From Geomonas agri (GTDB lineage Bacteria > Desulfobacterota > Desulfuromonadia > Geobacterales > Geobacteraceae): a stretch of DNA of 64,000 nucleotides. This document shows positions 1-64,000 of this stretch, piece after piece. Every line of letters begins with the position of its first letter. Position 1 is the stretch's first letter. Made by a program: the position numbers and the translations under genes. Where the stretch lies: assembly GCF_020179605.1 (NCBI RefSeq), contig NZ_JAINZO010000001.1, positions 744,001 to 808,000 on the forward strand, given 5' to 3'. Below the pieces are notes generated by a model. It had not been told where the DNA came from. It saw only the letters and a list, made by a program, of their open reading frames with translations, and searched no databases.

Positions 1-89
1 TCCGGGAAGGTCATGCTGATGTCGCGCACCGCATGGGTCTTGCCGAAGTGTATGTTGACTTGTTCCAGTTGTACCTTGTTGGTGTTCAT
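1..89 (-). CDS. pstB: Phosphate ABC transporter ATP-binding protein PstB (5' end only)
   Basis: Only the first 29 codons are inside the window. They read MNTNKVQLEQVNIHFGKTHA followed by VRDISMTFP, which matches the first strand of a PstB ATPase domain. The Walker motifs lie beyond the edge. An AGAGGAAA ribosome-binding site precedes the ATG. PstB would energise high-affinity phosphate import on the inner face of the cytoplasmic membrane with the PstA and PstC permeases encoded just upstream. The assignment rests on the short N-terminus plus the operon order pstC-pstA-pstB. Confidence 0.85.
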   Translation of the reverse strand, partial: MNTNKVQLEQVNIHFGKTHAVRDISMTFP

Positions 90-147
90 CTGTTTCCTCT
101 CGAATTCCGTTTGACGTTGAAGCCCGGGAACCTGTCGCACCCTGCGC

Positions 148-177
148 CTCAACCTTAACCTCAATCTTAATCTTGAC
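148..177. repeat. Imperfect hexanucleotide tandem repeat in the pstA-pstB gap
   Basis: Five consecutive 6-bp units on the plus strand follow the pattern C-T-Y-R-A-Y (CTCAAC, CTTAAC, CTCAAT, CTTAAT, CTTGAC). The array sits in the 95-bp gap between pstA and pstB, in the transcribed region. It has no recognisable function. It could be a slippage-prone spacer or a remnant of local duplication. Confidence 0.5.
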
Positions 178-184
178 CTGTCTT

Positions 185-1027
185 TTACCCTGCCTGCCTG
201 GTCCTGCCGAAGTAGCGGGCCGTGAGGCTCAGGGCGAACATGACCGTCACCAGCACCAGCGCGCCGGCCCAGGCAAGGCGGTGCCAGTCCTCGTAGGGGG
301 CGATGGCGAAGCTGAAGATCTGCAGCGGGAGCGCCGCCATCGGTTGCAGCACGTTCTTGCTCCAGAATTGGTTGCCGAGCGCGGTGAACAGGAGCGGCGC
401 GGTTTCGCCCGCGATCCTGGCCACGGCCAGAAGGATGCCGGTGAGCACGCCGGACAGTGCGCTGCGCAGGGTGACCTTGAGGCTGGTGCGCCAGAAGGGG
501 ACGCCGAGGGCCAGCGATGCCTCCCGTAGCGAACCCGGGACCATCTTCAACTGCTCCTCGGTGGTGCGTAGCACGATCGGGATCATGATCATGGCTAGCG
601 CCACCGATCCGGCCAGGCCGGAGAAGCCCTTCATGGGTACCACGAGCAGCGTGTAGGCGACCATGCCGGTGATGATGGACGGGGTCCCCGAAAGGACGTC
701 GGCGGCGAAACGGATCACGGTGGAGACCCTGGAGCCGCCAAACTCGGACAGGTAGATGGCCCCGAGTATGCCGATGGGAAGCCCGATCAGCGAGGCGCCG
801 GCGATCATGATGGCCGAGCCGAACATGCCGTTGGCCATCCCCCCTCCCGGTTCACCTGTCGGCGCGGGCACATGGGTAAAGAAGTCGAGTGAGAGCGAAC
901 TCAGCCCCATTTTCAGGATGTGGAAGAAGATGAGCCCCAGCGGAATCAATACGGCCAGAGTGCAGACCAGCATGAGCCCGCTCATCAGGTGGTTCTTCAG
1001 TTTGCGGTAGGTAACGCTCTGCATCAT
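185..1027 (-). CDS. pstA: Phosphate ABC transporter permease PstA
   Basis: This 280-residue polytopic inner-membrane protein has the usual PstA length. It starts with a cytoplasmic N-terminus and a long first membrane segment (LMLVCTLAVLIPLGLIFFHI). The permease EAA-type loop reads REASLALGVPFWRTSLKVTL near residue 170, where the PstB ATPase would dock. The start ATG overlaps the pstC stop by 4 bp, so the two permeases are translationally coupled. With PstC it forms the phosphate channel. Expression should depend on the Pho box upstream of pstC. Confidence 0.95.
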   Translation of the reverse strand: MMQSVTYRKLKNHLMSGLMLVCTLAVLIPLGLIFFHILKMGLSSLSLDFFTHVPAPTGEPGGGMANGMFGSAIMIAGASLIGLPIGILGAIYLSEFGGSRVSTVIRFAADVLSGTPSIITGMVAYTLLVVPMKGFSGLAGSVALAMIMIPIVLRTTEEQLKMVPGSLREASLALGVPFWRTSLKVTLRSALSGVLTGILLAVARIAGETAPLLFTALGNQFWSKNVLQPMAALPLQIFSFAIAPYEDWHRLAWAGALVLVTVMFALSLTARYFGRTRQAG

Positions 1028-2028
1028 GCCACGCCTCCCTTGGCGCTTCTGGACACGCTCCAGATCAAAAGCCGCGCCAGGGCATTCACGATCAGGGTGA
1101 CCACCATGAGGATCAGACCGATCTCCATGAGCGCGGAGGCGTGCAGCTTGGAAGTGGTTTCGGCGAACTCGTTGGCGATCACGCTGGGCATGGTGTAGGC
1201 GGGTGACAGCAGCGAGAGTGATATGTTGGGCGCGTTGCCGATTACCATGGTGACGGCCATGGTCTCGCCGATGGCACGTCCCAGGCCGAGGATGGCGGCT
1301 CCCAGTATCCCGGATTTGCCGTAGGGGAGGATGGCGACCCTGATGGTCTCCCAGCGCGTCGCACCCAGGGCGATGGCGGCCTCCTTCTGGCTCTGCGGCA
1401 CTGCCAACAGCACTTCACGGGTGATGGAGGTGATAATGGGCACCACCATGATCATCAGGATGAAGATGGCGGCCAGCATGCTGACACCGTAGGGTGCCCC
1501 GTCAAAGAACGGGAGGAAGCCGAAGTGCTCTATCAGGTACGGTTGGACCGTGCTCTGCAGCCAGGGCGCCATCACCAGCACGCCCCAAAGGCCGTAGATG
1601 ACCGAGGGGATGGCGGCCAACAGTTCCACCAGCGGCGCCACCAGGGAGCCGAGGCGCCCTGGGGCGATCTCGGTGATGAAGAGCGCGGCGCCGATACTCA
1701 GCGGGGTAGCGAGCAGCAAGGCCAGCACCGAGGAGACCACCGAACCGTACAGGTAGGGGAGGGCGCCGAAATGTCCCTGCACCGCGTCCCATTCCTTCGA
1801 CTTCACGAAGTTCCAGCCGAACTCCTTGATGGCCGGCAGACTCTCGCCTGCCATTTCGTAAAGCATGAGCGCCAGAATGGCAAGGATGCTGAAGGCGAAA
1901 ATGGTGGTCAGGTAACGGAAGACGGCATCTCCACCCAGTTTCCTGGCCAGGGCCGGTTCGGTTCTCTTGCTTGCCGCGGCTGAGCCGTCCGTCTCATGTG
2001 TGCAGCAGGAACGCATCTCTAACTCCAC
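1024..2028 (-). CDS. pstC: Phosphate ABC transporter permease PstC
   Basis: This 334-residue membrane protein is somewhat longer than typical PstC because of a hydrophilic N-terminal stretch of about 30 residues before the first membrane segment. The EAA loop KEAAIALGATRWETIRVAIL and the conserved GLGRAIGETMAV segment identify the phosphate-type binding-protein-dependent permease family. It is the first gene of the visible pst operon. No pstS gene is present between it and the Pho box, so the phosphate-binding protein must be encoded elsewhere. Upstream start codons were not favoured because GGAGG-like sequence lies close to this ATG. Confidence 0.95.
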   Translation of the reverse strand: MELEMRSCCTHETDGSAAASKRTEPALARKLGGDAVFRYLTTIFAFSILAILALMLYEMAGESLPAIKEFGWNFVKSKEWDAVQGHFGALPYLYGSVVSSVLALLLATPLSIGAALFITEIAPGRLGSLVAPLVELLAAIPSVIYGLWGVLVMAPWLQSTVQPYLIEHFGFLPFFDGAPYGVSMLAAIFILMIMVVPIITSITREVLLAVPQSQKEAAIALGATRWETIRVAILPYGKSGILGAAILGLGRAIGETMAVTMVIGNAPNISLSLLSPAYTMPSVIANEFAETTSKLHASALMEIGLILMVVTLIVNALARLLIWSVSRSAKGGVA

Positions 2029-2105
2029 GTAACTTCCTCCAAGGGGTGGTCGCCCGTATCTACTGAGGGACCGCTTCTGATACGCTCACAGCTTGAACCA
2101 TGGAT

Positions 2106-2123
2106 GTTACAGCTTCGTTACAG
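2106..2123 (-). promoter_or_regulatory. Pho box (PhoB/PhoP-type operator) of the pst operon
   Basis: On the minus strand the site reads CTGTAAC-GAAG-CTGTAAC, two identical 7-bp direct repeats spaced 11 bp apart. This is exactly the geometry of the Pho box (CTGTCAT-N4-CTGTCAT). It lies 78 bp upstream of the pstC start. A third related heptamer (CTGTGAG, 2085-2091) and a fourth (CTGTTCA, 2140-2146) flank it, each one base out of phase. The site predicts induction of pstCAB under phosphate limitation. Confidence 0.85.
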
Positions 2124-2267
2124 TTGGCCGAAATGTTGATGAACAGCTGTTTCGCTGGGGCTTGCAGCAGGGGCACGAAAGGTTTGGAAAGGATGGTTGG
2201 AACAGGAAGGATCGCTCAAAACGATGGGGCTGGTGGAGTATATCTGCTGCGCTGCCGCTGATAAACA

Positions 2268-2295
2268 AAAAGGCCCTGATCTCTCAGGGCCTTTT
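2268..2295 (-). terminator. Rho-independent terminator of tRNA-Arg
   Basis: A perfect 12-bp stem (AAAAGGCCCTGA / TCAGGGCCTTTT) with a 4-nt loop is followed on the minus strand by TTTTTGTTTAT. It lies 29 nt past the 3' end of the tRNA gene. The structure is symmetric enough to work on the plus strand too, but no plus-strand gene ends here. Confidence 0.8.
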
Positions 2296-2324
2296 GTCTA
2301 GACTGCTATGTCTGTAATTTAAGC

Positions 2325-2401
2325 TGGTGGGCGAGATGGGATTCGAACCCATGACCCCTGGCTTCGGAGGCCAGTACTCTATCCAACTGAGCTACCCGCC
2401 C
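2325..2401 (-). tRNA. tRNA-Arg (anticodon CCG)
   Basis: The 77-nt cloverleaf includes an encoded CCA end. The acceptor stem pairs GGGCGGG with CTCGCCC (one G-U), the D arm carries GTAGCTCAGTTGGATAGAG, and the T arm contains GGTTCGAATCC. The anticodon stem CTGGC/GCCAG holds the loop CTCCGAA, giving anticodon CCG, which reads the CGG arginine codon. A terminator follows immediately. Confidence 0.97.
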
Positions 2402-2414
2402 GGGAAAGAACTCA

Positions 2415-2443
2415 TTACTACACTATTTTGAGAACCAACTCAA
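2415..2443 (-). promoter_or_regulatory. Candidate promoter of tRNA-Arg
   Basis: On the minus strand TTGAGT is separated by 17 bp from TAGTAA. This would place the transcription start a few bases before the tRNA 5' end. The -35 is a good match, the -10 only partial. Confidence 0.35.
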
Positions 2444-2460
2444 GATGAAACTTTAAAAAA

Positions 2461-3159
2461 TCACTTCGGGATGGAGCCGTACACCGGTACAGTGATTTCT
2501 TTCTTCTGCGGAAGACTGGTGCTGATATGCAGGTACCCGCTCAGGATCTTCGCCTCCGGCTTGGCCAGCACGGAGATCTCGATCACGCCGCTCTCCCCTG
2601 GTTTCAGTTCCGCTTTTTTGATCGTCGGCCTGATCAGCAGCGAAGAGGAGGTGACGGTTACATTCAAAAGCTTTATCGTCACGCTACTGTTATTGGCGAT
2701 GTTGACCTTGGCCTGAGTAGCACTGCTGCTGCTCACGGCGCCAAGGCTTACCTGCCGCGGTGATACCTGCAACTGCTCGAGCACCGTACCTTCAATGGTA
2801 AAGGTGTAAACAGGGCTTTTGCCGGCATTGCTGGTAAGGGTCACGGTCTTCGTGACCTTCCCGGAAAACGAACCTGAATCGAATGTGACCTCTATTTCGG
2901 CGCTTTTGCCGGGGGGGACCACCGATGTGGAGGGCTTGGCGGCAGTACAGCCACAGGATGCGTCCAGTTTCTTGATCTGCAGGGGAGCATCGCCGTTGTT
3001 TTTGATCGTGAAGGTATGCTGGACTTTCTTCCCCTGGGCTACGCTGCCGAAGTTGAAACTGCCCCGTTCGACGGCTAGCTCCGGTGCGGCCTGGACGATG
3101 GTGGCGCTGCACAGAGTGACCAATAAGAATAAAAGGTATACAAGGCGGAGGTGTCTCAT
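2461..3159 (-). CDS. Secreted DUF1573 domain protein
   Basis: The 232-residue product starts with a classic Sec signal peptide (MRHLRLVYLLFLLVTLCSA, cleavage near VQA-AP). It continues with a DUF1573 domain, an immunoglobulin-like ASH/Hydin fold, with the hallmark FNFGSVAQGKKVQHTFTIKN and DASCGCTAAKPS around residues 35-80. A second beta-rich domain fills the C-terminal half. The protein should be periplasmic or surface exposed. Members of this family lack an assigned biochemical role. It ends only 60 bp before the tRNA gene on the same strand. An AGAGGAT ribosome-binding site precedes the ATG. Confidence 0.85.
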   Translation of the reverse strand: MRHLRLVYLLFLLVTLCSATIVQAAPELAVERGSFNFGSVAQGKKVQHTFTIKNNGDAPLQIKKLDASCGCTAAKPSTSVVPPGKSAEIEVTFDSGSFSGKVTKTVTLTSNAGKSPVYTFTIEGTVLEQLQVSPRQVSLGAVSSSSATQAKVNIANNSSVTIKLLNVTVTSSSLLIRPTIKKAELKPGESGVIEISVLAKPEAKILSGYLHISTSLPQKKEITVPVYGSIPK

Positions 3160-3237
3160 GGTGATCCTCTTATATTATCGCTGGGATGCGGCACACCGGC
3201 TATTTATACCACAAAGGCGTCGGGGCGACCAGAATCA

Positions 3238-3266
3238 TTGACACTATAATTTGCTTCTGTTATAGG
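3238..3266 (+). promoter_or_regulatory. Sigma-70-type promoter of the zinc-ribbon gene
   Basis: TTGACA is separated by 17 bp from TATAGG, with an extended -10 TG at the correct distance. It lies about 50 bp before the start codon of the downstream gene, which has a CCGGAGGGG ribosome-binding site. Confidence 0.7.
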
Positions 3267-3315
3267 AAACCGTTGAGAAAATTAATGGAAGATCCAAAAC
3301 AATCCGGAGGGGTCG

Positions 3316-5346
3316 ATGATTCTCCAATGCGACCAGTGCAATACGAAGTTCAGGCTGGACGATTCCAAGCTGAAGCCGGGCGGTGTCAAGGTCCGCTGCT
3401 CGAAGTGCCGGCACGTCTTTGTGGCCGGTGCCGAGCAGAAGGCGGAAGAGTCGGACTTCGACGCCCTTTTGTCCGGACTGGGGGCGCAGGCCCCGGCACA
3501 GGCCGAACCACAACAGGTTGCCGCTCAGGCCGGCAAGGAAACGCCCCCCGAATTCGGTGCTGAAGCGTCCCAGCCGGAGCAGGACGACCTTGCCGGTTTC
3601 AGCTTCGAGCCCGAAGCAGCAGCACCCGTGACCGCTGCCACCCCGACAGCCACCGAAGCTGCCGGCGCAGGGGATATTGATTTCGGTGACATTAACGTTG
3701 AGACCGGTATGCCCGCCGGGAAGGAGGCTCCGGCCGCCCCTGCGGACAGCGGGTTTGACGAGTTCGAGTTCAGCGAGGAGCCGGTGGCAAGCGCCCCGAA
3801 GGCTCCGGCCGCGGCAGGGGCTGATTTCGATTTCGGGGAATTTTCCTTCGACGAGTCCCCTGCGGCCAAAGAGGAACCGGCGCCGGCAGCCGCAGAGCCC
3901 GCACTGGATTTCGGCGAACTCTCCTTCGATGAGCCTGCCCCGGCAGCCAATAAGGAGGAGGCCGCTCCGGCAGCAACGGATACGCTAGAGTTCGGCGAAT
4001 TTTCTTTCGAGGAAACCGCGTCTGCGCCCAAGCAGGAGGCAACTGCCTCCGCCGAGCCTGCGGCTGACGCCTTCGACTTCGGCGAGTTCTCCTTTGAGGA
4101 GAACTCTGCCGGGTCCGAGCCTTCTCCCCCGGAAGCGCCTGCCGCCGCAGTGGATTACGGCGAGTTGTCTTTTGACGAGGCACCTGCAGCCGCCAAGGAG
4201 GAAGTCGCACCTGCCGCGGAATCATCGGAGTTCGGGGACTTCTCCTTCGATGAGCCGGCTGCTGCTCCTGCGGAAGAGCCTGCCACTGCGGCTGGCGCAG
4301 ATTCTTTTGACTTCGGCGATTTCTCGTTCGAGGAACCGGCGCTTTCCGCCCAGGAAGAGCCTGCCGGACCGGAGGCGGGGACCTTCTCCTTCGAAGACAC
4401 CCTGGCAGAAGCGCCCAGCGAGGGTGCTGTGGAAAGCTCGGCTGTTGACAATGCAGCTGCTCAAGGGGAGGAAGCTGCCCCGGCCAAGGACGAAGATTTC
4501 AGCTTCGGTGATTTCTCCTTTTCCGACACGCCCAAGGCCGAACCCGAGAGCGAACGTTCTGTTCCTGTGGCAGTTGCCGCTGCGGGATTGGCAGGCGCTG
4601 TGGCTGCAGCCGCTGCCACAGGCGACAAAGAGGTAGCAGCCGTGTCTGGCGCAACCGCCGAAGCGAAGCCGGCCGCCAAGTCCTCTCTCGACTTTAGTTT
4701 TGGTGATAAGTCATTTGCTGCTGCCGTTCCGGAAGAAGGGTTCGAAGAGGAACTGCCGCCGCTGTCTATCTCCTCCAGGCGCAAGGGTCGTTCCGTGCTT
4801 ACCATCGCCATTGTCGCCATCTGCGTGGTCGTGGTACTGGCCCTGAGCGGCGCCGGGCTGTATCTGCTGCAAAAAGGCCCCGAGGCGATGAAGAAGCTGG
4901 ACCAGTACGGCATAGGTTTTGTCGCCAAGTGGTTCGGTATGGAGGTCCCGGAGGAGGGGCGCATCACGATCAAGAACGCCCTGGCTTCCTTCCACCAGAA
5001 CAAGGAGGCCGGTGAACTCTTCGTGGTTAACGGCGAGGTGGTCAATTCTTACCGCAAGGCGCGCGCCTCGATCCAGATCAAGGTGAGCATCTTCGACAAG
5101 GCAGGCAAGGTGCTGCTGCAAAAGACCGCCTACTGCGGTAATCGCCTTTCGTCCGAGCAGTTGGGCACGCTCCCCATGGCCAAGATCGAGTCCATCATGA
5201 ACAACCAGTTTGGTGACTCGCTCTCCAATCTCGGCGTCAAGCCGGACCAGTCCATCGGCTTCGTGGTGGCCATCGCCAACGTGCCCAAGGAGGCTGCCGA
5301 TTTCGGCGTCGAGGTGGTCGGTTCCACGGTGGCCTCTGGGCAGTAG
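3316..5346 (+). CDS. MJ0042-type zinc-ribbon / DUF3426 membrane protein with acidic repeats
   Basis: This is a 676-residue protein. The N-terminus has a zinc ribbon with two CxxC pairs (CDQCNTKF and CSKCRHVF, residues 5-35) typical of the MJ0042 family. It is followed by about 430 residues of Ala/Pro/Glu-rich, highly acidic sequence carrying repeated FDFGEFSFEE-like blocks. One membrane segment (about residues 494-516) and a C-terminal DUF3426 domain follow. The order zinc ribbon - linker - membrane helix - DUF3426 is known in Geobacter and other proteobacteria, but the function is unknown. The zinc ribbon and repeats would be cytoplasmic, and DUF3426 periplasmic. A terminator follows directly. 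Confidence 0.8.
   Translation: MILQCDQCNTKFRLDDSKLKPGGVKVRCSKCRHVFVAGAEQKAEESDFDALLSGLGAQAPAQAEPQQVAAQAGKETPPEFGAEASQPEQDDLAGFSFEPEAAAPVTAATPTATEAAGAGDIDFGDINVETGMPAGKEAPAAPADSGFDEFEFSEEPVASAPKAPAAAGADFDFGEFSFDESPAAKEEPAPAAAEPALDFGELSFDEPAPAANKEEAAPAATDTLEFGEFSFEETASAPKQEATASAEPAADAFDFGEFSFEENSAGSEPSPPEAPAAAVDYGELSFDEAPAAAKEEVAPAAESSEFGDFSFDEPAAAPAEEPATAAGADSFDFGDFSFEEPALSAQEEPAGPEAGTFSFEDTLAEAPSEGAVESSAVDNAAAQGEEAAPAKDEDFSFGDFSFSDTPKAEPESERSVPVAVAAAGLAGAVAAAAATGDKEVAAVSGATAEAKPAAKSSLDFSFGDKSFAAAVPEEGFEEELPPLSISSRRKGRSVLTIAIVAICVVVVLALSGAGLYLLQKGPEAMKKLDQYGIGFVAKWFGMEVPEEGRITIKNALASFHQNKEAGELFVVNGEVVNSYRKARASIQIKVSIFDKAGKVLLQKTAYCGNRLSSEQLGTLPMAKIESIMNNQFGDSLSNLGVKPDQSIGFVVAIANVPKEAADFGVEVVGSTVASGQ
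3750..4720 (+). repeat. Acidic F-x-F-G-[ED]-F-S-F-[DE]-E repeat array
   Basis: About eleven degenerate copies of a ten-residue block recur every 30-45 residues: for example FDFGEFSFDE, LDFGELSFDE, LEFGEFSFEE, FDFGDFSFEE and DFSFGDFSFSD. They are separated by Ala/Pro/Glu linkers. At the DNA level the blocks are only partly conserved. Such regularly spaced aromatic-acidic motifs in a disordered linker look like multivalent docking sites, but no partner is known. Confidence 0.75.
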
Positions 5347-5371
5347 GGAAAACAATCTACCAGCGATAATA

Positions 5372-5399
5372 AAAAAGGCCGGCATTTGCCGGCCTTTTT
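5372..5399. terminator. Bidirectional terminator between convergent genes
   Basis: A 12-bp stem (AAAAAGGCCGGC / GCCGGCCTTTTT) with a 4-nt loop has A/T runs on both sides. It serves the zinc-ribbon gene on the plus strand and can serve the amidase gene arriving from the right, although 150 bp separate it from that stop codon. The stretch 5400-5548 holds nothing else recognisable. Confidence 0.8.
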
Positions 5400-5548
5400 G
5401 CATTTTGCTATATCCCCCAGATCTCGTCTGCACAAGGTTCATACGGGATATCTGGGGTCGCTACCTGCTGTCACGAAGCCGCAACACAAGAACTAGCGTC
5501 CTCCTTTGTGAAGGGAGACAGAGTGGATTTGCTGTCGGTACTAGGTGC

Positions 5549-6814
5549 TCACGCCTTATTGATGCTAGTGATGTACCCCTTGATCCCGGCTAGGATGCCG
5601 TCCGCTGTGAGAGCCTGGTAGTGCGGATCCTTGAGCTTTTGCTCGTCCCTTTCATTGCTTAAAAACGCGGTCTCCACCAGGATGCTGGGCATGGTGGCGC
5701 CTACCAGGACGTAGAAGGGACCCTGTTTTACCCCCAGGTTCTTCACGGTCGGGTAGCCGGTCTGCGCCTTCTTGTAAAGCGCCTTTTGCACCTCGTCGGC
5801 CAGGTGGGCCGAGTCGTTCAGCTTGTAGTTGGCCATCAGGTCGAACAGAATGGCCTGCAGGGTGCTGACTTTTTCCAGCGAAGTCCCGTTCTCCTTGGCG
5901 GCCAACTGTGCCACTTTCTCGGTCTTGGCAAGGTTCAGGTAGTAGGTCTCGATGCCGTTGGCGTTGCGGTTCAGCGAGGCGTTGGCGTGGATGGAGACGA
6001 AGAGGTCGGCTCCCACCTTGTTGGCGATGGCGGTGCGCTCCTGCAACTCGATGAAGACGTCGGTGGAACGGGTCATGACGACGTCGACGCCCAATTCCTC
6101 CCTTACCTTCTGCGCCAGGTCCAGGCCGATCTGGAGCACGATGTCTTTCTCCCTGGTCCCCGACGGGCTCACCGCGCCGGGGTCGTGACCGCCGTGCCCC
6201 GGGTCGATCACGATCCTGCGGATCCGTCCCGGCTTGAATTTCGCCTGTTTCCCTTTCTCCACTGCTTTGGGCTTCTCGGGCGGATTGACCCTTTCCACGC
6301 TCTTGGGCTCGGCAGGGGCGCTCTCGATCACCTCTTTGGAGGCGGAGATTTCCTGCCTGCGATCGCCCTTTACGTCCACGATGACGCGGTACGGCTCGGA
6401 AAAGGTGAAGACCTTGTATTCCTTGATGCTGTCCAGGTCGAGCACCACCCGCACCGTGGAGGCCGCGAACTGGGCGATGCGCACGCTCTTCAACAGGCCG
6501 TCACCGATGGTGAGATCCTTGACGCCAGGGTTGAGATGGGTCCCCTGCAGGTCGAGGTAGAGCCGGTTGGGGAGTTTGTGGTGCTCGAAGCGCACCTCCT
6601 GGTCCAGCGTGATGGAAACCCTGGTGTAATACGGGGTGGACCAGTGCTTCAAATCGGTGACCGGGACCAGGGGCGCGCCGGGGGCGGCTTGAGCGGAGCC
6701 ATTCCAAAGCGGCGCGAGCAGCAACGAGCCCTGCGCCGCTACGGTCCGGCAGGCGAGCCAGCGGCAGTAGGGTGCGGCAAGCCCCAGGTATTTAACGAAT
6801 TCCCTGCGCTTCAT
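5549..6814 (-). CDS. N-acetylmuramoyl-L-alanine amidase (AMIN + Amidase_3)
   Basis: This 421-residue cell-wall hydrolase cuts the bond between N-acetylmuramic acid and the stem peptide during septum splitting. The N-terminus KRREFVKYLGLAA is a twin-arginine signal, as in AmiA and AmiC. An AMIN domain (about 55-150) targets it to the division site. The Amidase_3 catalytic domain (about 200-415) shows the zinc ligands His207 in IDPGHGGHDPGA, Glu222 in GTREKD and His276 in VSIHANAS. It lies 27 bp downstream of mutS on the same strand, so it is probably cotranscribed. The Pro/Lys-rich linker (165-195) separates the domains. Confidence 0.93.
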   Translation of the reverse strand: MKRREFVKYLGLAAPYCRWLACRTVAAQGSLLLAPLWNGSAQAAPGAPLVPVTDLKHWSTPYYTRVSITLDQEVRFEHHKLPNRLYLDLQGTHLNPGVKDLTIGDGLLKSVRIAQFAASTVRVVLDLDSIKEYKVFTFSEPYRVIVDVKGDRRQEISASKEVIESAPAEPKSVERVNPPEKPKAVEKGKQAKFKPGRIRRIVIDPGHGGHDPGAVSPSGTREKDIVLQIGLDLAQKVREELGVDVVMTRSTDVFIELQERTAIANKVGADLFVSIHANASLNRNANGIETYYLNLAKTEKVAQLAAKENGTSLEKVSTLQAILFDLMANYKLNDSAHLADEVQKALYKKAQTGYPTVKNLGVKQGPFYVLVGATMPSILVETAFLSNERDEQKLKDPHYQALTADGILAGIKGYITSINKA

Positions 6815-6840
6815 GCGCCTAGACCTCTCGACTGTGCCAT

Positions 6841-9450
6841 TCAGATCATCCTCTTCAGTTCGTCCACCAGGTTCAGCGCCTCCAGCGGCGTCAACAGCGC
6901 CACTTCAACGCCTTTCAACCTCTCCCTGATCTGGTCGTCGCCCCCGCCGAAGAGCGAAAGCTGGGGGGAGGGGGGAGGGTTTTTCTTGCCTCGCGCAAGT
7001 CGCGGTACGCCACCCTCGCCGTACTCGCCCTTCTCAAGGTTGGTAAGGATTTCCTTGGCGCGGTCGATTACCGCCTGCGGGAGCCCGGCCAGTCGCGCCA
7101 CCTGGATGCCGTAGGAGTGCGAGGCGCCACCGGGAACGATTTTCCTCAGGAAGATGATGCGCTCGTTCCACTCGCGGACCGCGATGTTGAAGTTCTTGAT
7201 GCCGGGGCGGGTGACGGCGAGCTCGGTGAGTTCGTGGTAGTGCGTGGCGAACAGCGTCTTGGCCGCGTGCGCCTTGTTGTCGTGCAGGAACTCGGCGACG
7301 GCCCAGGCTATGGAGACGCCGTCGAAGGTCGAGGTGCCGCGCCCGATCTCGTCCAGGATGACCAGGCTCTTGGCCGTGGCCCCCCTCAGGATTGCGGCGC
7401 TCTCCATCATCTCGACCATAAAAGTGGAGTGGCCGCGGGCCAGGTTGTCCGACGCGCCGACGCGGGTGAAGATGCGGTCCACCAGCGGGATGCGGGCCTT
7501 CTCGGCCGGCACGAAGCTCCCCATCTGCGCCATGAGGGTTATCAGGGCTACCTGGCGCATGAAGGTCGACTTACCGGCCATGTTGGGGCCGGTGATGATA
7601 ATGAGTTGGTTCTCGCCGTTATCGAGCAGCGTGTCGTTGGGGACGAAGCGCTCCGAGGAGTACATGTCCTCGATGACCGGGTGCCTTCCCTCGGTGATGG
7701 AGAGCTCGCTCCCCTCGTGCACCTCGGGGCGGCAGTACCCCTTGTCATGGGCGAGTTCGGCCAGGGAGGCTAGGACGTCCAGGCAGGCGAGCCGGTCGGC
7801 GCTCCGTGCGATACGCTCGCCCTGTGCCGCTGCCGCCTCGCGCACTTCCTGGAACAGGTTGAACTCGAGGTCCTTGATGCGGTCCTCGGCCCCGAGCACC
7901 TTCTCCTCGTATTCCTTCAGTTCCGGTGTGATGTAGCGCTCGGCGTTGGCCAGGGTCTGCCGCCTGATGTAGTCCTCGGGGATGGCGGAGACGTTGGCCT
8001 TGGTGACCTCGATGTAGTAGCCGAACACCTTGTTGTAGCGGATCTTGAGGGAGGAGATCCCGGTGCGCCCCTTTTCCTGGGCTTCCAGACGCGCGATGAA
8101 TCCCTTTCCCTCGCGGCTGATGGCGCGCAGGTCGTCCAACTCCGCATTGTAGCCGTCGGCGATGATGCCGCCGTCGCGCAGCACGAAGGGGGGATCCTCC
8201 ACGATGGCGCGGGTAATCAGGTCACAGATCTCGGAGAGGGGATCGATGCCGTTATTCAACTCCTGCAGCAGGGGCGCGGCCAACGTCCCTACCTGCTCCT
8301 TGATGGCGGGGAGCCGGGACAGCGACGACTTGAGCGCCGCCAGGTCCTTGGCCGACGCTGAGGCGAGGCTGATGCGCCCGTTCAGGCGCTCCAGATCGTA
8401 GACTCCGGAGAGAAGCGTCTTCAGTTCGGCGCGCACGCCGGGGAACTCGATCAGCTCCTGCAGCGCGTCCTGGCGTCCGCGGATCTTCTCCTGGTCCATG
8501 AGCGGGTAGTTGATCCACTGCTTGAGTTTTCTCCCCCCCATCGCGGTGACGGTACGGTCCATGAGCCCAAGGAGTGACCCCTTGCGCTTGCCGTCGGCGA
8601 TGGTCTGGGTCAGCTCCAGGTTGCGCCGGGTCGACTCGTCCAGGAGCAGGTGCTGGTTTTGGTTGTAAGGGGTGATCCCGGTGACGTGCGGGGCGTTCCC
8701 CTTCTGGGTATCCACCAGGTAGTGCAGCACGGCACCCGCGGCAAGAAGCGCGACCGGGAGGGTATGGCAGCCAAGCGTCTCGGCGGTGGCCCCCTTGAAC
8801 TGGTTGCCGATCAGGCGGTTGCAGTAATCGCTGTCGTAGACCCACTCCTCGAAGTAGGTGACGCTGCGGTCCGTCGCAGCCGGTGCCATCTCCTTGGCGC
8901 GTTGCGGTTCCCGGAAGGAGGAGGGAAGGATGATCTCGCGCGGCGCAATGCAGGCAACTTCAGCGAGCGCTGCCTGCAGCCCGGAAAGCTCGGTGACCCG
9001 GAACTCGCCGGTGGAGAGGTCCAGGTAGGAGAGCCCGTAGCAGTCGCCGTCGCTGCAAAGGGCCAAGAGGTAATTATTTTCCTTGGGAGAAAGTGAGGCG
9101 TCCTCGATCACGAGCCCCGGGGTGATCACCTTGACCACCTCGCGCTTCACGATCCCCTTGGCGAGCTTGGGGTCCTCCGCCTGTTCGCAGATGGCCACCT
9201 TCTCGCCCGCCTCAACCAACTTGGCAATGTAGGGAGCGCAGGAGTGGTAGGGGACTCCGCACAGGGGAACCTCCGAGCCATCCGCGTTTTTGTTGCGCGA
9301 AGTAAGGGTTATACCGAGGATGCGGGAAGCTTTTACCGCATCGTCAAGGAACATTTCGTAGAAGTCGCCGCATCTAAAGAAGAGGATGGCGTCGGGGTGT
9401 TCTGCCTTAATCTCGAGGAACTGCCGCATCATGGGCGTCATTTCAGACAT
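6841..9450 (-). CDS. mutS: DNA mismatch repair protein MutS
   Basis: The 869-residue product has the standard MutS length. It recognises mispairs and small loops and recruits MutL. The mismatch-reading motif is [11 protein letters not shown] at residues 24-34, with Cys where many relatives have Met. The Walker A loop GPNMAGKST is at 621-629, the Walker B/signature is [12 protein letters not shown], and the C-terminal helix-turn-helix dimerisation region is present. The start chosen is [10 protein letters not shown]. The reading frame is open for 67 more codons upstream, but that stretch has no family similarity and overlaps the promoter. Confidence 0.96.
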
Positions 9451-9485
9451 TTGGAAAACCTTTTCGGGGGAAGAGAAACGCCGGC

Positions 9486-9514
9486 ATCTTAACAAAATAG
9501 CGGGTCCATGTAAA
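9486..9514 (-). promoter_or_regulatory. Sigma-70-type promoter of mutS
   Basis: On the minus strand TTTACA is separated by 17 bp from TAAGAT. Transcription would start about 30 nt before the mutS ATG. Its position inside the upstream open frame supports the shorter mutS start. Confidence 0.55.
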
Positions 9515-9676
9515 GCTTCCGCGCCCTTGACCGGGGCGGAAGCGGTCAACGATGAGGGTAGCCGGGAAGTTTGTGGCCTTGACGCTAAAAAAAAGGTTTT
9601 TTTTACACTTCCTCTCTGGAGCTTTGCAGTAAATATCTTAAAAATGTCCAATGTTTTTTTCGGAGTGGCGCCTGCC

Positions 9677-9701
9677 CTGCGGCCGCGGATTATGGCCGCA
9701 G
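9677..9701 (+). other. Hairpin 1 in the leader of the UDP-sugar dehydrogenase gene
   Basis: CTGCGGCC and GGCCGCAG form an 8-bp perfect inverted repeat with a 9-nt loop. It has no T-tract. It lies 73 bp before the start codon, in the 323-bp divergent region between mutS and the dehydrogenase gene. That region also holds an A8-GG-T8 palindrome at about 9588-9605 and the mutS promoter. No convincing plus-strand promoter was found. Confidence 0.55.
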
Positions 9702-9734
9702 ACTAAGGCATACGGTGACTCATGGTGAGAGCGG

Positions 9735-9758
9735 GCCGGCACCACCAGTGGTGCCGGC
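9735..9758 (+). other. Hairpin 2 directly before the Shine-Dalgarno of the dehydrogenase gene
   Basis: GCCGGCACCAC and GTGGTGCCGGC form an 11-bp perfect inverted repeat around a CA centre. The ribosome-binding site AAAGGGAGGT follows within two bases and the ATG is at 9774. In RNA this would be a very stable stem placed against the translation start. Confidence 0.7.
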
Positions 9759-9773
9759 AAAGGGAGGTGCAGC

Positions 9774-11060
9774 ATGGGGCATGGACGCAAGATTGCGGTG
9801 GTGGGCCTGGGGTACGTCGGGCTGCCCGTAGCGGTGGCCTTCGGCAAGGTGCGCAGCACCATCGGCTTTGACATCAGCACGAGAAGGATTGATGAGTTGC
9901 GAGCGGGGTGCGACCGGACCGGTGAGGTGGCTTCGGAGGAGCTGGTGAGCGCGGATATCTGTTACACCAACAGGATTGAGGACCTGCGCGAGGCCGACTT
10001 CCACGTGGTGGCCGTTCCTACGCCGGTTGACCCGGCCAACCAGCCTGACCTCACCCTGTTGTGCAGCGCATCGGAGACCGTAGGGAAGGCGCTCAAAAAG
10101 GGGGACATTGTGGTCTACGAGTCGACGGTGTACCCCGGCGTCACCGAGGAGATTTGCCTACCGATTCTGGAGCGGGTCTCGGGGATGAAGAGCCCGGACG
10201 ACTTCACCGTGGGGTACAGCCCGGAGCGGATCAATCCCGGCGACAAGGAGCACACCTTTACCAGCATCCTGAAGGTGGTGTCGGGCCAGGACCCCCGCAC
10301 CCTTGACGTGATCGCGTCGGTCTACTCGGAAGTGGTGGTCCCGGGGGTGCACCGCGCCCCCTCCATCAAGGTCGCGGAGGCGGCCAAGGTGATCGAGAAC
10401 ACCCAGCGCGACCTGAACATCGCCCTCATGAACGAGCTGGCCCTGATCTTCGACCGACTCGGCATCGACACCAGCGAGGTGCTCTCTGCCGCGGGGAGCA
10501 AGTGGAACTTCCTCAACTTCAAGCCGGGGCTCGTCGGCGGGCATTGCATCGGCGTCGACCCCTATTACCTGACCTATCAAGCGGAGAAGATCGGCTACAT
10601 CCCCCAGGTGATCCTGGCAGGCCGGCGCATCAACGACGGTATGGGGAAATTTGTTGCCCAGCGCGCGGTCAAGGAGATCATCAGGGCCGGGCACCACGTG
10701 CTCGGCTCCTACGTCACGGTGCTCGGCCTCACCTTCAAGGAGAACTGCCCGGACCTCAGGAACTCCAAGGTGGTGGACATCCTGAACGAACTGGGGGACT
10801 ACGGTCTGAAGGTACAGGTATGCGACCCGATGGCGGATCCCCAGGAGGCGAGGAGCGCCTACGGGGTATCGCTCAAGGATCCGGACCGTCTGCAACCGGC
10901 GGTCGCGGTGGTGGTTGCGGTGGCCCACGACGACTACCGGCAGTGGAGCCCGGCCAAGTTCGCGAGCCTCATGGTCGAGAACCCGGTCCTGATCGACGTC
11001 AAGGGTATCTACGACCCGCACCAGATGGCGAGCGCCGGAATCCGGGTGTGGTGCCTGTAA
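9774..11060 (+). CDS. UDP-N-acetylhexosamine / UDP-sugar 6-dehydrogenase (TviB/WbpO-like)
   Basis: This 428-residue NAD-dependent enzyme oxidises C6 of a UDP-sugar to the uronic acid, providing an acidic monomer for a surface polysaccharide. The N-terminal Rossmann motif is VVGLGYVGLPVAVAF (residues 8-22). The catalytic cysteine lies in GGHCIGVDPYY, and PGLVGG and TFKENCPDLRNSK are typical of the WbpO/TviB branch (UDP-GalNAc/GlcNAc dehydrogenases) rather than of UDP-glucose dehydrogenases. The exact substrate cannot be read from the sequence. It heads an operon with the next two genes (16- and 29-bp gaps). Confidence 0.88.
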   Translation: MGHGRKIAVVGLGYVGLPVAVAFGKVRSTIGFDISTRRIDELRAGCDRTGEVASEELVSADICYTNRIEDLREADFHVVAVPTPVDPANQPDLTLLCSASETVGKALKKGDIVVYESTVYPGVTEEICLPILERVSGMKSPDDFTVGYSPERINPGDKEHTFTSILKVVSGQDPRTLDVIASVYSEVVVPGVHRAPSIKVAEAAKVIENTQRDLNIALMNELALIFDRLGIDTSEVLSAAGSKWNFLNFKPGLVGGHCIGVDPYYLTYQAEKIGYIPQVILAGRRINDGMGKFVAQRAVKEIIRAGHHVLGSYVTVLGLTFKENCPDLRNSKVVDILNELGDYGLKVQVCDPMADPQEARSAYGVSLKDPDRLQPAVAVVVAVAHDDYRQWSPAKFASLMVENPVLIDVKGIYDPHQMASAGIRVWCL

Positions 11061-11076
11061 CGATGCGGGGGAGGAG

Positions 11077-12414
11077 ATGAGAGAGGGACACAGCTACCCA
11101 AGAGAACTGGTCGCCTTCATCTACGCCCGGTGGCGGGACGAGGCGTTTCTGGAGCGGGTCTGCCCAGAGCGGGAAGCGGGGAGCCTGCAGCTTCCCGAGC
11201 GCGCGGTGCTGGAGCAGGTGATCTCCACCTGCTACCAGGCGAGCCTCTTGCGCGAAGAGGAGCGCCCGGTCATGTTCCGGCTCATCATCCGGGACTCCTA
11301 CCTCTTCGCCGCCCAGGAGGGCCCCCCGACCGGGATGCACCGCCTCATCTTCTCCAGGACGCGTCCCTTCAACGAATACGAGCTGCACCGCCTGGCGCCT
11401 GCCGCCGACTTCTACCGCACACTGATCGGCATCTTCATCGATCCCGCTCTCGGGGCCCAGATCTGGGGGCTACTCCACTCAGGAACCCGCTGGATGCATG
11501 CCGTCTACGGCGGCCGCAAGACCTCTCCCCCCATGCCGCCGAGCCTGGTGGTCTACGTCACCGGTCCGGGGCAGATCTCGGTCTGCATCGGGGACGAGAT
11601 CATCGCCTCGCTGAACGGGGGGCAGATCAACTGCCCGACCCTGGACGTCTTTAACTCCGACTGGATGAGGAAGAGCCTTTCCCCCTTGAACGACGAGACC
11701 TTCGCCCTGCACCGCAAGGCGCGGCAGCGCGCGGAGCGCCCCTGGGCCGACCTCGACCCCGAATTCGGCAGCAAGATCGGACAGCAGGCAATCCGTCGCA
11801 TAATCAGCGTGATCAGAAACTCCAACCACGGCGGGCTGTTGGTCTACCTGCCGGCCGAGATGGCTGACGAGATCATGGAGCAGAACCCCTACCTGACCCT
11901 GAAGTACCAGTTCCTGGAATTCGATTCGCGGCAGCGCTTCCTTTCGCTCACCTTGCGCATCATGAACACCCTGGCTGAGATCAACGGGAGCGCGGCTGCA
12001 GAAGGGAAAATGGTGGGGTGGCACGAGTACGTCAACAGCAAAAATGAGAACATCGCGCTGCTCGATGAGGCCATCTTCGACGTCGCCCACTTCATTGCGG
12101 CGCTCTCCGCCGTGGACGGCGCAGTGGTGATTACCAAGCGGCAGGAACTGCTCGGCTTCGGCGGGGTCATCTCCGGAGACCTGGATAGCGTGGGGATGGT
12201 GGCGCATGCCCTGGATACGGAGGGCGGGCAGTGCGAGTCGGTGCTGAGCGAGGGGGTGGGGACGAGGCACAGGGCGGCGTACCGCCTCTGCCAGCGGCTA
12301 CACCAGGCCATAGCCATCGTCATCTCGCAGGACGAAAGCGTCCAGATCGTGCGTTGGCATAACGGCTCGGTCACCTACTGGGACCAGGTTCCGACCGGCG
12401 TTCCGGGATTCTAG
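11077..12414 (+). CDS. Diadenylate-cyclase-like protein with N-terminal sensor-like region
   Basis: This is a 445-residue soluble protein. The C-terminal 110 residues carry both signature motifs of DisA_N/DAC domains: DGAVVIT at 347-353 and GTRHRAA at 395-401, followed by the beta-strands IAIVISQDESVQIVRW. In active DAC enzymes the DGA and RHR motifs bind ATP and metal and make c-di-AMP from two ATP. The first 300 residues resemble the sensor half described for DAC proteins of the DACNV type; I recognise this only by layout. Its place between a UDP-sugar dehydrogenase and a glycosyltransferase suggests control of polysaccharide synthesis. It may be an active synthase or a degenerate nucleotide sensor. 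Confidence 0.7.
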   Translation: MREGHSYPRELVAFIYARWRDEAFLERVCPEREAGSLQLPERAVLEQVISTCYQASLLREEERPVMFRLIIRDSYLFAAQEGPPTGMHRLIFSRTRPFNEYELHRLAPAADFYRTLIGIFIDPALGAQIWGLLHSGTRWMHAVYGGRKTSPPMPPSLVVYVTGPGQISVCIGDEIIASLNGGQINCPTLDVFNSDWMRKSLSPLNDETFALHRKARQRAERPWADLDPEFGSKIGQQAIRRIISVIRNSNHGGLLVYLPAEMADEIMEQNPYLTLKYQFLEFDSRQRFLSLTLRIMNTLAEINGSAAAEGKMVGWHEYVNSKNENIALLDEAIFDVAHFIAALSAVDGAVVITKRQELLGFGGVISGDLDSVGMVAHALDTEGGQCESVLSEGVGTRHRAAYRLCQRLHQAIAIVISQDESVQIVRWHNGSVTYWDQVPTGVPGF

Positions 12415-12443
12415 CACGAAACGGCAGAGCGGGAGAATCAGTC

Positions 12444-13613
12444 ATGGCAAACGACATCAACGTAGTCTTCTTGGGAAAATTCGGGTACCCCTCCGGGATG
12501 GCATCGACCAAACGGATCCAGCATTTCCTGGACTACTTGAACGGGCTGTCGACGACGACCAGGGTGCTGCAACTACGATCGACGGGCGAGAACGCGGGAA
12601 CGGAGCAAGCGGGGAACTACCTCGGCACGGAGTACCGGCGCATCGGCGCCGATCTAAAGCTGGACCGTTTCCTGGTCTCGGGACTGTTCCGCTACCTTAG
12701 GGATGGGGTAGGGGCACTGAAGCGGTGGCGTATCTCGGGGGGAAGGAACGTACTGTACAGTTACGGCGGCGTCACCTTGGAAAGCGTAGCCTTCATACTG
12801 GCCGCCAAGCGCCTGGGGTACTTGGTCATCTTCGACATCGTCGAGGACAACACCTTCATTGACGACAAGTTGAGCCTGCCGGGTAAGATCAGGTGGCTGG
12901 CGGGGGAGCTATTGGACCGGTTTTTTCTTGGGCTTGCCGACGGCGTCGTGGTGATCTCCAACTACCTAAGAGCGCTCTACGGCAAGAAGGTGAATGCTTC
13001 GGTGCCCCTGGTGCTGATCCCGATCTCGGCCCGGTGCGGTACGAAGGTCCGCCCGGACAGGGAGCCAGGGCCGACGAGGATCGTCTACGCGGGGTCCTTT
13101 GCCAAGAAGGACGGCATCGAGCAGTTGCTGGATGCTTTTGAGAAGGTGCAGCAAAAGAAGGGGAACTGCACCCTGATGCTGTGCGGCACCGGGGCGAGCG
13201 TCAAGCTTTACCAGCCGCGCATCGCATCCAATCCCGCCATACAGTACATCGGCTACCTGGATGACAGCGCCTTCTACCGCTTCCTATCTGGGGCCGACGT
13301 CCTCTGCGTGACCAGAACCGGCTCGACCTACGCCAACGCCGGCTTCCCCTTCAAACTGGGCGAGTACCTGGCCACCGGCAACCCGGTCATCGTCTCGGAC
13401 GTGGGGGACGTACGCCGCTACCTCAGCCACATGGAGGATGCGATCATCGTCGAGCCGGGCGACGTCTCCGCCATTGCCGGCGCACTCGAATACTGCCTCG
13501 ACCATCCGGAAACGGCCGCCAGGATCGGCCAGAGCGGGGCGGACAAGTGCAGGCGCTACTTCGACCCTACAGCGAACGGCAACCTGCTCATGCAACTGAT
13601 CCGGAGGCTGTGA
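12444..13613 (+). CDS. Glycosyltransferase, GT4-like (GT-B fold)
   Basis: This 389-residue cytoplasmic or membrane-associated transferase has a GT4-type C-terminal domain. The motif RIVYAGSFAKKDGIEQLLDAF opens the second Rossmann fold, and the acceptor/donor region FPFKLGEYLATGNPVIVSDVGDV carries the usual E-x7-E-like segment. It is the last gene of the operon with the dehydrogenase and DAC-like protein. Donor and acceptor are unknown; a uronic-acid-containing polymer is suggested by the first gene. It ends 77 bp from the convergent dinB stop, and no clear terminator lies between them. Confidence 0.85.
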   Translation: MANDINVVFLGKFGYPSGMASTKRIQHFLDYLNGLSTTTRVLQLRSTGENAGTEQAGNYLGTEYRRIGADLKLDRFLVSGLFRYLRDGVGALKRWRISGGRNVLYSYGGVTLESVAFILAAKRLGYLVIFDIVEDNTFIDDKLSLPGKIRWLAGELLDRFFLGLADGVVVISNYLRALYGKKVNASVPLVLIPISARCGTKVRPDREPGPTRIVYAGSFAKKDGIEQLLDAFEKVQQKKGNCTLMLCGTGASVKLYQPRIASNPAIQYIGYLDDSAFYRFLSGADVLCVTRTGSTYANAGFPFKLGEYLATGNPVIVSDVGDVRRYLSHMEDAIIVEPGDVSAIAGALEYCLDHPETAARIGQSGADKCRRYFDPTANGNLLMQLIRRL

Positions 13614-13690
13614 TCCGTCGCAGGGGGGCGGTGTTGCCTGGCCGCGGCTCCCTTCCTTCTTTACCTGCTTGCCCCGCGCGTGGGACGCGT

Positions 13691-14920
13691 TCAGTCCGCG
13701 TTCACGTTGCGCACCCCCTCCGGCTTCCAGGCCGGTGAGATGACCTTGGCGCCGCACTCCTTGCCGAGCAGGGTGCCGTAGGTGACCGAAAAGTCCCCGA
13801 ACCTGTTGTTGAGGCAGTCCATGGCGCTCGCTACGAGCGCCTTTTTCCGTTCGTTCTCGAACAGGGGGAGCTGTTCCGCCTGGTGGGTCAGGTTGGTGAT
13901 GCGCACCCCCAAAAGGCGCACCGGCTGGGCCAGTTCCAGCTGGTCCAGCAACTGCACGGCGTCGCGGTAAATCTCGTCGCTGTTGTTAGTGGGGGCGGCG
14001 CGGCTCATCTGGCGGGAGAAGGTGGTGAAATCAGGGTAGCGGATAGTAAGGGTGACTGTCTTGCCGGTGACGCGGTACTTCCTGGCGCGCCTGCCTACCA
14101 TTTCGGAGAGCTGCAGCAGTACCGCCAGAATCTCGGATCGCTGGCAAAGATCGGCGTCGAGCGTGGTGCTGTGACCAACGCTCTTCACCTCCTCGGCCTC
14201 CTCCTCGGGGACCACCGGGGCGTCATCCACCCCGAGCCCCATGTAGTGCAGCCGCTCACCGGTGACGCCGAATTTCTTCCTGAGGATGTCGACCGGGAAC
14301 CGCGCCAGCTCACCGCAGGTCCTGATGCCGAACGCTGCCAGTTGCTGCTGGGTCTTGGCGCCGATGCCACACAGCTGCTGGATCGGCAGCCTTTCCATGA
14401 CCCGGGCCACCTGGTCCGGCGCGATCACGGTGAGCCCGTCGGGCTTTTGCATGTCAGAGGCGAGTTTGGCCAGGAGCTTGTTGGGAGCGATGCCCACCGA
14501 GCAAGTGAGGCCGAAGCGCTCCCTGATGCGCTCCTTGATCATCCGGGAGATCTCCTCAGCGGAGCCGAACAGGCTCAAGCTCCCCGTCACGTCGAGGAAG
14601 GCTTCGTCGATGGAGAAGACCTCCACCAGCGGGGTGTACTCGCGCATGATGGCGATGATCTGCTTGGAGGTGTAGCTGTACTTCTTGTTGTTGCCCACCA
14701 CGAAGATCAGCTCCGGGCACTTCTGGCGCGCCTCCCAACTGTTCATCCCGGTCCTGACTCCGAAGGCGCGCGCCTCGTAGGAACAGGTGGTGATGATGGT
14801 GCGCTTGGCCGCACCGATCACCGCTACCGGTTTCCCCTGCAGGGCGGGGTTCGACTGTTGCTCGACCGACGCGAAAAAGGCATTCATGTCGATGTGCAGG
14901 ATGATCCTGTTCTCGGCCAA
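13691..14920 (-). CDS. dinB: DNA polymerase IV (Y-family translesion polymerase)
   Basis: The 409-residue product shows the Y-family catalytic motifs: ILHIDMNAFFASVEQ with Asp11, the finger segment CSYEARAFGVRTGM, and VFSIDEAFLDVTGS with Asp105-Glu106. The helix-hairpin-helix (LCGIGAKTQQQLAAFGI) and the little-finger domain follow. The C-terminus lacks an obvious QLxLF clamp-binding peptide at the very end, but QLPLFENE near residue 350 could serve. It is third in the lexA operon and so should be SOS-inducible, with error-prone bypass activity. Confidence 0.93.
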   Translation of the reverse strand: MAENRIILHIDMNAFFASVEQQSNPALQGKPVAVIGAAKRTIITTCSYEARAFGVRTGMNSWEARQKCPELIFVVGNNKKYSYTSKQIIAIMREYTPLVEVFSIDEAFLDVTGSLSLFGSAEEISRMIKERIRERFGLTCSVGIAPNKLLAKLASDMQKPDGLTVIAPDQVARVMERLPIQQLCGIGAKTQQQLAAFGIRTCGELARFPVDILRKKFGVTGERLHYMGLGVDDAPVVPEEEAEEVKSVGHSTTLDADLCQRSEILAVLLQLSEMVGRRARKYRVTGKTVTLTIRYPDFTTFSRQMSRAAPTNNSDEIYRDAVQLLDQLELAQPVRLLGVRITNLTHQAEQLPLFENERKKALVASAMDCLNNRFGDFSVTYGTLLGKECGAKVISPAWKPEGVRNVNAD

Positions 14921-14923
14921 GTG

Positions 14924-15169
14924 CTACTGCTCCTCGACCCCCATGAGGGTCCAGTTCTGGTCGGAGGTGTCGTACATCAGTTCATAGAGGTTACTGTCGT
15001 CGCAGACCGCGAAGTGCAAGCGGGTGGCTCCCCCCAGTGCGTCCTTCCAGCAGTAGGCAAGGCGGGTGACGCAGCACTTTTTCCTGCCCCACTCGAACCA
15101 GACCGGGCGGATCCCGGAGCCAGGGGCGAAGATGGCGGCTACCCTGACGCTGTCGCTCAGGCGCTGCAT
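14924..15169 (-). CDS. Small conserved-looking protein in the lexA-dinB operon
   Basis: The 81-residue product (start MQRLSDSVRVAAIF) is placed 4 bp before dinB and overlaps the end of lexA. A GGAGTAATTTC ribosome-binding site supports this ATG over the one ten codons upstream. The sequence is beta-rich with the pattern RPVWFEWGRKKCCVTRLAYCW and ends in NWTLMGVEE. I do not recognise a named domain. Small proteins of similar shape occur next to SOS polymerase genes, so a partner role for DinB is possible but unproven. Confidence 0.75.
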   Translation of the reverse strand: MQRLSDSVRVAAIFAPGSGIRPVWFEWGRKKCCVTRLAYCWKDALGGATRLHFAVCDDSNLYELMYDTSDQNWTLMGVEEQ

Positions 15170-15173
15170 GAAA

Positions 15174-15779
15174 TTACTCCATCTGCCGGTAGATGCCAAC
15201 TACTTTCCCCACGATGGAGACCTCGCCGTCACTCTCGTGTACCAAGATGGGATCATAGTTGGGGTTTTCAGGTTGCAGCCGGATTCTGTTCGCCTCGCGG
15301 TAAAAGCGCTTGAGAGTCGCCTCGCCGGCCACCATGGCGACCACAATGTCCTTGTTGTTGGCGTCGGGCTGCGGGCGCACCAAGGCAAGATCTCCCTCCT
15401 TGATGTGGGCGTTGATCATGGAGTCCCCCTTAACGCGAAGGAAGAATGTGCCACCCTTGTCTAATTGGGAGCGGTCGATGGTGAAGTGCCCCTCGATGTC
15501 CTCGATGGCCGGGTGCAGCGCCCCGGCCCGCACTGTCCCCACGATGGGGAGACTTGCTCCCTGCCCCTGCCGGTTCAGCGTGATTCCTCGCGTGCTCCCC
15601 TCCTGACGGCGCAGGTACCCCTTCTTCTCAAGTGCCTCCAGATGCTTCAGTACCCCCAGTGTGCCGCTCACCCCGAGCTTTGCGCCGATCTCGCGCAAGG
15701 TGGGGGGGTAGCCGTAGGCCTCTACGTGCCGGGAAATAATCTCCAGCACCTCCTGTTGTCGTGGCGTCAGTTGCTCCAT
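15174..15779 (-). CDS. lexA: SOS repressor LexA
   Basis: The 201-residue repressor has an N-terminal winged helix (TPRQQEVLEIISRHVEAYGY, PPTLREIGAKLG) and an S24 peptidase domain. The self-cleavage site is Ala85-Gly86 in GTVRAGALHP. The catalytic pair is Ser120 (KGDSMI) and Lys157 (ATLKRFY). The start is the ATG with AGGAGGT seven bases upstream. An upstream in-frame ATG would run through its own operators and is rejected. On DNA damage, RecA-stimulated cleavage would derepress this operon, including dinB. Confidence 0.96.
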   Translation of the reverse strand: MEQLTPRQQEVLEIISRHVEAYGYPPTLREIGAKLGVSGTLGVLKHLEALEKKGYLRRQEGSTRGITLNRQGQGASLPIVGTVRAGALHPAIEDIEGHFTIDRSQLDKGGTFFLRVKGDSMINAHIKEGDLALVRPQPDANNKDIVVAMVAGEATLKRFYREANRIRLQPENPNYDPILVHESDGEVSIVGKVVGIYRQME

Positions 15780-15793
15780 CTCAAGAACCTCCT

Positions 15794-15811
15794 GGTTACC
15801 TGATGGCAACC
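15794..15811 (-). promoter_or_regulatory. LexA operator 1 (perfect Geobacter-type box)
   Basis: The minus strand reads GGTTGCCATCAGGTAACC, which fits GGTTN2CN4GN3ACC at every fixed position. This is the LexA box published for Geobacter sulfurreducens. It lies 15 bp before the lexA start codon, over the leader and ribosome-binding region. Confidence 0.85.
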
Positions 15812-15827
15812 TTACCATCTGGTAACC
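15810..15827 (-). promoter_or_regulatory. LexA operator 2 (imperfect, overlapping the first)
   Basis: GGTTACCAGATGGTAAGG matches the first ten fixed positions of the consensus but ends in AGG instead of ACC. It shares two bases with operator 1, so the two centres are 16 bp apart. A TTGACA -35 hexamer lies just upstream (15833-15838), so both boxes overlap the promoter. Confidence 0.6.
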
Positions 15828-15866
15828 ATAGGCTGTCAACTGCAAAATGGCTTGTTGTGTGGCTCC

Positions 15867-15894
15867 TTGAGTATTAGTAATTTCCAATTATAGT
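15867..15894 (+). promoter_or_regulatory. Sigma-70-type promoter of the beta-barrel gene
   Basis: TTGAGT is separated by 16 bp from TATAGT. It diverges from the lexA promoter region and lies about 52 bp before the chosen start codon at 15947. Confidence 0.55.
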
Positions 15895-15946
15895 GGAGCG
15901 TTGTTCCTGGATAGGCAGCGCCAGCACAACTCAAACGGAGGCAGCC

Positions 15947-17320
15947 ATGGCCAGCGGAATAGGGCAGGCAAAGGGGGAAACGAGTTTGGGGCAGGGGGAG
16001 AATGCCGGAGCAGGGGCGGGAGGGGGTAGCGGTCGGAGCGGTCCGGGCGGCGCAACGATACAGGTGCGTCATCGATGGTGGAGGCTCCTATTGGGTCTTC
16101 TTGCGGCGTGGCTACTCGTGCAGCGGCCCCCGTTCTGCATAGCCGCGGAGGAGCCGGAATACCATACCCCCCTGGCCGGCGAGGCAAAACAGGTCACCTT
16201 CATGGGACAGCAGGCGAGCATACCGGCCGTTGACCGCACCAGGATGACCTCCATCACCGTGGGGGGCTCGCTGCTAGCACCGGCACAGGGGCAGAGTCCG
16301 GCCATTCCAGTGGCCGCCCTGTACCACCGGCGCATCACCGACCGCAGCTACCGGCGGGCTATGGTGGCGGTTTTCGTTAACGAGCTCGACTATCTGCGCG
16401 ACGTCGGGGGATGGGACCTGGTGGCCCAGTTCGACAACGACACGCTCCCGGTGGCGGGACGGGAACTCCGTGACGACAAGGAGATCCGCGGCACCGCGCT
16501 CTACCACGGGGTGCTGCTTGGCTCGTTCGGCGTTGGCTGGCGCAAGCCGGTCTACCCCTTCCAAGTCGACAATGACCTCAGAGTGCAACTGGTGGGACGA
16601 GGAGGGTACTTTTACGCCCACCGGGAAAGTGACACCGCACCCGGTCTCTGGATCCCTCCCAACACGTCGCTCCTTGGCGCCCGGTTGCGTTGCCGCTACG
16701 ACGGGCTGCGCCGCAACCTACTGGAACTGCCGCACCACGGGCTAGCTGCCGGGTTCGACATCGACCACCTGCACCGGGACAGGTGGCAAGGGGAGGGAGG
16801 ACCGGGCGACCGGGGCAATCGCGATTACACCCAGGTGGAGGGGCACCTGGTCGGAGCGGCCGGGGTGCCGGGGCTCTCTGAGCGCAACAGGCTCCTGTTC
16901 AGCCTCTACGGCGGCATGACAGCGCAGGGTAGGGGGGATCGCTTCAACGCCTTCCGCTTGGACGGCGCACCTTTCCCGAGCGAGCAGTACGACCTTGCCT
17001 GGCCGCACTACAGCGGCGTGATCTACGACCGGGTGCTGGCGCGCGGCTATGTGACGGCCAGCGCCGGCTACCGTCGCGAACTTGCTTTTTTCCTCTACCT
17101 GAGCACGCTCGGCTCCTACATCTGGGCGGATCGCGCCACTGCGGTGGGGAACGACCGGGTCGCCTTCGACCGGATGCAGGGCGCCGCCGTCACGGTCGCC
17201 GTAGACAGCGCTTTTGTCTGGAATTCCTCGCTCTACCTTGCCTGGAGTTGGGAATCAGGGGCGATGCGCAACGGTCGTTCAGGTAACGGCGTCACGTTGA
17301 TCTGGAACAAGCTTTTCTAA
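15947..17320 (+). CDS. Putative outer-membrane beta-barrel protein
   Basis: The 457-residue product has no named domain that I recognise. A hydrophobic export segment (WWRLLLGLLAAWLLV, about residues 46-60) follows a 45-residue Gly-rich N-terminus. Alternating hydrophobic/polar strands with many Tyr, Arg and Trp residues run to the C-terminus, which ends in WNKLF. A terminal Phe is the usual beta-barrel assembly signal. The ATG after ACGGAGGCAGCC is preferred. A GTG later in the frame would put the signal at the very N-terminus but has no ribosome-binding site. It is unrelated to the SOS genes diverging from it. Confidence 0.65.
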   Translation: MASGIGQAKGETSLGQGENAGAGAGGGSGRSGPGGATIQVRHRWWRLLLGLLAAWLLVQRPPFCIAAEEPEYHTPLAGEAKQVTFMGQQASIPAVDRTRMTSITVGGSLLAPAQGQSPAIPVAALYHRRITDRSYRRAMVAVFVNELDYLRDVGGWDLVAQFDNDTLPVAGRELRDDKEIRGTALYHGVLLGSFGVGWRKPVYPFQVDNDLRVQLVGRGGYFYAHRESDTAPGLWIPPNTSLLGARLRCRYDGLRRNLLELPHHGLAAGFDIDHLHRDRWQGEGGPGDRGNRDYTQVEGHLVGAAGVPGLSERNRLLFSLYGGMTAQGRGDRFNAFRLDGAPFPSEQYDLAWPHYSGVIYDRVLARGYVTASAGYRRELAFFLYLSTLGSYIWADRATAVGNDRVAFDRMQGAAVTVAVDSAFVWNSSLYLAWSWESGAMRNGRSGNGVTLIWNKLF

Positions 17321-17371
17321 GGGATGACTTGCAATCAAGGGGAAATGGCCGTAATGTGGCACCGCTTTCTC

Positions 17372-17640
17372 TCACGAGGGGAGGCTGTCCAGGTGAACCT
17401 TGGTCACCAGGTCCTTGTTGACATTCAGGCCGACCACGGGAATCCGGTTCTCGCGCGCGGACATGAAGATGTCGCGGTACAGGCGCCAGTCGTAGGACCC
17501 CAGCTCCTGGCGAAAATGGGCTGGAAAGCACGTAGTTCGGTTGCGCGTCGTGCACCTCCCTGGTTAGGACCAGGTCTGCCGTCCCGGTTTTGGCGAGCAC
17601 CTGCTGCAGCGTGACGTACTGACCGAGGCAAACATCACAA
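17372..17640 (-). pseudogene. Decayed ChaN-type (DUF399) lipoprotein gene remnant
   Basis: Two frames on the minus strand carry pieces of one protein. The first reads QYVTLQQVLAKTGTADLVL and then REVHDAQPNYV, as in the N-terminal haem-binding part of ChaN-like proteins. The second reads LGSYDWRLYRDIFMSAR and then NRIPVVGLNVNKDLVTKV, a block found further downstream in the same family, and ends at a stop. The middle of the gene is missing and the frame is broken. The rest of the 388-bp gap to the peptidase gene holds nothing else. Confidence 0.65.
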
Positions 17641-17708
17641 CTTTGATCGCTTCTTGCCTTGCGGGCAGGAGCAACATAGCGCCGATGCGGCGTCGGTAGG
17701 AGGTGCCT

Positions 17709-19754
17709 GTGCGGGTGGTTTCGGTGCGGTTATTCCTTTTTTTCATGTTGCTTGTCACGGCGTCACCTTGCCGCGCCGCGGCGCCGGTGTCTCAGGTGGT
17801 GGTGAGCCAGGAACTGGCGGTTACCCTCGATCCTCCCCGCCATGAAATCTCCGGCGAAAGCCGCATTGTCTTCGCTCCCGGCAGTAGCAGCGTCCGGCTC
17901 CGGCTCGCGAGCCAGGCGCGGGTCGAGCGGGTGCGTTGCGGCGGCCGCGACCTTCCCTATACCTTCCGCTCCGGGGCCATCGACCTGGAGCTCCCGCTGG
18001 GGGAGAGCAGCGTGGTGGTGTCCTACCGGGCCAGCTTCAACGACCAAGTGTCCCGGCACCCCGCTGCGGGCGAGGATCCAAGCTACGGCGTCAACGCCGC
18101 CATCGGCAGCGAGGGGACCTTCCTCGGGGGGGGAGCCGATTGGTACCCAGTGCCGGAGCAGGTTCCCGCCAGCCGCAAGGTCACCATCTCGGCGCCGGCT
18201 GGCATGGAAGCCATCACCTTCGGGGCACGACTGGCCAGGGAAACTTCCGGGGGCGTCACCCGGTCGGTGTGGCAGGAGACCAGGCCGGTGGGGGCGGTGT
18301 CCCTGTGCGCCGGCCCGTACCTGGTGCAGGAGCGCAAGGCGGCTGGTATCACGCTCTACAGCTACTTCTACCGGGACAACGCCGAACTTGCGCCGCGCTA
18401 CCTGGAGGCGGCTGCGAAATATCTCACCCTGTACCAGGAACTGTTCGGCCCCTATCCGTTCGAGAAGTTCGCGGTGGTGGAGAACTTCTTCCCGACCGGC
18501 TACGGGTTCCCGTCCTTCACCCTGCTTGGCGGCTCGGTGATCAGGCTTCCCTTCATCGTCGACACCAGTCTTCCGCACGAGATCGCCCATTCCTGGTGGG
18601 GCAACGGAATTGACGTGGAACTCGCAGAGGGAAACTGGTGCGAGGGGCTGGTTACCTACCTGGCCGACTACCTTTTGAAGGAACGTCGCTCGCAGTCTGA
18701 GGCGGCCGAATACCGCAAGCAGCTCCTCATCGATTACGCCTCCCTGGTCACCCCGGACAACGATTTCCCGCTCACCGCCTTCGTGAGCCGCAACGATCCC
18801 GCGTCCCGGGCCATCGGCTACGGCAAGGCCGCCATGGTGTTCCACATGATCCGGTCCCGGATCGGCGACAAGGCCTTCTTCGGGGCGTTGCGCGAGCTGG
18901 CGCGGCAGCGCATGTACCGCTCCGCCTCCTGGAGCGACCTGCTGCGCGTCTTCACGGAGGCCTCCGGCAGGGACCTGCCCCAGATCAGGCCGCTTATCGA
19001 GCGCCCCGGGGGCGCGCGGCTCGCCCTGAAGGGCACGCGGAGTCGACAGGAGGGGGCGGGATGGCAGGTGACGGGGACGCTGGCACAGACCCCGCCGTAC
19101 TTCGCGCAGGAGGTCCCCTTGCGGTTGGAGAGCACCGCGGGGGCGCTCGCCCGGCTGGTGCCGGTGCCAGCCAAGGGAGCCACCTCCTTCGATCTTGCCG
19201 CGCCGGGACAGCCGCAGCGCCTGCTGCTCGACCCTGATGCGGAGGTCTTTCGTGTGCTCTCCCCCGGCGAGATACCGGCCACGGTCAACAGCATCAAGGG
19301 GTCCGGCAACCTAGTCGGGGTGACCACCAGGAACTGCCGGACCGACCTGGTGGGTTTCCGGACTTTTCTCGCCTCCCTCTCCCAAGGGAAGGCGGCAGTT
19401 GTCGACGAGGCGGAGTTGAAGCCCGCGCAGGTGGCGGGGCACGATCTTATCTTTTGCGGCCGGCCCCGCGACCTAGCGCTGCTGCCGACCGGTGCCGAGG
19501 CGGTCACCCCTGCCGGAGCCGGGGAGGAGGACGCGCTCACCCTCACGGTGCTACAGCGTATGGCGCCCGGGAAAGGCGTCGTCGCCCTCTTCGAACCGGG
19601 GTCACCTGCGGCTGCGGTCCAGTACGGTCCCAAGGTAACCCACTACGGCAAGTACGGCTTCCTCCTCTTCTCCGGTGGCGCCAACCGCCGCAAGGCGACT
19701 GCTCCCCCCGCCGACGGCGAGGCGGTGGTCCGCTTTCCCCAGCAGGCCCCCTAG
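17709..19754 (+). CDS. Exported M1-family (aminopeptidase-N-like) metallopeptidase
   Basis: This is a protein of about 681 residues with a Sec signal peptide (SVRLFLFFMLLVTASPCRA). An N-terminal beta-saddle precedes a catalytic domain with the zinc motif HEIAHSWWGN, about residue 290, and the third ligand Glu in GNWCEG 17 residues later. This spacing and the NWCEGL signature fit a bacterial M1 subfamily. The usual GxMEN loop is replaced by VVENFFPTGYGFPS, so substrate choice may differ. The GTG at 17709 is preferred because TAGGAGG ends at 17703. The product should be periplasmic. The C-terminal 250 residues are not a typical ERAP domain. Confidence 0.85.
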   Translation: MRVVSVRLFLFFMLLVTASPCRAAAPVSQVVVSQELAVTLDPPRHEISGESRIVFAPGSSSVRLRLASQARVERVRCGGRDLPYTFRSGAIDLELPLGESSVVVSYRASFNDQVSRHPAAGEDPSYGVNAAIGSEGTFLGGGADWYPVPEQVPASRKVTISAPAGMEAITFGARLARETSGGVTRSVWQETRPVGAVSLCAGPYLVQERKAAGITLYSYFYRDNAELAPRYLEAAAKYLTLYQELFGPYPFEKFAVVENFFPTGYGFPSFTLLGGSVIRLPFIVDTSLPHEIAHSWWGNGIDVELAEGNWCEGLVTYLADYLLKERRSQSEAAEYRKQLLIDYASLVTPDNDFPLTAFVSRNDPASRAIGYGKAAMVFHMIRSRIGDKAFFGALRELARQRMYRSASWSDLLRVFTEASGRDLPQIRPLIERPGGARLALKGTRSRQEGAGWQVTGTLAQTPPYFAQEVPLRLESTAGALARLVPVPAKGATSFDLAAPGQPQRLLLDPDAEVFRVLSPGEIPATVNSIKGSGNLVGVTTRNCRTDLVGFRTFLASLSQGKAAVVDEAELKPAQVAGHDLIFCGRPRDLALLPTGAEAVTPAGAGEEDALTLTVLQRMAPGKGVVALFEPGSPAAAVQYGPKVTHYGKYGFLLFSGGANRRKATAPPADGEAVVRFPQQAP

Positions 19755-19760
19755 TGCATT

Positions 19761-19792
19761 GCCGGCGCACTCCCGCGTAGGGAGGCGCCGGC
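19761..19792 (+). terminator. Strong hairpin after the M1 peptidase gene
   Basis: GCCGGCGC-A-CTCCC pairs with GGGAG-GCGCCGGC, 13 bp with one bulged base and a 5-nt loop, starting 6 bp after the stop codon. There is no T-tract, so termination efficiency is uncertain. Confidence 0.5.
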
Positions 19793-19865
19793 ACCCCGCA
19801 TCCCTCTGCATCCCCGTTACCTGATTCTCCTCGAATAAAGTTTATATTTTTGAATTAAAAACTTC

Positions 19866-19892
19866 TTAAGTTATATTTCCCGACGTCGATAA
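19866..19892 (+). promoter_or_regulatory. Sigma-28 (FliA)-type promoter of the flagellin gene
   Basis: TTAA is followed after 15 bp by GTCGATAA, close to the flagellar consensus TAAA-N15-GCCGATAA. It lies in an AT-rich stretch 127 bp before the flagellin start. The position upstream of a late flagellar gene supports the call. Confidence 0.6.
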
Positions 19893-20019
19893 GCATACTA
19901 TTCGTGCGTGCGGAGGGGGCGCCGAACTGGCCACTCTGCGACCTTTTTCCGTGCGAGGCAGCGCAACGGTTGGAAAACCACCGGCAGAACGCCGGGTCGC
20001 CCAGAAAAGGAGTAACGCC

Positions 20020-20838
20020 ATGACAGTAAGTGACATCTCTTTGACCGCCGGCATGAGGACCAACCTTTTGTACCTGCAGAACACCAGCCAGCTGTTGAAC
20101 CGCACCCAACAGAGGCTGTCGTCGGGCAAGCAGGTCAACAGCGCCCTGGACAACCCGACCAACTATTTCGCGGCCCAAAATGCCAACCAGCGCGCCAGCG
20201 ACCTCTCCGACCGCAAGGACGGCATGTCGGAAGCGGTCCAGACGGTCAAGGCGACCAACGCCGGGATCAGCGCCATCACCGGTCTGATCAACGCCGCCAA
20301 GGGCGTGGCCCAGTCCGCCCTCTCCACCAGCGATACCACCGTGCAGTCGAAGCTGGCCAACCAGTACAACACCATCCGCAGCCAGATCGACAACATCTCC
20401 TCCGACTCGGGGTACCGTGGCCTGGACCTGTTGAGCAGCATCAACACCTTGACCGTCAACTTCAACGAGGATGCCAGCTCGACCCTGGACGTGGTCGGTT
20501 TCCTGGCTAGCTCCGACGGCCTGAGCCTCACCGCGGCCAGCGGCAGCTGGCAGACTGTCTCTGATATCACCACCGACACGGCGAAGATGGATACCGCCAT
20601 CTCGACCCTCAGGGTCAATACCCAGGCCCTGGCCGCCAACCTGAACATCATCACCACGCGCCAAAGCTTTACCGACGACATGATTAACACCCTGCAGACC
20701 GGCGCCGACAACCTGACCCTCGCCGACATGAACGAGGAAGGGGCCAACATGCTCATGCTGCAAACCCGCCAGTCCCTGGGCACCACCTCGCTGAGCCTCT
20801 CGTCAGCCGCGGCGCAGTCCATCCTTAAGCTGTTCTAG
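20020..20838 (+). CDS. Flagellin (short, D0/D1 only)
   Basis: This 272-residue filament subunit has the conserved N-terminal D0/D1 (SLTAGMRTNLLYLQNTSQLL, RLSSGKQVNSALDNPTNYFA) and C-terminal D1/D0 (NIITTRQSFTDDMINTL, ending SSAAAQSILKLF). The middle is short, so the surface-exposed D2/D3 part is nearly absent. The start ATG follows AAAAGGAG; an in-frame ATG 23 codons earlier has no flagellin similarity. There are no other flagellar structural genes in the window, so it is an orphan locus, probably exported by a flagellar apparatus encoded elsewhere. Confidence 0.93.
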   Translation: MTVSDISLTAGMRTNLLYLQNTSQLLNRTQQRLSSGKQVNSALDNPTNYFAAQNANQRASDLSDRKDGMSEAVQTVKATNAGISAITGLINAAKGVAQSALSTSDTTVQSKLANQYNTIRSQIDNISSDSGYRGLDLLSSINTLTVNFNEDASSTLDVVGFLASSDGLSLTAASGSWQTVSDITTDTAKMDTAISTLRVNTQALAANLNIITTRQSFTDDMINTLQTGADNLTLADMNEEGANMLMLQTRQSLGTTSLSLSSAAAQSILKLF

Positions 20839-20847
20839 TCTCTTCAG

Positions 20848-20872
20848 GCGGGATGGCATCAAGCCATCCCGC
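20848..20872 (+). other. Hairpin between flagellin and the mini-ORF
   Basis: GCGGGATGGC / GCCATCCCGC is a 10-bp perfect stem with a 5-nt loop, starting 9 bp past the flagellin stop. It lacks a T-run. It could stabilise the flagellin transcript or attenuate transcription into the following small ORF. Confidence 0.6.
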
Positions 20873-20897
20873 ACCCCAAGGGGGATAAGGAGCGGGT

Positions 20898-21131
20898 ATG
20901 AAAAAAACACAGCTTACGCCGGTGTGCCGCCTGCTCGCGGATCGCGCGCCTGCCACGATTGAACGCGATTGGTCCTCTCAAGCAGTAGCGGCAGGGGGAG
21001 ACAGTGACGCTCCGATTGACATCAGGGAGGAAGGGGCTAACATGATGCGCTTGGTGCAGGCCCAGCAGGATACGCAGACACCGTTGGCCGGCTCCTCAAG
21101 ACAGGCCCGAGTGGTTTTGGGACAGTTCTAG
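20898..21131 (+). CDS. Mini-ORF resembling the flagellin C-terminus
   Basis: This 77-residue ORF has an AAGGAG ribosome-binding site. Its last 37 residues (DIREEGANMMRLVQAQQ and onward, ending VVLGQF) align without gaps, apart from one residue, to the last 37 of the preceding flagellin (DMNEEGANMLMLQTRQS and onward, ending SILKLF). The first 40 residues have no similarity to flagellin. It may be a degraded second flagellin, or a small protein that keeps the D0 export/assembly helix. Whether it is translated is unknown. Confidence 0.55.
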   Translation: MKKTQLTPVCRLLADRAPATIERDWSSQAVAAGGDSDAPIDIREEGANMMRLVQAQQDTQTPLAGSSRQARVVLGQF

Positions 21132-21267
21132 GCGACAGCGCGGTACCACCAGGAGCATTCGCGTCGTCCATGCTGAGGGGGGTCTGAAAATTGCAGTCGC
21201 TTTAGTTTGAGAAGTCATAACAAGAAACTGGCTGAGGTAACTGAAGCCGCAGCACGAGGGGGCGGTT

Positions 21268-21474
21268 ATGCTGGTTCAAGTGCATTGGACAAACAAGCGG
21301 TACGACTACGTGAAGGACTACATGCTGGACAGTTTGATCGAGGCCGGTGTCGTGGCGCGATTTCTGCGCTCCTCTGGTTGGGTAACCATCGGTGTCGATC
21401 CGATCCGTTCCGCAAAGAACAAGAAAAATTACGGCGGTCCGGAAAGACGGCACATGGGAAGTGCCGCAGCATGA
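21268..21474 (+). CDS. Small Geobacter-type protein of unknown function (GSU3473-like)
   Basis: The 68-residue product has the pattern KRYDYVKDYMLDSLIEAG, FLRSSGWVTIGVDPIR and YGGPERR. I recall this arrangement in short proteins restricted to Geobacter relatives that are annotated as the GSU3473 family; the match is from memory and moderate in certainty. It has no membrane segment and no known function. A purine-rich CGAGGGGG precedes the ATG. The 136-bp gap upstream shows no clear promoter. Confidence 0.6.
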   Translation: MLVQVHWTNKRYDYVKDYMLDSLIEAGVVARFLRSSGWVTIGVDPIRSAKNKKNYGGPERRHMGSAAA

Positions 21475-21545
21475 GGTGCTGGCTGTCGGATTGCTTTACA
21501 GGGGGGCGCCGGCCTTTGTCGGGATGCTTGACAAGGTAACGGAAG

Positions 21546-21569
21546 AGGGGGCGCTAAGGCCCCCTTTTT
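21546..21569 (+). terminator. Rho-independent terminator, plus strand
   Basis: AGGGGGC / GCCCCCT forms a 7-bp stem with a 6-nt loop, followed by a T-run. It lies 72 bp after the small ORF at 21268 and closes the flagellin-side transcription unit. Confidence 0.75.
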
Positions 21570-21589
21570 ATTTGAAGGGGAAAATCCAA

Positions 21590-21621
21590 AAAAGGCGATG
21601 CCCATGCGGGCATCGCCTTTT
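21590..21621 (-). terminator. Rho-independent terminator, minus strand
   Basis: A perfect 14-bp stem (AAAAGGCGATGCCC / GGGCATCGCCTTTT) with a 4-nt loop is followed on the minus strand by TT and GGATT. It lies 24 bp downstream of the broken PEP-CTERM gene. Confidence 0.8.
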
Positions 21622-21644
21622 GTCGTTCCTTCTCGTTAACGAGT

Positions 21645-22307
21645 TTAGTTCCTGCGGCGTTTGCCGTAGATGGCCAGGCCAAGGAAACCGGCACCAAGAA
21701 GCACCATGGTGCCAGGCTCGGGGACCGGCGGGTTGTCGATGGAGGCGAGCCATACGCTGTTTCCCGGCACCGGCGGATCAGCTATGTTTCTCAGGTGCGA
21801 GCTGAAGAATTAACCTTCGATGTTTGCCACGACGAAATCCTGGGTGGTCAGGGTGCTGCTTCCCAGGTTGTAGTAGAAGGTGAGAGGGGTGTTGTCGATC
21901 GTCCTCCCCTGGTAGCTAGCGTCTTTGTTGAAGATGCCGAACGTGGAGACGTTGCCGCGCTGCCCGCGGACCAGGAGGTGCTGTGGCCATGCCGGTGAAA
22001 TCGAAGCTGCTCAGGTTCAACGTGGTCTCGTCGGTCACTTTGAAGTAGAAGCTCCCCCAGGTAAGGGTCGGGGTGCCGCCGATGTTATTGCCGGTGCGGT
22101 TAAGAAGCGGTCGTTGGCGTCCACGACGAATTTGATCTTGCTGGCTTCGGTATCGTCGACCGTGACGGTGCCGTAGTTGCCGACGGTCGCGTCTTGGTTC
22201 CAGACGTTGAAGGTCTTGACGATGCTGCTGGCGTAGGCACTCCCGGCCATGGATCCCAGCAGGGCCAGCGCGGCTGCCGCGGTGAACTTTCCGAATCTCC
22301 TTTTCAT
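21645..22307 (-). pseudogene. Broken PEP-CTERM protein gene
   Basis: The N-terminus (MKRRFGKFTAAAALALLGSM, a signal peptide) and the C-terminal sorting tail (PVPEPGTMVLLGAGFLGLAI, then YGKRRRN) are both intact, but they are in different frames. One frameshift follows VVDANDRFL, a second lies near MATAPPGPRAA, and an in-frame TAA follows DFVVANIEG. The joined reading would give about 220 residues with a beta-rich middle. Three independent lesions argue for real decay rather than one sequencing error. It lies downstream of an intact relative and may share its transcript. Confidence 0.75.
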
Positions 22308-22357
22308 GTCGGGACTGTAAAGGAATCCGACAGGATTGGGGAAGAAGGGCCCCAAAA

Positions 22358-22385
22358 AAAGAGGGTGCCGGAAGGCACCCTCTTT
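22358..22385 (-). terminator. Rho-independent terminator of the intact PEP-CTERM gene
   Basis: AAAGAGGGTGCC / GGCACCCTCTTT is a 12-bp perfect stem with loop GGAA. On the minus strand a run of seven T follows. It lies 21 bp after the stop codon, so the broken paralogue downstream would be reached only by read-through. Confidence 0.85.
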
Positions 22386-22405
22386 GGCCCTTGATTTATC
22401 AGAGC

Positions 22406-23197
22406 TTAGGCGTTTCTGCGCCGCTTGCCCCAGATTGCGAGACCGAGGAACCCGGTGCCCAGGAGGATCATGGTGCCAGGCTCGGGAACTGGCGGGGTGT
22501 GGGTGAGCCCTGCCTCGGTGAACGGGGTGGTGAAGGAGTGTATTCCTGGGTCTGGACCATTGCCAACATACGCCTGTCCGTAGGCCACCACGAAGGTCCC
22601 GTTTGCCAAGGGATCGGAGAAGGTGACGTCGATGGTTTCTCCGCCAGAGATGCCGGTACCGTTCAGGCTGTAGACGAAGATGGCGAAGAAACTCGCATCG
22701 ATGCCGTTCACCGCCAGATCCGCGTCATGCCAGTTACCGAAGTTGTTCGAGGCGTTGCCAGACGGAACGAGCCCCATCCAACTGTAGAGGTCCACTTTCT
22801 CGGTATTGAACTTTCCGGCAAATCCGGTGGAGGTGTTCCAGGTCCCGCCGTAGAAATCGGTTCCCCCGAGGGCGCCCGTGCCGGTGGAGAGGGTTATGGA
22901 GGAGGGCGGGGCTGTTGGGATTGCATCCTTATCCACGTAGGGGACCCCTATGATCATGAGCAGCGGGTCGTTAAGGGGGGGTTGACCATCGCCGTTTTCC
23001 TGAATGCCGAGATGGGTATTGGAAATCGGCCTAACTTCAGGGTCTGTGTTTCCATAATAGAGGTAGGTTCCAGTGTTGGGTGGATCCCCGATGTGCATCA
23101 CCGCAGGGTCAAGCGGGTCCGGAACCAAAGTAGCGAAAGCTGCTGAAGTGCCGAACATCATAAATAAACCAAAGATTACGAGAATACTCTTTTTCAT
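22406..23197 (-). CDS. PEP-CTERM sorting-domain protein (exosortase substrate)
   Basis: The 263-residue product has a Sec signal peptide (MKKSILVIFGLFMMFGTSAA) and a beta-rich, Gly/Asn/Thr-rich body. Its C-terminal PEP-CTERM signal is VPEPGTMILLGTGFLGLAIW followed by GKRRR. In this family the exosortase recognises the PEP motif and processes the tail, so the body is handed to the cell envelope or exopolysaccharide matrix. The likely processing enzyme is the exosortase at 42875. The body has no domain I recognise. A TAGGAGGCTGTC ribosome-binding site and a sigma-54-type promoter lie upstream. Confidence 0.9.
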   Translation of the reverse strand: MKKSILVIFGLFMMFGTSAAFATLVPDPLDPAVMHIGDPPNTGTYLYYGNTDPEVRPISNTHLGIQENGDGQPPLNDPLLMIIGVPYVDKDAIPTAPPSSITLSTGTGALGGTDFYGGTWNTSTGFAGKFNTEKVDLYSWMGLVPSGNASNNFGNWHDADLAVNGIDASFFAIFVYSLNGTGISGGETIDVTFSDPLANGTFVVAYGQAYVGNGPDPGIHSFTTPFTEAGLTHTPPVPEPGTMILLGTGFLGLAIWGKRRRNA

Positions 23198-23247
23198 GAC
23201 AGCCTCCTATTCAGTTTATCTCAAACTTGGTCACGTGCCCATCCAGT

Positions 23248-23263
23248 AGCAAGTTGCGAGCCC
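23248..23263 (-). promoter_or_regulatory. Sigma-54 (RpoN) promoter of the PEP-CTERM gene
   Basis: On the minus strand the element is GGGCTCGCAACTTGCT. Compared with TGGCACG-N4-TTGCW it keeps the GG and GC pairs with exactly 10 bp between them, and 10 of the 12 consensus positions overall. It lies 51 bp upstream of the ATG. In floc-forming Zoogloea, PEP-CTERM genes are controlled by RpoN with the PrsK/PrsR system, which fits. No enhancer-binding regulator is encoded in the window. Confidence 0.65.
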
Positions 23264-23424
23264 AGTTTGCAAGGAGCTGATATCATTATCTTTATTTTTC
23301 AGATGGTTACCAGGTGTAAAGGCGGTCGACAAGGCTTGTGGTAAGGCGGCGAACGAATCGTCGTAAAATCAGTTATTTGCGGTTGGCGCTTTCAATGGGA
23401 GCTGTAATGGATCTCGACAGCCCC

Positions 23425-24138
23425 TTACCAGAGGTGCCAGTTTCCGGTGGCAAGGACGTAGCAGACCAGGGCGAGGTTGGTGACGGCGTGGGCGAGGACG
23501 CAGAGGGTGATGCTGCGGGTCCGGTAGCAGACGAAGTTATAGATTGCGCCTGCTGCCATACCGGCCCAGAAAAGGTGGTGCTCCAGCCCGAAAAGAACGG
23601 TGGTGAGCAGGAAAGAAGGCCAGGTGAAGGTGCCGATCCGCACCGAGCGGAAAGCGGGGTGGACAAGGTAACGCAGCAAAAAGGAACGCCAGAACAGTTC
23701 CTCCATGAGGGGCACTACGAGCACCGCTCCTGCCATGCGCACCCCGGTAATCGCGAGACGCACCGGTCCGGCGGGTAGAAGATGCGGCATGAAGCCGGCG
23801 GGTGCCGCGGAGAACGGAACGGCGTAGTCGATGGAGATCCAGAGGACGAAGGTGACCACTCCGACCAGGACAACCGTGACGTTTCTCGTGAGGTTACACA
23901 GTTCTTCGAGGTGCAGTTCGCGGTACTTCTTCCGGTAGGCCCACAGGAGGACTGCCACGGTCAACGCCTTGATCGGGTACAGGTAGAGATGGGCGGTTGG
24001 GGGGAGCTTGAGCCACCCGGCCCTTTCGGCGATCTGGAGAAGTTCCTGGAGCCCCACAAACGCCATGAAAACGGCGAAGGGGAGGACGCGGCAGACAGCT
24101 TCCCTGTACAGTCGTGCCTGGATTGCCGTTTTGGACAT
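23425..24138 (-). CDS. CAAX prenyl protease-related membrane protein (PEP-CTERM-associated type)
   Basis: This is a 237-residue polytopic membrane protein. The CPBP/ABI protease motifs are all present: MEELFWRSFLLRYLV (Glu-Glu and Arg, about residue 147), FGLEHHLFWAG (His) and LAHAVTNL (His). A branch of this family, TIGR03008, is found in genomes with the XrtA/PEP-CTERM system, and its location beside PEP-CTERM substrates fits. A role in maturing lipid-linked or sorted proteins has been proposed but not shown. It is separated by 227 bp from the PEP-CTERM gene and is on the same strand. Confidence 0.82.
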   Translation of the reverse strand: MSKTAIQARLYREAVCRVLPFAVFMAFVGLQELLQIAERAGWLKLPPTAHLYLYPIKALTVAVLLWAYRKKYRELHLEELCNLTRNVTVVLVGVVTFVLWISIDYAVPFSAAPAGFMPHLLPAGPVRLAITGVRMAGAVLVVPLMEELFWRSFLLRYLVHPAFRSVRIGTFTWPSFLLTTVLFGLEHHLFWAGMAAGAIYNFVCYRTRSITLCVLAHAVTNLALVCYVLATGNWHLW

Positions 24139-24179
24139 CGGTTCCCTGCTTCATGTGGGATGACTCAAACATGGGCAAA

Positions 24180-24188
24180 ATTGTAGCA
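24180..24188 (-). promoter_or_regulatory. Extended -10 element of the CAAX-protease gene
   Basis: On the minus strand TGC-TACAAT is a strong extended -10. No good -35 hexamer is present at 16-18 bp. It lies about 42 bp upstream of the start codon. Confidence 0.4.
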
Positions 24189-24474
24189 GCGATTGCATAA
24201 AAAGGAAATGTCACGGATAAGCAGGCGCACACTATCTATTGACAATAAAAATATTTAATTTAAAGCTTTGACGGTAGTTGTTAAGCAACAGTAACACTGG
24301 CGTTTTTGCCTCTCTCATTGCTTCGATTTGCATGAGGCATTTAGTTAGCTTGATCTCAGTAAACTTGGTTGTAGACTTAACATCCAACAAACCAGACCTG
24401 CTCTCAGAGAAAAGAACGGCTCCCTGTTTGAGCAGTATCCTCTTCGAGACTTTGGCCCGGCACTGTGAGGGGAA
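24189..24474. other. AT-rich intergenic region between divergent transcription units
   Basis: These 286 bp separate the CAAX-protease gene from the plus-strand polysaccharide operon. A TTGACA hexamer (24238-24243) lies in a strongly AT-rich run, but no convincing -10 follows. An inverted repeat GTTG-TTAA-GCAAC occurs near 24277. Open frames here lack ribosome-binding sites and codon bias, so I see no gene. Confidence 0.5.
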
Positions 24475-25557
24475 ATGAGCAACCTGTCCGTCACCGTCAT
24501 CGACTCCCCCGCCAAGCTTCAAGGGCTGGCTCTATCGTGGAACGAACTGCTCGAGGCTTCGGTTTCGGACAGCCCCTTTCTGCGCTGGGAGTGGCTGGCA
24601 ACCTGGGTTGAGTGCTGCCTTGGCAAAAAGCGCAGCCTCTTCGTCCTCTCTTTCGAGGAGAAGGGAAGGGTGGCAGGCATCGCCCCCTTTTTCCTGGAGA
24701 TGAGCGGTGGGGTGCTGCCAAGGCGCACCATCCGCTTTCTGGGGACACCCGAAGGGGGGAGCGATTACCTTGACGTCTTCTGCCGCAGGGGGCGCGAGAC
24801 GGAGGTCGCCGACGCCCTGTACCACTACCTTGTGGGGGAGGGACGCGGCCGCTGGGACGTGCTGCACCTGCAGGATATCCCCGCCGAGTCTGTGTTCCTG
24901 CTGCGCTTTCTGAACCGGGTCGACGAAGTGGGCAAGTACTATGAAATCACCCCCGGTGCCTTCTGCCCCGTGCTCGACCTGGCGAGCGACCGGGAGGGGT
25001 GGCCCCTTGCTGCCACGCCAGGGTGCAAGAAGAAGTTTCACAAAGAGCTCGCCATTCTGGAGCGGGAAGGCGCGGTTAGCCACCGGGTGGAAGAAGAGGC
25101 CGACGCGGCCTCCCTTGAGCGTTTCTTCGCTTTTTACCGACAGGCGACCGGGAGAACCAGTGAGGTGTTGCATCGCCTGCTTGCGGGGTATCTGGAGCGC
25201 TGCGAGAAGGGGGGGGGGGTGAGCATAGACGCACTTGCCGTAGGCGGGCGCGACATCGCCAGCCTGCTCCATTTTCGCTGCCACGGCTCGCTCTTTCTCT
25301 ACCTCGTGGCGGTGGACAAGGACTTTAACCCTAGGATCAGCGTGGGGCACCTCCTTTTGGGGCACTGCATCGTGAGCGCCCGGGAAGCGGGGTACCGGCG
25401 CTGCGATTTTCTGAAGGGGGACGAAGGTTACAAATTCTTCTGGGCGACGGGCGGCCGCCGCACACTGCAGTTAAGGCTCTGGCGCAAAAGTCCCCTCGCC
25501 CTGTCGGCGGGGTGTTGGAGGATGGCCCGCCACGCGGGGAAGCTGCTTCTCAGGTAG
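24475..25557 (+). CDS. GNAT-fold acyltransferase, CelD/BcsL-like (1)
   Basis: This 360-residue cytoplasmic protein belongs to the Acetyltransf_6 (CelD/BcsL) group, related to FemAB. The opening SPAKLQGLALSWNELLEAS, the segment FLRWEWLATWVECCLG and the C-terminal block RRCDFLKGDEGYKFFWA are characteristic. Members modify exopolysaccharides or their precursors with acyl groups. It leads a four-gene run with another family member at 26107, which suggests a shared polysaccharide-modification task. The ATG follows GTGAGGGGAA. Confidence 0.8.
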   Translation: MSNLSVTVIDSPAKLQGLALSWNELLEASVSDSPFLRWEWLATWVECCLGKKRSLFVLSFEEKGRVAGIAPFFLEMSGGVLPRRTIRFLGTPEGGSDYLDVFCRRGRETEVADALYHYLVGEGRGRWDVLHLQDIPAESVFLLRFLNRVDEVGKYYEITPGAFCPVLDLASDREGWPLAATPGCKKKFHKELAILEREGAVSHRVEEEADAASLERFFAFYRQATGRTSEVLHRLLAGYLERCEKGGGVSIDALAVGGRDIASLLHFRCHGSLFLYLVAVDKDFNPRISVGHLLLGHCIVSAREAGYRRCDFLKGDEGYKFFWATGGRRTLQLRLWRKSPLALSAGCWRMARHAGKLLLR

Positions 25558-25581
25558 CAGGCGCGTGGGAAGGAGGAGGTC

Positions 25582-26103
25582 ATGGAAAGGGGCAGGACAT
25601 GTCAGCTGCAGGTGGTGTACCGCTCGGGCGGCCCTCTCACCGTCTTCGACAGGGCCAGGACCTTCGCGCTGCGCTTGAACAGCGCCCTCAAGCGGCGCCT
25701 GATCAGCCGCTTCAGCAGCATGGAGGAGGTGAGCGCAGCCGGCGCCTGCGCCATCAACAGGGGCGCTAACCTGCTCTTCTCGCCGCCCGGTTCCTGCCTG
25801 CAGCCGGGCGACCTGGTCGAGGTCCTCACCATGGAGGAGATCCGGCGGACCCTGAACGCCAACAACTGCTGCGGCAGGCTGCAGTTCATGCCCGGAATGG
25901 AGCGTTTTGCGGGGCAGCGCTACACCGTCCTAAAGCCGGTGAGGACCATGTTCGACGAGCGCGCCTGGAAGATGGTGCGGGTGAAAGACACGGTCGTTCT
26001 GCGGGACGTGATCTGCGACGGCACCGGGCTCTACGACAAGGAAGGGTGCGACCGCTGCTGTTTCTACTTCTGGAAAACCGACTGGCTGCGCAGGGTGCGC
26101 TAA
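25582..26103 (+). CDS. Cys-rich protein of unknown function
   Basis: The 173-residue product has no domain that I recognise. Nine Cys residues include a dense C-terminal group VICDGTGLYDKEGCDRCCFYFW. The middle holds a block GDLVEVLTMEEIRRTLNAN that looks like a short beta-strand/helix unit. A strong AAGGAGGAGGTC ribosome-binding site precedes the ATG. It is sandwiched between two CelD/BcsL-like genes (24-bp and 3-bp gaps), so it is almost certainly cotranscribed. The clustered cysteines suggest metal or Fe-S binding, which is a guess. Confidence 0.7.
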   Translation: MERGRTCQLQVVYRSGGPLTVFDRARTFALRLNSALKRRLISRFSSMEEVSAAGACAINRGANLLFSPPGSCLQPGDLVEVLTMEEIRRTLNANNCCGRLQFMPGMERFAGQRYTVLKPVRTMFDERAWKMVRVKDTVVLRDVICDGTGLYDKEGCDRCCFYFWKTDWLRRVR

Positions 26104-26106
26104 GCC

Positions 26107-27303
26107 ATGGGCCACGACTCGACACCCCTCACGGTGGAACTTGCCGGCGGATGGGAGGCGACCGCATACCGGGAGTGGTCTTTTCCCCGGGAGTTGCCGG
26201 GGAGCTGGGACGCCCTCGCCAAGGCCTACGGCGATCTCGGGGTCTTTCTCAGCTTCGAGAATTTCTCCTGCTGGTGGCGCTCCTTCGGCGCCGCCGCGCG
26301 CCCCTTGGTGACGGTACTCTCCAAGGGGGGGAAACCGATGGGGATCTTCCCGTGCCAGTTGGTGCAGGAGGGAACGCAGCAAAGGAGCATCCGATCTCTC
26401 ACCAACAACGAGACCCACTGTTATGATTTTCTCGTGGCCGGGGAGGAGCGTCCAGCGGCGTTGTCCGGTTTTCTCCTCGCTGCGGCGCGCCTCTTCCCGG
26501 CAGAGAGCATCACCATCGAAAAGATGCCTGCCCAGGGGCCCAACACCGGCCCTTTGCTGGAACTTTTGGCCCGAAGGGGGGGGCGCTTCCATCAGAGCTT
26601 TCACCCCACGGCACCCTGGCTTGAGGTCCCCCAAAGCGAGGAGGAACTGCTGGGGCGCCTTTCGGGAAGGGTGCAGAAATCGCTGCGGCAAAGCCGCAAG
26701 CGTGGGGCGAGGGAAGGCAGGATCTGGCTGCAGGCCGTGACCGGGAACGACTCCCTCGAAGCCACCCTCTCCGAGGTGTTCGAGGTAGAGTACCGCGGCT
26801 GGAAAGGGGAGGCGGGGACGGCCATCAAGTGCCGGCACGACGCGGAGAGCTACTACCGGGGAGTGGCGCGCTGGGCGCTCGAAAGCGGCGCGCTGGTCCT
26901 GTTCCTGCTGAGGCTCGACCAGTGCGTCACCGCCGCCTGTTTCTGCCTAGTCCGGGGCAACACGCTATTCATCCTGAAGACGGGCTACGATGAAAAGTAC
27001 CGGCACCTCACCCCGGGGCTGCTCCTTCTCGCCGAAGTGCTCACCTGGTGCCGGGAGACCGGAGGGTATTCGGTCTGCGACCTGTGCGGCGGCTGCGAAC
27101 CCTGGAAGATGGAGTGGACCGGCCGCACCGGGGCCAGCGGGATGATCACCATCTACCCCGCCTCTTTTTCCGGCACCCTCGAATACTTCAGGAACTGCGG
27201 GTGGAAACTCTTCCTGAAAAAGTTCCGGCTGGTGCAGTACGGCCTTGACCTCCTCCGGCGTGACAGCGCGCCTTCCGCCCGGTCGCCGCAGGTTTTTCCC
27301 TAG
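26107..27303 (+). CDS. GNAT-fold acyltransferase, CelD/BcsL-like (2)
   Basis: The 398-residue product is a second member of the Acetyltransf_6 group, with the segment FLSFENFSCWWRSFGAAARP near the N-terminus, the RVQKSLRQSRKRG helix and the acyl-CoA-fold block AACFCLVRGNTLFILKTGYD. It differs enough from the protein at 24475 to suggest another substrate. Its start lies 3 bp after the previous stop. The product probably acetylates or otherwise acylates a sugar unit of the exported polysaccharide. Confidence 0.8.
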   Translation: MGHDSTPLTVELAGGWEATAYREWSFPRELPGSWDALAKAYGDLGVFLSFENFSCWWRSFGAAARPLVTVLSKGGKPMGIFPCQLVQEGTQQRSIRSLTNNETHCYDFLVAGEERPAALSGFLLAAARLFPAESITIEKMPAQGPNTGPLLELLARRGGRFHQSFHPTAPWLEVPQSEEELLGRLSGRVQKSLRQSRKRGAREGRIWLQAVTGNDSLEATLSEVFEVEYRGWKGEAGTAIKCRHDAESYYRGVARWALESGALVLFLLRLDQCVTAACFCLVRGNTLFILKTGYDEKYRHLTPGLLLLAEVLTWCRETGGYSVCDLCGGCEPWKMEWTGRTGASGMITIYPASFSGTLEYFRNCGWKLFLKKFRLVQYGLDLLRRDSAPSARSPQVFP

Positions 27304-27338
27304 TCCTCGACGCTGCGTCCCATAAGCGGAGGTGGGCC

Positions 27339-28460
27339 ATGTTGCTCGTCATCACCATCGATACGGAAGAGGACAACTGGGGTGGATACACGGACCGGTG
27401 CTACTCGCTGGAGAACCTGAAGCAGATCCACAAACTCCAGACCCTTTTCGACCGCTACGGCATGCGGCCGACCTACCTCATCAACTACCCGGTCGCCACG
27501 GACCCGCTGGCCATCGAGCTCTTCTCCGACTTGCTCTCGCGCGGCAAGTGCGAGGTCGGCATGCACTGTCACCCCTGGAACACCCCTCCCTTCGAGGAGC
27601 AGCTCTGCTCGATCAACAGCATGCTGTGCAACCTCCCCGAGGAGTTGCAGTTCCGCAAGCTGGAAGCGCTCAAAAACGCGATCTGCGACAACCTTGGGAT
27701 CATGCCCGCCTCCTTCCGCGCCGGTCGCTGGGCCTTCAGTAGCGCCACGGCACGCTCCATCCAGAGGCTCGGGGTCAAGATAGATACCTCGGTCACCTCC
27801 TATACCAGCTGGACCGATTACCACGGGGTCGACTACAGCAGGGTCCCGCCCCGCCCCTACCGCTTTTCCGCAGAGAACATCTTCGAGAGCGACGACGCAG
27901 GCGAGTTGCTGCAGTTCCCTGCCACGGTGGGCTTTCTGCAGCCTGGTTTCGACATCTGCTGCCGCGCCGATGAACTGCTCAAGAGAGCGCCGCTCAGGAA
28001 GATGAGGCTTTGCGGCATCCTCGACCGGCTGAGGCTTTTGAACAAGGTGGCGCTCTCCCCGGAAACTGCCACCGGCCCTTGCATGGTCATGCTCGCCAGG
28101 CGCTTGCGCGCGTTGAAAATCGGCTACCTGAACCTGTTCTTCCATTCGACCACGCTGGTGCCGGGGCTCTCCCCCTTCAACAGGAGCGCAGGCGATACGG
28201 AGCGCTTCTTTGCAAGCCTGGAAACATTCCTGCAGTATGCCAGGGAGACGGCGATCGAGTTCTGCACCCTCAGTGAGGTCCGCCTGGGCGATTTCTGCCC
28301 CTGCGGCAGGGAGCTCAATGAGTGCCGGGGCATTTCCCCGCTGCTGCCGGAGGGGAACAGGCCCGGGAGCTTGGACGGCGCCCCCCGGGCGGCCCGGGCA
28401 CGGGGGGGGGGAAGGCTGCCGCCTGTCCCGCGGGAGAGGCCCCGCCACCGGGAGGGGTGA
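27339..28460 (+). CDS. Polysaccharide deacetylase-like (NodB/WalW fold) protein
   Basis: The 373-residue product starts with the TIDTEEDNWGG strand and contains CEVGMHCHPWNTPPF, a metal-binding-like block of the carbohydrate esterase 4/WalW fold, and FRAGRWAFSSATARSI. These fit an N- or O-deacetylase acting on a glycan. There is no signal peptide. About 45 residues at the C-terminus after NECRGISP are Arg/Gly/Pro-rich low complexity and may be a drifted or frameshifted tail. A GGAGGTGGGCC ribosome-binding site precedes the start. It ends this operon, followed by a hairpin. Confidence 0.8.
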   Translation: MLLVITIDTEEDNWGGYTDRCYSLENLKQIHKLQTLFDRYGMRPTYLINYPVATDPLAIELFSDLLSRGKCEVGMHCHPWNTPPFEEQLCSINSMLCNLPEELQFRKLEALKNAICDNLGIMPASFRAGRWAFSSATARSIQRLGVKIDTSVTSYTSWTDYHGVDYSRVPPRPYRFSAENIFESDDAGELLQFPATVGFLQPGFDICCRADELLKRAPLRKMRLCGILDRLRLLNKVALSPETATGPCMVMLARRLRALKIGYLNLFFHSTTLVPGLSPFNRSAGDTERFFASLETFLQYARETAIEFCTLSEVRLGDFCPCGRELNECRGISPLLPEGNRPGSLDGAPRAARARGGGRLPPVPRERPRHREG

Positions 28461-28487
28461 AGGAGCGCTCCGCGGCGCTGCCGGTGC

Positions 28488-28541
28488 AAGAGGCAATCCG
28501 CGGGCGGTGGGCCGCTCCCGGTGGGAGCGGGGTTGCCTCTT
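28488..28541 (+). terminator. Two-part hairpin after the deacetylase gene
   Basis: The outer stem AAGAGGCAA / TTGCCTCTT (9 bp) encloses an inner stem GCTCCC / GGGAGC. TTT follows in the sequence. It lies 27 bp past the stop codon and probably ends the 24475-28460 operon. Confidence 0.55.
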
Positions 28542-28899
28542 TCCCTCACGGCTGCCCTCAGCGCGGTTGGGTAAAAGCCTGCTTTGGGTGGTCCCCAAGC
28601 CATGCGGCCACTCCAGTGTGGATGCCGTGCTGTGTTGGCGGTAATTTATTTGTATTAACAAATCATTCCTTTCTCAAAAAATGTTTCCCCCAAGCTTTCA
28701 GGCCGATCCCCCATTTCATGTATCTGCACAAATGAGTGTCACACGGTAACTTTTTTCTCTGTACGAATCCTGCCCCCTTGCATAGTGACTGAATTATTTC
28801 ACTTGCGCTTGCACCATTAAGTGTTAAATTTTTCGACATAATTAATGAATCAACAGATCACTGAATCACCGTACCTACTGCCTGAGTGGAGGTCTTACT
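28542..28899 (+). other. Long leader region of the XrtA operon
   Basis: These 358 bp change from G+C-rich to AT-rich at about 28640. I see no gene, no GEMM-type RNA and no sigma-54 element. The likeliest promoter signals are TTGCGC and TTAAAT (28814-28840), with poor 15-bp spacing. A 9-nt GTGTCACAC palindrome lies at about 28737. The start of prsT is marked by AGTGGAGGTCT. Confidence 0.45.
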
Positions 28900-31542
28900 G
28901 TGAGATTACTCCCCCTGCTTCTGATCGTGCTTTTGACCTGTGCTGCCTGCGGCAGCAAAACCAAAGAGACCCTTTATGACGAGGGGATGAAGCAGCTGGA
29001 AGCCAATCCCGGTGCCGCGGTAGTCTACTTCAAGAACGCGCTCGAGAAGGACGCCAACTTCTTCGAGGCGCGCTTCCAGCTCGGCAGGGCCTACGCGGCG
29101 CTGGGGAAAACGGAGCAGGCGGAGAAGGAATTCACCAAGGTGCTCACCCAGAACCCTTCCCGGGACGAGGCGGTACTCGAGCTTGCCAGGCTCGCGAGCA
29201 GGACCGGCAAGGGGGAGCGCGCCACCGAGCTAGCCCGTCAGTACCTCTCCCGGCACCCCGACAGCTCCGAGGGGCTCGAGGTGGCAGGCGAGGCGTGTGC
29301 CGTGAGCAAAAATTACGACGGGGCACTCTCCTACCTGACCCGGGCCCTCAGCGCCGATCCCCGGCGCGGGTCGGCCAGGCTCGCCCTCGCCGCGGCACAT
29401 TTCTCCATGGGGCGACGCGAGGAGGCGGGCAAGGAGCTGAACCGGCTTTTATCCGCCGAGCCCGGCAACATCAAGGCCCTCTACCTGCAGGCGAACCTGG
29501 AGCTCTCCGCCGGGCACAGGGACCCTGCCCTCGCGGTCTACGAGAGGATCGTCAAACAGGACCCGAACCAGATCCCTGCCCGCTTCAGGCTGGGAGGGCT
29601 GTGGCTTGAGCGGGGCGAGGCCGGCAAAGCGGACAGCGCCGCTGACCAGCTGATCAAGGATTTCCCCACGCGGGGGGACGGCTACCTCCTGAAGGGTATG
29701 GTCGGCTACTACAGGAAGAACTACGCCGACGCCATCACGCAGCTCCAGCAGTCCATAAAGCTTGCCCCCACCCTCGAGGCCTACCACTTCCTGGGCCTTT
29801 GCTACTACAGCAAGGGAGAGCTCGAGACGGCGCTCTCCCAGTTCCGCGTCATCCTGGACCGCATGCCAGACTCAAGCCGCGCCCGGCTCATGGCCGCCCA
29901 GATCCTGCTCGTGCAAAAGCGTACCGACGACGCGATCGCCGAGGTGAAGAAGGTCCTCTCTACCGACGACGGCAACGCCACGGCGCACAACCTTTTGGGT
30001 AGCGCCTACGTGCTCCAAGGGGAGTTCGCGGAAGGGATGCGGGAGCTGGACCGGGCTACCAGGCTCGACCCCCGGCAGGCGAGTGCGCATCTAAGGAAGG
30101 GGGCGCTCTATTTCAGCAGGGGTAAGGAGGCCGAAGGGGAGAGCGAGCTTTTGAGCGCGGTGAAGGCTGCGCCCGACGCCCTCACCGGCAGGCTTATCCT
30201 TGCCTCCCACTACAGGGGGCAGGGAAAGAACGAGAAGGCCGTTGCGCTGCTCAAGGCGGGGCTAACCGGCGGCAGGGGGGACGCCCCCCTGTACAACGCG
30301 CTGGCCGCGCTGCAGCTTTCCGCCGGGAAAAAGGGGGAGGCTGTCGCGAGCCTCGAGGCGGCGAAGAAAGCGGACCCGCTCCTGCCGGCAAGCTACCACA
30401 ACCTCGCCACCTGCTACGCGGCTTCCGCAGAGTACCCGAAGGCGCTTGCCGAGCTCGCGGCGCTGCAGGCGAGGGTCCCCGGCAACCTCCAGGCGCTGCT
30501 CGGGCTCGCGTCGCTGAACGAGATCTCCGGCAAGGAGGCCGAGGCGCTTGCCTGGTACCAGAAGGCGTCCGAGACCGGCAAGATGGAGGGGTACCTCGCC
30601 CTGGCAGCCTACTACCAGAAGAAGAAAACCCCGGAGAAGGCGCTTGCCACGCTGGATGAGGCGATCAGGCGCGAACCGCGCTCCCCGGTGCCACTGGAGG
30701 CGAAGGGGCGCCTGCTCCTGGCGCAGGGTCAAGCACAGCAGGCGCTCAGGGTGTTCGACGACCTCTTTGCCCTCGACGAGGACCGTGGGGGCTTTCTAAG
30801 GGTTGCCGCCTACCTCGCCATGAAGCAGGGGGGGAAGGCCGTGGAGCAGGCCAGGGGGGTCATCGCGCGCCACCCCACATCGGTGCGGGGGTATCTCCTG
30901 CTGGCCAACGTCTACCAGGGAAGCGGCGACACAGCCGCGGCCCTCGCCCAGGCCTCGCGGGCCGTGCAGGTCGATCCCAAGAGCGTGGAGGCACGCATCC
31001 TCCTGGGCGAGCTTTACCGGGCGAAAAAGGATTACCCGGCGGCGCTCGCCTCCCTCCAGGGGGCGCTCAAGGTGCAGCCCGACTCCGCATCGGCACAGTT
31101 TGCCCTGGCGGCGCTTCTGGAGGGAACCGGCAAAAAGCGCGAGGCGGCAGCAAGGTACCGCGACATCGTCGACGTAAACCCCAGGTACGTCCCGGCGCTC
31201 AACAACCTGGCCTACCTGAGCGCCGACGGTTACGGCAGCAAGGAGGAGGCCCTGCGCTACGCCATCAGCGCCTACCGGCTGGAACCAGGCAACCCGAGCG
31301 TCACCGACACGGTGGGGTACGCCCTGTACCGTAACGGCCGCAGCCAGGACGCGGTGAAGGTCCTGGAGCGGGCGGTTGCCCTGCTCCCGAAGGACCCCAC
31401 GGTGCGCTACCACCTGGGGCTCGCCTACCACCAGGCCGGAGACCGGGGACGCTCCCAGAAGGCGCTGCAGGACTCCCTCTCCCTGGGGGAATGCCCGGAC
31501 AGCGCGGCAGCGAGGACCCTTTTGGCCCAGTTGAAGCGGTAG
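28900..31542 (+). CDS. prsT: PEP-CTERM system TPR-repeat lipoprotein PrsT
   Basis: The 880-residue product begins with a lipoprotein signal (LLLIVLLTCAACGS, lipobox Cys17). More than twenty tetratricopeptide repeats follow, for example AVVYFKNALEKDANFFEARF, and fill the whole chain. Length and arrangement match the PrsT family (TIGR02917) that heads XrtA/PEP-CTERM clusters. It should sit on the periplasmic face of a membrane and act as an assembly scaffold for polysaccharide export. The start is GTG after GGAGGTCTTACT. It leads a tightly packed operon reaching at least 40525. Confidence 0.9.
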   Translation: MRLLPLLLIVLLTCAACGSKTKETLYDEGMKQLEANPGAAVVYFKNALEKDANFFEARFQLGRAYAALGKTEQAEKEFTKVLTQNPSRDEAVLELARLASRTGKGERATELARQYLSRHPDSSEGLEVAGEACAVSKNYDGALSYLTRALSADPRRGSARLALAAAHFSMGRREEAGKELNRLLSAEPGNIKALYLQANLELSAGHRDPALAVYERIVKQDPNQIPARFRLGGLWLERGEAGKADSAADQLIKDFPTRGDGYLLKGMVGYYRKNYADAITQLQQSIKLAPTLEAYHFLGLCYYSKGELETALSQFRVILDRMPDSSRARLMAAQILLVQKRTDDAIAEVKKVLSTDDGNATAHNLLGSAYVLQGEFAEGMRELDRATRLDPRQASAHLRKGALYFSRGKEAEGESELLSAVKAAPDALTGRLILASHYRGQGKNEKAVALLKAGLTGGRGDAPLYNALAALQLSAGKKGEAVASLEAAKKADPLLPASYHNLATCYAASAEYPKALAELAALQARVPGNLQALLGLASLNEISGKEAEALAWYQKASETGKMEGYLALAAYYQKKKTPEKALATLDEAIRREPRSPVPLEAKGRLLLAQGQAQQALRVFDDLFALDEDRGGFLRVAAYLAMKQGGKAVEQARGVIARHPTSVRGYLLLANVYQGSGDTAAALAQASRAVQVDPKSVEARILLGELYRAKKDYPAALASLQGALKVQPDSASAQFALAALLEGTGKKREAAARYRDIVDVNPRYVPALNNLAYLSADGYGSKEEALRYAISAYRLEPGNPSVTDTVGYALYRNGRSQDAVKVLERAVALLPKDPTVRYHLGLAYHQAGDRGRSQKALQDSLSLGECPDSAAARTLLAQLKR

Positions 31543-31584
31543 CGGCCGCCGGGGGCAACCGGCGCCGAGCGACTTGGGGAAGCC

Positions 31585-32964
31585 ATGGATCTGCGAGTTG
31601 CTTTTTACATCTGCACCGATGCGGTGCTGGCCCTGGCCTCGCTGATCCTTGCCGCCGGGGTCCGCTTCGGGGAGTTCAGGCTGCACGAGGAGGAGATGGC
31701 TGCCGGGGTGAAGGCTGCCGTACTCTTCGTGGTGGTCGCGCTCTTCTCCTCCTACCTGATGGAGGTCTACACCCTCCCGAGGGACAGCCGCAAGCGCGAC
31801 ATCTTCGTGACCTGCGTCCAGGGAGGGTGCGCCGCCTTCTTCTTCCTCTCCGTGGTGTACTACCTCGCCCCGGAGCTGATGCTCGGGCGGGGGGTGCTCT
31901 TTTTCGCGCTCGGTTTTTTCGTGCTGCTGCAGTTTTCCTGGTACGCCCTTTCGGGTATCGGCGCCCGGAGGGTCCCCTTCTCCAAGCGGGTCCTCATCCT
32001 TGGCACCGGCGACCTCGCCTGCCAGCTCGGGGAGCTGCTCACCTCGCAGGCGGCCCCCTTCACCCTGGCCGGCTACCTCGAGTGCGAGGGGGGGGAACGG
32101 CCGCTCCAGACGGTGCACCAGCAGGAACTCTTCAGCTCCCGGATCGTTCCTATGCACGGGGACCTGCTGCAGACCGCGCGCGAGCACAAGGCCTCGGCCA
32201 TCGTGGTGGCGCTCAGCGAGAGGCGGGGGGTGCTGCCGCTGCAGGAGATGATGCGCTGCAAGCTGAACGGGGTCGAGGTGCTGGACGCCCCGGCCTTCTA
32301 CGAGATGGTCCAGGGAAAGCTCCTCCTGGAGGAGATGACCCCCTCCTTCATCATCTTCTCGAGCGGCTTTCACAGGACCGCCTTCGCCAAGGTGTACAAG
32401 CCGGCGATGGACATCGTGCTGTCGCTTGCCGGGCTCTGCCTGACGGCGCCCCTCTTCCCGTTCATCGCCCTGGCCATCAAGCTCGACTCGCCGGGGCCGC
32501 TGCTGTTCAAGCAGGTAAGGGTGGGGAGGGGGGAAGAGCCCTTCATCCTTTACAAGTTCCGCTCCATGCGCGCGGATGCCGAGCGGGAGGGAGCGGTGTG
32601 GGCGGCAAAAAACGACGCGCGCATCACCCGGGTGGGAACGTTCTTGAGGAACTCCCGGATCGACGAGCTCCCCCAGCTCTACAACGTGCTCAAGGGGGAC
32701 ATGAGCTTCATCGGCCCCCGCCCGGAGCGCCCCGAGTTCGTGGAGAACCTGAAGCTGAGCATCTACTACTACTCGAAGCGCCACACCATAAAGCCCGGGC
32801 TGACCGGCTGGGCCCAAGTGCGCTACCCCTACGGCGCCACGGTGCAGGACGCCATAGAGAAGCTGCGTTACGACCTTTACTACATCAAGCACCTCTCCTT
32901 CCTCCTGGACATGGAGATCCTCTTCGAGACGGTGAAGGTGGTCCTGTTCGGGCGGGGCAGGTAG
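31585..32964 (+). CDS. Priming sugar transferase, PEP-CTERM/XrtA type
   Basis: The 459-residue polyprenyl-phosphate hexose-1-phosphate transferase has several N-terminal membrane segments, a Rossmann-like middle (KRVLILGTGDLACQLGELL) and the C-terminal Bac_transf domain. That domain shows KPAMDIVLSLAGL, DSPGPLLFKQVRVGR, FRSMRADAE, DELPQLYNVLKGDMSFIGPR and PGLTGWAQV. It should load the first sugar onto undecaprenyl phosphate to start the repeat unit. The family version in XrtA clusters is TIGR03013. It follows prsT by 42 bp. Confidence 0.92.
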   Translation: MDLRVAFYICTDAVLALASLILAAGVRFGEFRLHEEEMAAGVKAAVLFVVVALFSSYLMEVYTLPRDSRKRDIFVTCVQGGCAAFFFLSVVYYLAPELMLGRGVLFFALGFFVLLQFSWYALSGIGARRVPFSKRVLILGTGDLACQLGELLTSQAAPFTLAGYLECEGGERPLQTVHQQELFSSRIVPMHGDLLQTAREHKASAIVVALSERRGVLPLQEMMRCKLNGVEVLDAPAFYEMVQGKLLLEEMTPSFIIFSSGFHRTAFAKVYKPAMDIVLSLAGLCLTAPLFPFIALAIKLDSPGPLLFKQVRVGRGEEPFILYKFRSMRADAEREGAVWAAKNDARITRVGTFLRNSRIDELPQLYNVLKGDMSFIGPRPERPEFVENLKLSIYYYSKRHTIKPGLTGWAQVRYPYGATVQDAIEKLRYDLYYIKHLSFLLDMEILFETVKVVLFGRGR

Positions 32965-33003
32965 GTTGACAAGGCGGCCGTCGTGCCGCATCGGGAGGAA
33001 ACC

Positions 33004-33807
33004 ATGAGGCTTTCTGCTTTGTTGCTGGCGCTACTTCTACTGCTCGCCCCCCTGGGCGTCCGTGCGGGGGATTACGTGATCGGGGAGGGGGACAGCCTGG
33101 ACATCTCGGTCTGGGGAGTGAAGGAACTCAATTTCCCGGTCAAGGTCCGCCCCGACGGAAAGATCACCGTCCCCGGGTTGGGGGAGGTGGTGGCGAGCGG
33201 GGCCACTCCGAGCCAGCTGCAGACCCTTTTGGGGGGGCGCCTGAAGGAGCTGGTAAAAAACCCCATCGTCACCGTGACGGTGCGCGAGATCACCAACTCC
33301 AAGGTCTACGTCTTCGGTTCCGGCGTTAAGGCCGCGGTCTACGACCTGTCGCGGCGCACCACCGTTTTGCAGCTTCTGTGCACCCTGCCCGAGGTGAAGA
33401 CGGCGGACCTGAGAAACGCCTACCTGTTGCGCGACGGCAAGAAGGTGAAGACCGACCTGCACCGCCTCTTCATCCAGGGGGACACGGCCCAGGACCTCCT
33501 CCTTGAGTCCAACGACGCGCTCTTCATACCGCTGCTGCAGGACCGGAGCATCTACGTCATGGGGGCGGTCAACGCACCCAAGGCGATCGAGTACCGGGAG
33601 GGTATGAAGGTGATGGAGGCGATCCTTGAGGCGGGAGGATTCACGAGGTTTGCGGACCAAAACGACGTGGTCGTGCGGAGAAAGGAGGGGGACAAGGCAC
33701 AGGCCCTGGAAGTGAAGGCGAAGAGGCTCTTCAAGGACGGGGATCTGTCCCAGAACATCGAGCTGAAGGCCGGCGATTACGTGATGGTAAAGGAAGCCTT
33801 CTTCTAG
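33004..33807 (+). CDS. XrtA-system polysaccharide export protein (Wza-like, SLBB)
   Basis: The 267-residue outer-membrane/periplasmic protein has a signal peptide (MRLSALLLALLLLLAPLGVR). The poly-export domain YVIGEGDSLDISVWGVKELN is at about 22-100, and a SLBB domain (IYVMGAVNAPKAIEYREGMK) follows. There is no lipobox Cys at the signal end, unlike E. coli Wza. The ATG after GGGAGGAAACC is preferred over a GTG seven codons earlier. It would form the outer-membrane channel with the chain-length protein encoded next. Confidence 0.92.
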   Translation: MRLSALLLALLLLLAPLGVRAGDYVIGEGDSLDISVWGVKELNFPVKVRPDGKITVPGLGEVVASGATPSQLQTLLGGRLKELVKNPIVTVTVREITNSKVYVFGSGVKAAVYDLSRRTTVLQLLCTLPEVKTADLRNAYLLRDGKKVKTDLHRLFIQGDTAQDLLLESNDALFIPLLQDRSIYVMGAVNAPKAIEYREGMKVMEAILEAGGFTRFADQNDVVVRRKEGDKAQALEVKAKRLFKDGDLSQNIELKAGDYVMVKEAFF

Positions 33808-33824
33808 CGGACAGGAGGTAAACC

Positions 33825-35315
33825 GTGCAGGAATCGGAATACAAAAAGTACCTGCAGCTCATCGCGAGGCGCAAGGAGTTTTTCGTGGTGGGCGCCCTCG
33901 TCATCATGACCGTGGTCTTCCTGGTGAGCTACCTCTTGCCCAGGAAGTACGAGTCCTCGAGCACCGTCTTCATCGAGAAGAACGTGATCAGCGACCTGGT
34001 GAAGGGGCTCACCGTGACCCCCTCGATGGACGACACCATCAACGTGCTGACCTACGCTATTACGAGCCGCACCCTGCTTACCAGGGTTGTCGACAGCCTG
34101 GACATGAACCTTGGCAAAAAGGGAAACGAGGAACTCATAAAGGACCTGCAGAAGAACCTGACCGTCAAGGTGAAGGAGAAGAATAACCTCTTCACCATCG
34201 CCTTCGTGCACAACGACCCGCGCATCGCGCGCGACCTGGTGAACACGCTGGTGAGGTTCTACATCGAGGAGAACACCTCGTTCAAGCGGGGGGAGTCCTA
34301 CGACGCCACCAAGTTCCTCTCCGAGCAGATCCAGGCCTTCAACCAGAAACTGCAGAAGGCCGAGGGTGAGGTAAACGCCTACAAGCGGGCCAGCGGGGGG
34401 GTGATCGCCATCGACGAGGGGAAGCTCTTCGAGGAGATCAACGTGGCCCAGCAAAAGCTCTACGATCTGGAGCTCAGGCGGCGCCAGCTCGAGGGGATGC
34501 GGCAGGTGACCAGGACGGCCAACGATCCCATGCAGGCAAGGCTCGTCGCCCTGCAGAAGAAACTGGACGACCTGCGGGTGCAGTACACGGACAGTTACCC
34601 GGACGTGATCACGGTAAAGGGTGACATCGAGTCGGTGAAGGAGCAGATGAGGACGCGCCGCGCCAGCGAAGCCCAGCCTCTGGACCCGCAGGAGATCGCG
34701 AGGATTGACTCCGAGATCTCCGCCCTCAGGGTGACCGAGGACGGGCTCAGGCGCCACATCGCCAGCAACCGGGAGCTGCTGCAGAGGATCCCGGAGGCCA
34801 AGGCGGGGCTCGCCAAGCTCGAGGTTGAGCGGGAAAACCAGAAGAAGATCTACGACGAGCTCTATTCCCGGCACGGACAGTCCGAAGTCTCCAAGCAGAT
34901 GGAGGTGCAGGACAAGTCGACTACTTTCCGCGTCGTTGACCCGGCCGTGCTCCCTACCCACCCCTCGAGCCCGAACCGCCTGGCCATCATGCTGCTCGGC
35001 ATCGTGGGCGGCGCGGTGGGGAGCCTTTTCCTGCTGGTCCTCCTTGACCAGATCGACACCTCGGCAAAGGACGTGGAGTTTGCCAAGTCCCTGGGCGTCC
35101 CGCTCCTTGCGGTGGTACCCCGCATGCAGGTCCCCGAGGAGGTGGCCAGGGCCCGCCGCAAGAGCAAGGGGATCTTCGCCCTCGCCGCGGTCTACTTCCT
35201 GCTCCTGCTGGTCTTCCCGGCCATGGAGCTCATGGGGCTTCCCTACATGGACAAGGCCCTGGACCGGGTGAGCGCCGCGGTGTTCAGCCAGGGGAGCAAG
35301 GGGCTTGTGCACTGA
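33825..35315 (+). CDS. XrtA-system chain-length determinant (Wzz/GumC-like)
   Basis: The 496-residue inner-membrane copolymerase has a first membrane helix at about 22-40 (FFVVGALVIMTVVFLVSYLL), a long periplasmic coiled-coil (about 170-375, with repeated heptads such as AQQKLYDLELRRRQLEGMRQ) and a second helix at about 395-415. A third hydrophobic segment (KGIFALAAVYFLLLLVFPAM) near residue 445 is typical of the PEP-CTERM version (TIGR03007). Unlike fused BY-kinases it has no kinase domain; the kinase is the next gene. The start is GTG after ACAGGAGGTAAACC. Confidence 0.9.
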   Translation: MQESEYKKYLQLIARRKEFFVVGALVIMTVVFLVSYLLPRKYESSSTVFIEKNVISDLVKGLTVTPSMDDTINVLTYAITSRTLLTRVVDSLDMNLGKKGNEELIKDLQKNLTVKVKEKNNLFTIAFVHNDPRIARDLVNTLVRFYIEENTSFKRGESYDATKFLSEQIQAFNQKLQKAEGEVNAYKRASGGVIAIDEGKLFEEINVAQQKLYDLELRRRQLEGMRQVTRTANDPMQARLVALQKKLDDLRVQYTDSYPDVITVKGDIESVKEQMRTRRASEAQPLDPQEIARIDSEISALRVTEDGLRRHIASNRELLQRIPEAKAGLAKLEVERENQKKIYDELYSRHGQSEVSKQMEVQDKSTTFRVVDPAVLPTHPSSPNRLAIMLLGIVGGAVGSLFLLVLLDQIDTSAKDVEFAKSLGVPLLAVVPRMQVPEEVARARRKSKGIFALAAVYFLLLLVFPAMELMGLPYMDKALDRVSAAVFSQGSKGLVH

Positions 35316-35351
35316 CGTGACCTACTAAGGCTTGAATAAAGCGGGGGTACT

Positions 35352-36182
35352 ATGAGCAGAATCGAGATGGCAATGGAGAAGGCGGCGCGTCTGAGAGAGG
35401 AGGGGGGAGGGCAGCCTGGGCAGGAGCCCCCTCCGGCCGAGAGCGCGGGGACGGCTCCGCCGGTGGTACCGCCGGCACAGGCGCTCACTCCGCAGAACCC
35501 CTTTCTCGTCACCATCCACGAGCCGCACAGCCAGGCCGCGGAGGAGTACCGGAAGCTCAAAAGCGTGCTGGTGAAGCTCACCGACGGCACCCCCTTCAAA
35601 AACGCCCTCATGGTGACGAGCGCGGTCCCCGGGGAGGGGAAGTCCCTTACCGCGCTGAACCTCGCGGTGAGCCTCGCCCAGGGGCTCGACCACACGGTGC
35701 TCCTTGTGGACGCGGACCTGCGCCGCCCCTCCTTGCACCGCTACCTCGAGATCAAGCAAGGCAAAGGGCTTGCCGACATCCTCAAGGGGGAGGCGGCCAT
35801 CGCGGAGACTATCGTCCAGACGGGCATCGGCAAGCTCGCGGTGATCCGCAGCGGTACCCCGGTGGAGAACCCGGTGGAGCTCTTCTCCTCGCAGAAGATG
35901 CGGGCCCTGGTGGACGAGCTCAAGAAGCGCTACCCGGACCGCTACCTGATCTTCGACACCCCGCCGGTGCTCCCCTTCGCTGAGAGCCGCGCGCTCTCCT
36001 CGATCGTGGACGGGGTCGTCTTCGTGGTGATGGAGCGCTTCGCCACCCAAGCCCAGATCAAGGAGGCCTTCGACCACCTGAAGGGGGGGGTGCTCGGCGT
36101 GGTCTACAACGCGGCGCAATCGGCACTTGAGGACGAGAGCTACGGCTACTCGAAGTATTACCAGGCGCAGCCTCAGCCCTAG
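35352..36182 (+). CDS. XrtA-associated tyrosine autokinase (BY-kinase, CpsD/CapB type)
   Basis: The 276-residue cytoplasmic kinase has the Walker A motif SAVPGEGKSLTALN, Walker A' VLLVDADLRRPSLHRY and Walker B YLIFDTPPVLPF. A C-terminal tyrosine cluster (SYGYSKYYQ) is the autophosphorylation site. It should phosphorylate itself in complex with the chain-length protein, setting polymer length. The counteracting phosphatase may be the low-molecular-weight enzyme at 52541, which sits 16 kb away. The N-terminal 50 residues are a Pro/Gly-rich linker. Confidence 0.93.
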   Translation: MSRIEMAMEKAARLREEGGGQPGQEPPPAESAGTAPPVVPPAQALTPQNPFLVTIHEPHSQAAEEYRKLKSVLVKLTDGTPFKNALMVTSAVPGEGKSLTALNLAVSLAQGLDHTVLLVDADLRRPSLHRYLEIKQGKGLADILKGEAAIAETIVQTGIGKLAVIRSGTPVENPVELFSSQKMRALVDELKKRYPDRYLIFDTPPVLPFAESRALSSIVDGVVFVVMERFATQAQIKEAFDHLKGGVLGVVYNAAQSALEDESYGYSKYYQAQPQP

Positions 36183-36199
36183 TCGGGGGACGCAGAGAC

Positions 36200-37363
36200 A
36201 TGTACGAAGAGTTCTTCAGATTCAAGAGAAAGCCGTTCGAGCTGGTGCCGGACCCGGATTTCATCTACCTTTCCCGCTCGCACAAAAAGGCGATCACCTA
36301 CCTCGACTATGGCATCCGGGAGCGGGCCGGCTTCCTCCTTTTGACCGGAGACGTGGGAAGCGGCAAGACCACGCTGATCCGCGACCTGATCGGGAAGAAA
36401 TACGAGCGGGCCGTGCTCGCCAAGGTGTTCAACACGCGGGTCTCCGTCGAGCAGCTCTTGTGCATGATCAACGACGACTTCGGCCTGGAGGTGGCCGGAA
36501 AGGACAAGATCGCCCTGATCCGCGACCTGAACGACTTCCTGCTGGAACAGTACGCCGCGGGGAACTACCCGATCCTGATCATCGACGAGGCCCAGAACCT
36601 CGAGGCGGGCCTCCTGGAAGAGGTGCGCCTCCTCTCCAACCTGGAGAGCTCGCACAACAAGCTCCTGCAGATCATCCTGGTGGGGCAGCCCGAACTGCGC
36701 GACACCATGGCAAGCTCCGCCCTCATGCAGCTGCGCCAGAGGATCAGCGTGAGCTGCCATCTGCACGCCCTCTCCAGGGAGGAGACCGCGGCCTACATCG
36801 CCCACCGCATGGAGGTGGCAGGCAACCGCGAGGCGGCCAGCTTCGCCGGTGAGGCGCTCGAGCTCATCTATCGCTTCAGCCGCGGCATCCCCCGCCTGGT
36901 GAACATCATCTGCGACTTCCTGATGCTCGCGGCCTTTGCCGACGAGACTCGAGTCATCACCGCCGAGATGACCCGCGAGGTGGCGCAGGACCTCGATTTC
37001 GAGAGGACCTACTGGGGGGACGGTCCCCCGCACGCCTCTCCTGGGGAGGGTGGGAGGGCGCCTGGTCGAGAGGGGGGGGACGCGCTCGAGCGCATCGAGC
37101 GGCGCCTCGACGCCCTCGACGATGAGCTCTCCGTGCGGCTTCCCGGCGCCCTCAAGGGGGTCGAGGAGACCGTGCAGGCGATGCAGGCGGAGTTTTCCGG
37201 CCGGATCGGAAGGAACGACCGGCAGGTTGCCGAGCTCGGGGAGAAGGTCGAGACGGTTTCCTGCGCCATAGAGAGCCTGGTGCTTTCCGGGCCGAACCAT
37301 CCCGCCGCGGCCAATTTCGCGCGGCGCCTGATGGACGGCATCGGCATGGGGGGGAAGAAATGA
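36200..37363 (+). CDS. XrtA/PEP-CTERM-associated AAA ATPase (ExeA/GspA-like)
   Basis: The 387-residue product begins MYEEFFRFKRKPFELVPDPD, typical of the TIGR03015 family. The Walker A motif is GDVGSGKTTLIRDL (about 49-62), and Walker B reads ILIIDEAQNLEAGLLEEVRL. The C-terminal 100 residues form a charged coiled coil (RIERRLDALDDELSVRLPGA). The ExeA-like fold suggests help in assembling an export complex through the peptidoglycan. No peptidoglycan-binding domain follows the ATPase. It overlaps the next gene by 4 bp. Confidence 0.9.
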   Translation: MYEEFFRFKRKPFELVPDPDFIYLSRSHKKAITYLDYGIRERAGFLLLTGDVGSGKTTLIRDLIGKKYERAVLAKVFNTRVSVEQLLCMINDDFGLEVAGKDKIALIRDLNDFLLEQYAAGNYPILIIDEAQNLEAGLLEEVRLLSNLESSHNKLLQIILVGQPELRDTMASSALMQLRQRISVSCHLHALSREETAAYIAHRMEVAGNREAASFAGEALELIYRFSRGIPRLVNIICDFLMLAAFADETRVITAEMTREVAQDLDFERTYWGDGPPHASPGEGGRAPGREGGDALERIERRLDALDDELSVRLPGALKGVEETVQAMQAEFSGRIGRNDRQVAELGEKVETVSCAIESLVLSGPNHPAAANFARRLMDGIGMGGKK

Positions 37364-38601
37364 AAGGTACCTTCGTGAAGGGCTTCCTTGCCGCTGCGGT
37401 GCTCCCCTTTCTCGTCCCGGTCCCGGCCCGCAGCGCCGAGTTCCGCCTCACCCCCTCCCTCGTGGTCGGGGAGGAGTACAACGATAACCTGTTCCAGAGC
37501 GCGACCCGGCCGGTTACCGAATACGTGACGCGGCTCCAGCCGAACCTTGCACTGAACGCAAGCGGGGGAGGGTTCAAGACCGACCTCGCCTATGGGCTCG
37601 ACTACCGCTACTTCGCCAGGAACAGCCGCGCCGACCAGTTCGACCACCGCGCCTCCATGACGGGGAGCTTCTCGTTTCTGGACGATTTCCTGCACCTGGA
37701 CCTCAGTGACACCTACAGCCGCGTCTCCGCCAACGTGGCCCGCGACGTGACCGCCGAAAGCCTCGTGGCGAGCCAGACCCTGCAGAACAACGCCCTCGTC
37801 TCCCCCTACCTCACCTGGCACCTCCCCGGCAGCTCGACGCTCCTCACCGGCTACCGCTACCGTGACGTCCGCTACTGGGGGGGGAGCGGGGTGGACAAGA
37901 CCGAGCACGACGGCTACACCACCTGGAGCCGCGAACTGAGCCAGGGACTCGTACTGAGCGCCCAGTACAGTTACGCGAGGATCAAGTCCGCCGTGAACAG
38001 CCTCGACCGGCACGAGGCGTACCTGGGGCTGCGCTACGACCGGGCCGCTGGGAGCTTCGTCTACGGCAACCTGGGTTACGATTGGCAGCGCTTCGACAAC
38101 GGCAGAAGTACCGCAGATCCCTTCTGGGACATCGGCGCAAGCCGCGACTTCGGCTTTCTGGTCGCCGCCCTGGGCACCAAGGTGCAGTACGCCGAGGATC
38201 CGGAAACCATCTCCACAAGGAACGTGAACCACTACGCCACCTTGAGCCGTAACTTCACCCGCGGCCTTGCGAGCTTCACTGCCTCGTACTCGAAGTACGA
38301 CAAGCAGGCGCTGCCCGGGCGCGACGTGCAGAAGAAGGCCTTTTTCGGGCTTAACGGGCGCTACGACCTGCGCCCGGACCTGGGGTTAACCCTGAACCTC
38401 TCCGGGGACCACCTGACCCGCTCCCTGGGGGGCGACTTTCCCTATCACCTTTACGGCAACGTCGGGCTCGACTACACCCTGAGCCCCCACGTGGTGCTCG
38501 CGGCCAACTACAGCTACATAAGCTACCGAAACGACCTGGCGAGCGCGGCGGGCGGGACCAACGTGAACCGCGCCATCGTGGAGATGAGGCTCACCAGGTG
38601 A
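37360..38601 (+). CDS. PEP-CTERM-system outer-membrane beta-barrel protein (TIGR03016-like)
   Basis: The 413-residue product has a signal peptide (MKGTFVKGFLAAAVLPFLVP, cleavage near RSA-EF). It consists of alternating aromatic/polar strands throughout, for example FRLTPSLVVGEEYNDNLFQS and DYRYFARNSR. Position and length match the TIGR03016 family that always follows the ATPase in these clusters. It is likely an outer-membrane secretion or anchoring component. Both ends overlap neighbours by 4 bp, so translation is coupled. Confidence 0.88.
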   Translation: MKGTFVKGFLAAAVLPFLVPVPARSAEFRLTPSLVVGEEYNDNLFQSATRPVTEYVTRLQPNLALNASGGGFKTDLAYGLDYRYFARNSRADQFDHRASMTGSFSFLDDFLHLDLSDTYSRVSANVARDVTAESLVASQTLQNNALVSPYLTWHLPGSSTLLTGYRYRDVRYWGGSGVDKTEHDGYTTWSRELSQGLVLSAQYSYARIKSAVNSLDRHEAYLGLRYDRAAGSFVYGNLGYDWQRFDNGRSTADPFWDIGASRDFGFLVAALGTKVQYAEDPETISTRNVNHYATLSRNFTRGLASFTASYSKYDKQALPGRDVQKKAFFGLNGRYDLRPDLGLTLNLSGDHLTRSLGGDFPYHLYGNVGLDYTLSPHVVLAANYSYISYRNDLASAAGGTNVNRAIVEMRLTR

Positions 38602-39494
38602 GTATGCTGAACGCCCTCACGGTGGACGTGGAGGACTACTTCCAGGTTTCCGCCTTCGAGCGCTACGTGGACCGTGACAGGTGGGACGACTATCCCCTGA
38701 GGGTGGAGGCGAACACGGATCGGGTGCTCGACCTCTTCGACACCTTCGGCGTCAGGGGTACCTTCTTCGTCCTCGGCTGGGTGGCCAGGCGCCGACCGGC
38801 GCTGGTGCGCGAGATCCGGGACCGGGGGCACGAGATCGCCTGCCACGGCTACGGGCACCAACTGGTCTACCGCCTGGGGAAGGAGAAGTTCCGCGAGGAC
38901 GTGCGGGAGGCGAAGGCCCTTTTGGAGGACGTTACCGGCCACCGGGTGTTCGGCTACCGGGCCCCCAGCTATTCGATCACGAGGCAGTCGCTCTGGGCCC
39001 TGGACGTCCTCGTCGAGGAGGGGTTCGAGTTCGACTCGAGCGTCTTCCCGGTCTACCACGACATCTACGGCCTCCCCGGCGCGCCGCGCTTTCCGCACCT
39101 CATCACGCGCTCCGGCGGGGTGATCAGGGAGTTCCCGCTCAGCACCTACCCGCTCAGCCTGGCGGGGCGGCAGTTCCTGCTGCCGGTGGCGGGCGGGGGG
39201 TACCTGAGGCTCTTCCCCGCCTCCTTCCTCGGGCGCTGCATCAGGGAGATCAACGGCAGGGAAGGGGAGCCCGCGGTGCTCTACTTTCACCCCTGGGAGA
39301 CCGACCCGGGGCAGCCCCACATCCAGGCCGGGCTCAGGTCACGCTTTCGGCACTACCTGAACCTGGAGAAGACCGAGGGAAAGCTGAGGGAGCTGCTCTC
39401 AGGCATCCGCTTCGGCACCATGAGTGAGGTCTTCGCGGCGCTTAACGGGGAGGGGAAGGGGCTTCCCGCCGCCCCCGACGGGGTGTACTCGTGA
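38598..39494 (+). CDS. XrtA-system polysaccharide deacetylase (TIGR03006-like)
   Basis: The 298-residue enzyme of carbohydrate esterase family 4 starts with MLNALTVDVEDYFQVSAFER. It carries the DVED metal/base motif, HEIACHGYGHQLVY (zinc-binding His pair) and FGYRAPSYSI. It should remove N-acetyl groups from the polymer or precursor. No signal peptide is visible. A GTG at 38598 and an ATG at 38604 are both possible starts. It overlaps both neighbours by 4 bp within the core operon. Confidence 0.92.
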   Translation: MSMLNALTVDVEDYFQVSAFERYVDRDRWDDYPLRVEANTDRVLDLFDTFGVRGTFFVLGWVARRRPALVREIRDRGHEIACHGYGHQLVYRLGKEKFREDVREAKALLEDVTGHRVFGYRAPSYSITRQSLWALDVLVEEGFEFDSSVFPVYHDIYGLPGAPRFPHLITRSGGVIREFPLSTYPLSLAGRQFLLPVAGGGYLRLFPASFLGRCIREINGREGEPAVLYFHPWETDPGQPHIQAGLRSRFRHYLNLEKTEGKLRELLSGIRFGTMSEVFAALNGEGKGLPAAPDGVYS

Positions 39495-40525
39495 GCGGGC
39501 TCTTTATCGAGCGGTACGAGGGGGACGGGCAGGAGTGGGACAGCTACGTCGCCTCCCACCCTGGCGCGACCAGCTACCACCGCTACTTCTGGAGGAGGGT
39601 GGTGGAGGAGAGCTTCGGGCACCGGGGCTTTTACCTCTTGGCCCGCTCCGGGCGCCGCAGCGTGGGGGTGCTCCCGCTCATCCACATGAAAAGCAGGCTC
39701 TTTGGCAACTTCCTGGTCTCGGTTCCCTTCTTTAACTACGGCGGGGTGCTCTCAAGCGGCGCCGCCGCGACTGAGGCCCTTTTGAAGGAGGGGGAGAGGG
39801 TCATGGCCGCCTGTGGCGCGTCCCATCTGGAGCTTCGCCACCTGGGCGAGCCCCTCCCCGGGCTTGCCACCCGCAGCCATAAGGTTACCATGATTCTTGA
39901 GCTCGCTGCCGACCCCGAGGGGCAGTGGGGGCGCTTCAATCCGAAGCTGCGCAACCAGGTACGGAAAGCGCAGAAAAGCGGCCTCGAGGTGGCCGCCGGG
40001 GGGAAGGAACTCCTGGACGGCTTCTACCGTGTCTTCTGCCGCAACATGCGTGATTTGGGGACCCCGGTTTATGGCAGGGAGTTCTTCGAAAATGTCCTCG
40101 ACGCGTCGGGAGCCGGGGCGCGGGTCGTCTCCGTCCTTTTTGAGGGCGAGGCCGTCGCCTCCGGCATCATGACCCGTTTCCGGGACCGCGTCGAGGTCCC
40201 TTGGGCCTCCTCGAACCGCGACTTCAGGGAGCGCTGCCCGAACAACATGCTCTACTGGGAGGCGATCAGGCTCGCCATCCGTGAAGGGGCGCGTCGCTTC
40301 GACTTCGGGCGCTCCACCCCGGGTGAGGGGACCTACAACTTCAAGAAGCAGTGGGGCGCCGAGCCGGTACCCCTTTACTGGCAGTACCTTTTGCGGCAGG
40401 GGACAAGCCTTCCCGAGCTGAACCCGTCCAACCCGAAGTACCGCATGGCGGTGAAGGGGTGGCAAAAGCTCCCGGTGGCGCTCACCCGACTTGTGGGACC
40501 TGCCATCGTCAGGAACATACCGTAA
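39491..40525 (+). CDS. FemAB-family XrtA-associated protein (TIGR03019-like)
   Basis: The 344-residue GNAT/FemAB-fold protein has the segment YHRYFWRRVVEESFGHRGFY near the N-terminus and FNYGGVLSS. The C-terminal acceptor-domain block is CPNNMLYWEAIRLAIREG with RRFDFGRSTPGEGTYNFKKQ. Family members accompany exosortase A and may attach an amino-acid or acyl group to a sugar. The gene ends the G+C-rich conserved core; the very next gene has strikingly different base composition. Confidence 0.9.
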   Translation: MSGLFIERYEGDGQEWDSYVASHPGATSYHRYFWRRVVEESFGHRGFYLLARSGRRSVGVLPLIHMKSRLFGNFLVSVPFFNYGGVLSSGAAATEALLKEGERVMAACGASHLELRHLGEPLPGLATRSHKVTMILELAADPEGQWGRFNPKLRNQVRKAQKSGLEVAAGGKELLDGFYRVFCRNMRDLGTPVYGREFFENVLDASGAGARVVSVLFEGEAVASGIMTRFRDRVEVPWASSNRDFRERCPNNMLYWEAIRLAIREGARRFDFGRSTPGEGTYNFKKQWGAEPVPLYWQYLLRQGTSLPELNPSNPKYRMAVKGWQKLPVALTRLVGPAIVRNIP

Positions 40526-40560
40526 AGAACTTCCGCTAGAGAATGGCAAGAGGGGGCAAT

Positions 40561-41616
40561 ATGCGCGTTCTGTATTTAGTTTTAAACCCAAAAGCAGATG
40601 AGATGTTCAATAAAATATCTGCAGGAGAGTTACCATCAGATCGAATGTACGGTATCCCTGAGTTAAAAAAACTAGGGTACGATGTTAATTTCAAATGTAT
40701 CCGTCCTCAAGGCTTCTTTAGAGACACAATAAAACTATTTAATAATTATTTATCTTTAAATTTAACAGATATTAAATCGATTAGAAATATTGTTAACTGT
40801 GATGTTGTTGTAGTTAATGGACCTTTTTGCAGCATGGTAACTCTTTGGTGCTTACTTATCAATAAAAAATTAGTTTACCTTGACTCAATAATGAGAATTC
40901 CTAAAAATATTTTACGGAGAATTATTTATAAGTTTAATATCTTATTCTCGTCTGGTGTTGTTGTTTACTCTAATCATCAAATTCAAAAATGTGCGTCTGA
41001 CTTGAGGATACCTTCAAATAAATTTGAACTTATCCCCTTTACGATAGATGTAGCATTTTACAAAAAAATCACCGAGAAGGAGTCTGTCGGTACCCCCTTT
41101 GTCCTAGCTGTTGGGAGAGACTTGGGAAGGGATTATCGCACACTTATAAAGGCTATGGATGGCCTTGGTGTCAAGTTGAAGCTGGTCACCTTGCCTTACC
41201 TTCTCCACAATATTGATGTAGAAAAAGATTGGATAGAAGTACTAAAAGATATTTCTTATGAAGATCTCTGCCAATTGTACAAGAATTCACTTTTTGTGGT
41301 TATTCCATTGAAAAAATGGGGTACTGACTATTCTTCTGGAATAAGGGGATTGTTGGAAGCAGTGGCTCTGGGAAAAAAAGTAATAGCAACTCGATCTATA
41401 CCTCTTATAGAGTATATTGATGATGTTGATTTGGTGACATATGTGGAATCAGAAAATGAATCCGGCTTAAGATGTAATATAATAAATTTTCTAAATAATA
41501 AAAATGAGTTGATGCACAGTAATACTGGAGTTGCAGTTGTTGAGAAAAAGTATGATGTAAATGTGTTTGCCACAGCTTTTGCTCGCTACCTACAACGTTT
41601 GTGCGATGGTACTTAA
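40561..41616 (+). CDS. Glycosyltransferase-like protein, AT-rich and probably acquired
   Basis: The 351-residue product has a GT-B-like second domain: FVLAVGRDLGRDYRTLIKAM, then SSGIRGLLEAVALGKKVIAT with a conserved Glu. The start at 40561 has AGAGGGGG before it; another ATG 18 bp upstream lacks one. By eye the gene is only about one-third G+C, with AT-rich codons (AAA, TTA, ATT), against more than 60% in the flanking core genes. This marks it as recently acquired, possibly through recombination that extends into the next gene. Confidence 0.75.
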   Translation: MRVLYLVLNPKADEMFNKISAGELPSDRMYGIPELKKLGYDVNFKCIRPQGFFRDTIKLFNNYLSLNLTDIKSIRNIVNCDVVVVNGPFCSMVTLWCLLINKKLVYLDSIMRIPKNILRRIIYKFNILFSSGVVVYSNHQIQKCASDLRIPSNKFELIPFTIDVAFYKKITEKESVGTPFVLAVGRDLGRDYRTLIKAMDGLGVKLKLVTLPYLLHNIDVEKDWIEVLKDISYEDLCQLYKNSLFVVIPLKKWGTDYSSGIRGLLEAVALGKKVIATRSIPLIEYIDDVDLVTYVESENESGLRCNIINFLNNKNELMHSNTGVAVVEKKYDVNVFATAFARYLQRLCDGT

Positions 41617-41646
41617 TCGATGCCCAGATGATAGGGATTTCAGCCA

Positions 41647-42852
41647 ATGCGTATTAAACGAATTTTGCCTCCTGCTGCAGTACCAATAAAAATACGTGAA
41701 ATATTAATTGCAATAGTCCGAGTACTATTTGGCAAAAAAACTATAGAGAGTTTTGAATCTGAACTGAAAGAATATTATCAAGTGAGACACGTTTTCCTTC
41801 TGTCTTCTGGAAAAGCTGCTTTGACTGTCATTCTGTTAGCTTTGCGAGAGTTGATGCCGGAGCGTGATGAAGTACTGATCCCTGCATACACGTGTTACTC
41901 CGTGCCAGCTGCAGTTCAGAAAGCAGGGTTGAAGATCCGGGTATGTGACATTGACCCGCTTACTTTTGATTTCGACTGGACTCGGGTTGAAGAAGCTTTT
42001 GAGAGCCAGCGGCTTCTCTGTGCGGTTTCCATTCACCTTTTTGGGCTGCCTGCTGATGTCGAACGCCTTAAGAAAAAGGCCGCGCAGTGCGGAGTTGTCA
42101 TCATCGAGGATGCTGCCCAAGCGATGGGGGGGGAGGTCGGCGGGAAGAAAATCGGCACCCTTGGCGACGTCGCCCTTTTTAGCCTTGGGCGCGGCAAGGC
42201 CCTCTCCACCGTTTCCGGTGGGATCATCCTGACAGGAAACGGGCGCCTGGGTGACGCGGTGGCGCGGGTGGTCCGGGAGTTGCCGCGCGAAGGGTGGACC
42301 GATTTTCTGGCGACCTTCTGCTACGCGCTCGCGCTCTCCCTGCTGGTTCGCCCCTGTCTCTTCTGGCTGCCCAGGGCGCTTCCCTTTCTGAGGCTGGGGG
42401 AGACCGTGTTCGACCCCGGCTTCGCGATTAAGCGGCTGGGCCCTTTCCAGGCGGGGCTCGCCCAGGGATGGCAGGAGAAGCTCGTTTGGCTGCGCGGGGC
42501 GCGCCTTAAACATGCCGCATACCTGGAGGGGGCGGGGGTGCCGGCGCCGGCAGCGCTCAAGGGGGCGCTGCCCAACCTGATCAGGTTCCCGGTGCTCGTC
42601 GATGGGGCAAGGAGGCAACGCTTGATCGAGAAAAGCGAGGAGAAGGGGCTGGGGGTGGCGTCGGTCTACCCCGAGGCGGTGATCGGGATTTCCGAACTTA
42701 AGGGGGCGCTTGCGGGAGGTCCGGCCCCCAAGGCCGAGCAGGTGGCGCAAAGCCTCGTCTCGTTCCCCGTGCACCCCTACGTGACGGAGCAGGACCTTGA
42801 GCGCCTCGCGGAGCTGTTCCGGTCATCGGGTGCAGACGGGGGCGGCAGGTGA
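41647..42852 (+). CDS. DegT/DnrJ/EryC1/StrS-type sugar aminotransferase (PLP)
   Basis: The 401-residue product has the fold of PLP-dependent sugar aminotransferases. The motifs LLSSGKAALTVILLAL, EVLIPAYTCYSVPAAVQKAG, IIEDAAQAMGGEVGGK (PLP-binding Asp/Gln) and SLGRGKALSTVSGG with the Schiff-base Lys are clear. It would add an amino group to a nucleotide-linked keto-sugar. The 5' third is AT-rich like the preceding gene and the remainder is G+C-rich, so the gene seems to be a mosaic. The C-terminus carries typical VSFPVHPYVTEQDLERL. Confidence 0.88.
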   Translation: MRIKRILPPAAVPIKIREILIAIVRVLFGKKTIESFESELKEYYQVRHVFLLSSGKAALTVILLALRELMPERDEVLIPAYTCYSVPAAVQKAGLKIRVCDIDPLTFDFDWTRVEEAFESQRLLCAVSIHLFGLPADVERLKKKAAQCGVVIIEDAAQAMGGEVGGKKIGTLGDVALFSLGRGKALSTVSGGIILTGNGRLGDAVARVVRELPREGWTDFLATFCYALALSLLVRPCLFWLPRALPFLRLGETVFDPGFAIKRLGPFQAGLAQGWQEKLVWLRGARLKHAAYLEGAGVPAPAALKGALPNLIRFPVLVDGARRQRLIEKSEEKGLGVASVYPEAVIGISELKGALAGGPAPKAEQVAQSLVSFPVHPYVTEQDLERLAELFRSSGADGGGR

Positions 42853-42874
42853 GACTTACCGGGAGAAGGTGGTG

Positions 42875-43705
42875 ATGGCACTAGTGCGCAACGACAAGAT
42901 CAAGCTGGCTCTTTTGCTCGGCCTGTGGTTCCTCGTCTTCTATCCCATCGTGCCCGAGATGGTCAAGGACTGGTCCGACCATTCCGACAACAACCACGGT
43001 TTCCTGGTGCCGCTCATCGCCATCTACCTCATCTGGCAGAAAAAGGCCGAGCTTTCACCCGCAGAAATCGACTCCTCGAGGTGGGGTGCCGTGGTCCTCG
43101 TGGCCGGCCTGGCCTTATTCCTGCTGAGCTTTGCGGGCGGCGTCGCCTTCCCGGCGCGGGTCGCCATGGTGATCTCGCTTTTCGGCCTTCTCTGGTACTG
43201 CACTGGGAGCGCGTGGATCAGGCTTCTGGCCTTTCCCGTGCTGTTCCTGCTCTTCATGATCCCGGTGCCGATCTCCGTGATTGGCCTTGTTTCCATGCCT
43301 TTGCAGCTCATGGCCACTAAGCTGTCCGCGAAGATCATCGAGTACTGCTCCATCCCGGTGTACCGGGAGGGGAACATGCTCTACTTCGTCGGCACCCAGC
43401 TTGAGGTTGCCGAGGCTTGCAGCGGGGTGCGCTCCATCATGTCCCTCACCATGCTGGGGGCCATCTTCGCCTACATGTCGCAGGCGTCGTGGGGGCGGCG
43501 CGTCGTCCTTGTGCTGGCCGCGGTACCCATCGCCATGACCGCCAACATCATCAGGATCACTGGTACCGGCATCCTGGCCAACTTCTTCGGTGACCGGGTT
43601 GCCCGCGGCTTTCTGCACGAGTTCTCCGGGATCATGGTCTTCGTCTTCGGCCTTGCCGTTCTCGGGGGGCTTTATTCGCTTTTGAACAGGAAAAAGGTGG
43701 CATGA
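42875..43705 (+). CDS. xrtA: Exosortase (XrtA type)
   Basis: This is a 276-residue membrane transpeptidase-like protein with about eight membrane segments. The catalytic residues of the exosortase family are visible: Cys182 in EACSGVRSIMSL, Arg227 in ANIIRITGTG and His248 in FLHEFSG. It should recognise PEP-CTERM tails such as those at 22406 and 21645. In many XrtA clusters the EpsI domain is fused to it; here it is a separate gene overlapping by 4 bp. The ATG after GGGAGAAGGTGGTG is used; the frame is open 26 codons further but overlaps the aminotransferase. Confidence 0.93.
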   Translation: MALVRNDKIKLALLLGLWFLVFYPIVPEMVKDWSDHSDNNHGFLVPLIAIYLIWQKKAELSPAEIDSSRWGAVVLVAGLALFLLSFAGGVAFPARVAMVISLFGLLWYCTGSAWIRLLAFPVLFLLFMIPVPISVIGLVSMPLQLMATKLSAKIIEYCSIPVYREGNMLYFVGTQLEVAEACSGVRSIMSLTMLGAIFAYMSQASWGRRVVLVLAAVPIAMTANIIRITGTGILANFFGDRVARGFLHEFSGIMVFVFGLAVLGGLYSLLNRKKVA

Positions 43706-44352
43706 TGCGCAACGCCAGCTTCATAACCGCACTGGTCCTGCTGGTTCTGACCGGAGCCGTCAGCAGCCTGCTGGCCTACCGTTCCGTTCCGATCGTGGTT
43801 GCCACCAACCTGGAGAAGCTCCCCATGGAGATCGACGGCTACCATGCCATCGAGGACACCTTCCCCGAGTCGGTCTACAAGGAGCTGAACGCGGACAAGC
43901 ACCTCTACCGTCACTACTGGGACGCCGATGGCAGCGTCATCGACCTCTATATCGGCTACTACGGGACAGCCAAAGGGGGGCGGACCGGGCACAACCCCTA
44001 CGCCTGCCTGCCCGGCGCGGGCATCGCGATCGTGGAGGCGAAGGACGCCTTCCTGCCGGCGAAGGGAGGAGCCGGGCGTGTGAAGGTCAATTACATTCTC
44101 GCGCGCAACGAGTACAACATCATGATGCTGCACTGGTACCAGACCGCTGGCAGTAAGGTGATGTCCTCTGGCCTTAAGCAGAACGTCGAGCGCTTTGTTG
44201 GCAGGGTGATCAACAACCGGAACGACGGGGCCTTTGTCAGGGTGAGTTCGACGGTTTCTGACAAGGATTTCCCGGGGGGGAAGCAGAAACTTGAGAGGTT
44301 TGCCGCTAAGGTTCTCGATCTCTTACCTCAGTACTGGCCGATAGAACGCTAA
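43702..44352 (+). CDS. epsI: Exosortase-associated protein EpsI
   Basis: The 216-residue protein has an N-terminal membrane anchor (FITALVLLVLTGAVSSLLAY) and a periplasmic domain. That domain carries LEKLPMEIDGYHAIE, YIGYYGTAKGGRTGHNPYAC and WYQTAGSKV, matching EpsI (TIGR02914). EpsI domains accompany exosortase A and are thought to take part in exopolysaccharide assembly or the sorting reaction. The ATGATG start overlaps the exosortase stop. Confidence 0.9.
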   Translation: MMRNASFITALVLLVLTGAVSSLLAYRSVPIVVATNLEKLPMEIDGYHAIEDTFPESVYKELNADKHLYRHYWDADGSVIDLYIGYYGTAKGGRTGHNPYACLPGAGIAIVEAKDAFLPAKGGAGRVKVNYILARNEYNIMMLHWYQTAGSKVMSSGLKQNVERFVGRVINNRNDGAFVRVSSTVSDKDFPGGKQKLERFAAKVLDLLPQYWPIER

Positions 44353-44362
44353 GGAGCCGTTC

Positions 44363-46159
44363 ATGTTTAACATAGCAGCAAAGATACACGCCCTCTTGAC
44401 CAAGGAGGAGCGCAGGAGATTTATCTTTCTGGTCCTCTTCATGATCGTAATGGGACTGATCGACGTCGCCGGAATAGCCTCGATCATGCCGTTCATGGCC
44501 GTGGTGGCCAACCCTAAGGTGATTGAGACCAACGTCTACCTTTCCTGGGCCTATCATGGCTTCGGTTTCACCTCGACTACCCGATTTCTCATCAGTCTCG
44601 GCTTCGTGGTCTTCTTCACCCTCTTGGCCAGCAACGCAATGAAGGCTTTCGTGCTGTACTTCGAACTGAACTTCGTTCACCTACGTCTGTACAGTCTTTC
44701 CCGCCGACTGCTCGAAAGTTACCTCAATCAGCCGTATGTGTATTTCCTTGGGCAGAATACAGCAGTGCTGAGCAAGAACATACTGCAGGAGGTCTCCAAG
44801 TTCTGCCATGAGGTCCTGAGGCCCTGTACCCAGATCTTCTCAAGGGCGGTGGCAGCAACCTTCATCATCTGCCTTTTGCTTGCGGTCGATCCGGTGCTGG
44901 CCCTCACCATCGTCTCCGTACTGGGGGGCGCCTACTCGGTCATCTACGTGATCATCCAGCGAAAGCTTGCCCGGATAGGGGCAGAGCGGTTCAGGGCGAA
45001 TGAGGAGCGTTCTAAAATCGCCAGTGAGGCTTTTGGCGGCATCAAGGATGTCAAGATGCTTCACTGCGACGGGTTTTTTCTGGACCGCTTCTCCCTGCAA
45101 GCCCTTAAGGCTGAGACGAAGATGGTGGGCTACGGTTTGATGTCGCAGCTTCCCAGCTACATCATGGAGGTAACGGCTTTCGGCGGCATTCTCATCATTG
45201 TCTTATATTTCCTCTTTGTCAGGGACTTCGAAAGCACCTTGCCAGTGATAGCGCTCTATGCCTTCGCCGGTGTGCGGCTTATGCCGGCTCTGCAGGGGAT
45301 TTTTTCAGCGCTTACTATCCTGCGCTTCAACCTGCCGATCGTGGACAGTCTGCATCGGGACCTAACAGCCACGCCTGTAGTTCCGATCGGCCCAAAGGGG
45401 GCCATTTCCGCCATGAAGTTTGAAAAGGCGATAACCTTGTCCTCTATAGTTTTCAGCTATCCCGGTGCTGGGATGCCCGTGATAAAAGGACTCGACCTAA
45501 CCATAGAAAAGAATGCTTCCATTGGTCTCGTCGGGGGGACTGGTTCGGGCAAGACAACGCTGGTGGATGTTATCCTCGGTCTGCTCCTCCCTGCATCTGG
45601 TTCCCTCTTGGTCGATGGGGTGGCCGTAACTCCTGACAACGTTGAAAAATGGCACAGGAACTTAGGTTACGTTCCGCAGCACATCTACCTCTGTGACGAC
45701 ACTGTTGCAGCAAACATCGCTTTTGGCGTGCCACCCGATAAGATTGCCGTAGATGCGGTACAGCGAGCGGCTATGATCGCCAACTTGCACGACTTCGTCG
45801 TCAACGAACTCCCGCTAGGATACGAAACCGTGGTTGGTGAGAGGGGGGTTCGTCTGAGTGGAGGTCAGCGGCAGCGTATCGGGATAGCCCGTGCCCTCTA
45901 TCAGGACCCCGAGGTCCTGATCATGGACGAAGCCACTAGTGCACTTGATGGCGCCACTGAAAACGCTGTTATGCAGGGGCTGCACAATCTTCTGGGAAAG
46001 AAGACCATAGTGACCATAGCCCATCGATTCACGACTTTGAAAGAGTGTGATGTGATCTACGTCATTGACAAAGGCCGGATCGTTGAGCAGGGAACATACG
46101 CGCAACTGTCTTCTTTCTCTCAGAGGTTTCAGGCTATGGCTAGGTCAGTTAAAAACTAA
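44363..46159 (+). CDS. ABC transporter, fused permease-ATPase (PglK/MsbA-like flippase)
   Basis: The 598-residue half-transporter has six membrane helices in the first 330 residues and a C-terminal nucleotide-binding domain. The domain shows Walker A GGTGSGKTTLVDVI, the Q-loop LGYVPQHIY, signature LSGGQRQRIGIARALY and Walker B VLIMDEATSALD. It should flip a lipid-linked oligosaccharide or similar glycolipid across the inner membrane as a dimer. Its position between EpsI and the glycosyltransferase cassette fits. Codon use is intermediate between the core and the cassette. Confidence 0.9.
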   Translation: MFNIAAKIHALLTKEERRRFIFLVLFMIVMGLIDVAGIASIMPFMAVVANPKVIETNVYLSWAYHGFGFTSTTRFLISLGFVVFFTLLASNAMKAFVLYFELNFVHLRLYSLSRRLLESYLNQPYVYFLGQNTAVLSKNILQEVSKFCHEVLRPCTQIFSRAVAATFIICLLLAVDPVLALTIVSVLGGAYSVIYVIIQRKLARIGAERFRANEERSKIASEAFGGIKDVKMLHCDGFFLDRFSLQALKAETKMVGYGLMSQLPSYIMEVTAFGGILIIVLYFLFVRDFESTLPVIALYAFAGVRLMPALQGIFSALTILRFNLPIVDSLHRDLTATPVVPIGPKGAISAMKFEKAITLSSIVFSYPGAGMPVIKGLDLTIEKNASIGLVGGTGSGKTTLVDVILGLLLPASGSLLVDGVAVTPDNVEKWHRNLGYVPQHIYLCDDTVAANIAFGVPPDKIAVDAVQRAAMIANLHDFVVNELPLGYETVVGERGVRLSGGQRQRIGIARALYQDPEVLIMDEATSALDGATENAVMQGLHNLLGKKTIVTIAHRFTTLKECDVIYVIDKGRIVEQGTYAQLSSFSQRFQAMARSVKN

Positions 46160-46412
46160 TTAGAGCATTGTGGGGTAGTTAAGAAATGTCCTAACATGCG
46201 CATCTTGTATTCCCAAGTGGTTTAGATTTATAGAGTGATAATTTTACTTATGTATGCCGTGGAAATTTAGTGCAAACAAAGGATTACATTATCATAGTTA
46301 TAGATATTTTGTAGACAAATTAAATTATCTATGAGCTGCTTGAAGTAAACAGTTGACATTGTTTCAAGTAATTATTTTACTCGACAAATTTTGATATCAA
46401 AGGTTCAAAGTA
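46160..46412 (+). other. AT-rich gap upstream of the glycosyltransferase cassette
   Basis: This 253-bp stretch contains no gene. A TTGACA hexamer (46353-46358) with TTTACT 17 bp later is a weak promoter candidate about 30 bp before the next start codon. The base composition is the lowest in G+C of any intergenic stretch here. This suggests that the cassette entered with its own leader. Confidence 0.4.
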
Positions 46413-47633
46413 ATGTTAATTTATATTTTTGCTGAACATTATCCGAATCCATATAAACCTCAATTTGACACTGAGTTTGCATTTTTATTGCGGCAGGGGC
46501 ACGATATTAAGATATTTGTGACTGGCTCTTATATGAGCACAATACACCCACGAGTTCGGGAATATAAATTAGATGAGAAAATTTTGTTATTTCCTACTAC
46601 GTTGAAGACCCTTCCAAAGTTTTCGAAACTCCTTGTTAAGGTTGTTTTGACTGCACCGAAAAGAAGTTTAAAGCGGGCTATATCTGTTTGGAAACCAAAG
46701 GATTCTGTGAAGTCCAATATGCTCAGGACAGCTCGAGCCATGCTTCTCCCTGGGCGCCATCCCCAGTTATGCTACATTCATAACATAGTAACGGCTGAAT
46801 ATGTTGATTTCCTGCGTAACGTTTATCCTGATGCCCGTCATGCAATGTACTTTCATGGTGGAGAGGTTGGTGGGGTGCGACGCGTAACCCGTGACGTAGA
46901 ACTTTTCGGAGCCATGGACGTTGTCTTTACTAACACCCACTTCAGTATGGGGCAAGCCGTAGATCGGGGATGCCCTCCTGAGCGGGTTGTCCCGCTTCCG
47001 GTCGGCTTTGACATTTCGGATTATCCGGCACAAAGAGATAAGAAGTATCGACCGGAAGGAATTCTGCGGTTGATTTCTATCGGCCGCCTGAGCCACGAAA
47101 AAGGGATCATCTTTGCCCTAGAGGGAGTGGCCCTTCTTATCAACGAGGGACAAAAAAACATCAGGTATACCATCGTGGGGCGGGGACTTGAGGAGAGGAT
47201 GCTCAAGGAGTACGTGAAAGCAAACTCCCTGGAAGATTACGTTACTTTCTCAGGAGAAAAGGACAAGGCCGGTGTTGTGAACCTGTTGAGTGAATCGGAT
47301 GTGTTGCTTCTCCCCAGTGTGATGACGGATACTTGGGCAGAGACACAAGCTGCAGTTGTACAAGAGGCGATGTTCATGGAAGTAATCGTTGTGGGTACTA
47401 GAGCAGGAGGCGTCCCGGAATCCACTGCAGATGTCATGAAAGAATTCTCGGTGCCCGTGGGTAATGCTGATGCAATAGCCTCTGCCATAAAAATTATACT
47501 TGCGCTTCCAGAAGAGAAGATCCGTAGCATCTGCAAAGAGGCACGCGAATTTGCTGTCAAGAAGTTCGATATTAATCATATCGGCGTTATTTTTCTTGAG
47601 AAGTCAATGTCAAAACAGCGAACAGTGGAGTAG
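46413..47633 (+). CDS. Glycosyltransferase, GT4-like (first of the cassette)
   Basis: The 406-residue product has a GT-B fold. The N-terminal domain begins MLIYIFAEHYPNPYKPQFDT; the C-terminal domain has LRLISIGRLSHEKGIIFALE and VQEAMFMEVIVVGTRAGGVP with PE in the expected E-x7-E region. It resembles colanic-acid-type GT4 enzymes (WcaL-like), though the sugar specificity is unknown. The start codon has GGTTC/AAAG but only a weak ribosome-binding site. Codon use is AT-richer than the XrtA core. Confidence 0.82.
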   Translation: MLIYIFAEHYPNPYKPQFDTEFAFLLRQGHDIKIFVTGSYMSTIHPRVREYKLDEKILLFPTTLKTLPKFSKLLVKVVLTAPKRSLKRAISVWKPKDSVKSNMLRTARAMLLPGRHPQLCYIHNIVTAEYVDFLRNVYPDARHAMYFHGGEVGGVRRVTRDVELFGAMDVVFTNTHFSMGQAVDRGCPPERVVPLPVGFDISDYPAQRDKKYRPEGILRLISIGRLSHEKGIIFALEGVALLINEGQKNIRYTIVGRGLEERMLKEYVKANSLEDYVTFSGEKDKAGVVNLLSESDVLLLPSVMTDTWAETQAAVVQEAMFMEVIVVGTRAGGVPESTADVMKEFSVPVGNADAIASAIKIILALPEEKIRSICKEAREFAVKKFDINHIGVIFLEKSMSKQRTVE

Positions 47634-47641
47634 TAGGCTTG

Positions 47642-48832
47642 ATGAATCCGATTCCTAAATCAAACATACTGCTTGTCGCCAATTACAAATCAGATGTCGG
47701 CTTTGCTTGGTGGCTGATGGAGAATTTCTGGGCCCAGATTGCTGATTCCTTTTCTGATGTAGCTTCTACGATACTCCTCTATCCTGAGATCGACATTGTT
47801 CCTGATGTAATAAAAAATGCTCCAATTAAATTGATGCAACATGATTTTTCCGACCGCAGTTTCAGTTCGATACGGTCTTTGGTGCGAATTATAAAGGACA
47901 ATTCCATTGATTTTGTATATTTGACAGATAAGAAATATCTCGATTGGGTATATCTTTTGCTGCGGATATATGGAGTACATGTAATTGTTAATCATGACCA
48001 TCTTCCTGGCGAACGAACAAAGGTTGGCTTGGTAAAGAAGTTGGCTAAAAAAGCCATTCACGTTTTAGGTTTATTTTCTTGTGATTGGTATATAGGTGTT
48101 TCCCGATTCGTCATGAATAGAATGATGGAAACTGCCTGCGTTCCCGCCAGTAAATGTACCTACATTCATAACGGTATAAGGTTATTTGATGATTCTAAAA
48201 CATCTTATGCTTATGAGTGTTTCGGAATTGACAAAAGGGCTAAAATAATAGTTTCCACCGGTAGGGCTACCTACTACAAAGGCATCGATTTTCTGATCAA
48301 GTGTGCAAAACGGCTTAAAGAAGAACCTGGGACGGAGGAATTTTTTTTCCTCCATATCGGGGATGGACCGGATCTCGAGAAATTCAAACTGCTTGCGCTG
48401 GAGATGGAGGTTGCCGATCGTTTCCTCTTCGCCGGTTTTCGCACCGATATAACAAAGATATTGCCCTCGTGCGAAATAGGGATTCAGGCTTCCCTGGGAG
48501 AGGCTTTTTCTCTGTCAATCCTTGAGTACATGTGCGCAGGACTTGTCACGATCGTCCCGGATAACTGCGGCAACTCTGAAGCGGTGAAGGATGGCGAGAA
48601 CGGTTTTCTTTTTGTACCAGGGGACATTGACTCAGCTGTCGAGAAGATTTTCAGAGCAATCACTGATAATGAGCTTGCAACAGCCTTAAAGAAGGCGGCA
48701 AGGGCAACTGTTGAGCGTCATTTCAATCTCGAGATTTGCAACAAATCTCTGATCGCGAATCTCCGGCGAGTGTGGGGTGCGCATTTACCATCATTACCGG
48801 AAGGCAGTGGCGTAGATGTAGAACGGACCTAA
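47642..48832 (+). CDS. Glycosyltransferase, GT4-like (second of the cassette)
   Basis: The 396-residue product has the motifs KIIVSTGRATYYKGIDFLIK and EAFSLSILEYMCAGLVTIVPDN of GT4 donors. The ATG is preceded by TTG in frame; the ATG is chosen. It follows the previous gene by 8 bp. The acceptor and donor sugars are unknown. Composition is AT-rich at the 5' half and more balanced at the 3' half. Confidence 0.82.
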   Translation: MNPIPKSNILLVANYKSDVGFAWWLMENFWAQIADSFSDVASTILLYPEIDIVPDVIKNAPIKLMQHDFSDRSFSSIRSLVRIIKDNSIDFVYLTDKKYLDWVYLLLRIYGVHVIVNHDHLPGERTKVGLVKKLAKKAIHVLGLFSCDWYIGVSRFVMNRMMETACVPASKCTYIHNGIRLFDDSKTSYAYECFGIDKRAKIIVSTGRATYYKGIDFLIKCAKRLKEEPGTEEFFFLHIGDGPDLEKFKLLALEMEVADRFLFAGFRTDITKILPSCEIGIQASLGEAFSLSILEYMCAGLVTIVPDNCGNSEAVKDGENGFLFVPGDIDSAVEKIFRAITDNELATALKKAARATVERHFNLEICNKSLIANLRRVWGAHLPSLPEGSGVDVERT

Positions 48833-48836
48833 ACAG

Positions 48837-50030
48837 ATGAATGTCCTAGTTACTGATGGAGAAAACAGATCATCTCTTGCCGTCACCCGCTCCCTTGGCA
48901 GGGCTGGTTGTGCTGTTTTCGTGTCCGCCGCCCGACACAACACTATTTCTTCTTGTTCGAGGTTCTGTCGCAAAGCGTTCTGTGTCCCTGATCCCATATC
49001 AGCACCAGCTGAGTACGTTAAAGCCATCCTCCAATTGGTTAAAACAGAATACATAGACGTGCTCATTCCCATGACTGAGCAGTCTATTTACTGTCTGAAC
49101 GATCATAGACGCGCGTTCCCTGAGAAGATGACATTAGCCTGCACTTCATCGGATCAAATGAAGTTGATCTCCAACAAGAAGAATCTCTTTGAACTAGCCT
49201 CGTCATTACAAGTTCCGATACCTGAAACCATTCATGTGGATTCTGCGGAAAGTTTCTTTGAGCAGGAACCTCATATCGAACAGTTCCCGGTGGTAGTGAA
49301 GCCAGCATACTCAAAACTGTACAGCGATAACAAGATCATTTCCTCAGGCGTCATGTATGCTTCTAATTTTCCTGAATTGAGGCAGTTGTATAAGACAAAG
49401 GAGATTCTGCATCATCCATCCTTAATTCAGGAAATGATTCCGGGGGAGGGAACCGGGCTTTTCACACTCTTTGATTCAGACCGACACTTAGCCCTTTTTT
49501 CGCACCGACGTCTTTTGGAAAAACCTCCATCCGGTGGCGTGAGCGTTCTCAGCGAGAGCGTAAAGTTGGATGAGAACATGGTGTTATATGCTCAAAAGCT
49601 ATTGGGAGCCGTTGGCTGGAGGGGCGTTGCCATGGTCGAATTCAAAAGGGATAGTCGGGATGGCATTCCGAAACTTATGGAGATAAATGGCCGGTTCTGG
49701 GGATCACTTCAACTGGCGGTATCCTGCGGTGTCGACTTCCCGGCTCTTTGTTTGGACTACTATCTTGGGAAGAAGCCTCTGGAAACGGTGGCCCATTACG
49801 CTATCGGTCGCAAGTTGCGATGGTTCTTGGGGATGCTGGATCACGTGCTTATTCGTATTAAGAGGCACGATAGCATTGTTAATATACCTCCAGGAACTCT
49901 AGCCTTGAACGAAGTCATTGCCCAATTGCTGTTTGTGGGAGAAAATACCTATTCTGATGTATTTGACAAAAGAGACCTCGGGCCATTTTTTAATGAGCTG
50001 AAGTGCTATTTCGCCGACTTTGCCCGCTGA
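48837..50030 (+). CDS. ATP-grasp ligase (carboxylate-amine ligase type)
   Basis: The 397-residue product has an ATP-grasp fold: the pre-grasp domain opens MNVLVTDGENRSSLAVTRSL. The ATP-binding strand is FPVVVKPAYSKLYSDNKI and the metal-binding block is VAMVEFKRDSRDGIPKLMEINGRF, with the Glu and Asn ligands. Such enzymes form amide bonds between a carboxylate and an amine, for example amino-acid decoration of a glycan or small molecule. The gene is 4 bp after the previous one. The substrate cannot be told from sequence. Confidence 0.85.
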   Translation: MNVLVTDGENRSSLAVTRSLGRAGCAVFVSAARHNTISSCSRFCRKAFCVPDPISAPAEYVKAILQLVKTEYIDVLIPMTEQSIYCLNDHRRAFPEKMTLACTSSDQMKLISNKKNLFELASSLQVPIPETIHVDSAESFFEQEPHIEQFPVVVKPAYSKLYSDNKIISSGVMYASNFPELRQLYKTKEILHHPSLIQEMIPGEGTGLFTLFDSDRHLALFSHRRLLEKPPSGGVSVLSESVKLDENMVLYAQKLLGAVGWRGVAMVEFKRDSRDGIPKLMEINGRFWGSLQLAVSCGVDFPALCLDYYLGKKPLETVAHYAIGRKLRWFLGMLDHVLIRIKRHDSIVNIPPGTLALNEVIAQLLFVGENTYSDVFDKRDLGPFFNELKCYFADFAR

Positions 50031-50068
50031 CTTTCTGGATGACTAAAGAGATATACAATGGGAATTAG

Positions 50069-51235
50069 ATGATTAACGTTCTTCACTTGACCAACTCCCT
50101 GAATTATGGTGGCCTCGAGCGCGTTGTAATCGATATTTGTCGGCACCTCGACAAGTCTCAGTTCAGGCCTATGGTAGCCTGTATCAGGTGGAAGGGGCCG
50201 CAAGCGGAACTACTTGCCGATCAGGGCATTCCCGTGGTGGTGTTGAAAAATAGATCTTCTTTCATGCCAAAGCACTCTACTTTCCTTGAATTAAAAAAAG
50301 TAATCAAGGAAAACCACATTGATATCATTCATAGTCATAATACTGGGCCGCTTCTTGACGCCATAGCGGCACGGTTTGTCTCTATTTCTTTTCCAAAAAT
50401 CGTGCACACAGATCACAATAGAGTGAAATGGCCCGATAAATCCAAATATATGTTTTTTGAGCGCATCGCCTCGAGAGTCGTTTCCTCGTTTGTTGCTGTT
50501 TCCGAGGATGCCAAAAACAATCTTGTCTTTTTTGAGAAAATTCCTGCAGACGTTATAAAGGTTGTAGACAACGGTATTTCTGTCGAGGCCTTCCAGCAGT
50601 TTATTGGAACTGCTGATGTCACGAAGCGTGAACTCGACCTTCAAAGATTTAAGTATGTAATAGGGGGGTGTGCGGTACTTAGAAAGCAAAAAGGCATCAC
50701 CTACCTGCTTCAGGCGATGCCCGAGATCATAAAGGAGGTACCAAGTGTTTGCTGCGTAATCGGTGGGCATGGCACCGAGCGTGAGGCTCTTGAGGCTCTG
50801 GTTTCAGAACTAGGAATAGAGGAACATGTTCGTTTCATAGGTCCTCGTGACGACGTTGAGAAGATTTTGCCGATCTATGATGTTTTTGTCCTGCCCTCTG
50901 AATCAGAAGGTCTCCCTCTTTCACTTTTGGAGGCAATGGCGGCAAAGAGATGTATCGTGGCAACCTCTGTAGGTGCTGTTCCTAAGGCCCTTGAAGATGG
51001 CAGATGTGGGATTCTCGTGCCACCTAAAGATTCTGAAGCAATATCTGCCGCTGTTGTTCATTTGCTGAAGTCGCCCGAAGACAGAAATAGGTTTTCCTTC
51101 AAAGCGTTTCGATGCGTCAATGAGAACTACAGCGCCTCAGCAATGGCAATGGCTTATGCAGAAATTTATAAGCGGTCACTTGGAGCAAACCTCTACGGCG
51201 GCTTTCCGTGCGGGAGAGGAAAAGTCGAAAGGTAA
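50069..51235 (+). CDS. Glycosyltransferase, GT4-like (PEP-CTERM-associated style)
   Basis: The 388-residue product opens VLHLTNSLNYGGLERVVIDI and has HSHNTGPLLDAIAARF. The C-terminal donor domain shows YVIGGCAVLRKQKGITYLLQ and SESEGLPLSLLEAMAAKRCI. The N-terminus resembles transferases often linked to exosortase clusters, but this is a loose resemblance. It sits 38 bp after the ATP-grasp gene and 4 bp before the O-antigen ligase start. The donor is unknown. Confidence 0.84.
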   Translation: MINVLHLTNSLNYGGLERVVIDICRHLDKSQFRPMVACIRWKGPQAELLADQGIPVVVLKNRSSFMPKHSTFLELKKVIKENHIDIIHSHNTGPLLDAIAARFVSISFPKIVHTDHNRVKWPDKSKYMFFERIASRVVSSFVAVSEDAKNNLVFFEKIPADVIKVVDNGISVEAFQQFIGTADVTKRELDLQRFKYVIGGCAVLRKQKGITYLLQAMPEIIKEVPSVCCVIGGHGTEREALEALVSELGIEEHVRFIGPRDDVEKILPIYDVFVLPSESEGLPLSLLEAMAAKRCIVATSVGAVPKALEDGRCGILVPPKDSEAISAAVVHLLKSPEDRNRFSFKAFRCVNENYSASAMAMAYAEIYKRSLGANLYGGFPCGRGKVER

Positions 51236-51239
51236 AGCT

Positions 51240-52547
51240 ATGGAGTCAACTTATACTGACAGTGTGGGTTCTTTGGCACGTGCTGTATGGCAGGCATTCA
51301 GGCAAGAATCTATAGCTTTCTGGTTGTTGTGCATCTATCTTATTTTCGAGTACAACAAACCGCAGTCCATCTACCCGTTTCTTGCCTTCCTTCCCTGGGG
51401 CAAGGTACTGCTGGGGGCTTGCTTTTTTTTCAGTTTTACCGACCGTAAAGCCCTTGCTCCACACATCTCAGCGGTATTACCCATGGCCGCATTTTCTGTG
51501 GCAGTATTTTTATCCACCATGACAGCATATTCAAGAGCTATTTCTATTGATCACTGGGTGGACTTTTTCAGCTGGGTTTTTGTAGTTTTGCTCATTTCAC
51601 GTTTGGTGACCACCAAGACCAGAATGATTTTGTTCATGATCGTCTACTTCCTCGTGAACCTCAAGATGGCCCAGCACGGCTTTTTTTCCTGGATGCTTCG
51701 TGGGTTCAGCTTTACAGGGTGGGGCGTCAGCGGTTCACCCGGGTGGTTCCAGAACTCGGGTGAATTCAGCATGGAGATGGCTGTTTTTATACCATTAGTC
51801 TTGTCATACATCGCGGCCTTTCGCGAGACGTGGTCGCGCCAGTTCAGGGTTCTTTTTTACTGCATCCTTGTGATGGCAGTCAGCTCAATCATGGCTTGCA
51901 ACTCCCGAGGAGGCATTGTCGGTCTGGTTGCTGTTGGCTTGTGGGGTGGGATATACTCCAGGCAGCGAGTGAAAGCCATTATCTGCCTCGCTGTTGCTGG
52001 CTATATGATCTACACATTTCTGCCACCGCAATTCAAGGCACGCTTTGAAACAGCGGGTGAAGATAAGACTTCGGTTCTCAGGCTAACTTACTGGAGCTAT
52101 GGTTTGCAAGCTGTTCGGGAGCACCCATTGACTGGTGTTGGATTCAAAAACTGGGTGGTCTGGGCGACTGCCAATCGTCCAGAGATAATCGGGCTTAGCG
52201 CCTCTGATAAACAGGCAGAGGTCATTCACAATACCTACCTTGAGGCTGCGACTGAGTTAGGGGGGGGCGGTGCAGCGGTGTATCTCTTGATTCAGTTGCA
52301 GATATTTCTAATGAACCGGTACGCCGCTCGAAAGGCTGCCATTGCCGGGCAGCGTTTTCTGGAGGTGACGGCAGTCGGTTTTACAGGGAGTTTGTTTGCC
52401 TACATGGTCTGTAGTTATTTTATGTCTGTTCTGTACTACCCCTACATTTGGATTCTTCTTGCGCTGACTGTTTGTCTGTCCCGAATATGTGATGCCTCGT
52501 CATTGCCTGAGGCGGTCAAACCTGACGTAGAGGTGGTTAAGTGTTGA
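51240..52547 (+). CDS. O-antigen ligase / Wzy-type polymerase family membrane protein
   Basis: This is a 435-residue protein with about ten to twelve membrane segments and a large periplasmic loop with conserved Arg and His (CNSRGGIVGLV, VREHPLTGVGFKNW, VIHNTYLEAATELG). These are features of the Wzy_C/WaaL family; a subset is linked to exosortase A as putative O-glycosylation ligases. The start at 51240 is chosen; the frame extends 40 codons earlier inside the preceding gene. It may polymerise repeat units or transfer them to protein or lipid. Confidence 0.87.
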   Translation: MESTYTDSVGSLARAVWQAFRQESIAFWLLCIYLIFEYNKPQSIYPFLAFLPWGKVLLGACFFFSFTDRKALAPHISAVLPMAAFSVAVFLSTMTAYSRAISIDHWVDFFSWVFVVLLISRLVTTKTRMILFMIVYFLVNLKMAQHGFFSWMLRGFSFTGWGVSGSPGWFQNSGEFSMEMAVFIPLVLSYIAAFRETWSRQFRVLFYCILVMAVSSIMACNSRGGIVGLVAVGLWGGIYSRQRVKAIICLAVAGYMIYTFLPPQFKARFETAGEDKTSVLRLTYWSYGLQAVREHPLTGVGFKNWVVWATANRPEIIGLSASDKQAEVIHNTYLEAATELGGGGAAVYLLIQLQIFLMNRYAARKAAIAGQRFLEVTAVGFTGSLFAYMVCSYFMSVLYYPYIWILLALTVCLSRICDASSLPEAVKPDVEVVKC

Positions 52548-53089
52548 AAAAGGTAATATCTAGATCAAGAAGCATAGTAAAAAAGCTGGCAGCCAGGATC
52601 CACCTCGCGTCAGCAAGAGTTGATACTCTAAAAAATATCGATGGGAGCCGTGTTGGCAGGCTCGTTTTCGTCTGTTTCGGCAATGTTTGCAGAAGCCCAT
52701 ACGCAGAGGTTGCTGCTCAGACTCAGGGAATTTCTGCAACCAGTTGCGGGGTCGCTGTCAGACGCAGCGCTCCTGCAGAATTGACGGCTGTTGAAGCGGC
52801 TTTGCTCAGAGGAATAGATCTCACAAAGCACAGATCTCGTAGTATCTATCAAGTGGAGCTTAACCCCTCCGACTGCTTGGTGGTGATGGCCCCTTCACAG
52901 CTTACTGTGGCTCTGGCTGTAGCTGCTGAAAATGGCTGTCAAGTGACTCTCATAGGCCTTTGGTGCGATCCTGCTATTGCTGAAATTGCAGATCCCTATG
53001 GAAGACCTTTGGAGGAATTCAGGCAATGCTTTGACGACATAGATAGAGCGTTGGCTGGCTTTTTGCGCGTGATCGGAAAACATATCTAA
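52541..53089 (+). CDS. Low-molecular-weight protein tyrosine phosphatase
   Basis: The 182-residue cytoplasmic phosphatase has the P-loop FVCFGNVCRSPYAE (Cys-x4-Cys-Arg-Ser) and the general-acid block IADPYGRPLEEFRQC. The N-terminus is extended by about 35 basic residues compared with usual 150-residue members. It overlaps the O-antigen ligase stop by 7 bp. It probably dephosphorylates the BY-kinase at 35352. The start GTG is weak; a TTG lies next to it. Confidence 0.88.
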   Translation: MLKKVISRSRSIVKKLAARIHLASARVDTLKNIDGSRVGRLVFVCFGNVCRSPYAEVAAQTQGISATSCGVAVRRSAPAELTAVEAALLRGIDLTKHRSRSIYQVELNPSDCLVVMAPSQLTVALAVAAENGCQVTLIGLWCDPAIAEIADPYGRPLEEFRQCFDDIDRALAGFLRVIGKHI

Positions 53090-53091
53090 TA

Positions 53092-54084
53092 ATGAGGCAA
53101 AAATTGTCAAGACTTTGGATCACATGGGAGAGACAAAGGAGAAACCTTGAACTGTGCAGGGCACTGTCCTGTAAGTACAATGAGTTTAATTATGACAATC
53201 GAAACGGCTTCCTTCGATATTTTCTGTGCCTGTATCAGACAATATTGTTAATAAATAAAGAAAAACCTAAAGTTGTCTTCGGTCAAAATCCGTCCGTTTT
53301 ACTCGCTCTTGTTCTGGTAATGTTAAAAAACATCTTTGGCTATTTCCTTGTAATAGATGCCCACAATGCAGGAATCTATCCTTTTGAAGGCAAGTACTCC
53401 TGCGTTAACAGCGTAATGAAGCGATTTCATTCTCTAGCTGATCTTGTCCTGGTAACAAACGATAAACTCAAAGGTGAATTAGAAAAAGCCGGGGGGAAGG
53501 TGTTCGTCCTTCCTGACAAAGTACCCATGATAGCGTCAGGCAAGAAGAAACATCTTGATGGCAAAATAAACGTACTATTCGTATGCAAGTTCCGCGATGA
53601 TGAACCGTATCTCGAAGCATTTGAAGCTATGAGAGGGGTCCCGGGAGATTTTATACTCTATGTTACAGGAAAATATAATCGCGTCCCGGCAGAGGTGGTA
53701 GCTGCATTGCCACAGAATGTAAGGCTTATTGGGTTTGTGCCAGAACAGGAGTATGAAGCTATGCTGTGTTCGGTAGATGCTGTTATGGATCTGACAACTC
53801 GCGACAATTGCCTTCTTTGTGGCGCTTATGAGGCTGTGGGAGCAGAAAAACCAATGGTCCTCTCACGGAAAAAAGCTCTGCAAGAGTATTTTACCAAAGG
53901 TGTCATTTACGTAGATAACACCGCTGAGGCCATCAGGGATGGCTTGAAAACACTTAACGGTGATTATCCTGTTCTTGCCGTGGAGATCATATCATTGAAA
54001 AAAGAGTTAGAAACCAGCTGGATTACAACTTTACAACAACTTGAACGCAGCATACGCGAACTGCAGGTCGCCGAGGAGGTGTGA
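53092..54084 (+). CDS. Glycosyltransferase-like protein (GT4-related, short form)
   Basis: The 330-residue product is shorter than most GT4 enzymes. It has VVFGQNPSVLLALVLVML, a LVIDAHNAG motif, the linker KINVLFVCKFRDDEPYLEAF and AMLCSVDAVMDLTTRDN with YEAVGAEKPMVLSRKKAL. The EX7E-like pair is present but loose. Gene start is 2 bp after the phosphatase stop, so they are coupled. The sequence is AT-rich. Confidence 0.75.
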   Translation: MRQKLSRLWITWERQRRNLELCRALSCKYNEFNYDNRNGFLRYFLCLYQTILLINKEKPKVVFGQNPSVLLALVLVMLKNIFGYFLVIDAHNAGIYPFEGKYSCVNSVMKRFHSLADLVLVTNDKLKGELEKAGGKVFVLPDKVPMIASGKKKHLDGKINVLFVCKFRDDEPYLEAFEAMRGVPGDFILYVTGKYNRVPAEVVAALPQNVRLIGFVPEQEYEAMLCSVDAVMDLTTRDNCLLCGAYEAVGAEKPMVLSRKKALQEYFTKGVIYVDNTAEAIRDGLKTLNGDYPVLAVEIISLKKELETSWITTLQQLERSIRELQVAEEV

Positions 54085-55140
54085 TTGTTGTCCAGAGCAA
54101 AAAAGTCTCTTGCTGCCAGCATTGACAAACTCATCAATCTGGATGGAGTTATTAAAACTCGTCGCGACAGATACATTTTTTGCTATCACAGAGTTGTGAC
54201 TGCAGAACAGGCCAGACAGGAAGGTATCCATCCTTCCCTGTGGATTTCACCGGAACGTTTTTCATCCCATATTGAATGGATGAAAAATATCGGTGAGATA
54301 ACGGACTATCATCGTATTCTTGAAGACAACCAGACTAAGAAGCCTCTATTCGCCCTAACTTTTGATGATGGCTGGAAAGATAATTATACAAATGCATTTC
54401 CTATCATAAAAAAACAGGATGTCCCGGCTCTTATTTTTATTGCGACTGACGCCGTTGAAACAGGCAGTATTTTTTGGACAGAAGATATTGCTATAAAATC
54501 GAAACGCCAATTAATTGCTTTGGGGTTGGCCAAAGCCAGGAGTAGTCTCATTGCCTGTTTTTCAGAAGCAAAAAAGTGGCGAATCGCAAATGAGCAGTCA
54601 TTTTTAGCTGCTACTCAGATGTGGATCGAGAAACTTAAGACAGTCGCCACGCACGAGAGAGACAATTTTATTGCCTCCTATTACTCTTTGCTGGGAGTAG
54701 AATCATCTCCCTTGCAAGGGTATATCCTGAACTGGTCAGAGATTGAAGATATGTCTTCGTTTAATATATCATTTGGGTCGCATACTCATAAGCATGTAAT
54801 TCTCGAAAATGCACAACCGAACCAGATAGAAGAAGAATTAAAGCTTTCAAAAAAGGTGCTAGCCGAACGGCTTCAGTTTGATATTGATGCGTTCTGCTAT
54901 CCAAATGGACGCTACAGCGGGAAAGAAGGTGAACTCTTGGCAGACTCTGGTTTCGAATATGGCTTTTGCCTTGATAACCAACCATTGTCATGTCGCAGAA
55001 ACAATCACTACATACCAAGATTCCTCGTGAGTGAACAAAAAGTAAATGATGCTGCCTGTTTGAAGCTCTCCTTGCTGCAAGTGCCACTTTTTAAATCCAG
55101 ACCTCACAGGTCAAGCGTGGAGCGCCATGAAGATAGATAA
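54085..55140 (+). CDS. Polysaccharide deacetylase family protein
   Basis: The 351-residue carbohydrate-esterase-4-fold protein has the YIFCYHRVV strand, the metal-binding ALTFDDGWKDNYTNAF with the Asp-Asp pair, and SFGSHTHKHVILENAQ with the zinc His pair. The C-terminal motif FCYPNGRYSGKEGELL is also typical. It would deacetylate a cell-surface sugar. The start is TTG, with GAGGAGGT 5 bp upstream. It overlaps the last transferase by 14 bp. There is no signal peptide. Confidence 0.87.
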   Translation: MLSRAKKSLAASIDKLINLDGVIKTRRDRYIFCYHRVVTAEQARQEGIHPSLWISPERFSSHIEWMKNIGEITDYHRILEDNQTKKPLFALTFDDGWKDNYTNAFPIIKKQDVPALIFIATDAVETGSIFWTEDIAIKSKRQLIALGLAKARSSLIACFSEAKKWRIANEQSFLAATQMWIEKLKTVATHERDNFIASYYSLLGVESSPLQGYILNWSEIEDMSSFNISFGSHTHKHVILENAQPNQIEEELKLSKKVLAERLQFDIDAFCYPNGRYSGKEGELLADSGFEYGFCLDNQPLSCRRNNHYIPRFLVSEQKVNDAACLKLSLLQVPLFKSRPHRSSVERHEDR

Positions 55141-56254
55141 GATCATAGGTGTCGTAGACGAAAGCCCTTATGATGCACGGACATGGTCCGGTTCAAGCAG
55201 ATATTTTTTCAATGCACTGGAAAACACCGGGGTTCTCGGGATGGCGGTAGCAGCTCAACCTGCTAAAGTAATCCGAAGGATCTTTCAAATACTTAGTTTT
55301 CAGTTTGGAATGCGGGAGTGGAAATTCAAGTATCACCTTAACACGCACTATTACCACCAAATGACGGCAACTGCAAAGAAAGCTCTTGATCAGATTGATC
55401 CTTCTTCTTACAATGTAATACTCCAAATTGGAGCATGGTATGATCTTACTGGTTACAAAGACAAAAAAGTAGTTTCATATCATGACGGTAACCTGGCCAC
55501 ACTCTTAGCAAGTCCATATGGCTATCCCAAAATAAATGAAACTGTTATCAATAAAAGCCTACAATGGGAGCAAAAACTTTATAATAAACTTGATCTCCTT
55601 TTCCCAATGAGCCGTTGGTTGGCTGATTCATTTATTCGTGATTTTGGTGTTGACCACCGAAAGATCTTCCCTGTCGGAGCCGGAGTTAATCTACCCCAGG
55701 TTCAGGAAATCAAGCAAAAAAATTATGATGAACCACGAATCCTGTTTGTCGGGAAAGATTTCAAACGTAAAGGCGGGGAAGATCTTCTCAAGGCATTTGA
55801 AATTGTCAGAGGGGAAATACCTAATGCAGAACTCACAGTTGTTGGTCCAGAGTTGGCTTCACCTCCCAAGGGTGTAAGGTGCATTGGATTTGTTTCAAAA
55901 ACGACCTCTGAAGGTATGGAGGTGCTACTTCAGGAGTATCGGCGTGCCTCAATATTTGTTCTACCTTCTCTTTATGAGCCGTTTGGAATTGCCTTCGCGG
56001 AAGCTATGGCGCATAAGCTACCCTGCATTGGAACAAAAATTTGTGCCATGCCGGAGATAATAGAGGACGGGGAAATGGGGTATGTAGTTTCGCCTGGGGA
56101 TTCAGTTGCGTTAGCCGACAAAATGATTACCCTCTTGAAGGAGCCGACTTTGTGCAGCGCCTTTGGCGAAGCAGGTTATGGCAGATACACGGAAAAATTT
56201 ACATGGTCTGCTGTGACTTCACAAATCTGTGAAATTATCTCTTCGCAGTTATGA
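55127..56254 (+). CDS. Glycosyltransferase, GT4-like (last of the cassette)
   Basis: The 375-residue product has the second-domain motifs PRILFVGKDFKRKGGEDLLK and PSLYEPFGIAFAEAMAHKLP, with EAMAHK and the PEIIEDGEMGYVV block. The N-terminal half is less conserved (DESPYDARTWSGSSRYFFNA). It overlaps the deacetylase by 14 bp and ends the cassette at a strong terminator. The donor sugar is unknown. Confidence 0.84.
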   Translation: MKIDKIIGVVDESPYDARTWSGSSRYFFNALENTGVLGMAVAAQPAKVIRRIFQILSFQFGMREWKFKYHLNTHYYHQMTATAKKALDQIDPSSYNVILQIGAWYDLTGYKDKKVVSYHDGNLATLLASPYGYPKINETVINKSLQWEQKLYNKLDLLFPMSRWLADSFIRDFGVDHRKIFPVGAGVNLPQVQEIKQKNYDEPRILFVGKDFKRKGGEDLLKAFEIVRGEIPNAELTVVGPELASPPKGVRCIGFVSKTTSEGMEVLLQEYRRASIFVLPSLYEPFGIAFAEAMAHKLPCIGTKICAMPEIIEDGEMGYVVSPGDSVALADKMITLLKEPTLCSAFGEAGYGRYTEKFTWSAVTSQICEIISSQL

Positions 56255-56266
56255 CTTGTTTTACTG

Positions 56267-56302
56267 AGCTCCGGGGGCGCATAGGCTCCCGGAGCTTTTT
56301 TA
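56267..56302 (+). terminator. Rho-independent terminator closing the glycosyltransferase cassette
   Basis: AGCTCCGGG / CCCGGAGCT forms a 9-bp stem extended by a G-C pair in the loop, followed by six T. It lies 13 bp past the last stop codon of the cassette. Confidence 0.88.
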
Positions 56303-56311
56303 CCAATGCTT

Positions 56312-57775
56312 TTACTTGGTTATGTTGGTTGGTCTAACCCCTGAAGGAGGAATGACCGCTATACTGCCTGTCGCATTGTAACCTATCTGTTCATTACCTG
56401 TTTCGTAGGCTCCGGCTCGTGTTGAATATTTGCTAGATCCGAAGTTTTCGAAATACGAAGCACGCTTAAAGTCTCCAGGTTTGCTTCCTGTAGCATTCAC
56501 GAAATTAGGTGATCCATTAATTGAAGCGGAATCCATTGAAGAGTAAGCCTGCCATGCAGATAGATTTGAGGCGGTAGTTGTGCTTGGAGATCCCCAAATT
56601 GCTGTATTATAGTAAACATTAAAGTTGGAACCAAGTAATTGATTTAGTGAGTAAACCCTAATAAAGGCTTGACCTGTGTTGCTATGATAAAATAGATTGT
56701 TGTATAATTCGAAAAAACTTCCAGTGATACTGCTGCTAGGTTGATTTACATCAGTTGCGCAATTTACAAAAGTGTTATTGTAAAATACATTATCAATTGC
56801 AGGTGCTCCAATTACATTGATGCCAATCGATAAATTTTGGAAAATGTTGTGGTGTATGTACTGATATGATGTTTGTTGTGCTTGGTTGAAACCTCTGACT
56901 CCGACAGTTGCTATAGGAGATATATTCGAAGGAGCAAAAAAGTTATATTTCACTTCTGTTGTTCTTCCTGTCTGCCCAGAACCATCCTTATCTTCGAAAT
57001 AAGTTCCGTATCCATCGTAAAATGTGTTTTGTTCGAGAACAGCTGTAAAAGCATACCCTATGACTAGCGAACCGTCGTTGCTTTCAACTCTGCGGCAATT
57101 GTAATGGATGAGGTTGTTCTTTAGCAAGGCATTGTATACATAATTAAATCTTACAGTATTGCCCTGATCTGATGTAATTGTTCCTGAACCTCCACCTCCA
57201 CCTAAGTCGCTATTTTGGATGGTGACGTCATGCCCACCGAGTATATAGACCTGCCCGTATGCCCTTACCCCGTCAATCACGACGTAGTTTGCATCGTATG
57301 TCATTATGGATGGGTTCGGGTAATACCCCCATGAGCCGGTTCCTGTTGAGTCTGACGGGTTACTATTGTATGTGGCGCCCCTTTGAGCTGTTCCGATTGT
57401 AACCTTTAATTCTTCACTGGGGTAGGCTTTAATGATGGTGGGCGAAGTCGCTGACCCTGATTTAGTGGAGGGGATATGCAGCGATCCTGACAGTTTGCTG
57501 CCACTATCGCGAAAGTATTTTCCCTCACGAATGTAGTTAGTTGCACTAGGGGTCAGATTCGTCACAAATGATGCGAGAGTGAGATAAACCGTGTCACTGC
57601 CACTGCCGCAAGAGCGCGTAGAGGGCGAGTAGCTGCGAGATCCATCGGTACAGCCCGTAGTGCTGCCATCTAGATAGGTCGCGCCGCTACACAAAGCGTA
57701 ATTGCCTACGCCGTAGAGCAGCAAAAAAGCCAGTATTATGAATGCCCTTTTTCGGTAATTTCTATTCTGATACAT
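56312..57775 (-). CDS. Secreted right-handed beta-helix repeat protein
   Basis: This is a 487-residue protein with a signal peptide (RAFIILAFLLLYGVGNYALC). Parallel beta-helix coils rich in Asn, Ser, Thr and Gly follow (VVIDGVRAYGQVYILGGHDV, LLKNNLIHYNCRRVESNDGS, YIHHNIFQNLSIGINVIGAP). The fold is used by pectate-lyase-like enzymes and by adhesins; no catalytic residues are recognisable. The ATG at 57775 has GGAGGTAATC before it. A GEMM-I riboswitch lies in its leader, so synthesis should respond to a cyclic dinucleotide. It ends close to the cassette terminator. Confidence 0.83.
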   Translation of the reverse strand: MYQNRNYRKRAFIILAFLLLYGVGNYALCSGATYLDGSTTGCTDGSRSYSPSTRSCGSGSDTVYLTLASFVTNLTPSATNYIREGKYFRDSGSKLSGSLHIPSTKSGSATSPTIIKAYPSEELKVTIGTAQRGATYNSNPSDSTGTGSWGYYPNPSIMTYDANYVVIDGVRAYGQVYILGGHDVTIQNSDLGGGGGSGTITSDQGNTVRFNYVYNALLKNNLIHYNCRRVESNDGSLVIGYAFTAVLEQNTFYDGYGTYFEDKDGSGQTGRTTEVKYNFFAPSNISPIATVGVRGFNQAQQTSYQYIHHNIFQNLSIGINVIGAPAIDNVFYNNTFVNCATDVNQPSSSITGSFFELYNNLFYHSNTGQAFIRVYSLNQLLGSNFNVYYNTAIWGSPSTTTASNLSAWQAYSSMDSASINGSPNFVNATGSKPGDFKRASYFENFGSSKYSTRAGAYETGNEQIGYNATGSIAVIPPSGVRPTNITK

Positions 57776-57823
57776 GATTACCTCCGCGTGAGGGCTATCA
57801 GCGTCCGATTCTTTTTCGAAATA

Positions 57824-57872
57824 GAAAAAGCCGGGGCCGCAACCTTTTTCCTGGTCTTTCGGCATCCCGGCT
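57824..57872 (-). terminator. Riboswitch expression-platform terminator
   Basis: On the minus strand AGCCGGG pairs with CCCGGCT, and GCCG with CGGC inside it; TTTTTCTATTTC follows. The 5' half of this stem is the 3' end of the GEMM aptamer, so aptamer and terminator cannot form together. This predicts that ligand binding allows transcription of the beta-helix gene. Confidence 0.75.
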
Positions 57873-57932
57873 GTCTCGGTGAGACCCTAGGCTTTCCGTC
57901 CCATCCTCACGGATGGTTTGGTTTTATCGATT
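57858..57932 (-). ncRNA. GEMM-I riboswitch aptamer (c-di-GMP/cGAMP class, A20 variant)
   Basis: The conserved GEMM core is visible on the minus strand: AAACC-ATCC-GTGA-GGAT-GGGACG, then GAAAGCC, then a helix GGGTCTC / GAGAC and the 3' AGCCGGGATGCCG. The tetraloop is GTGA, a GNRA. The base aligned with G20 of the Vibrio Vc2 switch is A, the change associated with 3',3'-cGAMP recognition in Geobacter. GACGG replaces GACGC, an atypical C46-to-G change. It lies about 83 nt upstream of the beta-helix start codon. Confidence 0.85.
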
Positions 57933-57973
57933 ACCTGATTTTGTTGTCAATACTGCGTCAAAACATGCCCAGG

Positions 57974-58004
57974 AAATGTGACTCCAAATACAGGAATCAC
58001 ATTT
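57974..58004. other. Inverted repeat between the adhesin stop and the riboswitch
   Basis: AAATGTGACTCC / GGAATCACATTT is a 12-bp stem with one G-T pair and a 7-nt loop. It starts 19 bp past the adhesin stop on the minus strand and may terminate it, but the longer T-run is on the plus side. TGTGA and TCACA arms could also be a regulator site. A TTGACA hexamer lies between it and the aptamer on the minus strand. Confidence 0.5.
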
Positions 58005-58023
58005 TTCTCCGCTCGCAAAGAGT

Positions 58024-60633
58024 TTACTTTTTGCGGTTTTTCACTGTCACATTCACGTTGGATGCCTGCTTTTGATTGCCCGCTGCATCGTAGGCTATCG
58101 CCGAGATGGCATAGGTGCTGTTCGACATTTTTGTCGTGTCCCACGCGTAACTGTAGGGCGCTCGGGTGAGGCTCGTAATGAACCTCCCCCCGATGTAGAT
58201 CTCTACCTTCGTGACACCGACGTTGTCGCTGGCGCTCGCGCTGATCGTCACCGTTCCGCTCACAGTCGAGTTGTTGCCAGGGGAGGTTATGGCGACCGTC
58301 GGGGCTGTCGTATCCGGCACCACGTTCGATACGTTGACAGAACTGCTCTGGGAAACCCCCACGTTGCCGGACCCGTCGTATGCCTTCGCTGTCAAGGTGT
58401 AGCTCCCGTTGGCCACCTTCGTGGTATCCCAGCTGTAGGCATAGGGGGATGCTGTGCTGGTGGAGACGAGGACGCCGTTTCGGTAGAACTCCACCTTGCT
58501 AACTGAGACGTTGTCCGAGGCGCTGGCGGTCACCGAAACCGTCCCGCTCACGGTGGAGCCACTGCTGGGGGAGGTGACGGCCACGGTCGGGGCGGTCACG
58601 TCGTTGAAGACTTTGACGGTCGCGCTCGCCGACGTCCCCACGTTGCCCGCCGCGTCGTAGGCCTTGGCGGACAGGGTGTAGCTGCCGTTTACCAGGGTCC
58701 TCGTGTCCAGGCTGTAGCTGTAGGGGGAGGCGGTGCTCGTCGCAAACAGCACGCCGTTTCTGTAGAACTCGACCTTGCTGACCCCCACGTTGTCAGAGGC
58801 GCTCGCGCTCACCGTGATGGTGCCGCTTACGGTGCTCCCGTCCAGAGGAGAGGCCATGGCAACGGTCGGCGCGATGGTGTCGGCTACGGCGTTGGAAACG
58901 GTGACCACCGAGCCCTGTGCTTGGGTGACGTTCCCCGCGGCGTCGTAGGCCTTGGCGGTCAGCGTGTAGCTGCCGTTCGCCACGGTTTTGGTGTCCCAGT
59001 TGTAGCTATAGGGCGCGGTGGCGACGGTCGTCTGCAGCACGTTGTTCCTGTAGAACTCGACTTTGCTCACCCCCACGTTGTCGCTCGCGTTCGCCGTTAC
59101 CGTGACGGTGCCGTTCACCGTGGAGCCGGAAAGCGGGGAGGCCATGCTGACGCTCGGGGCGATGAGGTCGTTCGACACGTTGACGGTGAGGATCTGCGAC
59201 TGCCCCAGGTTGCCGGCAGCATCGTAGGCCTTCGCCGTCAGGGTGTAAACCCCGTTGGCGACGCTCTTGCTGTCCCAGGTATAGGCGTAGGGGGACATGT
59301 TGGTGGCGGAGAGAAGGGCGTTGTTCAGGTAGAACTCGACCCTGCTTACCCCTACGTTGTCGGTGGCGCTGGCTGCGATGTTCACCGACCCGCTCACGGT
59401 CATGTTGTTCCCCGGGGAGGTGAGCGAGACGCTAGGCGCGGTCAAATCATTGGCCACGTTCACCGTGACGCTCTGGGATTGTCCGATGTTCCCCGCGGCG
59501 TCGTACGCCTTGGTCATCAGGGTGTAGCTCCCGGGGGTAAGGGCACTGGTGTCCCAGGAGTAGACGTAGGGAGAGGAGGGGATGGTCGCCTGCAGGGCCC
59601 CGTTCACGTAGAACTCCACCTTGGTCACCCCGACGTTGTCGGCGGCGTCGGCCGTGACCGACACGGTCCCCGCCACCGTCGCCGAGCTGGAAGGGTAGGT
59701 GATGGCGGTCGTGGGGGCCTGCATCTCGGCGACGGTCACCACGTTCGAGTAGGCGCTCTCCTCGCCGGCCGAGTTGTAGGCGGTGACGGCGAAGCTGTAG
59801 GAGTGGGAGGGGTCCAGGTTGGCGATTGTTGCGGCGGTGAGGCTCTGCACGTCCACCGGCGCCGGCCCCTGAAAGGGCTGCGTCGTGGAGTCGGGCTGGT
59901 AGTGGACCTTGTAGCCCACCACGGTAGTGTCGGGGGAGGGGTCCCACTGCAGGGAAACGGAGGAGGCGGAGGCCGCGCTGCTCATGCCCATGGCCATGAT
60001 GGCGGCAACGACGGCGTTGACACACATCTTCTGCAGGCGTACCGCGTGGTTTACCTCGCTTCTGCGCACGTACCCCTCGGCGACGAGGACGTCGCCAAGT
60101 TTCCTTCCCGTCTGGCCCTGCTTGGCAAGGGCCCGCTCCAACTGCTCGCGCGTGATGTGGCCGGTGGCAACGAGCAATTCGCCCAGTCTAAGGGGCGTGC
60201 CGGACGGGGCTCCCTGGTTCTGTTGCCAGTCGAGAAGGCCCTTAAGCTGAGGCTCGGTCAGTATGCCAAGCCGCGTGAAAACTTGGCCCAGGCGCTCTCC
60301 GCTTCTCTTTTGCTCGGCGATCGCCTCGTCGAGCTGCGCCCCGGTTATCTTCCCCGACTGCACCAAAAGTGCGCCGAGAAGCTGCCGGTCGCCGGCCGCC
60401 AATTTGGCCGCGTCTTCAATGTGGCTTAAGTGCTGCTGGATGAGCAGCGGCGCTGCGACGTCCTCTGGCTTCAGGACACCCATCCTGACCAGGACACCGC
60501 CCAGCAGTTCATGGGTTGTCTTTTGCTCAGCCAGGGCTCGGTTGAGGGTGTGCTTCGAGACGAATTTGCCGTCGAGCAGTATCTGGCCAAGCGCGCGTCT
60601 GGAAATCCGTTGGAGAAGGTTAGGGCTCTGCAT
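58024..60633 (-). CDS. MshEN-like c-di-GMP sensor fused to an Fn3/Ig-repeat surface protein
   Basis: This is an 869-residue protein. Residues 14-66, 86-137 and 149-201 are three MshEN-type (GspE N-terminal) units with the RLGxxLxxxGxIxxxQLxxALxxQ pattern that binds c-di-GMP, e.g. RLGELLVATGHITREQLERA. A hydrophobic segment with a signal-peptidase-like end (VNAVVAAIMAMGMSSAASA, 205-223) follows. Then come an Fn3 domain (227-305) and six Ig-like repeats of about 93 residues (SVSASATDNVGVSRVEFYL style) to the end. The topology implies a cytoplasmic sensor and an extracytoplasmic adhesin. I know no named family with this order. Confidence 0.85.
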   Translation of the reverse strand: MQSPNLLQRISRRALGQILLDGKFVSKHTLNRALAEQKTTHELLGGVLVRMGVLKPEDVAAPLLIQQHLSHIEDAAKLAAGDRQLLGALLVQSGKITGAQLDEAIAEQKRSGERLGQVFTRLGILTEPQLKGLLDWQQNQGAPSGTPLRLGELLVATGHITREQLERALAKQGQTGRKLGDVLVAEGYVRRSEVNHAVRLQKMCVNAVVAAIMAMGMSSAASASSVSLQWDPSPDTTVVGYKVHYQPDSTTQPFQGPAPVDVQSLTAATIANLDPSHSYSFAVTAYNSAGEESAYSNVVTVAEMQAPTTAITYPSSSATVAGTVSVTADAADNVGVTKVEFYVNGALQATIPSSPYVYSWDTSALTPGSYTLMTKAYDAAGNIGQSQSVTVNVANDLTAPSVSLTSPGNNMTVSGSVNIAASATDNVGVSRVEFYLNNALLSATNMSPYAYTWDSKSVANGVYTLTAKAYDAAGNLGQSQILTVNVSNDLIAPSVSMASPLSGSTVNGTVTVTANASDNVGVSKVEFYRNNVLQTTVATAPYSYNWDTKTVANGSYTLTAKAYDAAGNVTQAQGSVVTVSNAVADTIAPTVAMASPLDGSTVSGTITVSASASDNVGVSKVEFYRNGVLFATSTASPYSYSLDTRTLVNGSYTLSAKAYDAAGNVGTSASATVKVFNDVTAPTVAVTSPSSGSTVSGTVSVTASASDNVSVSKVEFYRNGVLVSTSTASPYAYSWDTTKVANGSYTLTAKAYDGSGNVGVSQSSSVNVSNVVPDTTAPTVAITSPGNNSTVSGTVTISASASDNVGVTKVEIYIGGRFITSLTRAPYSYAWDTTKMSNSTYAISAIAYDAAGNQKQASNVNVTVKNRKK
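58030..59715 (-). repeat. Six tandem Ig-like repeats at the DNA level
   Basis: Six consecutive units of about 280 bp encode Ig-like domains with the shared blocks DNVGVSKVEFYRN, PYSYSWDT, NGSYTLTAKAYDAAGN. Copies 3 to 5 are the most alike in DNA sequence, a substrate for unequal recombination. Copy number is likely to vary among strains. Confidence 0.85.
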
Positions 60634-60646
60634 GATCAGCTCCTTT

Positions 60647-60724
60647 CTGCAGGCAGACCTTCCGGTCTCGCTTTGCAGTGGCGTACGTCAGACATACGCC
60701 TAAGAGTGCTGCAACATCGCCATG
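60647..60724 (-). ncRNA. Unclassified structured leader RNA of the adhesin gene
   Basis: In minus-strand RNA three hairpins occur in a row: ACAT-GGCG-ATGT, then GGCGTA / TACGCC, and then AGACC-GGAA-GGTCT with a GNRA loop. The CTGCAA element (60673-60678) can pair either with the upstream TTGCAG (60709-60714) or with TGCAG just before the Shine-Dalgarno AAAGGAG. The two pairings exclude each other, which is the layout of a translation-controlling RNA switch. It is not a GEMM-I aptamer, and I recognise no Rfam class. Confidence 0.55.
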
Positions 60725-60779
60725 TTCAGTCGGTGGGGGCGGGTGCCTTTTCGGGCTGGATAGTCGCGGGCTACCTGAT

Positions 60780-60808
60780 AGTTTAAATGCTTTCTGCACG
60801 CATGGCAA
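60780..60808 (-). promoter_or_regulatory. Sigma-70-type promoter of the adhesin gene
   Basis: On the minus strand TTGCCA is separated by 17 bp from TAAACT. Transcription would start near 60773, giving a leader of about 140 nt that contains the structured element. The rest of the 321-bp divergent region to 60955 shows no clear plus-strand promoter. Confidence 0.55.
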
Positions 60809-60954
60809 TGTCATCATGATTCGTTTTTTTTCTCTATTTGTCAACCGTTTAGCTGGATGACGGGCCTTTACGCACGTGCTGTGCCTATTTTGCCTAAACC
60901 CTCTGCGTGGTTGATTCAGATTGCATAAGCTCCAATGTCACTTATATTTTTGAC

Positions 60955-62061
60955 ATGATAAAGGTCTGTCACATAATCTCAGGCGACCTCTGGGCCGGGG
61001 CGGAGGTCATGGCATGCCACCTGCTCTCCACACTTGCCGGCGACCCGGAGCTTCAGCTTTGCGTGCTCCTGCTCAACGAGGGGAGGCTTGCCTCGGAATT
61101 GAGGGAGGTGGTGGGGTGCAGCGTGACCGTCCTGGACGAGGGAGGCCGCGGGTTCGTCACCCTGCTCCGTCTGGTGCGCGGTCACCTGGAGCAGACACGC
61201 CCCGACCTGATCCACTCGCACCGCTACAAGGAGAACCTGCTTGCCTTCCTGGCAAGCGCCGGGCTCCAGGCCCGTCTGGTTGCCACGCAGCACGGGCTTC
61301 CCGAGCCCTGCGGGAGCGAAAGCCTCGTGCGTTCCCTCAAGGCAAGTGCCAACTTCTTCCTGATGCGCCGCTTCTTCAGGACGGTTGCCGTCTCCGATGA
61401 TATCCGCTCTCAGCTGATGACACGGTTCGGCTTTCGTGGTGACCGGGTTTCGGTGGTGCATAACGGTGTACCCGTCCCCCCCTGTGCGGGGCCGTCAAAA
61501 AAACGCGCTGCACCCTTCAGCATCGGCTCGTCCGGCCGGCTCTTTCACGTCAAGGACTACCCTCTCATGGTGGAGGTGGCGAACCTCGTCTGCCGGGAGC
61601 GCGATGTGACGTTCCGGCTCGCGGGGGAGGGACCTTGCCGGCAGGAGGTCCTCGCAGCAGTTAAACGGCACGGGCTGGAGGAGCGCTTCACCCTCACCGG
61701 GCATCTGGACCGAATGGAGCCTTTTTACCGGGGGCTCGATCTGTACCTCAACACGTCGCTGCACGAAGGTATCCCCATGACCATCCTCGAGGCGATGGCC
61801 TGCGGCGTCCCCGTCGTTGCCCCGGCCGTGGGGGGGGTCGGCGAGATCATTGCCGACGGCGTCGAGGGGTGCCTGGTGCAGGGCAGGGATCCCGCCTCCT
61901 TCGCCCGCCGCTGCATCGAGCTCATTGACGACGCGCCGTTGCGCGCAGCCCTGTCCCGCGCGGCGCACCAAAAGGCCCTCTCGATGTTTTCCGTAGAGAA
62001 GATGGCGCAGGACTACCAGCGGGTCTACCGGGATCTCCTGGCGGGCCCGGTAACGGAGTAA
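60955..62061 (+). CDS. Glycosyltransferase, GT4-like
   Basis: The 368-residue product starts IKVCHIISGDLWAGAEVMAC and has HSHRYKENLLAFLASAGLQA, IGSSGRLFHVKDYPLMVEVA and EGIPMTILEAMACGVPVVAP. The start ATG lacks a clear ribosome-binding site; the frame is open 16 codons upstream without similarity. It is followed by a GT2 and a DUF218 gene in one G+C-rich operon. It may add sugars to the matrix polymer or the neighbouring surface protein, which cannot be decided here. Confidence 0.87.
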   Translation: MIKVCHIISGDLWAGAEVMACHLLSTLAGDPELQLCVLLLNEGRLASELREVVGCSVTVLDEGGRGFVTLLRLVRGHLEQTRPDLIHSHRYKENLLAFLASAGLQARLVATQHGLPEPCGSESLVRSLKASANFFLMRRFFRTVAVSDDIRSQLMTRFGFRGDRVSVVHNGVPVPPCAGPSKKRAAPFSIGSSGRLFHVKDYPLMVEVANLVCRERDVTFRLAGEGPCRQEVLAAVKRHGLEERFTLTGHLDRMEPFYRGLDLYLNTSLHEGIPMTILEAMACGVPVVAPAVGGVGEIIADGVEGCLVQGRDPASFARRCIELIDDAPLRAALSRAAHQKALSMFSVEKMAQDYQRVYRDLLAGPVTE

Positions 62062-62065
62062 AGCT

Positions 62066-63196
62066 ATGCCCTTTCTCCTTTTCACCTGCATCTTCCTGAC
62101 CTTTTACGCCTATTTCGGTTACCCTCTTTCCTTGTTCCTGCTCTCGCTGTTTCGTTGTCGCGAGGTGCAAAAGTCGATGATCACCCCGGCCATTACCTTC
62201 ATCATCACCGCCTTCAACGAGGAGAAGCGCATCAGGGAGAAGCTTGCCAACACGCTGGCGCTGGATTATCCCCCCGAACTGCTGCAGGTAGTAGTGGCCT
62301 CCGACGGCTCCACGGACCGCACCAACGAAATTGTGCGCGAGTATGCGGCACGGGGGGTCCTGCTCCTCGAGGTAACAGCGCGCGGCGGCAAGGAGAACGC
62401 CCAGAAGGAGGCGGTCGCCATTGCGCAGGGTGAAATCCTCGTCTTTTCGGACGTGGCGACCATGATCGAAGCGGGGAGTCTGCACCGGATGATGGCCAAC
62501 TTTGCCGATCCTTCGATCGGGTGCGTGAGCAGCGTGGACCGGGTGATCGGGCGCGACGGGAAACCATGTGGCGAAGGGGCCTATGTGCGCTACGAGATGT
62601 GGCTTAGGGATCTTGAGGGCAGGGTGAACTCGCTGGTAGGGCTGAGCGGTTCTTTCTTTGCCGCACGAAAGGAGGTCTGCCGCGATTTCTCTCCGGACAT
62701 GCAGAGCGACTTCAGGACCCTTTTGAACAGCATGCGGCTCGGGTGGCGCGGGGTGGGGGACCCGGAGGTGGTCGGTCTGTACCAGGACGTGGGGGACAGT
62801 GGCCGCGAATTCGACCGCAAGGTGAGGACGGTGCTCAGGGGGCTCACCGTCTTTTTTAAGAATCTGGAATTCTTGAATCCTTTCCGGTATGGCCTGTTCT
62901 CCTACCAGTTCTTCTGCCACAAGCTGCTACGCTGGCTGGTCCCCCTGTTTTTGGCCGGCGCCTTCCTTGCCAACGCAGCCTTGGCGTCCTCTTCCCTGTG
63001 CTACCTTTCTTTGTTCCTATTGCAGAGCGCCTTTTACCTCGTTGCCGGAGGAGGGTGGCGAAACCCTGCGCTGGGCCGGCGCACCCCCTTCAAGATCCCG
63101 CTCTACTTCATCACGGTCAATGTCGCCATAGCCGTCGCCTGGCTGCGCTACCTGCGCGGCAACCGCATGGTGATGTGGACCCCGTCCGAGAGGTAA
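62066..63196 (+). CDS. Glycosyltransferase family 2, membrane-anchored
   Basis: The 376-residue product is a GT2 inverting transferase. An N-terminal membrane helix (FLLFTCIFLTFYAYFGYPLS) is followed by the GT-A domain ITFIITAFNEEKRIREKLAN, VVVASDGSTDRTNEIV and the DxD-like FSDVATMIEAG. FQSDFRTLL-like (DMQSDFRTLLNSMRLGWRG) and further membrane helices close it. The layout resembles ICA/hyaluronan-type processive synthases, but the QxxRW motif is not obvious. It starts 4 bp after the previous gene. Confidence 0.87.
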   Translation: MPFLLFTCIFLTFYAYFGYPLSLFLLSLFRCREVQKSMITPAITFIITAFNEEKRIREKLANTLALDYPPELLQVVVASDGSTDRTNEIVREYAARGVLLLEVTARGGKENAQKEAVAIAQGEILVFSDVATMIEAGSLHRMMANFADPSIGCVSSVDRVIGRDGKPCGEGAYVRYEMWLRDLEGRVNSLVGLSGSFFAARKEVCRDFSPDMQSDFRTLLNSMRLGWRGVGDPEVVGLYQDVGDSGREFDRKVRTVLRGLTVFFKNLEFLNPFRYGLFSYQFFCHKLLRWLVPLFLAGAFLANAALASSSLCYLSLFLLQSAFYLVAGGGWRNPALGRRTPFKIPLYFITVNVAIAVAWLRYLRGNRMVMWTPSER

Positions 63197-63202
63197 GGCG
63201 AG

Positions 63203-63802
63203 ATGCGCTCGAAAAATGCGGCCCTCCTCTTTTGTCTTCTCGCCCTGGTGCTGCTCCCCTCGTTTCCCGGGGTACGGGCAATCCTCGCGCACCCTCTGAC
63301 CGTTACCGACCCCCAGGCACGCGGCGATGCCTGTTACGTGCTGGCGGGCGGGGAGACGGTCTGGGAGCGGCTGAACGCGGCAGCGGACCTGGTGCATCTC
63401 GGGAGAGTGCCGCGCATCTACCTGATGGACGATCCATCGCGGGACCAGTACAGCGCCCGTGCGGGGCGCTCCTTGACCAGGAGGGAGTGGTACCTCGACT
63501 ACCTTGCCTGGCGGGGAGTGCCGGCGGAACGCGTCAGCTTCATCCCCAGAGCGCCTGGGTTCTTCGGTACGCGTGCCGAGGCGGGAGCATTGGCTGCCCA
63601 TTTGCCCGTTGGGGTGCACCACGTGGTGATCGTGAGTTCCGCTCCGCACATGAGGCGGGCGCTGCTTGCCTTCCGGCGCGCCCTTCCCGCGCAGGTGGAG
63701 GTGGTCCCCTACGCGGCAACGGGACTCGCCGCGAGCGGTGAACTCTACCATCCCCTCTGGATCGAGTACCTCAAGCTTCTGGTTTATGGCGTGGTATCGT
63801 GA
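63203..63802 (+). CDS. DUF218 (YdcF/SanA-like) envelope protein
   Basis: The 199-residue product has an N-terminal signal or anchor (ALLFCLLALVLLPSFPGVRA). A DUF218 domain follows, with YVLAGGETVWERLNAAADLV, the TRAEAGALAAHL helix and VIVSSAPHMRRALLAFRRAL. Family members such as YdcF and SanA are tied to envelope integrity or lipid-carrier metabolism, without a settled activity. It is the last gene of the operon with the two glycosyltransferases. Confidence 0.83.
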   Translation: MRSKNAALLFCLLALVLLPSFPGVRAILAHPLTVTDPQARGDACYVLAGGETVWERLNAAADLVHLGRVPRIYLMDDPSRDQYSARAGRSLTRREWYLDYLAWRGVPAERVSFIPRAPGFFGTRAEAGALAAHLPVGVHHVVIVSSAPHMRRALLAFRRALPAQVEVVPYAATGLAASGELYHPLWIEYLKLLVYGVVS

Positions 63803-63903
63803 CGGGAAAAGGCGGCACCGGGTCCCGCTTGAGCGGAAACCGCGGGGAGGAGCAGTGCCAGAGTGCGCGGCGGAGATGATGAACGGGCATGAATCTCCTA
63901 AAG

Positions 63904-63919
63904 TGTGATCCAAATCACT
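63904..63919 (+). promoter_or_regulatory. CRP/FNR-family operator
   Basis: TGTGA-TCCAAA-TCACT matches the symmetric TGTGA-N6-TCACA in nine of ten positions. Its centre is about 40 bp upstream of the predicted start of the riboswitch transcript, the class II activator position. A weak terminator for the DUF218 gene might use the same inverted repeat (GTGAT / ATCAC, then five T). Confidence 0.55.
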
Positions 63920-63937
63920 TTTTGGCGTCCCGCGATC

Positions 63938-63946
63938 TGTTAGAAA
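63938..63946 (+). promoter_or_regulatory. Extended -10 promoter element before the second riboswitch
   Basis: TGT-TAGAAA is an extended -10 with four of six hexamer bases. No good -35 is present, which fits an activator-dependent promoter given the CRP/FNR-like site upstream. Confidence 0.4.
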
Positions 63947-63963
63947 GGAGGCAAAATCAGAGG

Positions 63964-64000
63964 TACACGATAATACTAAACCATCCGCGAGGGTGGGACG
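63964..64000 (+). ncRNA. Second GEMM-I riboswitch, cut by the window edge
   Basis: The 5' part of a GEMM-I aptamer is visible: CACGATAA-TACT-AAACC-ATCC-GCGA-GGGT-GGGACG, with a GCGA GNRA tetraloop. Spacing and core bases parallel the first riboswitch at 57858. The base aligned with Vc2 G20 is again A. The rest of the aptamer and the controlled gene lie outside the window. Confidence 0.8.

Follow-up and report, generated by a model that had tools for sequence, protein, structure and literature searches.

In the 64,000-nucleotide stretch of the Geomonas agri genome analysed here (the window), a GEMM-I riboswitch stands next to a block of exopolysaccharide genes. Our comparison with related genomes makes it rather probable that this is a conserved GEMM-Ib switch located at the border of an exchangeable exopolysaccharide island, where it would control the island's polysaccharide-active secreted protein (the 'cargo'). 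What is new is this setting, that is, the position at the island border and the swapped cargos, and not the RNA itself, which is an ordinary member of GEMM-Ib.

The riboswitch and its terminator

The original prediction of a GEMM-I riboswitch, for which a covariance-model search had been proposed as a check, was borne out by cmscan: the window contains one complete GEMM-I aptamer, on the minus strand at positions 57932–57858 (RF01051, 58.4 bits versus a cut-off of 35; E = 7.7e-9). Its 5' core reads AAAACCAAACC versus GGGCAAACC in Vc2, so that A indeed occupies the position of Vc2 G20, and its loop, GUGA, is the GNRA tetraloop that had been noted. The Vc2 pair G21–C46 is replaced by C–G, a compensated change which keeps the helix, and the pocket consists of A20, A47 and C92, with A47 and C92 being the standard bases. 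The variant families c-di-GMP-I-GGC (RF03167) and c-di-GMP-I-UAU (RF03168) belong to the same clan and share the overall fold, but differ from the window aptamer in the pocket. Assignment to RF03167 was rejected, since the score of 56.0 bits lies below the cut-off of 59 and the family needs G20 and G47 where the aptamer has A20 and A47.

An intrinsic terminator (57824–57871, minus strand) overlaps the aptamer. Its arms (57871–57860 and 57839–57830) are followed by UUUUUC ending at 57824 (U-tract 57829–57824), and together the two elements account for the whole predicted span of 57824–57932. Because the 5' arm of the terminator, GCCGGGAUGCCG, doubles as the aptamer's 3' strand, the two folds are mutually exclusive; the ligand-free minimum-energy fold contains the terminator (−56.7 kcal/mol; z = −2.8), which agrees with the earlier claim that the aptamer 3' end is reused. 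Corresponding terminators are found in the sister species G002, G005 and G013. Taken together, A20, the GUGA tetraloop and the overlapping terminator make a cGAMP-sensing transcriptional ON switch (GEMM-Ib) the best reading, and the overlap likewise supports the ON logic proposed originally, which would be the direction expected in vivo. In a fourth sister species, G011, the orthologous switch (L152, 7382–7486) has kept its aptamer and lost the U-tract of the terminator, which is replaced by a 12-bp hairpin lacking a U-tract; its off-state may be broken or may work differently.

The genome holds 20 GEMM-I RNAs above the cut-off, with cores that read A20 in 11 cases and G20 in nine. Three GEMM-I switches lie within 1.1 kb at G000:C2 173586–174657 (L004, L005, L015), where a hemerythrin-like gene has an A20 switch in front of it and two tandem G20 switches follow before another gene. 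At G000:C1 165473 (L013, with L101), an A20 switch precedes the gene of an apparent MshEN-domain protein, a family that binds c-di-GMP, and this site is a possible point of cross-talk between cGAMP and c-di-GMP.

The conserved gene ahead of the switch

Upstream of the aptamer and on the same strand, the gene at 58024–60633 encodes an 869-residue protein comprising MshEN-type c-di-GMP-binding repeats (NF053729, 149.9 bits versus a cut-off of 38), a hydrophobic segment near residues 202–220, an FN3 domain and six Big_7 domains, which shows 63–83% identity in relatives. The product appears to be a cytosolic dinucleotide sensor fused to an exported Ig-repeat stalk, and conservation of the gene extends to at least 11 genomes of the genus. 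FN3-domain surface proteins have been reported behind GEMM switches (PMC2996986; PMC13194489). Two more A20 GEMM-I switches lie at and past the right end of the window (63965–64000; L116 9966–10042 and 11378–11454), the first of them straddling that end. Each precedes an FN3-Big_7 paralogue of the 58024–60633 protein devoid of the MshEN part, and these pairs match the GEMM-controlled triplication of FN3-domain genes in G. bemidjiensis (Gbem_1796/1798/1799; PMC2996986). The latter probably belongs to the same locus family; its description reports switches near FN3 genes, while swapped downstream cargo is absent from it.

Between this gene and the aptamer we observed a 12-bp inverted repeat (AAATGTGATTCC/GGAGTCACATTT; about 57979–58009) and the motif GCAGTATTGACA (about 57945–57956), which recurs at the same distance from the aptamer in all five species that have the switch. 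Repeat and motif may represent a promoter, a terminator or a regulator site.

Switch and cargo in sister species

Four sister species (G002, G005, G011 and G013) likewise have this switch, with its AAAACCAAACC core and A20, after the MshEN gene, and what follows it varies. In G002 the next gene encodes a TIG protein with a weak PL14 match (its G011 counterpart is 89% identical), in G005 a PF14099 polysaccharide lyase (39.8 bits) and in G013 an Ig-domain protein. When the DNA of G002 and G005 is aligned, identity is 92–100% in the 600 bases that lead up to and include the aptamer and 94% in the terminator; beyond it, identity drops to 30–60%, the value that unrelated sequences reach in this alignment. 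G002 and G011, on the other hand, share the cargo (89%) and six island genes (82–89%), but their switches differ. The break behind the switch in the one comparison and the sharing of cargo and island in the other imply that switch and cargo are inherited separately: to judge from these sequences, the cargo goes with the island and the conserved switch with the upstream gene. Between species the aptamer is 90–100% identical, and the DNA just upstream of it often only 44–56%. In a tree of the upstream gene G002 groups with G013 and G005, a topology that does not decide between gain and loss of the switch. The riboswitch upstream of a target gene is thus present as originally predicted; what that prediction missed is the separability of the two, the downstream gene changing from species to species.

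In six further species the switch is missing and a secreted protein is encoded right after the MshEN gene; the switch is therefore not essential to the arrangement. Their cargos are a PF14099 lyase in G003 (33.5 bits), a PL14 protein in G014 (PF21294, 27.8 bits), a pectate lyase-like protein in G007 (PDB 9buj, 6e-32), a NosD-type β-helix protein in G012, a weak PL14 match in G001 that is 28% identical to the G005 lyase and, in G010, a protein without a Pfam match which is homologous to that of G014.

The window cargo itself (57775–56312, minus strand; 487 residues) is preceded by a GGAGG ribosome-binding site and has a signal-peptide-like start. The next genes run in the opposite direction, so that it stands alone. 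It had been described as a secreted β-helix protein, and the secreted-type start is indeed there; the fold is weakly supported. The cargo has no Pfam match of its own, and Pfam and PDB sequence searches gave no lyase-family match, those of the PDB being empty or at chance level. An order-wide profile search identified a single homologue, the G012 protein (30% identity), which matches NosD (PF05048, 25.8 bits versus a cut-off of 23.6), and scans of genome contigs revealed no relatives. Comparing its profile with those of Beta_helix proteins and of lyases yielded no signal, and a single-sequence AlphaFold model has a pLDDT of 31. The window cargo is probably a secreted parallel β-helix protein of unproven fold and activity, and it occupies a position where sister species have different genes.

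Converging on the cargo gene is a variable, low-GC exopolysaccharide island (44363–56254, plus strand) with low identity to relatives, in which Pfam recognizes glycosyltransferases, an O-antigen ligase, a deacetylase and an ABC transporter; farther off follow components of an exosortase-type export system (EpsH, DUF3485, Poly_export, GNVR, Bac_transf). The GC content is 42–55% in the island versus 62–63% beyond the switch. For the MshEN gene it amounts to 63%, for the cargo to 43% and for the island genes next to it to 45%, with the step located at the switch. Hence, the switch marks a sharp boundary between a conserved gene of 63% GC and an exopolysaccharide island of 43–47% GC. On a larger scale, the 42–55% GC segment at 44363–57900 sits inside an exosortase/PEP-CTERM-type export locus of 62–68% GC, which lies at about 28.9–44.4 kb on the other side of the island.

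Polysaccharide lyases as a possible target class of GEMM-I RNAs

PF14099 matches occur in 19 of the 138 genomes of the order, and in nine of these 19 (G005, G024, G037, G038, G066, G093, G105, G124 and G134) the lyase gene is immediately preceded, at no more than about 300 nt from its start, by a GEMM-I RNA, the upstream DNA of G028, G033 and G043 being outside this comparison. The pairs span three families of the order; eight of the nine lyase-associated switches have A20 and one has G20, and G066 possesses a second lyase with a G20 switch. Given about 20 switches per genome and some 4000 genes, well under one such pair would be expected by chance, an estimate that ignores common descent. An alignment of these secreted proteins has matches among enzymes of solved structure, namely alginate lyases and a glucuronan lyase (6.5e-6 and 7e-4). 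These observations suggest that secreted polysaccharide lyases constitute a recurrent class of targets of GEMM-I switches, mostly those with A20, in three families of the order. β-Helix genes in general were considered as a target class of A20 switches and discarded, an A20 core being found at none of 30 PF13229 loci.

Discussion

The ligand of the window switch is likely 3',3'-cGAMP. Apart from A20 itself, this assignment draws on published work in which the replacement A20G converted the cGAMP aptamer of Gmet_0970 into one for c-di-GMP and deletion of gacA lowered all genes behind GEMM-Ib switches (PMC6456294), and on a GacA-like Hypr GGDEF protein encoded in the same genome, from which the cGAMP-type signature pointed out originally gains further weight. 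This protein (L071), a receiver-GGDEF protein of 459 residues with Ser rather than Asp at the selectivity position, has GacA of G. metallireducens as its best PDB match (6d9m, 2e-67) and is the only one with the Hypr motif (GHLIGSRVL ... GGDEY) among 30 GGDEF loci screened, in most of which the motif was readable. A20 alone is no proof of ligand choice, and the genome also has its nine G20 switches and about 30 GGDEF matches, so one could argue that the window switch responds to c-di-GMP, or to both dinucleotides. With A20 being the published determinant, a Hypr GGDEF encoded and A47 and C92 standard, we regard this as very unlikely. Possible, if somewhat doubtful, and compatible with the island-border explanation is that the switch works chiefly on transcripts reading through from the MshEN gene, i.e., as an attenuator within an operon and not on a promoter of its own. 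The gene is on the same strand, with about 90 nt from its stop codon to the aptamer, and that interval has neither a minus-strand terminator nor a clear sigma-70 promoter from which transcription would begin shortly before the aptamer; however, the GCAGTATTGACA-like motif that all five species have conserved immediately 5' of the aptamer may serve as a promoter.

Another alternative takes the RNA to be a plain GEMM-Ib switch with a lineage-specific target, the varied downstream genes reflecting ordinary turnover beside a polysaccharide cluster and having no functional meaning. Polysaccharide loci turn over fast, and the sample is small, with five species having the switch and its presence being patchy. 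However, nearly all of the cargos are secreted and several match lyases, the association of lyases with GEMM RNAs recurs in three families of the order, and the aptamer stays nearly invariant next to DNA that has often diverged far more. On balance, we hold mere turnover to be rather unlikely and prefer a conserved switch at the border of an exchangeable island.

According to the latter explanation, high cGAMP would lead the aptamer to retain its 3' strand, thereby blocking the overlapping terminator and permitting transcription of the single downstream gene, the product of which would then be made and exported. The switch would be part of the conserved chromosomal backbone, behind the MshEN-FN3-Big_7 gene and next to the exchangeable exosortase-type exopolysaccharide island, so that any secreted protein at that end of the island would fall under the control of cGAMP. 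The cargos probably act on polysaccharides, as lyases or in other ways, and may be matched to the polymer of their island; we infer both their enzymatic activity and this match from sequence. Their likely role would be to let the cell trim or remodel its own matrix when it turns to surface respiration.

With the Geobacter GEMM-Ib switches (pgcA switch GSUR3008, Gmet_0970; PMC6456294) the window switch shares the GEMM-I fold, A20, the terminator/aptamer overlap, the ON logic and a Geobacter-like host with a Hypr GGDEF. It differs from them in that its target is a secreted, probably β-helical protein and that it borders an exchangeable polysaccharide island, with a downstream gene that differs between species. 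The contrast with 'cytochrome-type targets' drawn in the original prediction was overstated, since the published GEMM-Ib targets include, besides cytochromes, genes for pili and polysaccharide biosynthesis (PMC6456294). In the literature consulted we found no lyase among the GEMM targets and no switch retained at the border of an island; this is weak evidence, since the comparison did not extend to the target lists in the two PNAS papers of 2015 with which work on cGAMP riboswitches began. At O-antigen and capsule loci, the JUMPstart/ops element recruits RfaH and precedes the biosynthesis operon. The two arrangements are alike in having a conserved element of transcription-elongation control at the edge of exchangeable polysaccharide genes, whereas the window has a small-molecule riboswitch which would control a single secreted protein gene.

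Coevolution with the target gene is the usual expectation for a riboswitch. At this locus the target has been exchanged and the switch retained, which would make it a clear example of one regulatory RNA capturing a succession of foreign genes. It is tempting to think of a fixed cGAMP socket which borders a horizontally exchanged island, puts each new polymer-specific enzyme under control at once and, with the MshEN surface protein, joins two dinucleotide messengers in matrix remodelling, a proposal that may hold and that we advance tentatively. Lyase targets, finally, would link cGAMP signalling in metal-respiring bacteria to the remodelling of their own matrix.
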